Below are positions 1 to 49,920 of a stretch of DNA of 49,920 bases, piece by piece. The position numbers and the translations under genes are program-made. Source of the DNA: Sphaerobacteraceae bacterium (lineage in GTDB: Bacteria > Chloroflexota > Chloroflexia > Thermomicrobiales > UBA6265); contig JADDPH010000076.1 in NCBI GenBank assembly GCA_016781925.1, forward strand, positions 1 through 49,920, given 5' to 3'. Each line of letters begins with the position of its first letter. Position 1 is the stretch's first letter. Under the pieces are notes generated by a model. That model ran no database searches, was not told the origin of the DNA, and worked only from the letters and a program-made list of their open reading frames with translations.

Positions 1-1
1 G

Positions 2-274
2 CTTGCAGGCGTTGCGACAACCCGAGGCGCCGCGCTGGAAGCGGCCCGTCTGTTCGGGGCAGCCGACGCGCTGCGGAACACAATCGGAGTCCCAATTCCA
101 CCGGCCTATAGACCTGAGTACGACCATCACGTAACGACTGCCCGCACGATCGAACACGAGATCTTCTTCGGCGCCGCATGGGAAGAGGGCCGGGCACTGA
201 GCGTAGACCAGGCCGTCTCGGAGGCACTGGTTTCCTCTGTTCCCATGCCAGAGGGCGCGTCAACAGAGGATTAA
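2..274 (+). CDS. C-terminal fragment of a LuxR-type/AAA ATPase regulator-like protein (5' end outside window)
   Basis: Open frame from base 2 to TAA at 272-274: LAGVATTRGAALEAARLFGAADALRNTIGVPIPPAYRPEY...FFGAAWEEGRALSVDQAVSEAL. The AARLFGAA.ALR..IG.P and AAWEEGRALS..QAV..AL pattern resembles the C-termini of large ATPase/LuxR regulators. Confidence 0.55.
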   Translation, partial: LAGVATTRGAALEAARLFGAADALRNTIGVPIPPAYRPEYDHHVTTARTIEHEIFFGAAWEEGRALSVDQAVSEALVSSVPMPEGASTED

Positions 275-319
275 CACCTAAAGAACTATTTCGTCCTCGG
301 CTATTTCGTCCGCGGCATC

Positions 320-2053
320 TTGCGCGAGGACCGGACCCCCGCTATCCTCCGCGCACTCTCGGGAATGATGGTGGACGCAGCGGCCGAGGGCGGTACGCTG
401 GGCAACGGGCGGGCGCGTACGCTGGAGCCGGAGATGAGGACCAGGATGGACCGGCTGACCCCGCCTCAAGCCGCTGAGCCCGGCTCGACCGGACCCGAAC
501 TCGCGGCACTTGACGCGCCAACGGCGGCCGCGGTCGTCGAACTGGTCGGGGTGACGAAGGGGTTCGGGGCGGTTCAGGCGCTGCGGGGCGTGGACCTAGC
601 GCTCTACCCGGGCGAGGTCCACGCCCTGGTGGGGGAGAACGGGGCCGGCAAGTCGACCCTGGTCAAGATGCTAGCAGGGGTCCACCGCCCGGACAGCGGC
701 ATCCTCCGCGTCGGCGGCGTCGAGACCGTCTTTCACGGTCCGCTCGATGCACGCAACCAGGGCGTCGCGGTGATCCACCAGCACCCGACCCTCTTCCCGG
801 ACCTGGATGTCGCCGAGAACGTCTTTATGGGGCGCCAGCCCCGAGACCGGACTGGCCGCGTTGATTGGCGGACGATGTACCGGGAGGTCGAGCGGCTGCT
901 GGGCACGCTCGGGGTCCGGATCGGCGTTCGTACGCCCGTCAAGGCCCTCTCGGTGGCCGACCAGCAGCTGGTCGAGATCGCCAAGGCGCTCTCGCTCAAC
1001 GCCCGCGTTCTGGTGATGGACGAGCCGACGGCCTCCCTCTCCGCTCGCGAGGTGGACCGGCTTTTCGCCATCGTGCGGCAACTCCGGGCGCAGGGTGTCG
1101 CCATCCTGTTCGTCAGCCACCGGTTAGAGGAGATCTTCGCCCTCTCGGACCGGATTACGGTCTTCCGGGACGGCGCCCATGTGATCACGGCGCCCGCGGC
1201 CGAGTTGACGACCGAGGCGACCATCCGCCACATAGTCGGCCGCAAGCTGGAGGCGCTCTTCCCGAAGGAGCATGCCGAGATCGGCCAGGTGGTGCTGGAG
1301 GTGCGGGGGCTGACCCGGACCGGGGTGTTTCGCGACGTCGGGTTCCGGCTGCGGCGGGGCGAGATTCTGGGGTTCTTCGGGCTGGTCGGCGCGGGCCGGA
1401 CGGAGGTCGCCCGGGTCCTTTTCGGTGCGGACCGGGCGGACAGGGGCGAGATCCGGCTGGACGGGCACCCGGTGGTCATTGACTCGCCGCTGATGGCGCT
1501 GCGCCACGGAATCGGCTACGTGCCAGAGGACCGACACGGGCAGGGGCTGGTGCTGGACTTTCCGATCTCCGCCAACGTGACGCTGCCGATTCTGGCTCGG
1601 GTCAGCCGTCTCGGGCTGCTGGACCGCCGGCGGGAGCGGGAGATCGCAGCCGATTTCGTGAAAAGGCTCCAGGTGAAGGCGGCGGGGCTGGATGCGCCGG
1701 CAACCTCCCTCTCCGGCGGCAATCAACAGAAGGTGGTGCTGGCCAAGTGGCTGGCGACCGACCCGAAGGTGCTCATCCTCGACGAGCCGACCCGCGGCAT
1801 CGACATCGGAACCAAGGCGGAGGTGCACCGGATCGTCTCCCACCTGGCGACCCAGGGGATGGCAATCATCCTGATCTCCAGCGAGCTGCCGGAGGTGCTC
1901 GCGATGGCGGACCGGGTCGTGGTGATGCACGAGGGCCGGGTGACCGGGGAGTTCGGGCGCGCGGAGGCGAACCAGGAAAACGTGATGTTCGCGGCGACCG
2001 GGCAGACGGCCGCGCCGGTGGGATCAGGGGTGGGGGGGAATGGCCTCGCCTAG
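320..2053 (+). CDS. Sugar ABC transporter ATP-binding protein with two ABC domains (RbsA/MglA-like; probable rhamnose importer)
   Basis: Walker A GENGAGKST, signatures LSVADQQ and LSGGNQQK, Walker B VLVMDEPTA and VLILDEPTRGIDIG; followed by two permeases and a binding protein. True start may lie downstream of 320 (e.g. near 366 or 435). Confidence 0.93.
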   Translation: MREDRTPAILRALSGMMVDAAAEGGTLGNGRARTLEPEMRTRMDRLTPPQAAEPGSTGPELAALDAPTAAAVVELVGVTKGFGAVQALRGVDLALYPGEVHALVGENGAGKSTLVKMLAGVHRPDSGILRVGGVETVFHGPLDARNQGVAVIHQHPTLFPDLDVAENVFMGRQPRDRTGRVDWRTMYREVERLLGTLGVRIGVRTPVKALSVADQQLVEIAKALSLNARVLVMDEPTASLSAREVDRLFAIVRQLRAQGVAILFVSHRLEEIFALSDRITVFRDGAHVITAPAAELTTEATIRHIVGRKLEALFPKEHAEIGQVVLEVRGLTRTGVFRDVGFRLRRGEILGFFGLVGAGRTEVARVLFGADRADRGEIRLDGHPVVIDSPLMALRHGIGYVPEDRHGQGLVLDFPISANVTLPILARVSRLGLLDRRREREIAADFVKRLQVKAAGLDAPATSLSGGNQQKVVLAKWLATDPKVLILDEPTRGIDIGTKAEVHRIVSHLATQGMAIILISSELPEVLAMADRVVVMHEGRVTGEFGRAEANQENVMFAATGQTAAPVGSGVGGNGLA

Positions 2054-3080
2054 CCGGGCGCTGGAGCCCACCCGTACGGGAGCCCAGCTCCGCGCCGACC
2101 GCCTCGTCGGGCTCGTCGGCCGCGTGCGGGAGTTGGGGCTGCTGATCGCCCTGGCGGCGATCGTGGCGGTGGTCGGGGCGCAGCAGTCGCGGTTCCTGAC
2201 CGCGAGCAACGCCCGCCAGATCCTGCTCGCGGTCTCGATCCTGGCCATCCTCGCGGTTGGGCAGACCCTGGTGGTGCTGACCCGGAACGTGGATCTCTCG
2301 GTGGCCTCGATGGTGGGGCTGGTGGCCTACGTCGCCGGGAGCATCCTGCGCGACAACCCCGGGTTCAGTGTGCCGCTTGTGGTGCTGATCGGCTGTGCGC
2401 TGGGGATGGGGCTGGGCGCGGTCAACGGCGCGCTCGTCACCGTGGGGCGGGTGCCGGCCATCGTCGCGACGCTGGGGACGCTTTATGTCTTCCGCGGGGT
2501 CGACTACTGGATCGCCAGCGGCAAGCAGGTGGTCGTCGCCGACGTGCCTCAATCGTACCGCGACATCGCGATGACCCGGGTGAGCGGGGTGCCGACGCCG
2601 ATCATCTTCGCCGCGGTCATCGCCCTCCTGGTCGCCTACGCCCTCCGCTACACCCGGGTCGGCCGCCAACTCTACGCGATCGGCAGCAACCCCGACGCGG
2701 CGCGGCTAGCCGGCATTCGGAGCGGGCGGCTGGTCTTCGGCGCCTTCGTCGCCTCGGGGCTGCTGGCCGGGATCGGCGGGATCCTGTGGGGGTCGCGGTT
2801 CGGGGCGATCGACGCCCGCGCCGCTTCCGGCTACGAGCTTCAAGTGGTGGCCGCGGTGGTGGTCGGCGGGGTGAACATCTTCGGCGGCTCCGGAACGGTG
2901 ATGGGCGCGGTGCTCGGCGCGGTACTGCTGGGCACCATTGCCAACGCCCTCACGATCCTCCGCCTCAACCCGTTCTGGCTCCAGGCCATCTCGGGCGGGG
3001 CGATCCTGGTCGCGGTCACGATCGACCTCCTAATCACGCACCGCTTGCAGCGGGCGTTGATCGCCCGGAGACACCGGTGA
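2040..3080 (+). CDS. Sugar ABC transporter permease (RbsC-like)
   Basis: Multi-TM protein with GQTLVVLTRNVDLSVASMVGL and AVVVGGVNIFGGSGTVMGAVLGA motifs; overlaps the upstream ATPase stop. Confidence 0.92.
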   Translation: MASPSRALEPTRTGAQLRADRLVGLVGRVRELGLLIALAAIVAVVGAQQSRFLTASNARQILLAVSILAILAVGQTLVVLTRNVDLSVASMVGLVAYVAGSILRDNPGFSVPLVVLIGCALGMGLGAVNGALVTVGRVPAIVATLGTLYVFRGVDYWIASGKQVVVADVPQSYRDIAMTRVSGVPTPIIFAAVIALLVAYALRYTRVGRQLYAIGSNPDAARLAGIRSGRLVFGAFVASGLLAGIGGILWGSRFGAIDARAASGYELQVVAAVVVGGVNIFGGSGTVMGAVLGAVLLGTIANALTILRLNPFWLQAISGGAILVAVTIDLLITHRLQRALIARRHR

Positions 3081-4093
3081 ACGCGCGGACTAGGCTCGCC
3101 TCGCTGGCGCGGTGGGAAACGCTGCTGGTGCTACTGCTGATCGGCACCCTGATCTGGGGGACCGCCCGATCGCCCTACTTCTGGCAGGGCAGCAACTTCT
3201 CGGTCGCCACCAGCACCTTCATGGAGCGGGCGATCATGGCCCTGCCCATGACGCTCGTGATCATCTCCGGGGAGATCGACCTCTCGGTTGCCTCTATCCT
3301 CGGGCTGTCGAGCGCCATCCTCGGGGTGAGCTGGGAGGCCGGTTTTCCGCTCTGGTTCTGCATCGTGCTGGCGCTGCTCACCGGTGCCGCGGCGGGGCTC
3401 GTCAACGGGCTGCTGGTGACAAAAGTCGGGCTGCCGTCGCTGGTGGTCACCCTCGGCACGCTGGCGCTCTACCGCGGCCTTGCCTATGTGGTGCTCAACC
3501 AGCAGGCAATCAGCGACTACCCCCCGGCGTTTACCAGGTTCGGCTACGGCAACGTCAACGGCACCCAGATCCCCTGGTCGATGTTGCTGTTCCTGGCCCT
3601 TCTCGCCGTCTTTGCGGTGATCCTGCACCGGAGCTGGGTGGGCCGGCAGATCTACGCCGCCGGGCTGAACCAGGAAGCGGCACGCTTCGCCGCGGTGCAG
3701 GTCGCGCGGATCAAGATCTGGCTCTACGTCGCGTCCGGGACCATGGCGGCGGTGGCCGGGATCGTCTTCACGGCCCGCATCTCCAGCAGCCGGGCCGACA
3801 ACGCGGTCGGCTTCGAGCTGGACGTGATCGCGGCGGTCCTGCTCGGCGGGGTCAGCATCTTCGGCGGCCGGGGCACGCTGCTCGGCGTACTCCTCTCGCT
3901 GGCCGTCGTCGCGACGCTGCGCAACGCCCTGGCGATCACCAACGTCGGACCGGAGATCCAGGGAATCGCCGTCGGCGGTCTCCTGATCCTCTCGGTCCTG
4001 GGTCCCAACATCGCGCGGAGCCTTTCTCGGGGCCGCTCCCGCCCGATCGCCGGCACCCGCGGCCTGCGACCGGAGCCGGAACCTGGCCGGTGA
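3077..4093 (+). CDS. Sugar ABC transporter permease, second subunit (RbsC-like)
   Basis: Probable GTG start at 3077 overlapping the previous TGA (GTGA). GEIDLSVASILGLSSAILG and AAVLLGGVSIFGGRGTLLG motifs. The ORF track extends upstream out of context. Confidence 0.9.
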   Translation: MNARTRLASLARWETLLVLLLIGTLIWGTARSPYFWQGSNFSVATSTFMERAIMALPMTLVIISGEIDLSVASILGLSSAILGVSWEAGFPLWFCIVLALLTGAAAGLVNGLLVTKVGLPSLVVTLGTLALYRGLAYVVLNQQAISDYPPAFTRFGYGNVNGTQIPWSMLLFLALLAVFAVILHRSWVGRQIYAAGLNQEAARFAAVQVARIKIWLYVASGTMAAVAGIVFTARISSSRADNAVGFELDVIAAVLLGGVSIFGGRGTLLGVLLSLAVVATLRNALAITNVGPEIQGIAVGGLLILSVLGPNIARSLSRGRSRPIAGTRGLRPEPEPGR

Positions 4094-4205
4094 CCGACGA
4101 AGCGGCTGGAGAAAGGAGGAGGGTGGGAAAGCGGGAGCGGGAGACGTGGAGCCGCAAGGTCGCGATCGTTCCAAACGGACGTTCGGTGCGGATGAGGAGG
4201 AACGG

Positions 4206-5378
4206 GTGAAGACGCGTGTCATGATGCTCCGTCTGCTAATGGTCTTCGCGCTGGCGGTCGTCACCGTCGGGGCGGTTGGGGTCCGAGGTTCGGGGATGGC
4301 GCTGGCTCAGGACAACATGTCCTGCGCGGGCGAGCCGATCGGCGGCGACGCGGCAGCGGCCAGCCCCGAGGCGGGCGCAAGTCCCACGGCCGGGATGGAC
4401 ATGGGCATGGGCAGCCCCATGGCGGGGATGGAGATGGGGACCCCTGCCGCCGGTGGCGGCGGTGACCTGAACATCGCCTTCCTGCCGAAGGACGTGGTCA
4501 ACCCCTACTTCGGCACCGCCGCCCAGGGCGGACAGGGGGCCGCCGCCGAGCTTGGCGGCCAGTTCCAGCAGGTCGGCCCGCAGACCTCCAACGCGGCGGA
4601 GCAGGTCACCTACATCCAGACCCTGACCCAGCAGCAGGTCGGCGCGATCGCCGTCTCCGCCAACGACCCGAACGCGCTGGCGCAGTCCCTCAAGGACGCG
4701 ATGGCCCAGGGCATCAAGGTCGTCAGCTTCGACTCCGATGTCGCACCGGACGCCCGCCAGATCTTCGTGAACCAGGCCAACGCGGAGCAGATCGGGCGGA
4801 TCGAGGTCCAGATCATGGGCCGGCTGCTCAACTGCCAGGGCGAGATCGCGATCCTCTCGGCCGCAAGCACGATGACCAACCAGAACACCTGGATCTCGTT
4901 CATGGAGGACGAGCTGTCCAAGCCGGGCTACGAGAACATGACGCTGGTCGAGACCGCCTACGGCGACGACGACCCGCAGATCAGCTACGACAAGACCGTC
5001 GAACTGCTGACGGCCTACCCGGACCTGAAGGGGATCATCTCCCCGACCACGGTTGGGATCACCGCCGCGGCGCAGGCGCTGGAGGCGGAGGGCCGCGGCG
5101 GCGACGTCCAGCTGACCGGGCTCGGCACGCCGAACCAGATGCGGGCCTACGTCAAGAGCGGCACCGTCAAGGAGTTCGCGCTCTGGAACCCGGCCGATCT
5201 CGGCTACCTGGCCTACTACGCGGCCACCCGGCTGATCACCGGTGAGATCACGGGAGCCGAGGGCGAAACGTTCGAGGCGGGCCGGCTGGGCTCCTACACC
5301 GTCGGCGCGAACGGCGAAGTCCTCCTCGGCCCACCCTTCATCTTCAACGCCGAGAACATCGACCAGTTCGACTTCTAG
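4206..5378 (+). CDS. Sugar (probable rhamnose) ABC transporter substrate-binding protein
   Basis: Signal peptide, then a periplasmic binding protein fold: DLNIAFLPKDVVNPYFGTAAQGGQGAAAELG... GIKVVSFDSDVAPDARQIFVNQANAEQIG. GTG start at 4206; the ORF track opens at 4146. Confidence 0.9.
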   Translation: MKTRVMMLRLLMVFALAVVTVGAVGVRGSGMALAQDNMSCAGEPIGGDAAAASPEAGASPTAGMDMGMGSPMAGMEMGTPAAGGGGDLNIAFLPKDVVNPYFGTAAQGGQGAAAELGGQFQQVGPQTSNAAEQVTYIQTLTQQQVGAIAVSANDPNALAQSLKDAMAQGIKVVSFDSDVAPDARQIFVNQANAEQIGRIEVQIMGRLLNCQGEIAILSAASTMTNQNTWISFMEDELSKPGYENMTLVETAYGDDDPQISYDKTVELLTAYPDLKGIISPTTVGITAAAQALEAEGRGGDVQLTGLGTPNQMRAYVKSGTVKEFALWNPADLGYLAYYAATRLITGEITGAEGETFEAGRLGSYTVGANGEVLLGPPFIFNAENIDQFDF

Positions 5379-5391
5379 CGCGACGGGAGTT

Positions 5392-5523
5392 GGGGAGTCG
5401 AGCGAGTCGAGCCGGTCGAGCCGGTCGAGGAGAAGACCGTCACCCCCAACCCCCTCTCCCGATGCACGGGAGAGGGGGCCAGCGGCAGACGTCATGGGGT
5501 GGTTCTGACCCGCTCGACTCCCC
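5392..5523. repeat. Structured intergenic element: outer 13-bp inverted repeat enclosing a 12-bp hairpin and GTCGAG-type repeats
   Basis: GGGGAGTCGAGCG (5392-5404) pairs with CGCTCGACTCCCC (5511-5523). Inside, CCCCCTCTCCCG-ATGCA-CGGGAGAGGGGG (5450-5478) is a perfect 12-bp stem. Confidence 0.75.
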
Positions 5524-5577
5524 GACCCGCTCGACAAGCTCGACTCCTCAACTCCTCGACTCCGTCGGAGGCTTCCC

Positions 5578-5946
5578 GTGACCGAAGGCGCCCGTGTGTG
5601 GCTGATCCCGGACGGCTATCTGCCTGCCCGCAGCAGCGGCGACCAGGTCAGCCACGAGGCGATCTGCTTTCTGAACACCGGCGCGGAGGAGGCCCACGTC
5701 ATGATCGCCTTCTACTTCGAGGATCGGGATCCGATCAAGGACGTGCGGGTGGTTGTCGGCGCCGAGCGGACCCTGCACCTGCGCACGGACGTCCCGGCCG
5801 CATTGGGCGGCGCCGAGATTCCCCATGGCCTCCCCTACGCCATCAGGGTGGAGAGCGACGTTCCGATCTGCGTCCAGCACTCCAGAATGGACACGTCACA
5901 GGACGCGTTGACGCTGATGACGACGATGGCGCATCCGGTTGGGTAG
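5578..5946 (+). CDS. Anabaena sensory rhodopsin transducer (ASRT)-like small beta-rich protein
   Basis: 122 aa, GTG start: VWLIPDGYLPARSSGDQVSHEAICFLNTGAEEAHVMIAFYFEDRDPIKDVRVVVGAERTLHLRTD...IPHGLPYAIRVESDVPICVQHSRMDTSQDALTLMTTMAHP. Matches the remembered ASRT pattern (EGYIP / SHETVCILN / DAHV.I..Y / S.VPIVVQHTRLD / ALLST.AY). Confidence 0.85.
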   Translation: MTEGARVWLIPDGYLPARSSGDQVSHEAICFLNTGAEEAHVMIAFYFEDRDPIKDVRVVVGAERTLHLRTDVPAALGGAEIPHGLPYAIRVESDVPICVQHSRMDTSQDALTLMTTMAHPVG

Positions 5947-6113
5947 ACGCCGGACGGCAGTGTCTAACGCCACTCGTCAGACGCCCGAGGCGAACGGAAC
6001 GTGGCGGGGAACGCAGAGTTCTGATGAGGACGGGCGGCGCGGTGATGAGGGCATCCGATGCCGTCGAGGATGCGCCCGATGGGTCTCAGGCGACTCTGCC
6101 GAGATCATGACGA

Positions 6114-7649
6114 ATGACTGAAAAACGCTCCGGCCCTTCCAACCCCGTACCCCCTATCACCCCTTCGGCCCCCGCCTACCTCGCAATCGACCTTGGGGCG
6201 GAGAGCGGACGCGGGGTGCTGGGGCGGTTCGACGGGGAGCGAGTGGCCCTGCAGGAGGTCCATCGGTTCCCGAACGTGCCGGTCCGCCTGCCCTCGGGGT
6301 TGCACTGGGACGCGCTGCGCCTCTTCAGCGAGACGACGGCAGCCCTGGTCAAGGCGGCGAGCAGCGCCAGGACGGAGTTGGAAAGCGTCGGCGTCGACGC
6401 CTGGGGGGTTGATTTCGGGTTGTTGGACCGGGACGGCGTCCTTCTCGGCAATCCCTACCACTATCGTGACCGCCGGACGGAGGGAATGAGCGCCCGGGCG
6501 AGCGAGCGCGTTCCCCGGGAGCAGATCTACCGCGCGACGGGCATCCAGGAGATGCCGATCAATACGCTCTACCAGCTTCTGGCGATGGAGGGCTCCCCGC
6601 AGCTTGCGGCCGCGGAGACGCTGCTGACAATCCCCGACCTGATCGGCTACTGGCTTTCCGGAGTCGCCGCGGGCGAGGCGACCATCGCGTCCACCACTCA
6701 GCTCTACGACCCCAGCGGGGGCGACTGGGCCCGTGGCCTCATCGCTAACTTGGGGGTGCCGCCGCACATCTTCCCGCGCCTGATTCCCCCAGGGACGAAG
6801 CTGGGCCGACTCCTGCCCCACGTCGCGGAGGAGGCCGGCGTTGAACGGCTGCCGGTGATCGCAGTCGCCTCCCACGATACGGCGTCGGCGGTTGCGGCCG
6901 TGCCCGCCGAAGGAGAAGACTTCGCCTATATCTCCAGCGGTACCTGGTCGCTGGTTGGGGTGGAGATGCCCCACCCGATCCTGGCGCCGGAGGCGATGGC
7001 GGCCAACTTCACGAACGAGGGCGGCCTCGGCGGGACGGTGCGCCTGCTGAAGAACGTGATGGGGCTGTGGCTCCTTCAGGGGTGCCGGCGAACCTGGGCC
7101 CGCGAGGGCCGGGATTTGACCTACGAGGAGATGGTCGGCCTCGCCGCCGCAGCGCCAGCGTTCGGGCCGCTGATCGACCCCGACCACCCCTCGCTGCTGC
7201 CCCACGGCGACATGCCGGCACGCATCCGCACGCTCTGCCGTGCCCACGGGCAGCAGGAGCCGGTCGAGCCGGGAGAGATCGTCCGTTGCGCACTGGAGAG
7301 CCTGGCGCTGAAGTACCGCTGGGTGCTGGAGAAACTCGAAGAGGTGACGGGCCGAGGGATCAACGTCGTCCACGTCGGCGGCGGGGGCTCACGCAACGAG
7401 TTGCTCTGCACGTTGACCGCCGCCGCGACGGGCAGGCCGGTACTGGCCGGTCCTGTCGAGGCGACGGCGCTCGGGAACGTTCTGGTCCAGGCACTTGCCC
7501 ACGGTCGGGTCGGTTCCGCTGCCGAGATCCGCGCGGTCGTCCGGCGCTCGGTCGAGGTGGTGCGCTACGATCCCCCGGCGGACCGCAGCGCATGGGACGG
7601 GGCCTTCGCCCGGATGGAGCGACTGGTAGCGGCGACGACCAAGGGCTGA
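6114..7649 (+). CDS. rhaB: Rhamnulokinase (FGGY family)
   Basis: AIDLGAESGRGVLGRFDG start; VDAWGVDFGLLDRDG; DLIGYWLSG; ASHDTASAV; YISSGTWSLVGVE; NVVHVGGGGSRNELLC. Confidence 0.93.
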   Translation: MTEKRSGPSNPVPPITPSAPAYLAIDLGAESGRGVLGRFDGERVALQEVHRFPNVPVRLPSGLHWDALRLFSETTAALVKAASSARTELESVGVDAWGVDFGLLDRDGVLLGNPYHYRDRRTEGMSARASERVPREQIYRATGIQEMPINTLYQLLAMEGSPQLAAAETLLTIPDLIGYWLSGVAAGEATIASTTQLYDPSGGDWARGLIANLGVPPHIFPRLIPPGTKLGRLLPHVAEEAGVERLPVIAVASHDTASAVAAVPAEGEDFAYISSGTWSLVGVEMPHPILAPEAMAANFTNEGGLGGTVRLLKNVMGLWLLQGCRRTWAREGRDLTYEEMVGLAAAAPAFGPLIDPDHPSLLPHGDMPARIRTLCRAHGQQEPVEPGEIVRCALESLALKYRWVLEKLEEVTGRGINVVHVGGGGSRNELLCTLTAAATGRPVLAGPVEATALGNVLVQALAHGRVGSAAEIRAVVRRSVEVVRYDPPADRSAWDGAFARMERLVAATTKG

Positions 7650-7771
7650 ACGTCTCCCTAACCCTAATGCCTAGAGGAGGACGATCCGTACCGAGTCGGC
7701 TCTGACCGGTGGCATGGCCCATTTCCCCTCACCATCGGCGGTCCAAGGAGGCGTACGCAAGGAGCCAATCC

Positions 7772-8992
7772 ATGCACCAGACGACCGACCGGGCGTACGA
7801 CGCCCTAGCTGAGACCTTGGCCGGGCAGGGGGTCGATGTTCTAGCGGTGGAGACACGGCTGCGGGCGCAGGAGGTGGAAACGCCCTCCTGGGGCTACGGC
7901 AACTCCGGCACCCGCTTCAAAGTCTTTGCGCAGCCGGGCGTGCCGAGGGACCCGTTCGAGAAGTTCGAGGACGCGGCGCAGGTCCATAAGCTGACCGGGA
8001 TCACACCCGCCGTCGCCATTCACATCCCCTGGGACAAGGTCGACGACTACGGTTCGCTGCGGCAGCATGCGGCTGATCTCGGCCTCCGGATCGGCGCCGT
8101 CAATCCGAACCTGTTCCAAGAGGAAGCGTACAAGCTCGGCAGCGTCTGCAACCCCGCCGCGGCAGTGCGACGCCAGGCGACCGATCACCTGCTGGAGTGC
8201 GTCGAGATCGCCAAGGCGACGGGCTCGACGGACCTCTCCCTCTGGTTCGCCGACGGCACCAACTACCCCGGCCAGGACTCGATCATCGAGCGGCGGGACC
8301 GGATGCGGGAGTGTTTGGCGGAGATGCATGCCGCCCTCGCCCCCGGCATGCGGATGCTGCTGGAGTACAAGTTCTACGAGCCGGCCTTCTACCACACCGA
8401 CCTGGCCGATTGGGGCACCGCGCTGGCGATGTGCCAGAAGCTCGGCGACCGGGCGCACGTCCTGGTCGATCTCGGCCACCACCCGCAGGGCACCAACGTC
8501 GAGCAGATCGTCGCACTGCTGCTGGACGAGGCACGCCTCGGCGGCTTCCATTTCAACAACCGCAAGTACGGCGACGACGACCTGATCGTCGGCTCGGTCA
8601 ACCCCTTCGAGCTGTTCCTGATCTACGTCGAGCTGACCGGGGAGGCCGCGGCGCGGCAGCAGATGTCGATCGCCTACATGATCGACCAGTCCCACAACAT
8701 CGAAGCCAAAATCGAGGCGATGCTGCTCAGCGTCCTCAACCTCCAGGAGGCGTACGCGAAGGCTCTTCTGGTCGATCGCGCCGCGCTGGCGGAGGCGCGG
8801 CAGGCGGGTGACGTTCTCGGTGCCCACCGCGCCCTGCTCGCCGCCTACGCGACGGATGTCCGCCCCCTCTGCGCCAAGGTGCGGACCGATCTCGGCGCGG
8901 CCGTGGACCCCATCGCCGCCTTCCGCGCCAGCGGTTACCAGGAACGGGTGGCTGCGAAGCGCGTCGGCGGCAGGCAGGCGAGCTGGACGTGA
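7772..8992 (+). CDS. rhaI: L-rhamnose isomerase (RhaI / Pseudomonas stutzeri-type xylose isomerase-like TIM barrel)
   Basis: [52 protein letters not shown]... [14 protein letters not shown]... [15 protein letters not shown]... [19 protein letters not shown] at 7772 has an AAGGAG upstream. Confidence 0.9.
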
Positions 8993-9255
8993 CGGGAGTC
9001 GGGGAGTCGGGGAGTCGGGAAGCACCCTCTGTCGATCCACTGGAGGCGTGCTGGCTTCACACGGAAGGGTGTCCTTATCTGCGTGTCCGGGGGCTGGTAC
9101 CTACGTCGGGGGCCGCGGGGAGGGCAGGCGGCGGTGGACAGACGGCCGGCGCGGGTGCGTACCCGGTTTCGGTTCGATGCGTCCAGTCCTATACTGAGGC
9201 CCTCTCTGAAACCTTGGCGCAGCGCCGGTGAGCGACCTCCGGAGGGGAGTGTCCA

Positions 9256-10788
9256 ATGGAGATGGCAACGCAGGAGAAGGATTCTCGGGAGCGGTTCGCG
9301 CCTCTTAAGATGAGCCCGGACGAATTCCGCGCTCTCGGCCACCGCCTGGTCGACAAGATCGCTGAGTTCCTCGCCGGTTTGCCGGAGCGGCCAGTCCTTC
9401 CGGGGGAGTCTCCTGTCACCGTCCGTGCCGCCCCCGGCGGAGACGGCCTGCCGGGGAGCGGCAGCGACCCGGGTTTGCTGCTCGAAGAGGCGGCGTCACT
9501 GCTGATTGACCACTCGACCTTCAATGGTCACCCCCGGTTCGCAGGCTACATCACCTCCTCCGCCGCGCCGATCGGGGCCTTTGGTGACCTGCTCGCGGCG
9601 GCGATTAACCCGAACGTCGGCGCGTGGACGCTCAGTCCGATGGCGACCGAGATTGAGCTCCAGACGGTGCGCTGGATCGCCGAGCTGATGGGGTACCCAA
9701 CTTCGTGCGGTGGGCTCCTCGTCAGCGGCGGCAACATGGCCAACTTCGTCGGGTTCCTAGCCGCCCGTCGAGCGAAGGCAGGTTGGGACGTACGGGCGGC
9801 CGGGATGGCCGGAAACCCTGGCGGGCCGCTCCGAGCCTACGCCTCCGCCGAGACCCACACCTGGCTGCAAAAGGTGGCCGACCTCTTCGGCGTGGGGACG
9901 GATTCGCTCCGCTGGATCCCAACCGACGCCCACCTGCGCATGGACACTGCGGCGCTTCGGGATGCCATCCGCGCCGACGCGGAGGCTGGTGACCGGCCAT
10001 TCCTGGTGATCGGGACGGCCGGCTCCGTCAGCACCGGCGCCATCGACCCCCTCCCGGAGCTGGCCGCTATCTGCCGGGAGCACGATCTCTGGTTCCACGT
10101 CGATGGCGCCTATGGCGGGTTCGCCGCAGTGTTACCGGATGCCCCACCGGACCTTTTGGGGTTGCGCGAGGCCGACTCGGTGGCCGTTGACCCCCACAAG
10201 TGGCTCTACGCGCCGCTGGAAGCCGGCTGTACACTTGTGCGCGACCCGCGGGCGCTGCTCGACGCCTTCAGCTACCACCCGCCGTACTACCACCTCGACA
10301 CCTCTGACGATGCGCCGGTCAATTTCTACGAGTACGGGCCGCAAAACTCCCGCGGATTCCGTGCCCTAAAGGTTTGGCTGGCCCTCCGGCAGGCCGGGCG
10401 CGAGGGGTACGCCAGCATGATCGCGGAGGACATCGCGCTCGCCCGGTCGCTGCACCGGCATGTTGCCGCCTGTCCGGGCCTCGAGCCCCGCACCCAGGAT
10501 TTGAGCATCACCACGTTCCGCTACGTCCCGCCCGATCTGGAGCCTGGCGACCCGGTCGTCGACGAGTACTTGAACCGGCTCAACACGGAACTGCTGACGC
10601 GGTTGCAGGAGAGAGGCGAGGCCTACGTCTCCAATGCGGTGATCGATGGCGCATTCCTGCTGCGGGCCTGCGTGGTCAACTTCCGGACCACCGAGGCGGA
10701 TATGGCGGCTCTGCCAGGGATCATCGTCCGGATCGGCGAGGAGGTCGACGCCGAGCTGCGGCCCCGAGAACGTGTGAAAGAGAGCTGA
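9256..10788 (+). CDS. Pyridoxal-dependent decarboxylase (aromatic-L-amino-acid/glutamate decarboxylase family)
   Basis: NPNVGAWTLSPMATEIELQTVRWIAELMGYP; SGGNMANFVGFLAAR; FHVDGAYGGFAAV; SVAVDPHKWLYAPLEAGC (PLP lysine). Confidence 0.93.
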   Translation: MEMATQEKDSRERFAPLKMSPDEFRALGHRLVDKIAEFLAGLPERPVLPGESPVTVRAAPGGDGLPGSGSDPGLLLEEAASLLIDHSTFNGHPRFAGYITSSAAPIGAFGDLLAAAINPNVGAWTLSPMATEIELQTVRWIAELMGYPTSCGGLLVSGGNMANFVGFLAARRAKAGWDVRAAGMAGNPGGPLRAYASAETHTWLQKVADLFGVGTDSLRWIPTDAHLRMDTAALRDAIRADAEAGDRPFLVIGTAGSVSTGAIDPLPELAAICREHDLWFHVDGAYGGFAAVLPDAPPDLLGLREADSVAVDPHKWLYAPLEAGCTLVRDPRALLDAFSYHPPYYHLDTSDDAPVNFYEYGPQNSRGFRALKVWLALRQAGREGYASMIAEDIALARSLHRHVAACPGLEPRTQDLSITTFRYVPPDLEPGDPVVDEYLNRLNTELLTRLQERGEAYVSNAVIDGAFLLRACVVNFRTTEADMAALPGIIVRIGEEVDAELRPRERVKES

Positions 10789-10905
10789 CTTGCCCGGTCT
10801 GCCCGTATAGAGTCTCGGCTCCCACGATTGATGCCGTCCGCGGAACGTTACGGAGACGGCTTCTTCGCTTCTTCAATGAGAATGAGAAAGGCACGATACG
10901 CGACG

Positions 10906-12999
10906 ATGGCAATCACCCAGACCATCCCTGCCCCGTTCGTCGAGAATCTCTGGGATCCCACCCGGGTGGACGGTCTCTCGCCGCTGGAGGCCCTTACCTA
11001 CCGCTCCAACCTGCTCGGAGCTGATCGCTCGGTCGCCAACTTCGGCGGCGGCAACACCTCCACCAAGAGCTTGGAGCGGGACCACACCGGCCGCGAGATC
11101 GAGACCCTCTGGGTCAAGGGCTCCGGCTCCGACCTTGCCACGATTGCCGCCCGCGGCTTTACGGGGCTGCGCCAGGCCGAGATCCTGCCCCTGATGGAGC
11201 GGCATGCCATGCCGGACGAGGAGATGGTCGCCTACCTCTCCCGCTGCCAGCTGGAACCGGGCATGCCCCGCTCCTCCATCGAGACGCTGCTGCACGCCTT
11301 CGTGCCTTTTCCTTATGTCGACCACACCCACCCCGACGCGATCAATATGATCTGCTGCGCCGAGAACGGCGAGGCGCTCGCCCGATCCTGCTTCGGCGAC
11401 GACGCGGTCTGGATCCCCTACATCCGGCCCGGCTTCACCCTCTCGAAGCAGGTCGGCGAGGCGGTGCGGCACAACCCGAATGCCAAGCTGATCCTCCTCG
11501 CCAAGCACGGCCTGGTCACTTGGGGAGAGACCCCAGAGGGCTGCTACCGGAGCACTGTCGAGGCGATCAACCGGGCCGCCGCCTTTGTCGTCGACCGAGC
11601 CGGGGATGCGCCAGCTTTCGGTGGGGAGACGGTCGCGCCGCTCGCGGGCGAGACGCGAGACGATCTGCTGGCGGCAGTCCTGCCGGCGCTGCGCGGGGCC
11701 GTTTCGGAGGAGACCGCCAAGATCCTGACCGTGGACAGTTCCGACACAGTGATGCGATTCGTCTGCGGGGCGACATCCAGGGTGTTGTCGCAGGTAGGCG
11801 CCGCCTGCCCGGACCACCTGGTCCACACCAAGATGCGTCCGCTTTGGGTCGACTTCGACCCGGCGCAGGAGGACGCTGCCGCCCTACGCGCGAGGCTCGT
11901 GGAGGGGGTTGCCCGCTACCGGGAGGAGTACGCCGCCTACTTCGAACGCAACAAGGGCGATGATGCGACGGATCCGAGCATGGGCGACCCCAACCCCCGC
12001 GTCGTCCTGATCCAGGGCGTGGGGCTGGTCGGGATCGGCCACAACCGGCAGGCGGCGACGCTTTCCCGCGACCTCTACCACCGCTCGCTCGCGGTGATGG
12101 CCGGTGCCGCGGCCCTGGACGAGTACGTCTCCCTGACGGAGGCGGAGTCCTACGCCATTGAGTACTGGCCGCTGGAGCTGTACAAGCTCTCGCTCGCGCC
12201 ACCTCCAAAAGAACTGGCGGGGCGAGTCGCCTTCGTCACCGGAGGGGCCGGTGGGATCGGGCGGGCGGTTGCCAGGTCGCTCGCTGGGCAGGGCGCCTGC
12301 GTCGTCGTCGCGGATTTGGATGCCCCGGGGGCGGAAGCGACCGTGAGTGAGCTTCCCGCTTCAGGGCTTGCCGTTCGTACCGATGTCACCGACGAAGCGG
12401 CGGTGGCGGCGGCGTACCGCGCGGCGATCCTGGCTTACGGTGGCGTGGATGTCGTGGTCTCCAACGCCGGCCTCGCCTCCAGCGCCCCGATCGAAGAGAC
12501 CAGCGCCGAGCTGTGGGACCGCAACCACGCGGTGCTCGCCCGCGGCTATTTCCTGGTCGCGCGGGAAGCGTTCCGCATCCTCAAGGCGCAGGGGATCGGC
12601 GGCAGCCTGATCTTCGTCGTCTCCAAGAACGCCGTAGTCGCCGGCAAGAACGCCGCAGCCTACTCCGCCGCGAAGGCGGCCGAGCTGCACCTTGCGCGCT
12701 GCCTGGCGGAGGAAGGGGGCGCCCATGGCATCCGGGTCAACAGCGTGAACCCGGACGCGGTGCTCCAGGGCAGCAAGATTTGGGACTCGTCCTGGCGACG
12801 GGAACGGGCAGCCGCCTACGGCATCGCCCCAGAGGAGTTGGACGAGCACTACCGCCAGCGCACCGTCCTGAAGGTCAACATCTACCCGGAGGACATCGCT
12901 GAGGCGGTGCTCTTCTTCGCCTCCCCCACCCGCTCCGCCAAGTCCACCGGCAACATGCTCAACGTCGACGGCGGCGTCACGGCGGCGTACGCGCGATAA
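10906..12999 (+). CDS. Bifunctional rhamnulose-1-phosphate aldolase / short-chain alcohol dehydrogenase
   Basis: N-terminal class II aldolase domain (NFGGGNTSTKS, LWVKGSGSDLA, DHTHPDAIN, LAKHGLVTWGE) fused to an SDR domain (GGAGGIGRAVARSLA, YSAAKAA, GNMLNVDGG). ATG at 10906. Confidence 0.93.
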   Translation: MAITQTIPAPFVENLWDPTRVDGLSPLEALTYRSNLLGADRSVANFGGGNTSTKSLERDHTGREIETLWVKGSGSDLATIAARGFTGLRQAEILPLMERHAMPDEEMVAYLSRCQLEPGMPRSSIETLLHAFVPFPYVDHTHPDAINMICCAENGEALARSCFGDDAVWIPYIRPGFTLSKQVGEAVRHNPNAKLILLAKHGLVTWGETPEGCYRSTVEAINRAAAFVVDRAGDAPAFGGETVAPLAGETRDDLLAAVLPALRGAVSEETAKILTVDSSDTVMRFVCGATSRVLSQVGAACPDHLVHTKMRPLWVDFDPAQEDAAALRARLVEGVARYREEYAAYFERNKGDDATDPSMGDPNPRVVLIQGVGLVGIGHNRQAATLSRDLYHRSLAVMAGAAALDEYVSLTEAESYAIEYWPLELYKLSLAPPPKELAGRVAFVTGGAGGIGRAVARSLAGQGACVVVADLDAPGAEATVSELPASGLAVRTDVTDEAAVAAAYRAAILAYGGVDVVVSNAGLASSAPIEETSAELWDRNHAVLARGYFLVAREAFRILKAQGIGGSLIFVVSKNAVVAGKNAAAYSAAKAAELHLARCLAEEGGAHGIRVNSVNPDAVLQGSKIWDSSWRRERAAAYGIAPEELDEHYRQRTVLKVNIYPEDIAEAVLFFASPTRSAKSTGNMLNVDGGVTAAYAR

Positions 13000-13053
13000 G
13001 GTTGGAGGTTGCTTCGTGAGACATGCCCCGAGACGACAAAAACGCGCGCCGAC

Positions 13054-14040
13054 TTATCGACGGAAAACGTGTTCGAGATGCCAGGCTAAGGCGTCAGGAG
13101 CAGGCTGAAATTTCGCCTCAGTGGGATGGTGGATGCCTCGACCAGACAGCACACGAAGGGGCTGTGTTCCTTCAACGTCACCAATCACAGTCGAAACTCT
13201 GACACGCAGATCGATCGTGATTGCTGCAAGTCCTTGATCAAACGTCCAGTGATGTAGACCGCAAAGAGCGACACCATTACGCGGATCGTCATTGTGACTT
13301 ACGCTCCAAGGAACGATGTGGGCTGCTGCAACCGCAGCCCGTCCCTCCGGAGTTTTCAGACGCACGCCGCACATCGCGCACGTAGCGTTGTAGGCGGTGA
13401 CCACAGTCCTGCGAAACGCCGTGGATCGGGCCTCGACTCGGTACTCGAGACCGGTCGCTATCGCCTCCTGTAGAGCAAATGGTTGTCGTACCAAGCCCCG
13501 CAGCCGCGTTTCATACGCTACCGACTGCACCGCAATCTGGGCCACGTCAAGCAATGTCGGCCAGAGATCAGGCGCGAAGTACGTCTCAATCAACACCTGA
13601 CGGAGAGCATTGCGAGTATCTCTCTGCACAAGCAAGTGAAAGAGGTTGGGGTCGAGCCGGGCGCCGAGGACCGAGGCGCGCAGCGGCCCTAATGAGCGAA
13701 TCTGATCGACTGCCGCCACAACCTGTTCCATGCCAGGCCGAGGCACCAGCGACCAGAAGCCATCGCTCTTCAGGTGAAAGTACGGCAACGCAAGGTCGCT
13801 CGTTCGCCGGCCTGGAAGGACGGAAACCCAATAGCGCTCGAATTCTTCCAGCAACCGATCATCGAGCGGAACAAAGGCATCCCGAAGGTGCTCTTGAGCC
13901 ACGAGATCCATGATGGTCAGCAGCAGCAGTGGTTTATGAGGAGCACGATGACGGGTTTCAGCCGGCCAGCGCGAGGCGCTCTTGTCGCTCCGAAGCCTCG
14001 CAAACGCGTCGCGAAAACGGCCAAGCTCTCTATCAGCCAT
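13054..14040 (-). CDS. HNH endonuclease with N-terminal domain resembling the phosphorothioate-DNA (sulfur)-binding domain of ScoMcrA/SprMcrA-type type IV restriction enzymes
   Basis: C-terminal HNH: CAMCGVRLKTPEGRAAVAAAHIVPWSVSHNDDPRNGVALCGLHHWTFDQGLAAI. N-terminal RAPHKPLLLLTIMDLV ... SDLALPYFHLKSDGFWSLVPRPG. Confidence 0.8.
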   Translation of the reverse strand: MADRELGRFRDAFARLRSDKSASRWPAETRHRAPHKPLLLLTIMDLVAQEHLRDAFVPLDDRLLEEFERYWVSVLPGRRTSDLALPYFHLKSDGFWSLVPRPGMEQVVAAVDQIRSLGPLRASVLGARLDPNLFHLLVQRDTRNALRQVLIETYFAPDLWPTLLDVAQIAVQSVAYETRLRGLVRQPFALQEAIATGLEYRVEARSTAFRRTVVTAYNATCAMCGVRLKTPEGRAAVAAAHIVPWSVSHNDDPRNGVALCGLHHWTFDQGLAAITIDLRVRVSTVIGDVEGTQPLRVLSGRGIHHPTEAKFQPAPDALAWHLEHVFRR

Positions 14041-14236
14041 CTGTCAATCATCGCGCGAGGGGAGTGATAAACTCAAGCGCTTGATGGCACCGGTCTCTGC
14101 GAGCCGTGTAGTCACAGGTCGATTGCACCTGTTCATCTTGCCGACTTCGCCTCCCACCCCTCTCCGCGCGTTTGGCTCGGCTTGTCGTCTTGTAATCTTG
14201 GCCAACGCGCTGGCCTTGCTTCATGTAGAGGCAAGG

Positions 14237-15109
14237 GAAGGGAGTGCCGATGGCCGAAGACAAGTCGACATCGGCGCCGACTTTGCCGGACCCAGGAGGG
14301 CGATCGACCAGCGACGCAAGATCATTGCGATCGGGGCGTCCCGAATCTCCCCTGGCGCGTATCGGATCACGGTGGACGGTTTCAACGACCGCCTGACGCG
14401 AGGCGATGGTCAACCGGGATGGACCGGCGAGGAGTTAGTTCACGCCCTCCGCGATGGCTACCCCGCCCGCGTCGTTGCCTTCGACTTCCCGTTCTCCATC
14501 CCGCAGCGATTGCTCGACGACCCCACGTTCGCCGCGGCCGTGGGACACGACGGGCCTTTCGGCACGTGGGCGAACTTCAACCGGTTTGTGGCGGCGGCGC
14601 TGCCGCTCACGTGCCCGATTGATCTGAGCCCATTCGCAGGGTGGTGGAACAAGGCCTAGTGGCTCAAGCGATCCACGGACGTGCCGGCTCAGGCGCAGCC
14701 ACCACTCAAGGATCGATTCCAGGTTCTTTTCAACATGACCCTGCTCAGCAATGCGCTGTTAGCGAGCCTCGGCGATGATGGTGCGTACCGGGTCGTTCCG
14801 TTTCAGGCTCCTGGACCATCCAGGGAGGTGATTGAGGTCTATCCGGGCGTGACGATGCGTCGCCTGGGCCGGACCGACTACAAGCGCCAACCGGCACGAG
14901 TTATTGACGCAACCTTGAGTCACTGTGCAACTCAGGGCATCTCTCTTGATGTCGATCCCGCCATCCGATCATTCTGTGAGGAGTACAACACCGCAGGGCG
15001 CGGACGGTTGGACCCCGATCGGTCCGATGCATTAATCGCCCTCGCTGTTGCGATCCTCTATCGGGAAGGGCGTTGCGAGATGGTTGGCAGAACAGAGGAC
15101 GAAGAGTAG
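14237..15109 (+). pseudogene. DUF429-like protein (RNase H-fold family) interrupted by an in-frame TAG at 14657-14659
   Basis: Same frame on both sides of TAG: ...RRKIIAIGASRISPGAYRITVDG...VVAFDFPFSIPQRLLDD...PFAGWWNKA* WLKRSTDVPAQAQPPLKDRFQVLFNMTLLSNALLASL...VIEVYPGVTMRRLGRTDYKRQ...RSDALIALAVAILYREG. Start not determinable. Confidence 0.65.
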
Positions 15110-15369
15110 CTGCGTGGTGAGGGCACCATCTGGGCACCCGTCGCGAGAGGAAGTGGTGGTGGCTCTCAGCCTCCGTGGTAAGGCGAGTCCATTACGCGAC
15201 GAGACCAGGGAGCAGGACCGGTTCAAGCAGACGCACATGTTCTACACCGGGACTAAGGTGTCCGTACGGAACGTTTCACATTGGCAGCAGCCTATCTGCC
15301 GTGATAGCGCCTCGGCCCTCGTCCGCAGCATGAGCAGAGAAGGGCGGGACAAATCTCGGTATCCTGGGT

Positions 15370-15669
15370 CGGATTCTGCTGCTGGCCAGTGAGGGAGGCT
15401 GCCTGCTCCGCAAGCTGGTCGCGGTGGCTCAGGCACGCGGGATTGCCCTGGCTGGGGTCGACATGACCCTGCAAGGGATGCGTTCAGCGTATCCGCCGCG
15501 TTGCGCCGAGGTGATCGTCGAGCTGAAGACGGAGGCGGACGCGGGTACGGAAGAGTTGGACCGCCCGCTGACTGTCGCGGAGCGGGGATACATTGTCTTC
15601 AACACCCTTCGAGGCAGTACAACCCTGACGGTACCGTGTCGGAGCGGGGTAGCAGTGCCGGTCACCTAG
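15370..15669 (+). pseudogene. OsmC-like peroxiredoxin relic (N-terminus missing)
   Basis: RILLLASEGGCLLRKLVAVAQARGIALAGVDMTLQGMRSAYPPRCAEVIVELKTEADAGTEELDRPLTVAERGYIVFNTLRGSTTLTV resembles the OsmC C-terminal half. The first Cys motif (GGC) is kept; the second Cys position reads Y (AERGYIVF). Confidence 0.55.
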
Positions 15670-15739
15670 CACGAGGCGCGGTCGAAGGACCTCTGCCTTC
15701 TGATCCGCCAGGGACGATCACAGGCACTAGACAAACGGA

Positions 15740-15791
15740 GAGGCCGGGCGGCATCCAACAGGACTGCTCCTGCTGAATGCCGCCCGGCCTC
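15740..15791. terminator. Strong hairpin between convergent units; likely bidirectional terminator
   Basis: GAGGCCGGGCGGCAT (15740-15754) is perfectly complementary to ATGCCGCCCGGCCTC (15777-15791), with a secondary CAGGA/TCCTG pairing in the loop. Confidence 0.65.
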
Positions 15792-15869
15792 ATCTCAGCG
15801 TACCGCGGAGGGTTAGCTCTGCGGCGTAGACGCCGTCGCCGAGGTGACGGCCCCGGAGGAAGCTACGGA

Positions 15870-16577
15870 TCAGCCCGGGGTGGGCGTCGTAGCGGGAGCG
15901 AGCACCGCGGTGGGCGACGCAACGGGAGCGGCCGCAGCGGGCGCACCGGGTGTCGGGGTCGCCGTCGGCGCGAAGGTCGCACCTGGGGTCGGGCTCCCTT
16001 GAGCAGCCGGGGTGGCCTGCTGGCCGCCGGAGAGTGACTGCACCTCGGGGATCATCCAGATGGTCCCATTGGTGTTATCGCCGTCGCTGTCGAACTCCGC
16101 GATCCCGGCGAAGCCGGAGTTGTTGAGCGGCCGGATGCCGACGGTGAGGGTGCCATCAATGACCGGGCCACCGATCTCACCACAGGCGAGGATGTTGGCG
16201 AAGTTCTGCGAGCTCTCGTGGATGAGCACCACGGCCGGCTGGCCCGCGCCGAGGAAGTCGTCAAGGTTGAACGCCATCTGCGCGGTGGATGTCAGGAGCG
16301 CCGGACCGGTGATCTGCCCCCTGATGTCCTGCGGGCCAAAGGGCTGGCCGCCTTCATTGGTCGGCGGTCCCACATTGCCGAAGTCGTAGGCTGGCTCGGC
16401 GAGCGGCTGGGTGCAGGTTCCCTGGTGGATGGCCGCCGGGTGCGGCGTCACCGGAATAACCATCGGCGCTGGGGTGGCCTGGTCCTGAGCCAAGCCGCGC
16501 ATGCCGCCGCTTAAGAGGAACGCAAACGCCAACGCGAGCGTACCCCCCATAACGACTAGCCGTCGTAAAGATCCCAT
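15870..16577 (-). CDS. Secreted protein with Pro/Thr/Ala-rich C-terminal tail
   Basis: MGSLRRLVVMGGTLALAFAFLLSGGMRGLAQDQATPAP signal peptide; globular middle; C-terminal tail QATPAAQGSPTPGATFAPTATPTPGAPAAAAPVASPTAVLAPATTPTPG. ATG at 16575-16577 with GGAGG upstream. Confidence 0.75.
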   Translation of the reverse strand: MGSLRRLVVMGGTLALAFAFLLSGGMRGLAQDQATPAPMVIPVTPHPAAIHQGTCTQPLAEPAYDFGNVGPPTNEGGQPFGPQDIRGQITGPALLTSTAQMAFNLDDFLGAGQPAVVLIHESSQNFANILACGEIGGPVIDGTLTVGIRPLNNSGFAGIAEFDSDGDNTNGTIWMIPEVQSLSGGQQATPAAQGSPTPGATFAPTATPTPGAPAAAAPVASPTAVLAPATTPTPG

Positions 16578-17259
16578 CGTCCCTCCTCCGTAAATACGGA
16601 AAAACCCGACGACACCAACGCGTCGGCACCGGTCCGTCCTTGCACATTCCGTGCCGACCACCTTTGACGTGGTTTGCCAGGAGACGGCCGAACGTCGGTG
16701 GAGGAGGATAGCCAGCGGATTCTTTTGCCATGTCGGAATCAGGTCGGACGTCCATCCCTCCGCGACCAGACGAAGGCCGTGTCCCATGCTGCCTACGTAG
16801 CCTCGGTGCCCTGGCGCCATCCGTCGTGGACCGACCGATGCGAGAGGTGGCACTGGGCAACCCACGTTACGGGCGAGCTTGGCCCGGGAGGACACGACAA
16901 CGCCACAGATCGGGTGGGCGCTGCCGAGCGGGTTCGGGCCTGAGAGGGCATGCCGGACGGCAACAAGCAGGAGCGCTACTGACGGCACGGTCGTCCATCT
17001 TCGCACCATCGGGAAATCCCGAGCGGCGGGACCGGAGTCACGCTAGCTGACGTGGCCACACTCGTGTTGGTAGGTTCCGGTGCCGAAAGGCGTGAGTCGC
17101 TGATGTCGGGGCTTGGGCCAGCAAGGACAGCCAAAGGAGGATCCGTGTGAGCAGAGACGGAATGTTCGGCGTGGCAATGGCGATCGCGATGGGGGCGGCA
17201 TTCTGGGTTGCCCACCGGCTGCTCGGTGACCGAGGCAGGATCGGCTAACACTACAGTTG

Positions 17260-18420
17260 GAGATTGGCTGGTCGAGAGGCACGGCGCTGGTCGTGGCTGA
17301 GCTTCGCCTACGGTTGGCGGACGCGCCACCAGTGCGACCAGGCGAGCACGCACCCGGCTGGCGACTACCGGCCAGGTCAGCCCACACACCAGGCGCTTGA
17401 CCTTGGCCATGCTCAACCGGACCCGAGCCTGCGCCGCGCCCCAAAGGCGGGCAGGCTGCCGCGAGGCGGGGAGGCATTCGCCTGGGGGTGCCATGGCTCG
17501 CCCCTGCGTGCTCCCTCATCGCCATGAGGAAGGCGTGGGCCACCAAGCAGCGCGTGAGGTGCCGGTACCCGCCATCCCACCGCCGCACCTCGTCGGGGTC
17601 CAGCCCCACTTCCCCTTGGCCTCCTCTAAACAGGCTTCGCTCGTCCACCGCGTCCCCGCCGCGCACTAACTCGGTCAACGAGGTCGTCGCCGGGCCGAAA
17701 CAGACGAAGGAGGCCGTCTCGGTCGGGTCTGCCACGCTCCGGCGCGCCAGCAGCCAGTCACCCCGCTCAGGCTTGGCTAGGGGGCAAACAAGCCGCCGCG
17801 CCCCGTCCCCGGCCCACAGCCGCCGCAAGGCGGTGGCGGGCATGGCGACGACGAACTCGGCCGCCGTCCCACCGGCTCGTTGCACTTGACCGCTAGGACG
17901 TGGCGCACGTCGCGCTCCTCCAGCCAGCCTGGCAGCCGTCGACCCCGTCGACCGTCCAATCCATCGGCAGATAGAGCGCCCGGTCGAGGCAGGCGCGCCC
18001 CTTGGGGCTGACGTAGGCGAGGAAGACCCCGACCTGGCCGTGCTCGATCCTGCCCGTCGTCCCTGAGTCCTGGCGCTGCACGCTGACCGACCTGGTCCCC
18101 TTCTTCAGCAAGCCCGCCTCATAGATGACGACGACGGCTCCCCGGTCGCCCAGGTGCTCGACTACGTAGGCGTGCAGATCGTCGCGCACCTCGTCGGCGT
18201 CCCAGCGCGCCCGCCCGAGCAGGTGCTGCACCCCTCGGGCGTTACCTCTCCGATGCGCTCGGCCAACCGTCAGCCGTTCTTGGGCTTGGCGGAGCTCAGG
18301 AGGCGCTGGCGCCGGGTTAGAGCGCGGCGCCTCGGCTCAGTGCCGGTGACGTGGCGGCCGATCCGAACGGCCAGGGCACCAAGCGCCGCCGGCCAAGCGT
18401 GGACAGCGCCGGTTTCAGGG
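17260..18420 (-). pseudogene. Degraded IS701-family-like transposase
   Basis: Homology is spread over several minus-strand frames: RIGRHVTGTEPRRRAL..LLSSAKPKNG*RLAERIGE (stop in place of W); MQHLLGRARWDADEVRDDLHAYVVEHLGDRGAVVVIYEAGLLKKGTRSVSVQRQDSGTTGRIEHGQVGVFLAYVSPKGRACLDRALYLP; EERDVRHVLAVKCNEPVG; LLARRSVADPTETASFVCFGPATTSLTELVR...GEVGLDPDEVRRWDGGYRHLT; LSMAKVKRLVCGL. Confidence 0.8.
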
Positions 18421-18550
18421 TCAGGCGCCGGGGCGGGCGGTGCCGGGATCGACCGCACGACGGCGAGCGGGGATGGCAACATCCGAAGCCACCTCTGGCA
18501 GGCCAGCACGACCAGGCTCGCGCCCGGTGTACCGATCTACAACGGTAGTA

Positions 18551-21055
18551 CTAGAGCAGGCTCTGCGGATCCACATCCACCGTCCAGCCAGGTCGCACGG
18601 GCAGGCCGTCCAGCAGTGGCTCTAAATCGTCCGCCCGCAACACGATCTGCCACTGGTAGCGGCCACGAACGCGGCTGGCGAAGGCCGGCGTGGGTCCAAG
18701 GAGATCCACGCGTAGGTCCGGGGCCACCCGGCGCGCGTGGCGAGCAAGGTCAAGTGCCATCGTGTCCGCCTCGGCCGCGCAGACGGCGTCATCCGCATGC
18801 CGGAACAGGTAGCGGACGAGGCGGCTGAACGGCGGGTACCGTTGGGCGCGCCGGAAGTCGATCTCCTCGGCGTAGAAGGCCGCGTAGTCGTGGCGGGAGG
18901 CCGCCCGGATGGCATAGTGATCGGGCGTATAGCTCTGCACGACCACCTGGCTACCCGGCGCGCGCCGCCCGGCCCGACCCGCAACCTGGGTCAGCAACTG
19001 GAAGGTGCGCTCCCCGGAGCGGAAGTCCGGCAAATGCAGCATCGTGTCGGCATGGATAACGCCGATCGCGGTGACCAAGGGCAGGTCCAGCCCTTTCGCG
19101 ATCATCTGGGTGCCGACGAGCACATCCACCTCGCGCCGCTCCACGCGGCGCAGCATCCGCTCGTGCCCCCCCTCTCGCCGGATCGAGTCTTGGTCCCAAC
19201 GCAAGACCCGCGCGTCCGGCAGCAGCTTCCGCACCTCCTCTTCGACCCGCTGAGTCCCCGCGCCGAAATAATTGAGCGATCCGTCACAGACCGGGCAGCC
19301 CCGGGGTGGAGCCTCCCGATGGTTGCACCGGTGACAGAGTAAGCGGTGGCGGTCCTGGTGGTAGACCAACGGCACATCGCAGAGAGGGCAAAGGAGGGTG
19401 CCGCCACAGGATCGGCAGAGCACCACGGTTGCCAACCCGCGCCGGTTGAGGAAAAGGATGGCCTGCTCACCAGCCGCGATCGTGCGCTCGAGCACCTCCC
19501 GCAGGCGCTCGCTGAAGAGCGACGAATTGCCCCGGTGCAACTCCAGGCGCATGTCGACCACGTCCACGTCCGGCAGATCGAGGGTGCCCCGTGTTCGATC
19601 GCCGTCCACGGCTCCAAGGTCGGGACCCACCCGGGCCGGCAACTCCAGCCGGCGAACCTCCGCTCCCTCGGATCGCCAGTAGGTCTCCACCGCCGGCGTA
19701 GCGCTGCCGTGGATGACGACAGCACCCTGCTGTGCAGCAAGGAACTCGGCCAGGCTGCGGGCGTGGTAGCGTGGGTCCGCCTCTTGTTTGTAGGCCCCGT
19801 CATGCTCCTCATCGAGGACGATCAGGCCGAGATCATCGACCGGGGCGAAGAGCGCCGATCGCGGTCCTACGACCACGGGGTAGCGACCGGCCGCCACAGC
19901 TTGCCAGGTGGCGTAGCGGTCGGCGTCGGATAGGGCGGAGTGGAGGACCGCCACCTTGCCGGGGAATCGGGCCGTAAACCGCCGCACCACCTGAGACGCG
20001 AGCCCGATCTCTGGGACCAAAATCAGGGCCGAACGACCGTGGCGAAGGCACCAGGCCACCGCCCGCAGGTAGATCTCTGTCTTGCCGCTTCCCGTCACAC
20101 CATGAAGCAACAACGGCGTCGGGTCCCTGGCTGCCAGTGCGCGCTCGACCTCCCGCCACGCGTCGGCCTGGAGGGGGGTCAGGGCGGGCGCGGGTGCCGG
20201 GGAGACATCCATCGCCACCGATAATCGTGGGAGGGAGACCTCCTCCACCACACCCTTTCGCCGCAAGGCGACCAGGGTGCCGGGGTCGGTCCCGGTGCGC
20301 TCCAAGACGTCGGTAACGCGAACCAGCCCATCGTCGTCCACCGGCGCGAGTCGAGCTCGCTGGACCAGGAACTCCAGAACCGCACGCTGGCGCGGTGCAT
20401 TGGTGACGGCCTGCGGGTCCGCAGACACGAGGCGCACGAACCGTTCGAGCCTCGGGTGAGGAAGCCGATGGGTGACCTGGGCCACCCGCTCGATGAGCCC
20501 CTGTTGCTCGAGCTTCGGAACCACGCTCGCGAGACTACTCCCCAGGGCGGTCCGCGCCGCATCGAGACTCAGTTCCCCACGCTCCTCCAGCAACGCGAGC
20601 AGACGTCGCTGAGCAGGCGTGACGTTGACGTCTCCGCTGACGATATCGGGGGCCAACCGCAAATGTTCGACCGCACGGTGGGAGACTCCCGGCGGCAGAA
20701 ACGGCGAGACTGCCGCGAAGAACGACGTGCCCGTTTGGCGGGCCAACCAGCCGGCGACCGTCAAGCGGTCCTCATTCAGCCGGAACCCCGGTTCGACCGG
20801 CGCGTGGATCGGCTTCAGCCCGGGCCGACCGTTGTCGTCCGCCCAGGCAACCACGACACCTAACACCAGGTGCTTTCGCAGCGGCACCCACAGAAGTTGC
20901 CCGACATTGACCCGGGAGCGCCACTGCTGAGGAACCGCATAGGTGAGGATGCCGGCCGCACCGGCGCCGGCGCGAGCGCCGTCTACCGCAACTTCGACCG
21001 TCGGAAAGGACAACAGGTTGTCTACCGCCTGCGCGGCGCCCGGATGCTCGTCCAC
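18551..21055 (-). CDS. priA: Primosomal replication restart helicase PriA
   Basis: LLHGVTGSGKTEIYLRAVAWCL, IVLDEEHDGAYKQEADPRYHARSLAEF, zinc motifs (CRSCGGTLLCPLCDVPLVYH...LLCHRCNHREAPPRGCPVCDG), GTQMIAKGLDLP, QVAGRAGR. Confidence 0.95.
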   Translation of the reverse strand: MDEHPGAAQAVDNLLSFPTVEVAVDGARAGAGAAGILTYAVPQQWRSRVNVGQLLWVPLRKHLVLGVVVAWADDNGRPGLKPIHAPVEPGFRLNEDRLTVAGWLARQTGTSFFAAVSPFLPPGVSHRAVEHLRLAPDIVSGDVNVTPAQRRLLALLEERGELSLDAARTALGSSLASVVPKLEQQGLIERVAQVTHRLPHPRLERFVRLVSADPQAVTNAPRQRAVLEFLVQRARLAPVDDDGLVRVTDVLERTGTDPGTLVALRRKGVVEEVSLPRLSVAMDVSPAPAPALTPLQADAWREVERALAARDPTPLLLHGVTGSGKTEIYLRAVAWCLRHGRSALILVPEIGLASQVVRRFTARFPGKVAVLHSALSDADRYATWQAVAAGRYPVVVGPRSALFAPVDDLGLIVLDEEHDGAYKQEADPRYHARSLAEFLAAQQGAVVIHGSATPAVETYWRSEGAEVRRLELPARVGPDLGAVDGDRTRGTLDLPDVDVVDMRLELHRGNSSLFSERLREVLERTIAAGEQAILFLNRRGLATVVLCRSCGGTLLCPLCDVPLVYHQDRHRLLCHRCNHREAPPRGCPVCDGSLNYFGAGTQRVEEEVRKLLPDARVLRWDQDSIRREGGHERMLRRVERREVDVLVGTQMIAKGLDLPLVTAIGVIHADTMLHLPDFRSGERTFQLLTQVAGRAGRRAPGSQVVVQSYTPDHYAIRAASRHDYAAFYAEEIDFRRAQRYPPFSRLVRYLFRHADDAVCAAEADTMALDLARHARRVAPDLRVDLLGPTPAFASRVRGRYQWQIVLRADDLEPLLDGLPVRPGWTVDVDPQSLL

Positions 21056-21184
21056 CCGCTCAGCTTACACCCGTCCGAACGTACAGAACAGATGTGCCAT
21101 CCAGTCAGCACCGCTCAGGCGGCACCTCGCCGGGTCGTCAGACGAAGGATGGTGAGGTTGAGTCGCTTCAGACCTGGGGCGCCG

Positions 21185-22195
21185 TCATGAGGGCGCTGTG
21201 TCCACGGGTTCCAAGAGGGCCTGCCCCCAGGGGAAGAGCGACGGGCCGCCGCCAGTGTGGAGGAAGACCACAGCGTTGTGGGGATCGATAGCGCCGGCCC
21301 GGATGTCGGCGAGCATGCCGGCCATCGCCTTGGCGGTGTACGCGGGGTCCAGCAAAACCGCCTCCGTCCGCGCCAGGAGACGGATGGCTTCCAGTCCTTC
21401 CGCCGAAGCCTTTCCATAGCCCGCCCCCACGAAACGATCATCAACCCTGAAATCACGCGAGGTGAAGGTCGCATCAAGTTGAAGCAGGTCGGCGGTGGCG
21501 GTGGCGAGAAGAGCGCCAACCTCGGAGAGTTCCTGGGCCGATCCCTCAACCGCCATGCCCTGCACCACGAAGGGCGCGCTGAAGGCGCACGCACCCACGG
21601 TCAAACCCGCCTGGGTTCCAAGTGAGGACGTGGCGCAGTAGAGCCGGCTCGGGGCTTCGCTCACCTCAAGCAATTGCGCGAGGATCTCTTGCACCATCGC
21701 CACGTATCCCACGGCGCCTAACGGCACGCTGCCACCCGCCGGGATCACGTAGGGCCGCTCGCCTGACGCCTCCAACTCGTCACCGATCCGCTGCATCACC
21801 GCCTCCCGGGCCTCCTTGTCGGGGACGACCCGAACCTCGGCGGCAAGCAGACGATCCAGCAGGAGGTTGCCGGCGAGGGCATCTCCATTCCGAGCGTCTA
21901 ACACCAGCACGGCACGGAGCCCGACAATCGCGGCGGTGGCCGCGGTCATCCGCGCGTGGTTCGATTGGACCGCCCCCTCGGTCACGAGCACGGTCGCTCC
22001 TGTTGCGAGCGCATCCGCAACGAGGTACTCCAGCTTCCGGGCCTTGTTGCCGCCAAAGGCGAGACCCGTGAGGTCATCGCGCTTGAGATAGATGCGGGGA
22101 GAGGCCCGGCCCAGGACGGCCTCAAGATTGCGGGCCCGGATCAGCGGAGTCGGGATGGTCGTCAGTGGGTACCGGGGGATCGTCGCCAGCCGCAT
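21185..22195 (-). CDS. D-cysteine desulfhydrase / ACC deaminase family PLP protein
   Basis: MRLATIPRYPLTTIPTPLIRARNLEAVLG...IYLKRDDLTGLAFGGNKARKLEYLVADALATGATVLVTEGAVQSNHARMTAA; C-terminal LHTGGGPSLFPWGQAL. Confidence 0.9.
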   Translation of the reverse strand: MRLATIPRYPLTTIPTPLIRARNLEAVLGRASPRIYLKRDDLTGLAFGGNKARKLEYLVADALATGATVLVTEGAVQSNHARMTAATAAIVGLRAVLVLDARNGDALAGNLLLDRLLAAEVRVVPDKEAREAVMQRIGDELEASGERPYVIPAGGSVPLGAVGYVAMVQEILAQLLEVSEAPSRLYCATSSLGTQAGLTVGACAFSAPFVVQGMAVEGSAQELSEVGALLATATADLLQLDATFTSRDFRVDDRFVGAGYGKASAEGLEAIRLLARTEAVLLDPAYTAKAMAGMLADIRAGAIDPHNAVVFLHTGGGPSLFPWGQALLEPVDTAPS

Positions 22196-22323
22196 GCTCG
22201 TCCTCAACTCACCCAGGCTTCCCGACCTGCTTGCTCACCTTTACAGGGGGAGGGCCGCCGCCTATAGTCACGGCTACCAACGACCGGAGGTTTCGACACC
22301 ATACCATGCGGAGGAGCCGTTCC

Positions 22324-23706
22324 ATGGCCCAAGCTGCTGTCACCAGAACGATCCGGGAGGAGTACGAAGAGCGCTTTGCCGGCTCACTTGCCCTTCACGC
22401 CCGCTCTCGCTCCGTCATCCCCGGAGGAATTACCCACGACGGACGCCACCTCAAGCCGTTTCCCGTGTACGTGAACCACGCTCAGGGTGCCCACAAATGG
22501 GATGTCGACGGCCACGAGCTGATCGACTACGCGATGGGACACGGCTCGTTGATCCTCGGGCACAACGACCCGGAGATCGCTGAGGTGGTGCGTCGCCAAC
22601 TGGAGCATGGGACTCACTACGGCGCCGGGCATGAGGGAGAGATCGCGTGGGCGGAGCAGATCCGCTCCATGGTCCCCTCTGCGGAGCAGGTCAGGTTCAC
22701 CGCTTCCGGAACAGAAGCGACGCTCTTGGCCATAAGACTGGCGCGGGCCAGCACCGGCAAGAGCATCGTGCTTAAGTTCGAGGGGCATTTCCACGGCTGG
22801 AACGATTACGCGCTCAAGGGGGAAAAAACTCCCTTCGACGAGCCGCAGCTTCCCGGCATCCCGAAGGACGTACTCGACACCGTCGTCGTTCTTCCCGCTA
22901 ATGACCCAGAGGCCGTTGAGGCCCGCCTGGCTCAAGGTGATGTTGCCGGCATCATCTTGGAGCCGAGCGGCGCCTCCTGGACGACAGTGCCGCTACGAGA
23001 CGGTTTCCTTGCCGCGCTGCGGGATCTCGCCACGGAGCATGGCGCCGTGCTCATCTTCGATGAGGTGATCACCGGCTTCCGGTGGTCGCCAGGTGGTGCT
23101 CAGGCGCGCTTTGGAGTGACGCCCGATCTCACGACGCTGGCGAAGATCGTGGCAGGCGGGCTGCCGGGCGGGGCAGTGACCGGCAAGACGGAGATCATGG
23201 ACCTCCTGACGTTCAAAGACGAGCCGGGCTGGAATGCGTCTCGCAAGGTCCGCCACCCCGGCACGTTCAATGCCAATCCCCTCTCCGCCGCCGCTGGCTT
23301 GACCTGCCTCCGTCGCTGCGCGGACCCCTCCATCCAGGAAGGGTGTGACCGCGTCGCTGTGCGCATTCGGGTGGGGCTCAACACGGCTCTGGAGCGGCAC
23401 GGCGTGCCTGGTTTCGCCTGGGGCGATAGCTCTGCCTTCCACATCGCCCTCGGGGAGACCTGCACCAACCGTGGCGAGGGCGACCTTCGCTTCCCAGAAG
23501 GCGTCCCGGCCCGGGCGCTCAAGATGAGCGGCAGTAGTCCGTTGGCAGGACCTCTTCACGTGGGGATGCTGCTTGAGGGTGTTGACCTGTTCAACGGGGG
23601 TGGCCTCATCAGCGCCGCCCACACAGAGGCGGATGCCGACGCGACGGTGGCCGCGTTCGACCGGACCCTGGCCCGGATGGGAGACGAGGGGCTGCTCACG
23701 ACCTAG
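22324..23706 (+). CDS. Class III aminotransferase, glutamate-1-semialdehyde 2,1-aminomutase-like
   Basis: SVIPGGITHDGRHLKPFPVYVNHAQGAHKWDVDGHELIDYAMGHGSLILGHNDPEI; RFTASGTEATLLAIRLARA; FEGHFHGWNDYAL; LIFDEVITGFRWSPGGAQARFGVTPDLTTLAKIVAGGLPGGAVTG. Confidence 0.88.
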   Translation: MAQAAVTRTIREEYEERFAGSLALHARSRSVIPGGITHDGRHLKPFPVYVNHAQGAHKWDVDGHELIDYAMGHGSLILGHNDPEIAEVVRRQLEHGTHYGAGHEGEIAWAEQIRSMVPSAEQVRFTASGTEATLLAIRLARASTGKSIVLKFEGHFHGWNDYALKGEKTPFDEPQLPGIPKDVLDTVVVLPANDPEAVEARLAQGDVAGIILEPSGASWTTVPLRDGFLAALRDLATEHGAVLIFDEVITGFRWSPGGAQARFGVTPDLTTLAKIVAGGLPGGAVTGKTEIMDLLTFKDEPGWNASRKVRHPGTFNANPLSAAAGLTCLRRCADPSIQEGCDRVAVRIRVGLNTALERHGVPGFAWGDSSAFHIALGETCTNRGEGDLRFPEGVPARALKMSGSSPLAGPLHVGMLLEGVDLFNGGGLISAAHTEADADATVAAFDRTLARMGDEGLLTT

Positions 23707-23860
23707 TGAGGGGCTGGAACGACCCTATATGCCGGTCGCCATCTGCTGGCCGCAGGAGCCGGTGCGGCGCCCGGCAGGCCCCTGCCGACTATTTCCCGCG
23801 AGCTGCGGACGAAGGGGCGGTCGCAGGATCTCGTTGAATCCTCACTGAACCGCTGACAGA

Positions 23861-23888
23861 GCAGGGGGACGGCGCGCCGTCCCCCTGC
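23861..23888. terminator. 28-bp perfect palindrome between convergent genes; probable bidirectional terminator
   Basis: GCAGGGGGACGGCG|CGCCGTCCCCCTGC is exactly self-complementary, between the aminotransferase (+) and cytochrome b (-) stops. Confidence 0.7.
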
Positions 23889-23924
23889 AGCATCACGTTC
23901 ACTGAAACGGTGCTCGGCAACTGC

Positions 23925-25352
23925 TCAGTGGGCGGCCGGGACCTCCTCGTCGGGCATCTCTTCGGCCGTTGGATCGAACCGTTGCTCGGCGTCCGGCCCT
24001 GCCCACTTCGCCCAGAGCAGGGCCGCAGTCGCGAGGGCGCCCGGGATGACGATCGATAGGTACCACATCTGCGCCAGGGTCAGCCCAACCTCGTCGTAGT
24101 AGGCGGCAAAGAAGAGCATTCCCACGTAGGCGAGCATGAAGACCCCGATGGCCAGTCGCACAGGGGCCTGGCGGGGAGGCTCCAAGTACTCGTACCGCTT
24201 CACCGAGGGTCGATTGGTGCTATCAAGCCACGGCGCGAGCGCCATCAGGCCGAAGATGAGCCCCGGGAAGAGCAGCCCGCCGAGAAATTCGGGACCGATG
24301 GTACCAATGGGAGTTGAGAGCACGGCACCGCTCGGGATCATCTTGAGAAACCCGTAGACCCATAACAGGTACCAATCGGGCTTCACGTCGGGCGTTTCGG
24401 GGCCGGGCGGGCCGTACGCTTCTAGTGGGTGGATCGGCACCAACGCCGAAAGGATGAAGAGCCCCCCGAACATCAACATCAGGAGTTGGACCGCGAGCAG
24501 CGTCTGATAGGGCCAAAACGGCACGCCCAGCACCCGCCCGGGTTCGGCCAGCTTCCGTGCATACCCAGGCTGAGTGTGCTTGTTCTTGATGATCAGCAGG
24601 AGATGAATGCCAATCAAGGCAGCGGTCATGGCGGGAACGACGAAGACGTGGAGCGTGTAGAGCCGCGGCAGGCTTCCAAGCGTTGGGAAGGCGCCCCCGA
24701 AGAAGAGCTCCGCGACCACGTTACCAGCCCAGGGGATGGAGCGGGCGATGGAGTAGCCGATGCCGGTCGCCGTGACGGCGTAGGCGTCGTACGGCAGCGC
24801 ATAGCCGAGAAAGGACGCCAGGAGGGTCAGCGACAACAGTCCCACTCCAAACAGCCAGTTCAGTTCGCGAGGCTTCCTGTAGTTGCCGAAGAAGAAGATG
24901 CGCAGGGAATGGAGCAGGGTCGAGGCCACCATGAGGTGAGCGGCCCAGTGGTGGACGTTGCGGAAGAGATTGGCCACGGGGATTGATTCAATGAGCCGGA
25001 CACTGGCGTATGCCTGCGGCAGACGTTCGCCCTCGACGTCAATCTCCACGTTGGAGGGAATGTAGATCAGCCCGAGGTAGATGCCGGTGACGACGAGGAT
25101 GAAGAAGCTGAAGGTGGCCATCTCCCCGAGGAAGAAGGTGGTATGGACGGGAAACGCCTTCCGACCGTATTTGCTGTAAAACCCCGAAACCCCCAGCCGC
25201 TCCTCCAGCCACCCTTTGCGCTTCGGTGTGACGGGGCGCTCAGGGACCACGGGCGTCGCCGTCCGGGGGTCAACTCGCGTCGGGAGTCCGAGGCGCGCCG
25301 TACGCCCATCCCCGCGGTCCACGATCACGTCATCTCGAACGATGCGCTGCAT
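23925..25352 (-). CDS. qcrB: Cytochrome b of a menaquinol:cytochrome c-type (bc) complex, fused N+C domains
   Basis: VHHWAAHLMVASTLLHSLRIFFFGNYRKPRELNW, GYALPYDAYAVTATGIGYSIARSIPWAG, LHVFVVPAMTAALIGIHLLLIIKNKHTQPG; Qo motif KPDWYLLWVYGFLKMIP. Confidence 0.93.
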   Translation of the reverse strand: MQRIVRDDVIVDRGDGRTARLGLPTRVDPRTATPVVPERPVTPKRKGWLEERLGVSGFYSKYGRKAFPVHTTFFLGEMATFSFFILVVTGIYLGLIYIPSNVEIDVEGERLPQAYASVRLIESIPVANLFRNVHHWAAHLMVASTLLHSLRIFFFGNYRKPRELNWLFGVGLLSLTLLASFLGYALPYDAYAVTATGIGYSIARSIPWAGNVVAELFFGGAFPTLGSLPRLYTLHVFVVPAMTAALIGIHLLLIIKNKHTQPGYARKLAEPGRVLGVPFWPYQTLLAVQLLMLMFGGLFILSALVPIHPLEAYGPPGPETPDVKPDWYLLWVYGFLKMIPSGAVLSTPIGTIGPEFLGGLLFPGLIFGLMALAPWLDSTNRPSVKRYEYLEPPRQAPVRLAIGVFMLAYVGMLFFAAYYDEVGLTLAQMWYLSIVIPGALATAALLWAKWAGPDAEQRFDPTAEEMPDEEVPAAH

Positions 25353-25393
25353 GGCTCTTCCCTATCAATCGCATGTCCACCCAACGTGCGTGA

Positions 25394-26014
25394 CTACTCG
25401 GGGCCGATGGGACCCTCAATCGGGCCGGAGGCGATGAGTGAGCCGTCCGGCCCCAGGCCGAGAGGCAACGGAGGCAACGGGCGATTCGCCGGCCCCCCAA
25501 CCACCTTGGCGTTGTTCGCGGGGTCAAACTGACTGTTGTGGCAGGGGCAGGCGATGTGGCCGGCCTGGTTGAGCTTGGCGTAGACCGCACAGCCCAGGTG
25601 GGTGCAAATCGCGCTGTAGGCCACCAACCCGTCGACACCTTCACCTGGCGCGATCCTGACCACCTCCACCAGGTTGCTCTGGTTGTCGGTCTTACCCTGA
25701 GGAAAAACTTGAAGTCCTGTGCCCTCAGGGATGTCTCCCGGCTTCACCGCTGTCCCGGCTTGGGCGCCGGCATTTCCACTGGCGAAGACCAGGACATCTC
25801 CCTCGGCGATCCCCTGTTGCTCGGTCTGCAGAGCACGCAGCGCGAGGGCCGGTAGGGCGAAGGCCAAGGCAAACGCGCCGTACCCGATCCGGATCATCCA
25901 CTTCAGAAAGCGCCGGCGGGTCGAGTACTGCTGGACGTCGAAATCTCCCAACTCTGGAGCTGGAAGGTCGACGCTAGGATTCCGGGTGTCGGTTCGGGTA
26001 TTCGCGCGCATCAT
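25394..26014 (-). CDS. qcrA: Rieske iron-sulfur protein of the bc complex
   Basis: TAT-like STRRRFLKWMIRIGYGAF membrane anchor; cluster motifs CTHLGCAVYAKLNQAGHIACPCHNSQFD. Confidence 0.93.
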   Translation of the reverse strand: MMRANTRTDTRNPSVDLPAPELGDFDVQQYSTRRRFLKWMIRIGYGAFALAFALPALALRALQTEQQGIAEGDVLVFASGNAGAQAGTAVKPGDIPEGTGLQVFPQGKTDNQSNLVEVVRIAPGEGVDGLVAYSAICTHLGCAVYAKLNQAGHIACPCHNSQFDPANNAKVVGGPANRPLPPLPLGLGPDGSLIASGPIEGPIGPE

Positions 26015-26088
26015 GGGACGGCCTTCTCCACGTCAAATCCTCCGCACGCTCGGCTCACGATCGAACTCGTGGGGGACATGCAAGCGCC

Positions 26089-26550
26089 CTACCACGGGAC
26101 GCCGTCATCCCGATGGTCAAAGTGGGCTTCGTCACCGACGAACGCTTCCTTGTAAAAGACCAGCAGCAGCGCTAGATCGATGCAGCCAACGCCGGCCAAG
26201 AGACCGATGACCTCGGGGTCCCAACCGTTGATGAGACCGATGCTCAGGCCAATGGCGACGGCAAAGAGCAGCAGAGAGAAGGCCACGATGGCGAGACTCA
26301 AGGGATTGGTCAGGCGTGGCCGCACCCGCCCCAGATGAAGCTCCCGTCCCTCCAGCAGCACGGAGATCAGCCCCTCAGTGGCGAAGATCAGGAGGGTGAA
26401 GGCCACTGCCACCAACCCGATCTCCAATTCGGAGAGGGAGAAGACGTCACCGCGGGAACGCGAAAAGTAGGAGACCAGCGTCACCACACCTAAGATCGCA
26501 GCAACCACGATGCTGACGTACGGCAAAACCGGTGAGTTCCGCATCGCCAC
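26089..26550 (-). CDS. Membrane protein of unknown function, start of the bc-complex gene group
   Basis: About four hydrophobic segments (LPYVSIVVAAILGVVTLVSYF; IGLVAVAFTLLIFATEGLISVLL; LAIVAFSLLLFAVAIGLSIGLI; VIGLLAGVGCIDLALLLVF), co-oriented with Rieske and cytochrome b. Confidence 0.65.
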   Translation of the reverse strand: MAMRNSPVLPYVSIVVAAILGVVTLVSYFSRSRGDVFSLSELEIGLVAVAFTLLIFATEGLISVLLEGRELHLGRVRPRLTNPLSLAIVAFSLLLFAVAIGLSIGLINGWDPEVIGLLAGVGCIDLALLLVFYKEAFVGDEAHFDHRDDGVPW

Positions 26551-26736
26551 CCCGCCACGTCGTGACCCCAGCGGGTCACCCTGGCCCCGTTCAGCAACTC
26601 TGGTGCCGTGGGCCCATCAGATGTAGTCAAGGGGCGCTGATGGGGCAGTCGTGCCAAGAACGTCAAGCACGCTTGGTTTACCGGAGCAAAGCGGTGCGGC
26701 CCTCTGAGATCGGGGGAGGATCTCTGGAAACGAGCC

Positions 26737-27354
26737 TTACGACGACCAACAGCGCCCGACGGGCAGGAGCTTCTCAGTCTCCGGCCAAGCTGCAAGCAGC
26801 GTCGCGTAATCCTCCTCGGTGTCCACATCCTGGGGTGGTGAAGCGCACCTCACCGGCACCCGAAGAACGTCGCCTGAGTGAGCGCGGATCACGTCACGAG
26901 CCCCCCGGTCACCGGAGACGCCCTCCAGCTCGTCGAACAAGGATCGAGAGATCAGGACAGGATTGCCACTCACCCCCCCGTAGCTGGGAAGCACGATCGG
27001 GGATTGATGTCTTCGGAATGTCTCGATCAGCGCGTCGATGGTCGACGGGAGGACTTGGGGCTGATCACCTAGCAGGAATAGCGCGGCGGCCGCCGTCGGA
27101 CTGACCGCGGCCAGGCCAGCCTGGAGTGATGTGCTTTGACCGGCCGCGTAATCCGGGTTCAAGATGACCCGCTGTGTCCGATCACCAATGGCCTTTTGGA
27201 TACGCTCGGCGTCGTGCCCGAGGACCAGAATCACCTCGTCCAGGCGGGACAAAGCGGCATGACGGAGCACATGTGCTAGCAGAGGACGACCGGCGAGCGG
27301 CAGGAGCTGCTTCGGTCGCCCGAGGCGAGATGATCCACCAGCGGCCAGGACCAC
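26737..27354 (-). CDS. MobA-like NTP transferase (molybdenum cofactor nucleotidyltransferase type)
   Basis: VLAAGGSSRLGRPKQLLPLAGRPLLAHVLRHA ... LFLLGDQPQVLPSTIDALIETF ... PSYGGVSGNPVLISRSLFDEL. Confidence 0.88.
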   Translation of the reverse strand: MVLAAGGSSRLGRPKQLLPLAGRPLLAHVLRHAALSRLDEVILVLGHDAERIQKAIGDRTQRVILNPDYAAGQSTSLQAGLAAVSPTAAAALFLLGDQPQVLPSTIDALIETFRRHQSPIVLPSYGGVSGNPVLISRSLFDELEGVSGDRGARDVIRAHSGDVLRVPVRCASPPQDVDTEEDYATLLAAWPETEKLLPVGRCWSS

Positions 27355-27380
27355 CCCGGAAACGGACCCCTGCCTGTTAC

Positions 27381-28244
27381 TCAGCCGGCACCGTCCGTCT
27401 CACCGCTGATAATGGGGCCATCAGCGTCGACGTCCAACGGCGGCACGTCAGCTGGACCGCGGATCGGACCCGATGCGGCAGTCAGCGGTCCACCTGAGCG
27501 CCCATGACGAGCCGCGATAATCTCGGCCAGAATGCTGATGGCCATTTCTTCCGGCGTTTCCGCCCCGATGTCGAGGCCGATGGGCCCATGGATACGCCTC
27601 AGGTGCTCTTCCGGCACTCCAGCCTCAAGGAGACGGCGACGACGGTCGCGGGTGGTGCCACGGCTCCCGACGGCCCCGATATAGGGCGCGGGAGTATCCA
27701 GCGTGCCGAGCAATGCCGGCTCATCGAACTTCGGGTCGTGGGTCAGGATCGCGACGTAGGTGTTGGGCTGGACGGCGATCTGTTCCAACGCGTCGTCCGG
27801 CCAGGCCTGGATGATCTCGTCCGCATCCGGAAACCGCTCCTGCGTCGCCAGCTTTGCCCGCGCGTCGGTGACGACGACACGGAAGCCGAGCGCCTTGGCA
27901 AATCGCGTCAGCGCCTGAGCAACATGGACGGCGCCGAAGATCAGGAGGGTCGGCGGAGGTGGGTGAACCTCCACAAACACCTCCACCCCAACCTCACGCC
28001 CCACCACCGAATAGGGCCGCGTCTCAGATCGCTCCGCGACGAGCAGCCTTCGGGCGTCGGCGACGACCTCCTCATCCAAGGTCGCGTCGCCCAGGGAGCC
28101 GAGGACCTCTTGCGGCAGCACCAGCACCTTTGCCCCGAGGGGTTCACCCCGGACCACGGTCGCCACCGCCACCGGTCTTCCCGCCTCAACCTCCTCCTTC
28201 AGCCGGTCGTAAAGACCGGTGACGGTCGTGCTCGCCACGCTCAT
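27381..28244 (-). CDS. XdhC family protein (degenerate N-domain plus complete C-terminal NAD-binding-like domain)
   Basis: PTLLIFGAVHVAQALTRFAKALGFRVVVTDARAKLATQERFPDADEII...YVAILTHDPKFDEPALLGTLDTPAPYIGAVGSRGTTRDRRRRLLEAGVPEEHLRRIHGPIGLDIGAETPEEMAISILAEIIAARHGR. Confidence 0.88.
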   Translation of the reverse strand: MSVASTTVTGLYDRLKEEVEAGRPVAVATVVRGEPLGAKVLVLPQEVLGSLGDATLDEEVVADARRLLVAERSETRPYSVVGREVGVEVFVEVHPPPPTLLIFGAVHVAQALTRFAKALGFRVVVTDARAKLATQERFPDADEIIQAWPDDALEQIAVQPNTYVAILTHDPKFDEPALLGTLDTPAPYIGAVGSRGTTRDRRRRLLEAGVPEEHLRRIHGPIGLDIGAETPEEMAISILAEIIAARHGRSGGPLTAASGPIRGPADVPPLDVDADGPIISGETDGAG

Positions 28245-28555
28245 TCCGGCAGCGCCTCAACGAACACCTCGATGGTCCCGCCGCAGGCGAGTCCCACGTC
28301 CCAGGCCATCTCATCGGTGATCCCGTAGCGGAGCAGCTTGGGGGTACCAGTCTTGAGCACGTCCTGAGCTTCCTCAAAGACCGCCGTTTCAACGCAACCA
28401 CCGCTGACCGAGCCCGTCAGGTCGCCGCCACTCGAGACCGCCATGACCGCCCCAACCGGACGCGGTGCTGATCCCTCCACCTTGATGACCGTCGCCAGGG
28501 CGACGCGGCTCCCGCCCGCCCGCCAGGCGTCGATCTCCGGCATCACATCCTTCAC
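28241..28555 (-). CDS. Stand-alone XdhC/CoxI N-terminal domain protein
   Basis: RVALATVIKVEGSAPRPVGAVMAVSSGGDLTGSVSGGCVETAVFEEAQDVL...GLACGGTIEVFVE; 4-bp overlap with the downstream XdhC gene. Confidence 0.88.
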   Translation of the reverse strand: MKDVMPEIDAWRAGGSRVALATVIKVEGSAPRPVGAVMAVSSGGDLTGSVSGGCVETAVFEEAQDVLKTGTPKLLRYGITDEMAWDVGLACGGTIEVFVEALPE

Positions 28556-28679
28556 CTGCGCAACCTTACCCTTTCCATCCTCAACCCTTGACTATCCAAA
28601 GTATAGCAAAGGGCGATGACACCACCGCGGCACGGCTCGGAGAACAGCGCGGAAACGGTAACCATCAGTCTCGGCTCGG

Positions 28680-29990
28680 TTATGTCGATGGCGATCCAGT
28701 GATCCCCGCATGTGACCCACGTTGACTGGACACGGGAGCTACCGTCACATGCTTGCGAACGCGAGCGCGGTCGGCCACGGCTCCAAGCAACTGGGCGAGG
28801 GCTTCGAGGCTCTGGAGGTTGTGGACCGGCAGGAATTCGTCGACGTAGGGGAGGGCCGCCCGAATCCCTTGGGTGAGAGGCTGGTAACCCGGGGCACCGA
28901 GGAGCGGATTGAGCCAAATGAGGCGCCGGCAGGAACGCTGGAGACGAGCCATCTCCGTCGCGAGAAGAGTCGGGTCTCCTCGATCCCATCCATCGCTGAT
29001 GACGACGACAGTTGCGCCCGAGCGCAGCACCCGCCGGCTCCAGCGATAGTTGAACGTCTTGATGGACTCTCCGATCCGGGTCCCGCCCGACCAGTCCTCG
29101 ACCGACTTCGTCACCTCGGCGATCGCGGCGTCCACATTGCGACGGCGTAGCTCCCGGGTAATCCGGGTGAGGCGGGTGCCGAACACGAACACCTCAACCG
29201 CCTCCAGACCGTGCTCCAAGGCGTGGACAAACCGCAGCAAGAGGCGGCTATAGCGATCCATCGAACCGGAGATGTCACAGAGAAGCACCAGCGGCCGCAT
29301 CCGTTCCTTGCGTCGTCGGTGGCGCAGATCCACGGGCACCCCGCCGTGGCGAAGGCTCCGGCGCAAGGTAGCGCGCTGGTCGATGAAGGCTCCGGTGTTG
29401 CTCCGCTCCCGGCGGCGCGTTTCCCGTTTCCCGAGCCTCCAGGTCATACCCTCGATAATGCGCCGCGCCTCGGCGATCTCCTCCGGGGAAAACTGGGCGA
29501 AATCCTTGCGGCGCAGCGCCTCCCGGGCGCTGAAGATCAGCACGTCCTCCGGCGGGACCTCAAGGTCTTCCGCCTCGCCGGTCTCCGCCTCGTCGCTGCC
29601 CTCTACGGCAAGGATCGTCCGCTCCTGGTTGCCCGCCGTCTGACCACCCCGCTGCTCCTGCTTGCCGGGCGGCTTGGCGGCGTCGTTGAGTGGCACGCTC
29701 TCAGGGTCGCTACTCGAAAGATAGGTCTCTACCGGGAGTTCCATCTCATCGGCGAGCCGGCGCCAGAAGCGGGCAAAGTGGGCGTCGAACAGCGGGATGT
29801 GCTCGGGCCGGGTGACGACGGTCGCCTTGGCAGCGTGGTAAACATCGCGTTGTCTCCGGGGGTCGACGGCGGCAACGGCCTCAACGAGATTCATCACCTG
29901 ACCGGATCCGAGCGGCAGGCCGGCATCCCGCAGCTCGCGCCCCAGCGTGAGCAGGTTGCCAAGCAGCGTCTTCGCAGAGATGTCTTCCAT
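28680..29990 (-). CDS. VWA domain protein, CoxE-like
   Basis: MEDISAKTLLGNLLTLGRELRDAGLPLGSGQVMNLVEAVAAVDPRRQRDVYHAAKATVVTRPEHIPLFDAHFARFW...RPLVLLCDISGSMDRYSRLLLRFVHAL...VFGTRLTRITRELR...GGTRIGESIKTFN. ATG at 29988-29990. Confidence 0.88.
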   Translation of the reverse strand: MEDISAKTLLGNLLTLGRELRDAGLPLGSGQVMNLVEAVAAVDPRRQRDVYHAAKATVVTRPEHIPLFDAHFARFWRRLADEMELPVETYLSSSDPESVPLNDAAKPPGKQEQRGGQTAGNQERTILAVEGSDEAETGEAEDLEVPPEDVLIFSAREALRRKDFAQFSPEEIAEARRIIEGMTWRLGKRETRRRERSNTGAFIDQRATLRRSLRHGGVPVDLRHRRRKERMRPLVLLCDISGSMDRYSRLLLRFVHALEHGLEAVEVFVFGTRLTRITRELRRRNVDAAIAEVTKSVEDWSGGTRIGESIKTFNYRWSRRVLRSGATVVVISDGWDRGDPTLLATEMARLQRSCRRLIWLNPLLGAPGYQPLTQGIRAALPYVDEFLPVHNLQSLEALAQLLGAVADRARVRKHVTVAPVSSQRGSHAGITGSPST

Positions 29991-30009
29991 TCGCCGATCC
30001 ACCGTGGCC

Positions 30010-30960
30010 TTAGCCCGCGCTGACGCGAGCGGCCCGGGCAACCAGCCGGGCGGCGACATCCCCCCGAACCCGGTCGACATCCTCCTGGTACTTGAGGATC
30101 ACGCCAAGTGTCTCGTCCACAACAGTGTCGTGCAGCTCACGGGTGCCGAGGGCCAGCAGAGCTTGAGCCCAATCCAGCGTCTCCGCCATGCCGGGCGGCT
30201 TGAACAGATCGACTTCCCGGAGACCCTGGGTAAAGCCGCAGATCTCCCGGGCGAGGCGCTCCGGGGCGTCCGGCACCTTGGCGGCAAGGATGAGGAACTC
30301 CTTCTCAAACGTCGGAAAGTCGATCCAGTAGTACAGGCAGCGCCGCTTGAGCGCGTCGTGGATCTCTCGGGTGCGGTTGGAGGTGAGGATCACGATCGGG
30401 ACGTGCTCGGCCCGGATGGTGCCCAGCTCCGGCACAGTCACCTGGAAATCGGAGAGTAGCTCCAGCAGAAACGCTTCAAGCTCCTGGTCGGCCCGGTCCA
30501 CCTCGTCGATCAGGAGCACGGGAGAGCGATCGTGGGCGATGTCGATCGCCTGAAGCAGCGGCCGCTTGAGCAGGAATTCTTCACCGAAGAGGTTCCGGCG
30601 AGCCTGCTCCACATCCTGACCGCCCGTCGCCTCGATCGTCCGGAGGTAGAGCATCTGACGCGGGTAATCCCACTCGTAAATGGCGGAACTCGCATCCAGG
30701 CCCTCGTAGCACTGGAGGCGAATCAGCGGCGTCTCCAGGATGGCGGCGAGCGTCTTGGCGATCTCAGTCTTGCCGACGCCGGCCTCCCCCTCCAGGAGGA
30801 GCGGCTTGCGCAAGCGCAGCGTCAGGTAGAGCGTGGTCGCGAGGCCGCGCTCGGTGACGTACTTCTCATTGCGCAGCGCGCGCTCAAGCTCGTCCACCGA
30901 GGCGAAATCACGCCCGGCGTGCTGCTGCTGGATGATGGGTGCTTCTGATGCCGTGGTCAA
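30010..30960 (-). CDS. MoxR-family AAA+ ATPase (CoxD-like)
   Basis: LRLRKPLLLEGEAGVGKTEIAKTLAAIL...PVLLIDEVDRADQELEAFLLELLSDFQVTVPELG...VILTSNRTREIHDALKRRCLYYWIDFP. Confidence 0.92.
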   Translation of the reverse strand: MTTASEAPIIQQQHAGRDFASVDELERALRNEKYVTERGLATTLYLTLRLRKPLLLEGEAGVGKTEIAKTLAAILETPLIRLQCYEGLDASSAIYEWDYPRQMLYLRTIEATGGQDVEQARRNLFGEEFLLKRPLLQAIDIAHDRSPVLLIDEVDRADQELEAFLLELLSDFQVTVPELGTIRAEHVPIVILTSNRTREIHDALKRRCLYYWIDFPTFEKEFLILAAKVPDAPERLAREICGFTQGLREVDLFKPPGMAETLDWAQALLALGTRELHDTVVDETLGVILKYQEDVDRVRGDVAARLVARAARVSAG

Positions 30961-31242
30961 TCTTGGCCTACCCTATCCTCTTCCGCTCCACGGTCCCGGT
31001 TCCACAACGTGGGCCGGCGTCCGTAACGCCCTGCCGGCTGCTCACTCAAGTATGGGTGGAGCACGCAGGCACTGTCACGCGAGAAAGGGCCGCACGTGCC
31101 GCGCGGCGGTCGGATCCTCTCGAGAGCGTCGATCGTCCTCGTCGGCGGCCGCCCCATCACCCGCCCACGACCAGGGAGTGGGACCGTCGAACGGCCCCTC
31201 GCCAAGAGCGGCGGGTTAGGACGCCGGCCCCCGAACTCCGCA

Positions 31243-31626
31243 TCACGATGGAGGAAGTTCGCCTTCGGCAAGAATGCGGAGGGCATCACCGAGTTCGCGT
31301 TGGACGGTGTCGTAGAGGCGTTGGTAGGCCTCCTCGCGCTCATCACCCTCACCGTATGCAGCCGCCAACTCGCCGTCTGGATCGATCGCGACCTCAATCT
31401 CGGCTTCGCCGTCGGCAAGGCTGAGCAGCCGTACGCGAACTTCGGCCACAGGAACGTCAACCCTTGCTTCCGTCACGGTCTGATCGCGTCCTTCTTGTGC
31501 CCTGATGGGCGTCTGCGCTTCGTTTCCGTCCGTCACTCCTGGCCACCAGCTCGGGAGGACATCTTCCGTTGGCCTGGTTGGCGACTCCATGCATCCCTGG
31601 GTCGCACTCCGCAGATCAAGGGCCAC
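31243..31626 (-). CDS. Hypothetical protein
   Basis: 127-aa ORF with an acidic C-terminal half (VRVRLLSLADGEAEIEVAIDPDGELAAAYGEGDEREEAYQRLYDTVQRELGDALRILAEGELPPS); N-terminus uncertain. Confidence 0.45.
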   Translation of the reverse strand: MALDLRSATQGCMESPTRPTEDVLPSWWPGVTDGNEAQTPIRAQEGRDQTVTEARVDVPVAEVRVRLLSLADGEAEIEVAIDPDGELAAAYGEGDEREEAYQRLYDTVQRELGDALRILAEGELPPS

Positions 31627-31727
31627 CGGTCGTAGCAGCGTCCACGCCCTGCGTCCGCAGGAACCGAAATGGCTTCTATCCGCGCACGAACCAGCGGTGG
31701 AGGCGGGGAGGGTTTTCCTGGCCCCAA

Positions 31728-33023
31728 CTATCCAGCGACCACCGCTTCCTCCTCTCGCAGGAGGTGGGCAACCACTTCGACATGATGGGTCTGCGGAAAG
31801 AGGTCCAGAGCGGCGACGGCATCGAGACGGTAGCCGCCGTCGAGAATGCCACGGAGGTCACGCGCCAGCGTCGCCGGATCGCAGGAGACATAGGTCACCC
31901 GGGGTGCCCGAAGGCGGAGCAGCCCGGAGAGCGTGGCCCGGTCGATCCCGGTCCGCGGCGGGTCGAGCAGCACAAAAGCGGCCGGAGCCACCCGGCCGGC
32001 CCGGGCGCGCAGCCACTCGTCCACCTGTGCCGTTTCGATGCGGGCGTAACGCTGCCCGGCCTCCTCGAGATTCCGCTCCGCGAATGTGGCCGCGCCGCGA
32101 TGGGACTCGATCCCGATCACCCGCCGGTAACGACGCGCCAACGGTACGGTAAACAGACCAACGCCGCAGAAGAGATCGACCGCCAGCCCCGGAGCCCGAC
32201 CCGCTCGGTCTACCGTCTGTTCCTGACCGGCTGGCACGCCCGCGAAACGCAGCGCCTCCCGAACGAGGGAGTCCAGGATGAAGGGATTAACCTGGAAGAA
32301 GGTTTCGGCGTCAAAGCGGTACCGCTCTCCAGCGACCACCCGCTCCAACTCCGCCGGGAGTTCCGGGATCAGCGGCGGCGAGAGGGCCACCCCGTCATCG
32401 CCGGAAGCCGCATGAAACTGCTTCACATCGGCCGGAAACTGTCCTGCCTCGAGCCGCCGCCGCAGATCAGCGAGGAGATCGTTGAGCTCTGGGACGGTCA
32501 TCGGGCATTGCTGGATGTCACAGACGGTCCGCGAGTTGGCCTCGAAATAACCGAGCCGCCCGCTCTGGGCGTCGTGCTGCCACTCGACCCGGGCCCGGTA
32601 GTTCCAGACCCGCGGCGAGGGGACGATCGAGATCGACTCGGGCGGATCGATCCGGCCGATGCGGCGCAGGCAATCCTCGACGATGCCGACCTTCGCCTCC
32701 AGTTGGGCGTCGTACGTCAGGTGTTGGAAGTCCGCGCCGCCGCAGCGGATGAAGTCAGGGTAAGGCGGCTCAACGCGAACGGGCGCAGGCTCCAAGATTT
32801 CGACGATGGAGCCGAAACCCGTCCTCCCCTGCTCCCGGTCGATTCGAACCCGCACCCGGTCGCCCGGCGCCGCCAAGTCCACAAAGAGGGTCCGCCCCTC
32901 CGCATGCGCGAGCCCCGCCCCGCCCGGAACAATGCGCTCGACCGTGGTCTCCACAACCCGGCCCACCCGCGATTCGCCGGCTGGTAGCCGGGCGCCGCCC
33001 ACGGTGCGGGCACCACCGGCCAT
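31728..33023 (-). CDS. Class I SAM-dependent RNA methyltransferase, RlmD/RumA-like (TRAM domain)
   Basis: TRAM-like N-terminus (GRVVETTVERIVPGGAGLAHAEGRTLFVDLAAPGDRVRVRI), CGGADFQHL, VDLFCGVGLFTVPLARR, LLDPPRTGID, VTYVSCDPATLARDL. ATG at 33021-33023. Confidence 0.9.
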   Translation of the reverse strand: MAGGARTVGGARLPAGESRVGRVVETTVERIVPGGAGLAHAEGRTLFVDLAAPGDRVRVRIDREQGRTGFGSIVEILEPAPVRVEPPYPDFIRCGGADFQHLTYDAQLEAKVGIVEDCLRRIGRIDPPESISIVPSPRVWNYRARVEWQHDAQSGRLGYFEANSRTVCDIQQCPMTVPELNDLLADLRRRLEAGQFPADVKQFHAASGDDGVALSPPLIPELPAELERVVAGERYRFDAETFFQVNPFILDSLVREALRFAGVPAGQEQTVDRAGRAPGLAVDLFCGVGLFTVPLARRYRRVIGIESHRGAATFAERNLEEAGQRYARIETAQVDEWLRARAGRVAPAAFVLLDPPRTGIDRATLSGLLRLRAPRVTYVSCDPATLARDLRGILDGGYRLDAVAALDLFPQTHHVEVVAHLLREEEAVVAG

Positions 33024-33352
33024 CACCTCGGCCCGTCGACGAGCTGGGATCTGCGAGCTTGGCTGAGGAGTTCCATGTTCTCCACCTTGGTCCCTAAGTG
33101 TCGCCAGAGGGGCATCTTGTAGCCCGAATGACCACCTCACTCACTGCTCGGTCAACGACCCCATCATCCCGCCACGGGGTAGCAGTGCTGGTTCGTGATC
33201 GCAACTCCGCGGCCATGGCGCACCCATGAGCTATGACTTCAAGCTGGGCAAGGCGGACTAAAGGAAAGAAAGTACGGGAACTTGATGTCCCGACCCTGAG
33301 CGAACGGAGCCGGCTGGGGTACAATCTCGCCGGGACAGAAATCCCAGACGCC

Positions 33353-33433
33353 GCCGGAGTGGCGAAATGGCAGACGCAGCGCACTCAAAATGCGCCGGGT
33401 AACACCATGGGGGTTCGAATCCCCCCTCCGGCA
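33353..33433 (+). tRNA. tRNA-Leu (anticodon CAA)
   Basis: Acceptor arms GCCGGAG/CTCCGGC; anticodon stem GCGCA-CTCAAAA-TGCGC (anticodon CAA); long variable arm; T arm GGGGG-TTCGAAT-CCCCC. CCA not fully encoded (ACCC). Confidence 0.93.
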
Positions 33434-34217
33434 CCCACACTCTACAAAGTTCGGCACCGTCGCTGATCATCGGTAGGCGAGCGTCGTCGGTGGTGCAGGC
33501 CTGGATAGCGTGAGCCATCCGGTGGCACATGGTGCCGGCCATGCCTACGATAGCTTTCTACGGTTGCCCGGTGGAGCGTTAGGGTCAAATCCCCTGCTCG
33601 TCGATCAGTTGAAGACCGGGCCTTCACGGTCCCGACGAGCGCGGATAACCTACCCCTCCCGACGGCTCTGCCGCGTTAGCCGGACCGAGAAGGCGAGGCT
33701 TTTGCACCTTGGCGGCTCGTGGGTTTAAGGATGTGCCCTGACCGTGCCACCCGGCATCCGCTCCGGCTCTCGCTCCCCTCTCAGAGCTGCGGAAACAGTG
33801 GCACCAACGGACGTCTCTGCAAATCCTCTCCACAATCGCACTTACAGCGGGAGGGGGCGGTCTCAATGTCCGACCTCCGCGTTAACCGGCTTGCCCTTGT
33901 GGAAGCCTAGGGGTTGGGCCAATGCCCGCAGCAGGGCTAGATCAAAAACCGTAGCCGGCCGGACATGGGACTACGTTCGTAGAGCCTATTGGACGCGTTC
34001 TGTAGGGCTAGACCCGAGACCGGCCTAAGTTGAGCGGATCGTGGCCCGAAGGGCGGCTACGCCAGCCATGCGTCAAGACCGTTTCAACATAGTGTTGAGA
34101 TCGGCTAGGAACTACTTTTCGGTCATCATACCCACTGGTAACGTGCCATACAATGAGACAAGCGCATACGCGAAGACGGATGATGTGCAGTGGCGCGGCG
34201 GCGAGAGGAGGCGGACG

Positions 34218-36167
34218 ATGCCACGATGGCTTGTCTTCGTGACGGCGTTCTTAGCGATCCTGTCCGCCCTGAGCCCGCGCTCCTTCGCGGCCCCGGCTCT
34301 CGCCGCCGATGCTATCACCTGCGCCTCAGTTGAAGCCTTGATGACTGTGCCGCGTGCGGACCTTATTCGCCTCTCCGACCTGACCGAGGAACCGTTCGCG
34401 GACGGGAAGGCCGTGCGCACGGAGTTGGTTTTGCTGCAGGAGTACAAGCGCATCACAGGCCGCTCCTACCAGCCGGGTGACCTCGGGCACATTCGGACAG
34501 CGCAGGAATGCGCCGAGAAGAACGGCTCCGTCACCTCAACCTCATCGGCTCCTGCCGCCAATCCGATCGACGAAGGCGATGACCGAGCCTGCCGCTCCAA
34601 CGCCCGCGCCTAGGCCACCGAGTTCAACATGGGTCCGGACGCCATCGCGGTGCTCAGCGGCTGCCGACAAGATGCCCAAGGCGCCTGGTTCTTTCCCACC
34701 GGCCCGGACGACCCCCGCTTGCCGGCACCGGTCCTCACGGCGGAGGAGGAACAGCAGACGGCTGGGCTGCGTGCCGAGATTGAGACACAACTTGCAGGGC
34801 TTGCAGCGACCATGCCCTATTGGATGCCGGAGGAGTTGGATCGGCTCTACGAACCGGACAAGCAGCCAGTCTCCGGCCACCGGGACCTGGACCGCAGCTT
34901 TGGCGTACTGCGACCGCAATATGAGGAGATCCTTATTGCCTACCTCCGAGATCCGAGCCGGATCGCGCTTGCGAACTACGCGAACTGGTGGTTCAACCGC
35001 CGGGAAGCCGCGGTACCGGCGGCAACTTGCTCCTCCATGCCGCCACCCATCTGCGACACGATGCGGAATAGATTGGGGTATGTGGGCATCGGACCATGGC
35101 CCTGGGACCCGGAGGACCCCCTCACCCTCGCCGAGTACCTGAAGTGGGTGCTGGCGAACGGCCGCATCGTGCTGCAACCGCCCCCGATCCCCACCCCGCT
35201 GCCCTCCTCGCCCGACGGCATCGACAGTGGTCCGCTGTACCCTCTCTTGGTCCACGTCGTCGACGCGGCCGGCGCTCCACTCGACGGGGCCTGCGTGGAG
35301 GTCGTGCTGCCCCTCGGCACGGACACCATCTGCGACAACGACCAGTTGGACCACTCGCCGACCGCAGGGGTGATCGAGGTGCGCGGGAGCCCCTGGACCT
35401 ACACCGTGCGGGAGATACGACCACCCGAAGGCCATGCCCTTACTGGGGGCGTCAGGACCGTCGAACTGACATCGGCCGGGGCTGCCGTCGTTCTCGTCCA
35501 CGGGCCGGGTTCGAGAGGTGCTGATGGGCCATCCTCGACGCCGACCTCGTCCACCCTGGCCACCAGTCGGACGACCGGAATCGAGGGGCAAACCTACACG
35601 AGCCCCCAGTTTGGCTACATCGTCACCTGGCAGTCACCGTGGGAGCCCGACGTCGTGGCCTCCGACCCGCAGGCTGGCGATCACCTTCGCTTGGTCACCG
35701 GCGAGGTCGCCCTGGAGTATCACGGTTTCTCCACCGACCAGCCCATCGAGCAGGCCCTGGAGGACTTGGTCGCCGCCCGGGCGCGAAACCATTCTGGGTC
35801 AACACCGCAGTACCAGGCAGCCGGGGGAGGACCGAACTCCGACAGCCCCGCGCTTTGGCACTTCACCTATACCAGGGCGGACGGCGTCGTCATGGGCGAA
35901 GCCAGCACGGCGTTTTCAGTGGAACCAGGCGGGGCGGTGCTGATCCGGACGTCGATCAGGCCCATCGACGATGCCTCACCAAGGTCGCTCTACTACGCCG
36001 TGTCCCTGTTCCTCGATTCGATTGAAGCAACTGCCGCAGCCCAGCAAGCCACCGAGCAGGGAAATGTGGTCACCTTGCGGCCCGATAATGTCCAAAACCT
36101 GGCTGACACGCTGAGGACGATCCCGTCGCTCGTAGAGGTTTCGGACACAGGGCGACCAACCACATGA
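34218..36167 (+). CDS. Secreted protein with a SpaA/Cna-B-like domain, interrupted by an in-frame TAG at 34611-34613
   Basis: Signal peptide MPRWLVFVTAFLAILSALSPRSFAAPALA. The frame continues across TAG: ...DRACRSNARA*ATEFNMGPDAIAVLSGCRQDAQGAWFFP... Prealbumin-like segment VHVVDAAGAPLDGACVEVVLPLG...GVIEVRGSPWTYTVREIRPPEGHALTGG. A second ORF could start at 34629 but would lack the signal peptide. Confidence 0.6.
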
Positions 36168-36825
36168 CCGCTTGGCGGCTTGCAGCGGTGCCGAGTGAAG
36201 CTCCCCGGCCCAACGTTCGTCGGCATCGCGTTCGCCGTGGTCCATCCCTGGCCTGGCCAGTCTTCGCGCCTCGCCATATAGACCAGGGCGACTGTCGCGT
36301 CCGTATTGGTTGGTGAGAACACTGCGAAGGCAAGGCGCGCTTCACCACCAGTTGGTCCGTCGGCCACTCGATGTCACTCGGTGGTGCGATCGGTGAGGCA
36401 GTCACACCCCAGGGTCAGTGAGCCGTTACGCGCCTTCAAATCCCTGGTCCACGCTGATCGACAGTGAGCCCCGTTTTTTGATGCGTGACCATGTGATCAA
36501 GGCGGTTCCCATCAGCCGGGTTGGTCCACCTACGCTTGGGCGCACCGCCCGTCGCCCAGAACGACGGTCCCTGGCAAGCGGCCATACGAGATGACGGGTG
36601 AAAACGGGTTATCCCCTGCCGCGACAGCATGCGCCAGGGCGACCCCGGGGGAGTCAACCCCACTCACGCCCGAACAGCGCGATCACGAGGGGCACAGCAG
36701 GCGCCGGTGGTAGACTGCCGTGTCGGTCGCGAGCGAGACGCAACCCGCCCGTCCAACTCGTCCAGATAAGTCCCCGCCACGCAGCAGCATGAAGAAAGAA
36801 AAGTCATTGCCGAGGAATCCCGACG

Positions 36826-37641
36826 GTGCATGACGACGCGTGGATCTACGACCTTGAGACCACCGGCTTTGTCGCCGACCTCCCCTACTGGTCCGCGTTG
36901 CTCGATCAGTACAACCCCGCCAAGGTCTTAGACATCGCCTGCGGCACAGGCCGCATCACCTTGCCCCTGGCGGAGCAGGGCGTCCGGGACAACGCCGCCT
37001 TCCGGACCATCGGGCTGGACATTAGCGAGCCACTGCTTGCCCGCGCCCGGGAGAAGCTGGTCCAGGCCTGCCCCGCGGTCCAAGACGCCGTCTCCTTCGT
37101 CGAGGCGGACATGCGATCATTCTGCCTCAATGAGCAATTCGATCTGATCGTGCTGGGGTTCAACTCGCTCGCGTATCTCTACGACATGGAGGATCAGCTT
37201 GGGTGCCTGGAAGCGGTCCGACGCCACCTGGCGCCGGGGGGCCGCTTCGCCATCGACCTCCTGGTGCCCCACCTCGGATTTCTGGACGAGGCTCAGGTCG
37301 GCGGACCGGTGCGTCTCGAAGTCGATCTTCGATCACCCGAACCTGGGATCCGCCAGTTCCTCCGCACGGCGACGGAGCGCTATGACGTCATCACCCAGCG
37401 GGACGACACGCTCTACTTTTATGAGATCTACCATGACGACGGGCGCCACCAGCGGTTCACGGATGACCTTGCCTGGCACATGTACTTTCCCCGCGAGCTC
37501 GAGCTGCTGCTCCGCATCGCGGGCCTCCGGGTCATCGAGAAGTTCGGGAACTACGCGCGGGCGCCCTTTGGTCACCGCTCGACGCAGTATCTGTGGGTGA
37601 TGGAGGCGATGGTGTCCCAGGGATGCCCCCATCACGGCTGA
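36826..37641 (+). CDS. Class I SAM-dependent methyltransferase
   Basis: YWSALLDQYNPAKVLDIACGTGRITLPLAEQG...TIGLDISEPLLARAREKL...VSFVEADMRSFCLNEQFDLIVLGFNSLAYLYDMEDQLGCLEAVRRHLAPGGRFAIDL. Confidence 0.88.
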   Translation: MHDDAWIYDLETTGFVADLPYWSALLDQYNPAKVLDIACGTGRITLPLAEQGVRDNAAFRTIGLDISEPLLARAREKLVQACPAVQDAVSFVEADMRSFCLNEQFDLIVLGFNSLAYLYDMEDQLGCLEAVRRHLAPGGRFAIDLLVPHLGFLDEAQVGGPVRLEVDLRSPEPGIRQFLRTATERYDVITQRDDTLYFYEIYHDDGRHQRFTDDLAWHMYFPRELELLLRIAGLRVIEKFGNYARAPFGHRSTQYLWVMEAMVSQGCPHHG

Positions 37642-37671
37642 GGCCACATCAACCGGAACCGAGTACACCGC

Positions 37672-38442
37672 CTACCGAGTCTGCCACAGGTGAGCGACGA
37701 CGCCGGCAGCCTCGCGCAGCACGTAGCCGAACTCGGCACCGCCCCCAGTCCGAATCGGGCTTTCCGTGGCCGGCGCGCCGTATGGCTGCAGGCCCAGGTC
37801 ACGAGCCATCAGCTTGAGACGGAACAGGTGGAACCCGTCGCTGACCAGAAGCACCCGGGAGAGATCCCGAGCCCGAAGCAAGGTCGCCACGCCGCGCATG
37901 CTCTGCCAGGAATCGCGTCCCTGATTCTCAAGCAGCAACGCCCCCTCAGGAACCCCTTGCTCCAGAAGGTAGTCCCGGCTTGCCTCCGCCTCGGTGAACA
38001 CGTCACCCGGATTCCGACCCCCAGTGACCACGATCAACGATGCACTGCCGGCCTCGTACGCCGCGAGGGCGCGGTCAAGCCGCGCACGGAGGACGGGGCT
38101 GGGCCGCCCGTTGTACTGGGCCGTGCCGAGGACAACGATCGCATCCACCGGGCGCGTCTGATCCGAGCGCGCCTGCCAGTAGATGGCGGCGACCAGCGAG
38201 GCGCCGAGCAGCGGCGGCGCCAGCAGCAGCAGGACAAGAAGGGTGCGGAGCCAGCGCCCGACTCGACGACTTCCTGACCGGCGTGACGGTGGTGCCTCCT
38301 CTCCGACGGGTCGTGGTTGGTCGGGCACACGCCCATCTGCCGGGTCGAACCGGCGCCGGGTGGGGGCGATCCACTCCTGGGTCGTGGAAGCCGATGGGCG
38401 TTCGCGAAGGGTGAAACGTTCGGTGTCGCCACGGTAGGACAT
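37672..38442 (-). CDS. YdcF/ElyC/SanA family (DUF218) membrane-anchored protein
   Basis: Single TM (LLVLLLLAPPLLGASLVAAIYW), then VDAIVVLGTAQYNGRPSPVLRARLDRALAAYEAGSASLIVVTGGRNPGDVFTEAEASRDYLLEQGVPEGALLLENQGRDSWQSMRGV. Confidence 0.88.
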   Translation of the reverse strand: MSYRGDTERFTLRERPSASTTQEWIAPTRRRFDPADGRVPDQPRPVGEEAPPSRRSGSRRVGRWLRTLLVLLLLAPPLLGASLVAAIYWQARSDQTRPVDAIVVLGTAQYNGRPSPVLRARLDRALAAYEAGSASLIVVTGGRNPGDVFTEAEASRDYLLEQGVPEGALLLENQGRDSWQSMRGVATLLRARDLSRVLLVSDGFHLFRLKLMARDLGLQPYGAPATESPIRTGGGAEFGYVLREAAGVVAHLWQTR

Positions 38443-38529
38443 AGTGGGATGATGACAGCCGCGGGAGTTGCGTTCAAGGCAACACCGGGCGCAGGCACGA
38501 CAACAGGATGCGCTTCGGCCGCCCTGAAG

Positions 38530-39690
38530 CTATCCGCCGCCCGGGTTGACCTGGTCCTCCTGCCGCTCGACTTCAGGGTCAGCTTTCGGCGTGGCATCGG
38601 GGCGGCGGCCCAGCTTACCCGCGTTGATCAGTGTCCCGAGCACGTCGTTGATCACCCGCACCCCGAGGACCGACGTGATATCACCCACGTCGTACTGCGG
38701 GGCGACTTCGACCAGCTCCATACCGGCCAACCCCTCCCGGGTGACGATGTGGAGCATTCGTAGGGCTTCGCGGGGCAACAAACCGCCCGCCTCCGGCGTT
38801 CCAGTGCCGGGAGCGAAGGCGGGATCGACGGAGTCAATATCGAAGGAGAGGAAGACGACCTTCGCGTTCTTCCAGGCAATCTCCAACGCCATCTCCGCGA
38901 CCCGCTCCAACCCCCAGCGGTCGATGTCGGTCATCGTGATGACGCTCGCCCGCCGCTCCCGCGACACCTTCACCCCAGCACGGGACCCCGTCCACCCACC
39001 AATGCCGATTTGAACCAGATTGGTCGCTGGGGCGTTCGGGATGTTGGTGGCGTGAAAGAAAGGGGTGCCGTGCATCCGCTCGTCGAGGTTGTACTCCGAG
39101 AGGTCGCTGTGACGGTCAAAGTGGATGATCCCGACATTCCCATCCACCAAGGGCGCGAGGCCACGGACATCGGGATAGCCGATTGAGTGATCTCCCCCCA
39201 AGATCACCGGGAAGACCGCCCGCTCGTGGAGGTAGGCGACCGCCTTGTCGATCTGGTCGAAGCTCTTCTCGATATTGGCCGGGATCACGGTGACGTCTCC
39301 CACGTCCACCATGTCCAGTTGCTCGGCCAGATCAACGCCCAGCTCAAAGTTATAGCCACTCGGGAGGTGAGAGATCTGCCGCAACGCCTGGGGGCCGAAC
39401 CGCGTCCCAGGACGAAACGTGGTGCCGGCATCGAGCGGCGCTCCGATCACGGCGACATCCTGGCCCCCGAGCTCGCGCATGTCCTCCAAGAACGGCACAC
39501 CGAGATAGGTACCGCTTGCGGAGTAACGGGCGCCGCCCCGGTTGAAGAGCGGGATCGAGCGGTCTCTGATGCTCTCGGCCGAGGCAAGGCCGTACGCCAG
39601 CGCCTGCTCCCGCCGCTCCTTGGTGCGAGCCGTCGGCAGCTCCGCCTCCCGCGCCTGCATCCGCGTCCCGTGCAGTTGCTCGCGATCCAT
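38530..39690 (-). CDS. Ureohydrolase (arginase/agmatinase/guanidinase superfamily) with variant metal motif
   Basis: DVAVIGAPLDAGTTFRPGTRFGPQALRQIS; GGDHSIGYPDVRGLA; GIIHFDRHSDLSEYNLDERMHGTPFFHATN; LSFDIDSVDPAFAPGTGTPEAGGL. ATG at 39690. Confidence 0.88.
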   Translation of the reverse strand: MDREQLHGTRMQAREAELPTARTKERREQALAYGLASAESIRDRSIPLFNRGGARYSASGTYLGVPFLEDMRELGGQDVAVIGAPLDAGTTFRPGTRFGPQALRQISHLPSGYNFELGVDLAEQLDMVDVGDVTVIPANIEKSFDQIDKAVAYLHERAVFPVILGGDHSIGYPDVRGLAPLVDGNVGIIHFDRHSDLSEYNLDERMHGTPFFHATNIPNAPATNLVQIGIGGWTGSRAGVKVSRERRASVITMTDIDRWGLERVAEMALEIAWKNAKVVFLSFDIDSVDPAFAPGTGTPEAGGLLPREALRMLHIVTREGLAGMELVEVAPQYDVGDITSVLGVRVINDVLGTLINAGKLGRRPDATPKADPEVERQEDQVNPGGG

Positions 39691-39778
39691 CTGGTATATC
39701 ACCCCCCGCCGATCTCGGTCCCCCGCGGGGACCGGGGCGGTACCTTAGCCGGATCGAGCCGGCCTGTCACCACGGCGC

Positions 39779-40027
39779 TCACGGTCGCGCCGGCTCATCT
39801 TCGCGCAGCCGGGCGACGAGTCCCCACAGCGACACGAGCGCCCAAACACCTTCCAAAAGCAGGAATCCCCACTGGCGTTGCCCAAGGGCAAGGACGGCAA
39901 GAATCGCCGAACCCACCAGGTTCAGCAGCAGATAGACGTTTGATCGTGCGTCGAGCAGACGAAACTGCGCCAGGGTGAACGCGATGAGGACCAGCAACGC
40001 GCCGACGATTTGTAGAACCTGACCCAC
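39779..40027 (-). CDS. Small (82 aa) multi-TM protein resembling the CBU_0592-type domain
   Basis: MGQVLQIVGALLVLIAFTLAQFRLLDARSNVYLLLNLVGSAILAVLALGQRQWGFLLLEGVWALVSLWGLVARL. Confidence 0.7.
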   Translation of the reverse strand: MGQVLQIVGALLVLIAFTLAQFRLLDARSNVYLLLNLVGSAILAVLALGQRQWGFLLLEGVWALVSLWGLVARLREDEPARP

Positions 40028-40133
40028 AACCTACCCCACGATCAGAACTGCCCCCAGACCAACCTCCAATACGCTCCTCAACCGCTACCCAGCCCGTCGC
40101 GGGGTGGGAACGGCTCGCGTCAAGATGGCGGCC

Positions 40134-41006
40134 TCACGGCTCCTCAGCAAGAAACGCGCTCACCTCATGAGCGAACGTCTCGGTGAGGGCCGCCGTGTAG
40201 TGGTTCGTCCCTGGAATCTCCAGAACCCGGCTGCCAGCAATGATGCCCCGCAGGCGCTCGGCCTCCGCCGCCGGCAGGATCTGGCCACGGTCGCCCCCGA
40301 GCAAACCCTCCGTCGCACGTACGATCAGCGTTGGGGCCTTGACGAACTCAGGTAGCACGTCGGTTGTGGTCAGGAACATCGCCGCCTGCTCCTCGGCGAT
40401 CGCGGCCTTCGGCACGCTCGACACGACCGTGCCATCTCCCTGGGCCTCAGCGTCGTACCGGTAGTACCGCTCCCAAAAGGCGTCCCGGGTGAGGTGCGGC
40501 GCGCTCAACATCGAATCCAGGTAGGCGTCGAGGGACGGGTAGGGAGTGCCGAGGCGGGCGAGCGCCGGCGCGATTGCCTGCATCGTGTCGGCCGGCAGCT
40601 TGCCTCCCGCATCCACCAGAACCAGCTTGGCGATCCGGTGCGGGTGGACGGCGGCGAGGTACAGCCCGATCAAAGCCCCCAGGGAATGGCCCACGTAACG
40701 GACCATCGGAACCCCAAAATGGTCGCACAGCGACAGGAGGTCATCCACGTGGAACGGTAGGCCGTAGCCATGGGGCGGTTTGGCGCTGCGCCCCCGCCCG
40801 CGCAAGTCCGGCGCGATCGCGAACCACCCCTGCTCGGCGAGAACGGGGCCAAGCTCGGCCCAGTACTGGCTGTTCGCCGTAATCCCGTGAACGAGCACCA
40901 CCACCCGATCCGGAGCGGTGAAGTGCCCCCAGCTCTCGACCCGGAGGGTAATGCCGTTGACCTCAAGGTCGTGGAGATCGTGCGCGGTCGCGCCGGCGTC
41001 CCTCAT
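40134..41006 (-). CDS. Alpha/beta hydrolase
   Basis: LEVNGITLRVESWGHFTAPDRVVVLVHGITANSQYWAELGPVLAEQGWFAIAPDLRGRGRS...VRYVGHSLGALIGLYLA...GTNHYTAAL. ATG at 41004-41006 overlaps the LivM stop. Confidence 0.88.
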   Translation of the reverse strand: MRDAGATAHDLHDLEVNGITLRVESWGHFTAPDRVVVLVHGITANSQYWAELGPVLAEQGWFAIAPDLRGRGRSAKPPHGYGLPFHVDDLLSLCDHFGVPMVRYVGHSLGALIGLYLAAVHPHRIAKLVLVDAGGKLPADTMQAIAPALARLGTPYPSLDAYLDSMLSAPHLTRDAFWERYYRYDAEAQGDGTVVSSVPKAAIAEEQAAMFLTTTDVLPEFVKAPTLIVRATEGLLGGDRGQILPAAEAERLRGIIAGSRVLEIPGTNHYTAALTETFAHEVSAFLAEEP

Positions 41007-42097
41007 CGGTCGAGTTCCTCCGAACGGCCGATCGGGGTGGCAGGCACCGCTCCGCCCAGCGATCGTCCGAACGGTCGCAGCCGCCGACCGACGAACGCGC
41101 CGGCGAGGCCGCGCGGAAAGAAGAGCACCAGCAGCACGAAGATGATCCCGAAGATGAAGAGCGGATCGCGAAGCGGCTGACGGAGCAACGCCGGCAGATC
41201 CGCGACCACGTCCGAGCCCGCCCACACCGTCAACCGGACGTTCAGGTAGTGGTAGAGCAGCGCCCCGGCGACCGGACCCCAGAGGGAGCCGCTTCCGCCG
41301 ATGATGACCATCAGGAGCAGCGTGACCGTGAACTCGGCACTGACGGCCCGCGGCGTCGCGCCACCGACCAGGAAGAGGTAGACGATGCCGGCGACCGTGG
41401 CCAAGAGGCCAGAGAGGACGAACGCCAGCAGCTTGAAGGGAAAGGGCCGCAAGCCGAGCATCTCTACCCGCCGCTCGTTCTCCCGGATACCCAGCCAGAC
41501 TCGCCCCGTGGGGGAGGTCACCAACCGGAGGGCCACCAGGTAGACGGCGATCAGGGTCGCGAGGGTCAGCCAGTAGAGATTGTCGGTGTTGACCACCCCC
41601 ACCATCCACTTCGGGAGCCGGCGAAAGGGCAGGCTCAGTCCCTCCTCCCCGCCGGTCAATTCACCCACGTTCTTGCCGACGATCACGGCCCCCGCTTGGG
41701 CGAAGGCAAGCGTCACCATCGCGAAGTAGACCCCGTGGGTGCGGAACGCAAGCACACCGACTGCGCTGGCGAGAACCAAACTTCCGAGGAGAGCGAACGC
41801 GATCGCCGGGCCTAGCGCCCACTCCCACTGCCGCATTGCGATGGTCGGAAGGTAAACGCCGGTGCCGAAAAAGAGGGCGTGCCCGAAGGAGAGGACGCCG
41901 GTGAACCCGAACAGGAGGTTGTAGGAGAGCGCCGCAATCCCCAGCGCGAACCCGACGGCCAGCAGTTGCAGGGTGCCAGGTGAGTTGAGCGGGCCATCGA
42001 AGATGACGGGGATCTGGAGATCCAGGCGCGGCACCGCCAGCAGCGCCAGCAACACCGCGACCGGCCAAAGGGAGCGCCACCTTCCGCCGCCACTCAC
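41003..42097 (-). CDS. Branched-chain amino acid-type ABC transporter permease (LivM-like)
   Basis: ALSYNLLFGFTGVLSFGHALFFGTGVYLPTIAM; TGGEEGLSLPFRRLP; MVIIGGSGSLWGPVAGALLY. GTG start overlaps the LivH stop. Confidence 0.92.
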   Translation of the reverse strand: MSGGGRWRSLWPVAVLLALLAVPRLDLQIPVIFDGPLNSPGTLQLLAVGFALGIAALSYNLLFGFTGVLSFGHALFFGTGVYLPTIAMRQWEWALGPAIAFALLGSLVLASAVGVLAFRTHGVYFAMVTLAFAQAGAVIVGKNVGELTGGEEGLSLPFRRLPKWMVGVVNTDNLYWLTLATLIAVYLVALRLVTSPTGRVWLGIRENERRVEMLGLRPFPFKLLAFVLSGLLATVAGIVYLFLVGGATPRAVSAEFTVTLLLMVIIGGSGSLWGPVAGALLYHYLNVRLTVWAGSDVVADLPALLRQPLRDPLFIFGIIFVLLVLFFPRGLAGAFVGRRLRPFGRSLGGAVPATPIGRSEELDR

Positions 42098-42978
42098 CGG
42101 AGTCTCCCCAGCAGCCCGTTTGGCCGGACGAGCAGCACGACCGCCAACAGCAGCACCACCACGAAGTCACCAGCCCAGGTCGTGTAGTAGTTGCCGAACT
42201 GCTGGGCAAGACCGATCACGACCGCCGCCAATGCGCTGCCGGTGACGGAGCCGAGGCCGCCGATGACAACGACGATAAATGCGAAGATCAGGTTGACGGA
42301 GCCGAACTGGGGATCGATGGATCCAAAGTAAGCGGCGCCGAAGGCGCCCCCCAGACCGGCAAGGGCGCCGCCGAGGGCGAAGACCAGGGTGAAAGCGCGG
42401 TCAACGTCGATCCCGAGCGCCTGGACCATTTCCCGATTCTCTGCTCCGGCCCGAACGATCAAACCGTAGCGCGTCTTTCGCAGGAACAGCAGCATCCCGG
42501 CCAGCACCGCAAGGGCGGCCAGGATCAGCAAGAAGCGGTTGTTGGGGACGCGAGCACCCAAGACGGTACTCGTATCGGCCAGCCAGCGTGGCTGCGGGAA
42601 CGTCCGCGCGTCGGGTCGCCAGATCACCGCCGTGAGCTGGCTCAGCGCGAGTCCGATCCCGAGCGTAATCAGCACCTGGTAGATCGGCCGCTGATAGAGC
42701 GGTCGTAACAGTCCGACCTCCACCGCTGCCGCTAAGACCGCTCCGACGATCGTCGCCACGACCAGGGCCAGAAGAAACGCGGGCGTGGAAGCCCGGAACT
42801 CCCCGGAGATCTGCGCGATCGTCCACCACGCAGCGTAGGCGCCCCAGGTGAAGAAGGCCCCGTGCGCGAAGTTCAGCACGTCCATCAGGCCGAAGATGAG
42901 CGACAGCCCGGCCGCGAGCAGAAAGTACATCGCCGCCAGCGCGAGCCCGGTCAGGGTGAGCAGGATGATGGTACTCAT
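42094..42978 (-). CDS. Branched-chain amino acid-type ABC transporter permease (LivH-like)
   Basis: AAGLSLIFGLMDVLNFAHGAFFTWGAYAAWW; FGAAYFGSIDPQFGSVNLIFAFIVVVIGGLGSVTGSALAAVVIGLAQQF. ATG at 42976-42978. Confidence 0.92.
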   Translation of the reverse strand: MSTIILLTLTGLALAAMYFLLAAGLSLIFGLMDVLNFAHGAFFTWGAYAAWWTIAQISGEFRASTPAFLLALVVATIVGAVLAAAVEVGLLRPLYQRPIYQVLITLGIGLALSQLTAVIWRPDARTFPQPRWLADTSTVLGARVPNNRFLLILAALAVLAGMLLFLRKTRYGLIVRAGAENREMVQALGIDVDRAFTLVFALGGALAGLGGAFGAAYFGSIDPQFGSVNLIFAFIVVVIGGLGSVTGSALAAVVIGLAQQFGNYYTTWAGDFVVVLLLAVVLLVRPNGLLGRLR

Positions 42979-42991
42979 CGAAAGCCATCCC

Positions 42992-43717
42992 TCACCCTGA
43001 GTGCCCCGCGCCGAGGTAGCGAGCCTGCAACTGCTCGTCCGCCGTGACGTCCGCCATCGGTCCGGTGTAGACCGTACGGCCGTTGTCGATGATGACGGCA
43101 TCGTCGCCTAGGGCCTGCGCCATCGCCAGGTTCTGCTCCACGAGGAGGATCGTCGTCGTCCCCTTGATCGCCGCCAGCGCCTCCGTCACCTGGCTCACCA
43201 CGACGGGGGCCAGTCCCTTTGAAGGCTCGTCGATCACCAAGAGCCGGTTCGGATTGACCAGTGCCCGGGCGATGGCGACCATCTGTTGCTGGCCGCCGGA
43301 AAGTGATCCCGCGCGCTGCCCCGCACGCCGCTCCAGGTCAGGGAAGAGGCGGTGGACCAGGGCCATTCCGTCAGCCGTCGTTCCTGGCCGCTGCGCCAGC
43401 CGCAAATTCTCATCAACCGTAAGACCGCCGAAGACATCGCGATCCTCGGGCACGTAGCCGACTCCACGACGCACGATGCGGTGGGGCCGTTCTCGCGTAA
43501 TGTCCCCGCCGTCGAAGGTAATCGTCCCACCCGCGGCCGGGGTCAGACCCAGGACCGAGCGCAGCGTCGTCGTCTTGCCGGCACCGTTACGGCCGAGCAG
43601 CACGGTGACACGGCCGGGGGCGACATCCAGCGACACACCTTGAAGGATGTGCGACTCACCGATGAAGGTGTGCAGGTCCGTCAATCGCAGCAGCGACTCG
43701 GCGCCTGATTGCCTCAC
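42992..43717 (-). CDS. LIV-type ABC transporter ATP-binding protein (LivF-like)
   Basis: VTVLLGRNGAGKTTTLRSVLGL; RRGVGYVPEDRDVFGGLTVDENL; GSLSGGQQQMVAIARALVNPNRLLVIDEPSKGLAPVVV. Confidence 0.92.
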   Translation of the reverse strand: MRQSGAESLLRLTDLHTFIGESHILQGVSLDVAPGRVTVLLGRNGAGKTTTLRSVLGLTPAAGGTITFDGGDITRERPHRIVRRGVGYVPEDRDVFGGLTVDENLRLAQRPGTTADGMALVHRLFPDLERRAGQRAGSLSGGQQQMVAIARALVNPNRLLVIDEPSKGLAPVVVSQVTEALAAIKGTTTILLVEQNLAMAQALGDDAVIIDNGRTVYTGPMADVTADEQLQARYLGAGHSG

Positions 43718-44556
43718 GCCACTCCCAGGTACGCCGACCGGACGAAGGGATCAGCCATCACCGCGTCCGGTTCGTCGTAGGCGACAAGGGCGCCGTTAGC
43801 CAGCACCGCGACCCGGTCCGAGAGGTCGTGTACGACATCCATCTTGTGTTCCACCATCAGGATCGTCTTGCCCTCCACCTTCCGGATCCGCCGGATCACG
43901 TCGAGCATGACCGGCACCTCTTCGGCGCTGACCCCGGCGGTCGGCTCGTCCAGCAGCAGCACGGAGGGCTCTGTGCAGATCAGTAGGGCGAGTTCGAGCT
44001 TGCGCTTGTCGCCGTGCGCCAACGAGCCGGCCAGCACCCGCTCCCGGCCGCGCAGACCCACGGTCTCCAGCGCCCAGGCGGCCCGCTCCCCCGCCGCCCG
44101 GTTAGCCGCCGCGCTCCTCCAGAACGCGAAGTTTCCCGATGCGCCCGCCTGAGCGGCGAGGCGGGCGTTTTCCAACGTCGGGATTCCGGGAAAGATCGTC
44201 GTCAGTTGAAACGAGCGGCCCAGCCCCTGTCGAACCCGGGCGAACGGAGGAAGCGCCGTGACGTCCCTTCCTTGCAGCAACACCTGCCCGGTGGAGGGCC
44301 GGTACAAGCCGCTGATCAAATTGAACAGGCTCGTCTTGCCCGCCCCGTTCGGACCGATGATCGAGACGAACATCCCCTCCGGCACGCCGAACGAGACATC
44401 GTCGACGATCGTGGCCCCCCCGAACCGCAAGCTCAACCCGCGAGTTTCGATGATGGGTGCTGGGGGCCGGGTGTCCGGGGCCGGAGATGCAGGATTCGAC
44501 GGGAGGGAGACGGGAGTCTCCTCACCGCTGTCTCGTCGCATCGCTCCCTCACGCAT
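43714..44556 (-). CDS. LIV-type ABC transporter ATP-binding protein (LivG-like)
   Basis: LSLRFGGATIVDDVSFGVPEGMFVSIIGPNGAGKTSLFNLISGLYRPSTGQVLLQGRDVT...LAHGDKRKLELALLICTEPSVLLLDEPTAGVSAEE. Overlaps the LivF start. Confidence 0.92.
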   Translation of the reverse strand: MREGAMRRDSGEETPVSLPSNPASPAPDTRPPAPIIETRGLSLRFGGATIVDDVSFGVPEGMFVSIIGPNGAGKTSLFNLISGLYRPSTGQVLLQGRDVTALPPFARVRQGLGRSFQLTTIFPGIPTLENARLAAQAGASGNFAFWRSAAANRAAGERAAWALETVGLRGRERVLAGSLAHGDKRKLELALLICTEPSVLLLDEPTAGVSAEEVPVMLDVIRRIRKVEGKTILMVEHKMDVVHDLSDRVAVLANGALVAYDEPDAVMADPFVRSAYLGVA

Positions 44557-44587
44557 CCAACGTCACCCGGCCCCCAGATCCCTTTGG

Positions 44588-45838
44588 TTAGCTCGCGGCG
44601 ACCGGCGGAGCAACCGCGTCAGGTGCCAGGGTGTTGACGGCTTCGGCCTCGAAGGTGTCACCCTGCTGCGCGAGCTTGACCTGGAACATCGGTTGGAGGA
44701 GGGCGTGGTCCTCGGGCCGCACGGTGTACTGACCCTTCACGCCATCGAACTGGTACCCCTCCAGGGCCGTGATCATCTCGTCGACGTTCGCCCCGTCAGC
44801 TGCCTCCACCGCATGCACGATCATCTGGGCACCGGCGAAGCCGTCCGGCATGAAGAGGTCCGGCACACCGCCCTCCGCCTTCAGCCGATCGACCAGGAAG
44901 GTGTTGGCTTCCGTATCCGGCGCCTGGTAGATGTAGTGGGAGAGGAAGGAGATCTGCTCGGCCGCCGGACCGAACACCGGGTACGACACCCGCTGATCGA
45001 GGCCGGTGACGACGCGGGTCGCCTCGAGCACGCCCTGATTGGCGAGGGCGGTGTACATCGGGGTAGCGGTGGCGCCGGCCCAGGCCACGAACAGGAGATC
45101 CGGCCCTCGATCCAGCACCTGCTGGGCGAACGGGGCGAAGTCGCGGGCGTCCTGCGCCACCAGCAGATCGTTGACCGTCGCCCCCTTCTCTCCGAAGACC
45201 GCCTTGACCGCGGCCACGTTGGCCTGGCCGAAGGCGGTGTCCTGGGCGAAAACGAGGACGTTCTGGCCCTCCAGCGTCTCCAGGAACGACGCGGCGGTCA
45301 GGATGTCCTGGTAAGTCTGACGGCCAGAGCGGAAGGTGTAATCGTTGATGCCGGTCAACGCGTCCGTCGCGGCCGGGCCGCTGACGAAGAGCACCTGGTT
45401 CTGCTCGGCGAGCGGGGCAACCTGGAGCGCGACGCCGGAGACGACGGAGCCGGCGAGAATCTTGTAGCCCGCGCCGATGAGGTCACGCGCGGCCGCCACT
45501 GCCGTGTCGGGCACTCCCGTATCGTCCCGAACCGTGAACTCGATCCTGTGGCCGTTGATCACGCCCGTCCCGCCGGTGGCGTAATCAAGCCCAACCTGAA
45601 AGCCCTTGAGGTACTGCTCCCCGTACGACTGGAGCGGACCCGACTGGGAGGTGACAATGCCGACTTGAACGGTGTCCCGTACCTCGACGGGCGCCGCGGG
45701 CGTCGCCCCCGGTGTGGACTGGGCTGCACTCGCTGGCCTCGCGCTGCCTCGTGCCCCGAGGAGGGCCACCGCGCCGAGACCCGCGGCGCCTCCAACCAAT
45801 GTCCGCCGCGACAACCTGCCGGTTTGCTGCTGACTCAC
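44588..45838 (-). CDS. LIV-type ABC transporter substrate-binding protein with TAT-like signal
   Basis: RLSRRTLVGGAAGLGAVALLG twin-arginine signal; VQVGIVTSQSGPLQSYGEQYLKGFQVGLDYATGGTGVINGHRIEFTVRDDTGVPDTAVAAARDLI. Confidence 0.9.
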   Translation of the reverse strand: MSQQQTGRLSRRTLVGGAAGLGAVALLGARGSARPASAAQSTPGATPAAPVEVRDTVQVGIVTSQSGPLQSYGEQYLKGFQVGLDYATGGTGVINGHRIEFTVRDDTGVPDTAVAAARDLIGAGYKILAGSVVSGVALQVAPLAEQNQVLFVSGPAATDALTGINDYTFRSGRQTYQDILTAASFLETLEGQNVLVFAQDTAFGQANVAAVKAVFGEKGATVNDLLVAQDARDFAPFAQQVLDRGPDLLFVAWAGATATPMYTALANQGVLEATRVVTGLDQRVSYPVFGPAAEQISFLSHYIYQAPDTEANTFLVDRLKAEGGVPDLFMPDGFAGAQMIVHAVEAADGANVDEMITALEGYQFDGVKGQYTVRPEDHALLQPMFQVKLAQQGDTFEAEAVNTLAPDAVAPPVAAS

Positions 45839-46089
45839 CAGAAATCCCCCTCAATGTTGAGCGCCGTCGCTCACCGCGCCGCCCCGTTGCGGCGCCCCGA
45901 TGTCGCCCTCAGGCGTACTCACACCATGCCCAGACCTTCGTCTGGGCGCGTGGATCATGGGCCGGGACGCAATGCTTGTCAAGAAGCCAACTCGGTCTCT
46001 GGGAGGAGAGTGGAGCCGGCGTCGCGCCGATCGGGCGCTTACCACTGCGTCTCCTTCGCGGCGGCATGGTGCCCCCCGCTCTAACGTCG

Positions 46090-48093
46090 CTACCCTGCCG
46101 CGGCCGCATCCGGCTGGGTCCGCGCGGCCTCAATCGCGGCGACCGCGGACGGATTCTCCAGGGCGGAGATATCACCCGCCGGCAGCCCGAGGTACGCGGC
46201 TCGGATGACCCGTCGCATGATCTTCGCGTTGCGCGTCTTCGGAAGCTCACCAACGAAGCGGACCGCCTCCGGCCTCAAAGCGGGACCGAGGCTATGGCCG
46301 ACGGTCTGACGCACCTCCTCGGCCAGCGCCTCCGACGCCTCCCTGCCGGGGATCAGCACGCAGAAGACGGTGACCGTCTCCCCCTTGACCTCGTGGGGGA
46401 CACCGATCGCGGCCGCTTCCTGCACCGCAGGATGAGCGACCGCCGCTGACTCCACCTCCGCCGGACCGACCCGCTTGCCGGCGACCTTCAGGGTGTCATC
46501 CGAGCGGCCGCGGATGAACCAGAAGCCGTCTTGATCGACCTCCGCCCAGTCGCCGTGGACCCAGACGCCGGGAAAGCGAGACCAGTAGGTATCAAGGTAG
46601 CGGTCAGGATCCCGCCAGAAGCCGCGGGTCATCCCCACCCACGGCTGGCGGACGATCAACTCCCCCACCGCTCCCCGGACCAGGTTGCCCGCATCGTCCA
46701 CCACGTCGGCGTCCATGCCGGGCACCGGCCCACTGAAGGCGCAGGGCTTCTGCGGCTTGATCGTCACGCAGCCGACGATGCCGCCGCCGGTCTCGGTGCC
46801 GCCGGAATAGTTGATGACCGGGCAGCGCCCGCCGCCGATCTCGTCGAAGTACCAGCGCCAGGGACCTGGGTTCCAGGTTTCTCCGGTGGAGCCAAGAATC
46901 CGCAAGGAGCTGAGGTCACGCTTTCGTGGCCAGTCCGGACCGTGCGGCATCAGGGCGCGGACAGCCGTCGGGGCGACCCCAAGCACGGTGACGCCGTGTC
47001 GCTCGACCAGATGCCAGAGCCGGTCCGGCTGGGGGTAGTCGGGGGTTCCCTCGAACAAGAGCAGCGTCGCGCCGAGCATGAGTCCGCCGCCGATCGCCCA
47101 CGGACCCATCATCCAGCCCAGGTCGGTCAGCCAGAACAGGACATCGTCCCCCTGCAGATCGAAGCAGTAGGCAAGATCGTGGGCAGCCTTGATCGGGAAG
47201 CCAGCGTGGACATGGAGCGCCCCCTTAGGGCGACCGGTGGTGCCCGAGGTGTAGATGATCATGTACGGGTCGTCGGCAGCCGTCGCCTCCGTCGGATATT
47301 GTCGCGCGACGCCCTGGACAACTTCGTGCCACCAGACGTCCCGCCCCTGGCTCCAGGGCACCACGTCCCCGGTGCGCCGCAGCACCAGGCAGCGCTCCAC
47401 CTCCGGTGCCAGTTCGAGGGCCACGTCCGCCGTCGTCTTGAGCGGGACGGTTCCGCCCCGGCGGAGGAAGCCGTCGGCGGTGATGAGCAGCTTCGCCTCG
47501 CAGTCGCGCAGGCGGGAAGCTACCGCGTCCGCCCCGTAGCCCGAGAACATCGGCACATAGACGGCGCCGATCTTGCCGCAGGCAAGGACAGCCATCACGG
47601 TCTCTGGAAGCATTGGAAGAAAGATCCCGACGCGGTCCCCCTTGCCAATCCCGAGCGCGCGGAGCGCGTTGGCGAGGCGGTTCGTCTCGACAGTCAGCTC
47701 CCAGTAGGTCAGCTTCCGAACCTCTCCATCGTCACCCTCCCAGGTGACGGCGAGTTGATTGCGGCGAGGCCCGGCTGCGTGGCGGTCGAGCGCGTTGTGG
47801 ACGTAATTGAAGCCGCCGCCAGCAAACCAGTCCGGCCAGGCCGGACCAGCGGAGAGGTCCAGCACCTGCTCGTAGGGCCGGATCCAGGCGAGGTCCAGGT
47901 CGCGTACGACGGCGTCCCAGTACCAGGCGGGGTCGGCCGCCGCGCGGCGAAGCAGGTCCTCGTAGTCGGTCGCGCCAACTCCGGCCATGAATCGTCGAAG
48001 TCGGCTTCGCTCTAGGTACGCCTCGGAAGGCTCCCAGACGATGGCGTCGTCGGTCGAGTCATGAGCGTCTCGCGGCGGCGTGACGATGGACAT
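46090..48093 (-). CDS. AMP-forming acyl-CoA synthetase (acetyl/propionyl/acetoacetyl-CoA synthetase-like)
   Basis: YMIIYTSGTTGRPKGALHVHAGFPIKAAHDLAYCFDLQGDDVLFWLTDLGWMMGPWAI; NYSGGTETGGGIVG; IRGRSDDTLKVAGKRVGPAEVESAAVAHPAV. ATG at 48091-48093. Confidence 0.92.
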   Translation of the reverse strand: MSIVTPPRDAHDSTDDAIVWEPSEAYLERSRLRRFMAGVGATDYEDLLRRAAADPAWYWDAVVRDLDLAWIRPYEQVLDLSAGPAWPDWFAGGGFNYVHNALDRHAAGPRRNQLAVTWEGDDGEVRKLTYWELTVETNRLANALRALGIGKGDRVGIFLPMLPETVMAVLACGKIGAVYVPMFSGYGADAVASRLRDCEAKLLITADGFLRRGGTVPLKTTADVALELAPEVERCLVLRRTGDVVPWSQGRDVWWHEVVQGVARQYPTEATAADDPYMIIYTSGTTGRPKGALHVHAGFPIKAAHDLAYCFDLQGDDVLFWLTDLGWMMGPWAIGGGLMLGATLLLFEGTPDYPQPDRLWHLVERHGVTVLGVAPTAVRALMPHGPDWPRKRDLSSLRILGSTGETWNPGPWRWYFDEIGGGRCPVINYSGGTETGGGIVGCVTIKPQKPCAFSGPVPGMDADVVDDAGNLVRGAVGELIVRQPWVGMTRGFWRDPDRYLDTYWSRFPGVWVHGDWAEVDQDGFWFIRGRSDDTLKVAGKRVGPAEVESAAVAHPAVQEAAAIGVPHEVKGETVTVFCVLIPGREASEALAEEVRQTVGHSLGPALRPEAVRFVGELPKTRNAKIMRRVIRAAYLGLPAGDISALENPSAVAAIEAARTQPDAAAAG

Positions 48094-48313
48094 CGGCGGT
48101 CTCCCAGGGCGGTCCCGCCCTACATCCAACCAGGGAACGGGCGACATGATGCGGGCATTGTTGCGGGGTGTCCGGAGCCGGTCAAGCGCGGTTGCTCCAT
48201 CCCCCGGGATGGAGGATCGCTTGATAGACTGGCGCGTTGGCGAGCTCCTGGTGCAGCCCGCCGGCAACCGACGAAACTGCGGCGCGATTGGGCGGAACGT
48301 GGAGGGCAAGCGC

Positions 48314-48661
48314 GTGATCATCCGCGTATTCCGATCCTGGGTAAAGCCGGGGATGCACGAGGAGTACGAGCGGCTGCTCCGAGACACGGCCATCCCGCTC
48401 ATGCTGGCCGCGCCAGGGCTCGTCAAGCTGCACGTCGGCACCCCGCTAGACGATCCGCCCCGGGAGTTCCTCCTCATGTCGGTCTGGGAGGACATCGGCT
48501 CCCTGCGGGCCTTCTTCGGGCGCAAATGGCGGGAGTCGGTGGTGGTCCCTGGTGAAGCCCACCTCGTGGCGGAAGCCATCGTCGACCACTACGAGGTGCT
48601 TGAATACTCCGCTCTCGCGGCGCCGCCCCCTACCGCATCTCTCGTCTCACTCGCCGAATAA
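48314..48661 (+). CDS. Antibiotic biosynthesis monooxygenase (ABM)-like small protein
   Basis: VIIRVFRSWVKPGMHEEYERLLRDTAIPLMLAAPGLVKLHVGTPLDDPPREFLLMSVWEDIGSLRAFFGRKWRES; GTG start at 48314. Confidence 0.75.
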   Translation: MIIRVFRSWVKPGMHEEYERLLRDTAIPLMLAAPGLVKLHVGTPLDDPPREFLLMSVWEDIGSLRAFFGRKWRESVVVPGEAHLVAEAIVDHYEVLEYSALAAPPPTASLVSLAE

Positions 48662-48845
48662 GTCCGTCCACCTCCCGCTGAATAGAGCGGCTCACCCAGC
48701 GCAGCGGCCAGGTCAACTTGCCCGCCGACGCGGCCTGCCGCCAATGGCTCGTGGCTCGGTGCCCGTCTTGCCACCTCTTCCCCCATAGATTCCCCCAGTT
48801 CGCAGGTTCGGCCTTGAGGTGGGTCAACGCTGTTCCGTCAGGTAG

Positions 48846-48865
48846 GGGCGAGGCATGCCTCGCCC
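48846..48865. repeat. Perfect 20-bp palindrome GGGCGAGGCATGCCTCGCCC
   Basis: GGGCGAGGCA|TGCCTCGCCC is exactly self-complementary, in non-coding sequence. Confidence 0.7.
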
Positions 48866-49262
48866 GCGTGGCCAGCAGCCGGGCGCGGCAAGCAGCGCCC
48901 CGATCGGGGACGGATGCTGGCGAATGAGGCGTGACGCACCCCTGGATGCATCGCGGGGAGGGATTGCGGCATTCCCGGCCAGTGTGCGTCCGGGATGTCC
49001 GGTTTGCGGGCCATCGCGCATTGTGTCTTGTAGAGACAGCAAGCTGCGGCCGATGCGAACGGGGCCTCGTCGGGCATGACCATCGCGCGTGGCGCTCCGT
49101 GCTGGCCAGGCGCTGGCGCACCTCGCGATGGTTCGTCAAGGGGGAGGAGGTGAAACGGCTGAAGATCGTCAGGGCTGAGGGTCAACAATTCGGGCGCGTC
49201 GGAGTTGCGCTACCGTGGTGCCGTGGCACCGGTGACGGCACCGGAACGAAAGGGAGGATGAA

Positions 49263-49652
49263 ATGCGGTCCTGGCTCAAGCTCAACGCCGCAGTTGTGTG
49301 CCTGCTTTGCCTCACGTTGCTGCCACCAGCAGGCGCGTCCGCGGCAGGCTCCGGAACCATTAGTGGCTACGCGGTCAACGGCCAGGTCACTTTCTTTTAC
49401 ACAGCGCGCTATGTTACCAATCCAGCCAGTCCGGGGCCGGAAGTGGCCTTCAACCAGTCGTACGAGTCGGCCCCAACCCGGCTCTTCCTGGCCTCACACG
49501 ACTGCAATCGAGGTGGCTGGGGGCCGGTCTAGGAGCAGTACATCGGGAGCTGGCAACCCGTTGGCTTCTACGGCGCTCCGGCCAAGTTCTGCCTGCTGAG
49601 TCAAGCGAATGGGTCGACCGCTGATTTCAGCGGCACGCTTGCCTGGGATTAG
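49263..49652 (+). CDS. Small secreted protein interrupted by an in-frame TAG at 49530-49532
   Basis: MRSWLKLNAAVVCLLCLTLLPPAGASAAGSGTISGYAVNGQVTFFYTARYVTNPASPGPEVAFNQSYESAPTRLFLASHDCNRGGWGPV*EQYIGSWQPVGFYGAPAKFCLLSQANGSTADFSGTLAWD*; GGGAGG upstream of ATG. Confidence 0.6.
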
Positions 49653-49674
49653 TCCAGGCGTTAGTCAACGGCGT

Positions 49675-49701
49675 GGGCTCGCGCCACTATGGCGCGAGCC
49701 C
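49675..49701. terminator. Hairpin terminator candidate
   Basis: GGGCTCGCGCC-ACTAT-GGCGCGAGCCC, 11-bp perfect stem, after the secreted-protein stop and before the next gene; no clear T-tract. Confidence 0.55.
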
Positions 49702-49721
49702 GGCAAGGGCAGGGATTCACG

Positions 49722-49920
49722 ATGCGAAACCGGTTCGTTGTCCACCTAGCGGCCCTGGGCATCCTGACGGTTGTGCTTGCCGCCTGTGGTGGGACGGGAG
49801 ACGCTGACGAATCTAGGACGGACCTCTCCCCGCCGTCACCGCCCGGCGCCGCAAGTGTCGCCCAAGCGGTCTCCACGCAGCCCGGCGGAGAAAATGTGAG
49901 TACCCCCACCGGCGGCGGCT
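49722..49920 (+). CDS. Putative lipoprotein, N-terminal part (runs off window)
   Basis: MRNRFVVHLAALGILTVVLAACGGTGDADESRTDLSPPSPPGAASVAQAVSTQPGGENVSTPTGGG; lipobox VLAAC. Confidence 0.7.
   Translation, partial: MRNRFVVHLAALGILTVVLAACGGTGDADESRTDLSPPSPPGAASVAQAVSTQPGGENVSTPTGGG

Follow-up and report, generated by a model that had tools for sequence, protein, structure and literature searches.

A protein of the sensory rhodopsin transducer (ASRT) family is encoded within an L-rhamnose operon of a Sphaerobacteraceae bacterium, and genes of its kind recur beside two non-orthologous types of rhamnose isomerase gene in other bacteria, while the assembly, which is 82% complete, contains no RhaM. 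The gene lies at 5578..5946 on the + strand of the window, by which we mean the whole 49,920-nucleotide stretch analyzed here. Its product probably has nothing to do with light and handles the sugar itself; we tentatively propose that it may act on free L-rhamnose as a substitute for RhaM. Proteins matching PF07100 are routinely annotated as ‘sensory rhodopsin transducer’ even where a rhodopsin is lacking. Linking one ASRT subfamily to one particular sugar would, given a candidate activity and a solved relative (PDB 1NC7), make the function of the whole family directly testable and correct a misleading annotation.

That the 122-residue product, read from a GTG start, is a PF07100 protein is beyond doubt. 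The Pfam profile matches residues 4-120 at E 1e-43, spans profile positions 2-119 of 119, and exceeds its gathering score (148.5 bits against a cut-off of 25), and both Anabaena ASRT (2ii7) and Thermotoga maritima TM1070 (1nc7) are matched in sequence at E of about 5e-24. The family signature SHEshChhN is present as SHEAICFLN at residues 25-33 (S25-H26-E27-A-I-C30-F-L-N33), and so are the N-terminal Trp (W8) and the conserved Asn (N33). The AlphaFold model, built with 22 relatives as input (pLDDT 91.3), is an eight-stranded beta-sandwich, whose top 19 Foldseek matches in the PDB are 1nc7 and 2ii7-2iia only. The best of these is 1nc7 (E 3.6e-12), followed by Anabaena ASRT; the matches after them, carbohydrate-binding modules, are far weaker (E 7e-3 and above). 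The family assignment that the earlier note had made from the sequence alone is therefore borne out by profile and structure alike. The invariant or near-invariant polar residues of the family (H26, E27, R64, H67, R69, Q100, R103, and D105) are common to rhamnose-linked and Anabaena types. A scan of viral contigs found no relative of the protein.

The operon around the gene is a rhamnose operon. As described before, the reading frame sits co-oriented between the genes for the substrate-binding protein and the kinase, in the order rhaS-ASRT-rhaB-rhaI-rhaEW, all on the + strand. RhaS (4206..5378; TIGR02637, 410.6 bits against a cut-off of 342), the L-rhamnose isomerase RhaI (7709..8992, true start perhaps 7772; TIGR02635, 592 against 531), and RhaEW, a bifunctional rhamnulose-1-phosphate aldolase/short-chain dehydrogenase (RhaD/RhaEW fusion, 10828..12999; TIGR02632, 916 against 568), all pass their NCBIfam cut-offs, which upholds the rhamnose context first read from the sequence. 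The kinase (6114..7649) has FGGY domains, and its best model is rhamnulokinase, below cut-off (TIGR02627, 442.7 bits against 528). Upstream on the same strand are a RhaT-type sugar ABC ATP-binding protein (320..2053, true start perhaps 365) and two sugar permeases (2040..3080 and 3077..4093). The best NCBIfam matches of the ATPase are RbsA/XylG/AraG-type ATPases, below cut-offs, and its orthologue lies within the rha operons of two Chloroflexota of another class (G343 and G402). Both permeases have sugar-permease matches, those of the second being to a longer reading frame (2786-4093), and are 72% and 66% identical, respectively, to orthologues in a third genome (G134). A codon-score caller was used for gene calling in GC-rich loci, and the starts given for permease 2 (3077) and RhaS (4206) are such coding-score calls.

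Several further features of this locus may be recorded. RhaS carries a Met/Gly/Pro-rich stretch (4206-4490; MDMGMGSPMAGMEMGTPAAGGG) that separates its signal region from the binding domain. Between the rhaS and ASRT genes is a 170-bp imperfect palindrome (5386-5555) with outer arms of 33 nt that are 88% complementary and an inner perfect 12-nt hairpin at 5450-5478; it has no second full-length copy in the assembly and may be an attenuator or mRNA-stabilizing element. A co-oriented gene for a PLP-dependent decarboxylase (PF00282, 9256-10788) lies between rhaI and rhaEW, and the rha loci retrieved from G134 and G343 showed no counterpart of it.

Among Chloroflexota, PF07100 proteins are present in 13 of 160 genomes of the class and 13 of 399 of the phylum. 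We located RhaI in both genome sets and examined the 86 RhaI-bearing Chloroflexota genomes, five of which have an ASRT gene near rhaI: that of the window (G000), G134, G093, and, in another class, G343 and G402. The two genes are within 11 kb of each other in all five, and the gene orders differ. They read SBP-ASRT-DeoR-RhaB-RhaI-RhaEW in G134, GH106-like rhamnosidase-ASRT-RhaB-RhaI-RhaEW in G093, and DeoR-ASRT-ATPase-permeases-SBP-RhaI-RhaEW-RhaB in G343; the G402 operon follows G343 from the ASRT gene onward, with a DeoR relative just upstream. Some junctions are tight: the ASRT gene overlaps the ATPase gene by 4 bp in G343 and ends 2 bp ahead of rhaB in G093. The association outlasts gene rearrangement, yet it is a minority feature of Chloroflexota rhaI operons. 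In G093 the protein encoded directly upstream of ASRT (1323 aa; L044 4248-8219) has weak GH106 and alpha-L-rhamnosidase domain matches.

The same linkage occurs with rhaA, a rhamnose isomerase type non-orthologous to RhaI. In six Clostridiales/Lachnospiraceae loci (L002, L003, L004, L005, L007, and L008) the ASRT gene is immediately upstream of rhaA, and in L004, L007, and L008 the 12-17 bp gap holds a ribosome-binding-site-like stretch. We retrieved these loci by peptide patterns taken from the window protein, which biases any rate estimated from them; among 149 genomes sampled evenly from the same phylum, ASRT was present in 7 and beside rhaA in none of the loci examined. Linkage in four other Chloroflexota and six Clostridiales strengthens the rhamnose inference of the earlier note, but not its regulator-gap argument, so that its interpretation is partly supported. 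A regulator is indeed not recognizable among the main open reading frames of the window. However, the window is one entire contig (G000:C127) that starts about 0.3 kb 5' of the ATPase gene, so the promoter side is missing, the operon is cut at its 5' end, and the absence of a regulator is weak evidence. Furthermore, sister operons carry both genes: a DeoR gene lies between ASRT and rhaB in G134, and another is placed about 30 bp upstream of ASRT in G343 and likewise in G402. We therefore rejected the filling of a regulator gap as the main reading. G000 (82% complete, operon cut at the contig start) yielded no relative of the DeoR regulator of G134.

Sequence comparison separates the rhamnose-linked proteins from the Anabaena type. 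A tree of 40 ASRT sequences places the 12 rhamnose-linked members, TM1070 among them, without exception in a clade of 21 (support 0.995) and none in the Anabaena-type clade (naive Fisher 6e-5, relatedness ignored). The rhamnose-linked members have P11-D12, E48, D71, P86-Y87, and E92 in common. Anabaena ASRT (PDB 2II7) resembles the window protein in PF07100 membership, the SHE..C..N motif, and fold, but belongs to the other subfamily, with AEGYIP, N71- and D86-type residues, and R/N DNA-contact residues. Those contacts, reported by NMR, are R109, Q110, and N113 (PMC8660804). Assuming that chain numbering is one residue ahead of that in the paper (R109/N113 = chain columns 110/114), R109 and N113 are kept in 0 of the 12 rhamnose-linked ASRTs and Q110 in 10 of 12; the window protein has S, Q, and L at these columns.

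The closest solved relative, TM1070, is like the window protein in sequence (about 41% identity), fold, and subfamily markers, whereas the isomerase (RhaA), aldolase (RhaD), and transporter (Rtp) of its system come from other families. The joining of the Thermotoga ASRT gene with sugar isomerase, aldolase, and kinase genes was published in 2009, together with the proposal that the superfamily comprises sugar sensors and the observation of ethanediol in the TM1070 cleft (PMC2739507). The occurrence of ASRT in sugar operons has thus been published in general form, and the window protein is a further case of a known association. The T. maritima rhamnose operon, induced 27-37 fold on rhamnose, has been written rhaMADBC (Rodionov et al. 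2013, PMC3750489). As T. maritima has a PF07100 match and lacks PF05336, this naming and the 2009 statement on linked genes indicate that its ‘rhaM’ is probably TM1070, judging from gene content. If so, the mutarotase reading is already in use as an annotation; our literature search found no assay behind it and no paper that names rhamnose together with the sensory rhodopsin transducer family. The Clostridium rhamnose papers found in that search describe an ordinary RhaM.

RhaM speeds the exchange of the alpha and beta anomers of L-rhamnose and so supplies the anomer preferred by the isomerase. RhaM/RhaU (PF05336) is like the window protein in its place in rhamnose gene clusters and in proposed function, but unlike it in that a sequence relation was not detected; at E 0.1 the window protein matched PF07100 only. 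By profile search PF05336 is absent from the whole G000 assembly (82% complete), in line with the remark in the earlier note that a rhamnose mutarotase was missing and consistent with a substitute role. The G134, G343, and G402 assemblies likewise gave no PF05336 match, and G093 has a single copy, outside its rha cluster and in one that lacks genes for rhamnose catabolism. In many Chloroflexota the RhaM gene is directly beside rhaI, a slot comparable to that of ASRT before rhaA. Among the 86 RhaI genomes, RhaM lies near rhaI in 30, ASRT in five, and both in none (p 0.16, not significant); RhaM anywhere in the genome is found in one of the five ASRT-rhaI genomes versus 64 of the 81 others (p 0.012), p-values that ignore shared ancestry and represent about three independent Chloroflexota lineages, some with incomplete assemblies. 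PF05336 is also absent from four of the six Clostridiales genomes with ASRT-rhaA (G506, G507, G659, and G660), while the other two have a weaker match elsewhere (G509 and G658, weak in G658).

The types of transporter, isomerase, and regulator vary while ASRT stays, which points to a metabolite rather than one partner protein as its target. Since, in addition, the tightest Clostridiales neighbor is rhaA, an enzyme of the free sugar, and regulators are already present, and RhaM is missing, a mutarotase role on free L-rhamnose is the reading we prefer. The invariant or near-invariant polar residues listed above also speak for it. The rhamnose-linked ASRT would be a small cytosolic beta-sandwich, modeled here as a monomer and probably tetrameric like TM1070, co-produced with the transporter and the catabolic enzymes for rhamnose. 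Its conserved polar cleft, with His26, Glu27, and Cys30, is a putative ligand site, and free L-rhamnose after uptake would be the substrate. Its likeliest job may be that of the missing mutarotase, accelerating alpha/beta anomer exchange and thereby providing the isomerase with its preferred anomer. More speculatively, and with considerable doubt, the rhamnose-linked ASRTs may form a second, unrelated beta-sandwich family of L-rhamnose mutarotases that stands in for RhaM in certain Chloroflexota, Clostridiales, and Thermotoga; catalysis or anomer-selective binding would then predate the recruitment of an ASRT as rhodopsin partner in Anabaena.

The chief rival to the mutarotase substitute is an intracellular sugar sensor, a tetramer of ASRT that, on binding rhamnose or a phosphorylated intermediate, would tune the transporter, enzymes, or a DeoR/LacI regulator through protein contact. 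This is possible without being probable: it agrees with the 2009 proposal and the ethanediol in the TM1070 cleft (PMC2739507), with the presence of ASRT genes in varied sugar operons, and, as its best evidence, with the adjoining DeoR genes of two lineages (G343/G402 and G134). However, the partner families vary between lineages (DeoR or LacI, RhaS-type or branched-chain-type ABC transporter, RhaI or RhaA), so that a single conserved contact partner is not seen. An unlikely alternative is that ASRT serves a different rhamnose intermediate, either as an accessory protein or as an enzyme; rhamnulose, rhamnulose-1-phosphate, and L-lactaldehyde are candidates. In three Bacillota (G571, G609, and G644) the ASRT gene adjoins a class II aldolase gene without a rhamnose isomerase gene beside it, and the ASRT gene of G590 comes after one that weakly matches rhamnogalacturonan lyase, whereas the isomerase gene next to ASRT in Clostridiales speaks for the free-sugar step.

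For Anabaena ASRT, binding and looping of DNA and an increase in reporter expression have been reported (PMC8660804), but a DNA-binding operon regulator of that kind is improbable here, as two of the three Anabaena contact residues are kept in none of the 12 rhamnose-linked proteins, Anabaena ASRT itself binds DNA weakly (about 10 uM) and with little sequence specificity, and sister operons already have DeoR regulators. Hardly credible is a soluble transducer of a sensory rhodopsin, despite the family name and the Anabaena precedent, where the partner is a rhodopsin. The window protein lies outside the Anabaena-type clade, the ASRT genes of several lineages run in the same direction as the rhamnose genes, and, as had been noted before, the main open reading frames of the window include no rhodopsin gene.

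Some observations count against the substitute reading itself. PF05336 is present in addition to ASRT in the genomes G093, G509, and G658, and G094, G099, and G136 have rhaI with neither ASRT nor RhaM found nearby. The Chloroflexota anticorrelation comes from about three lineages, with the locus-level p at 0.16. Finally, the conserved residues are common to the Anabaena type, and ASRT genes also occur outside rhamnose operons.

Plasmid-borne ASRT genes, for example, have FAD-type sugar or lactone oxidases, glucoamylases, and sugar transporters as neighbors. The ASRT-aldolase pairs of Bacillota are at L238 8340-9471, L239 9217-10349, and L240 6366-7519. Sinorhizobium and the archaeon Natrononativus each have a gene for an FAD-type sugar or lactone oxidase between two diverged ASRT paralogues (L230 5965-8110 and L231 5995-8026), and the second Sinorhizobium paralogue departs from the SHE..C motif.
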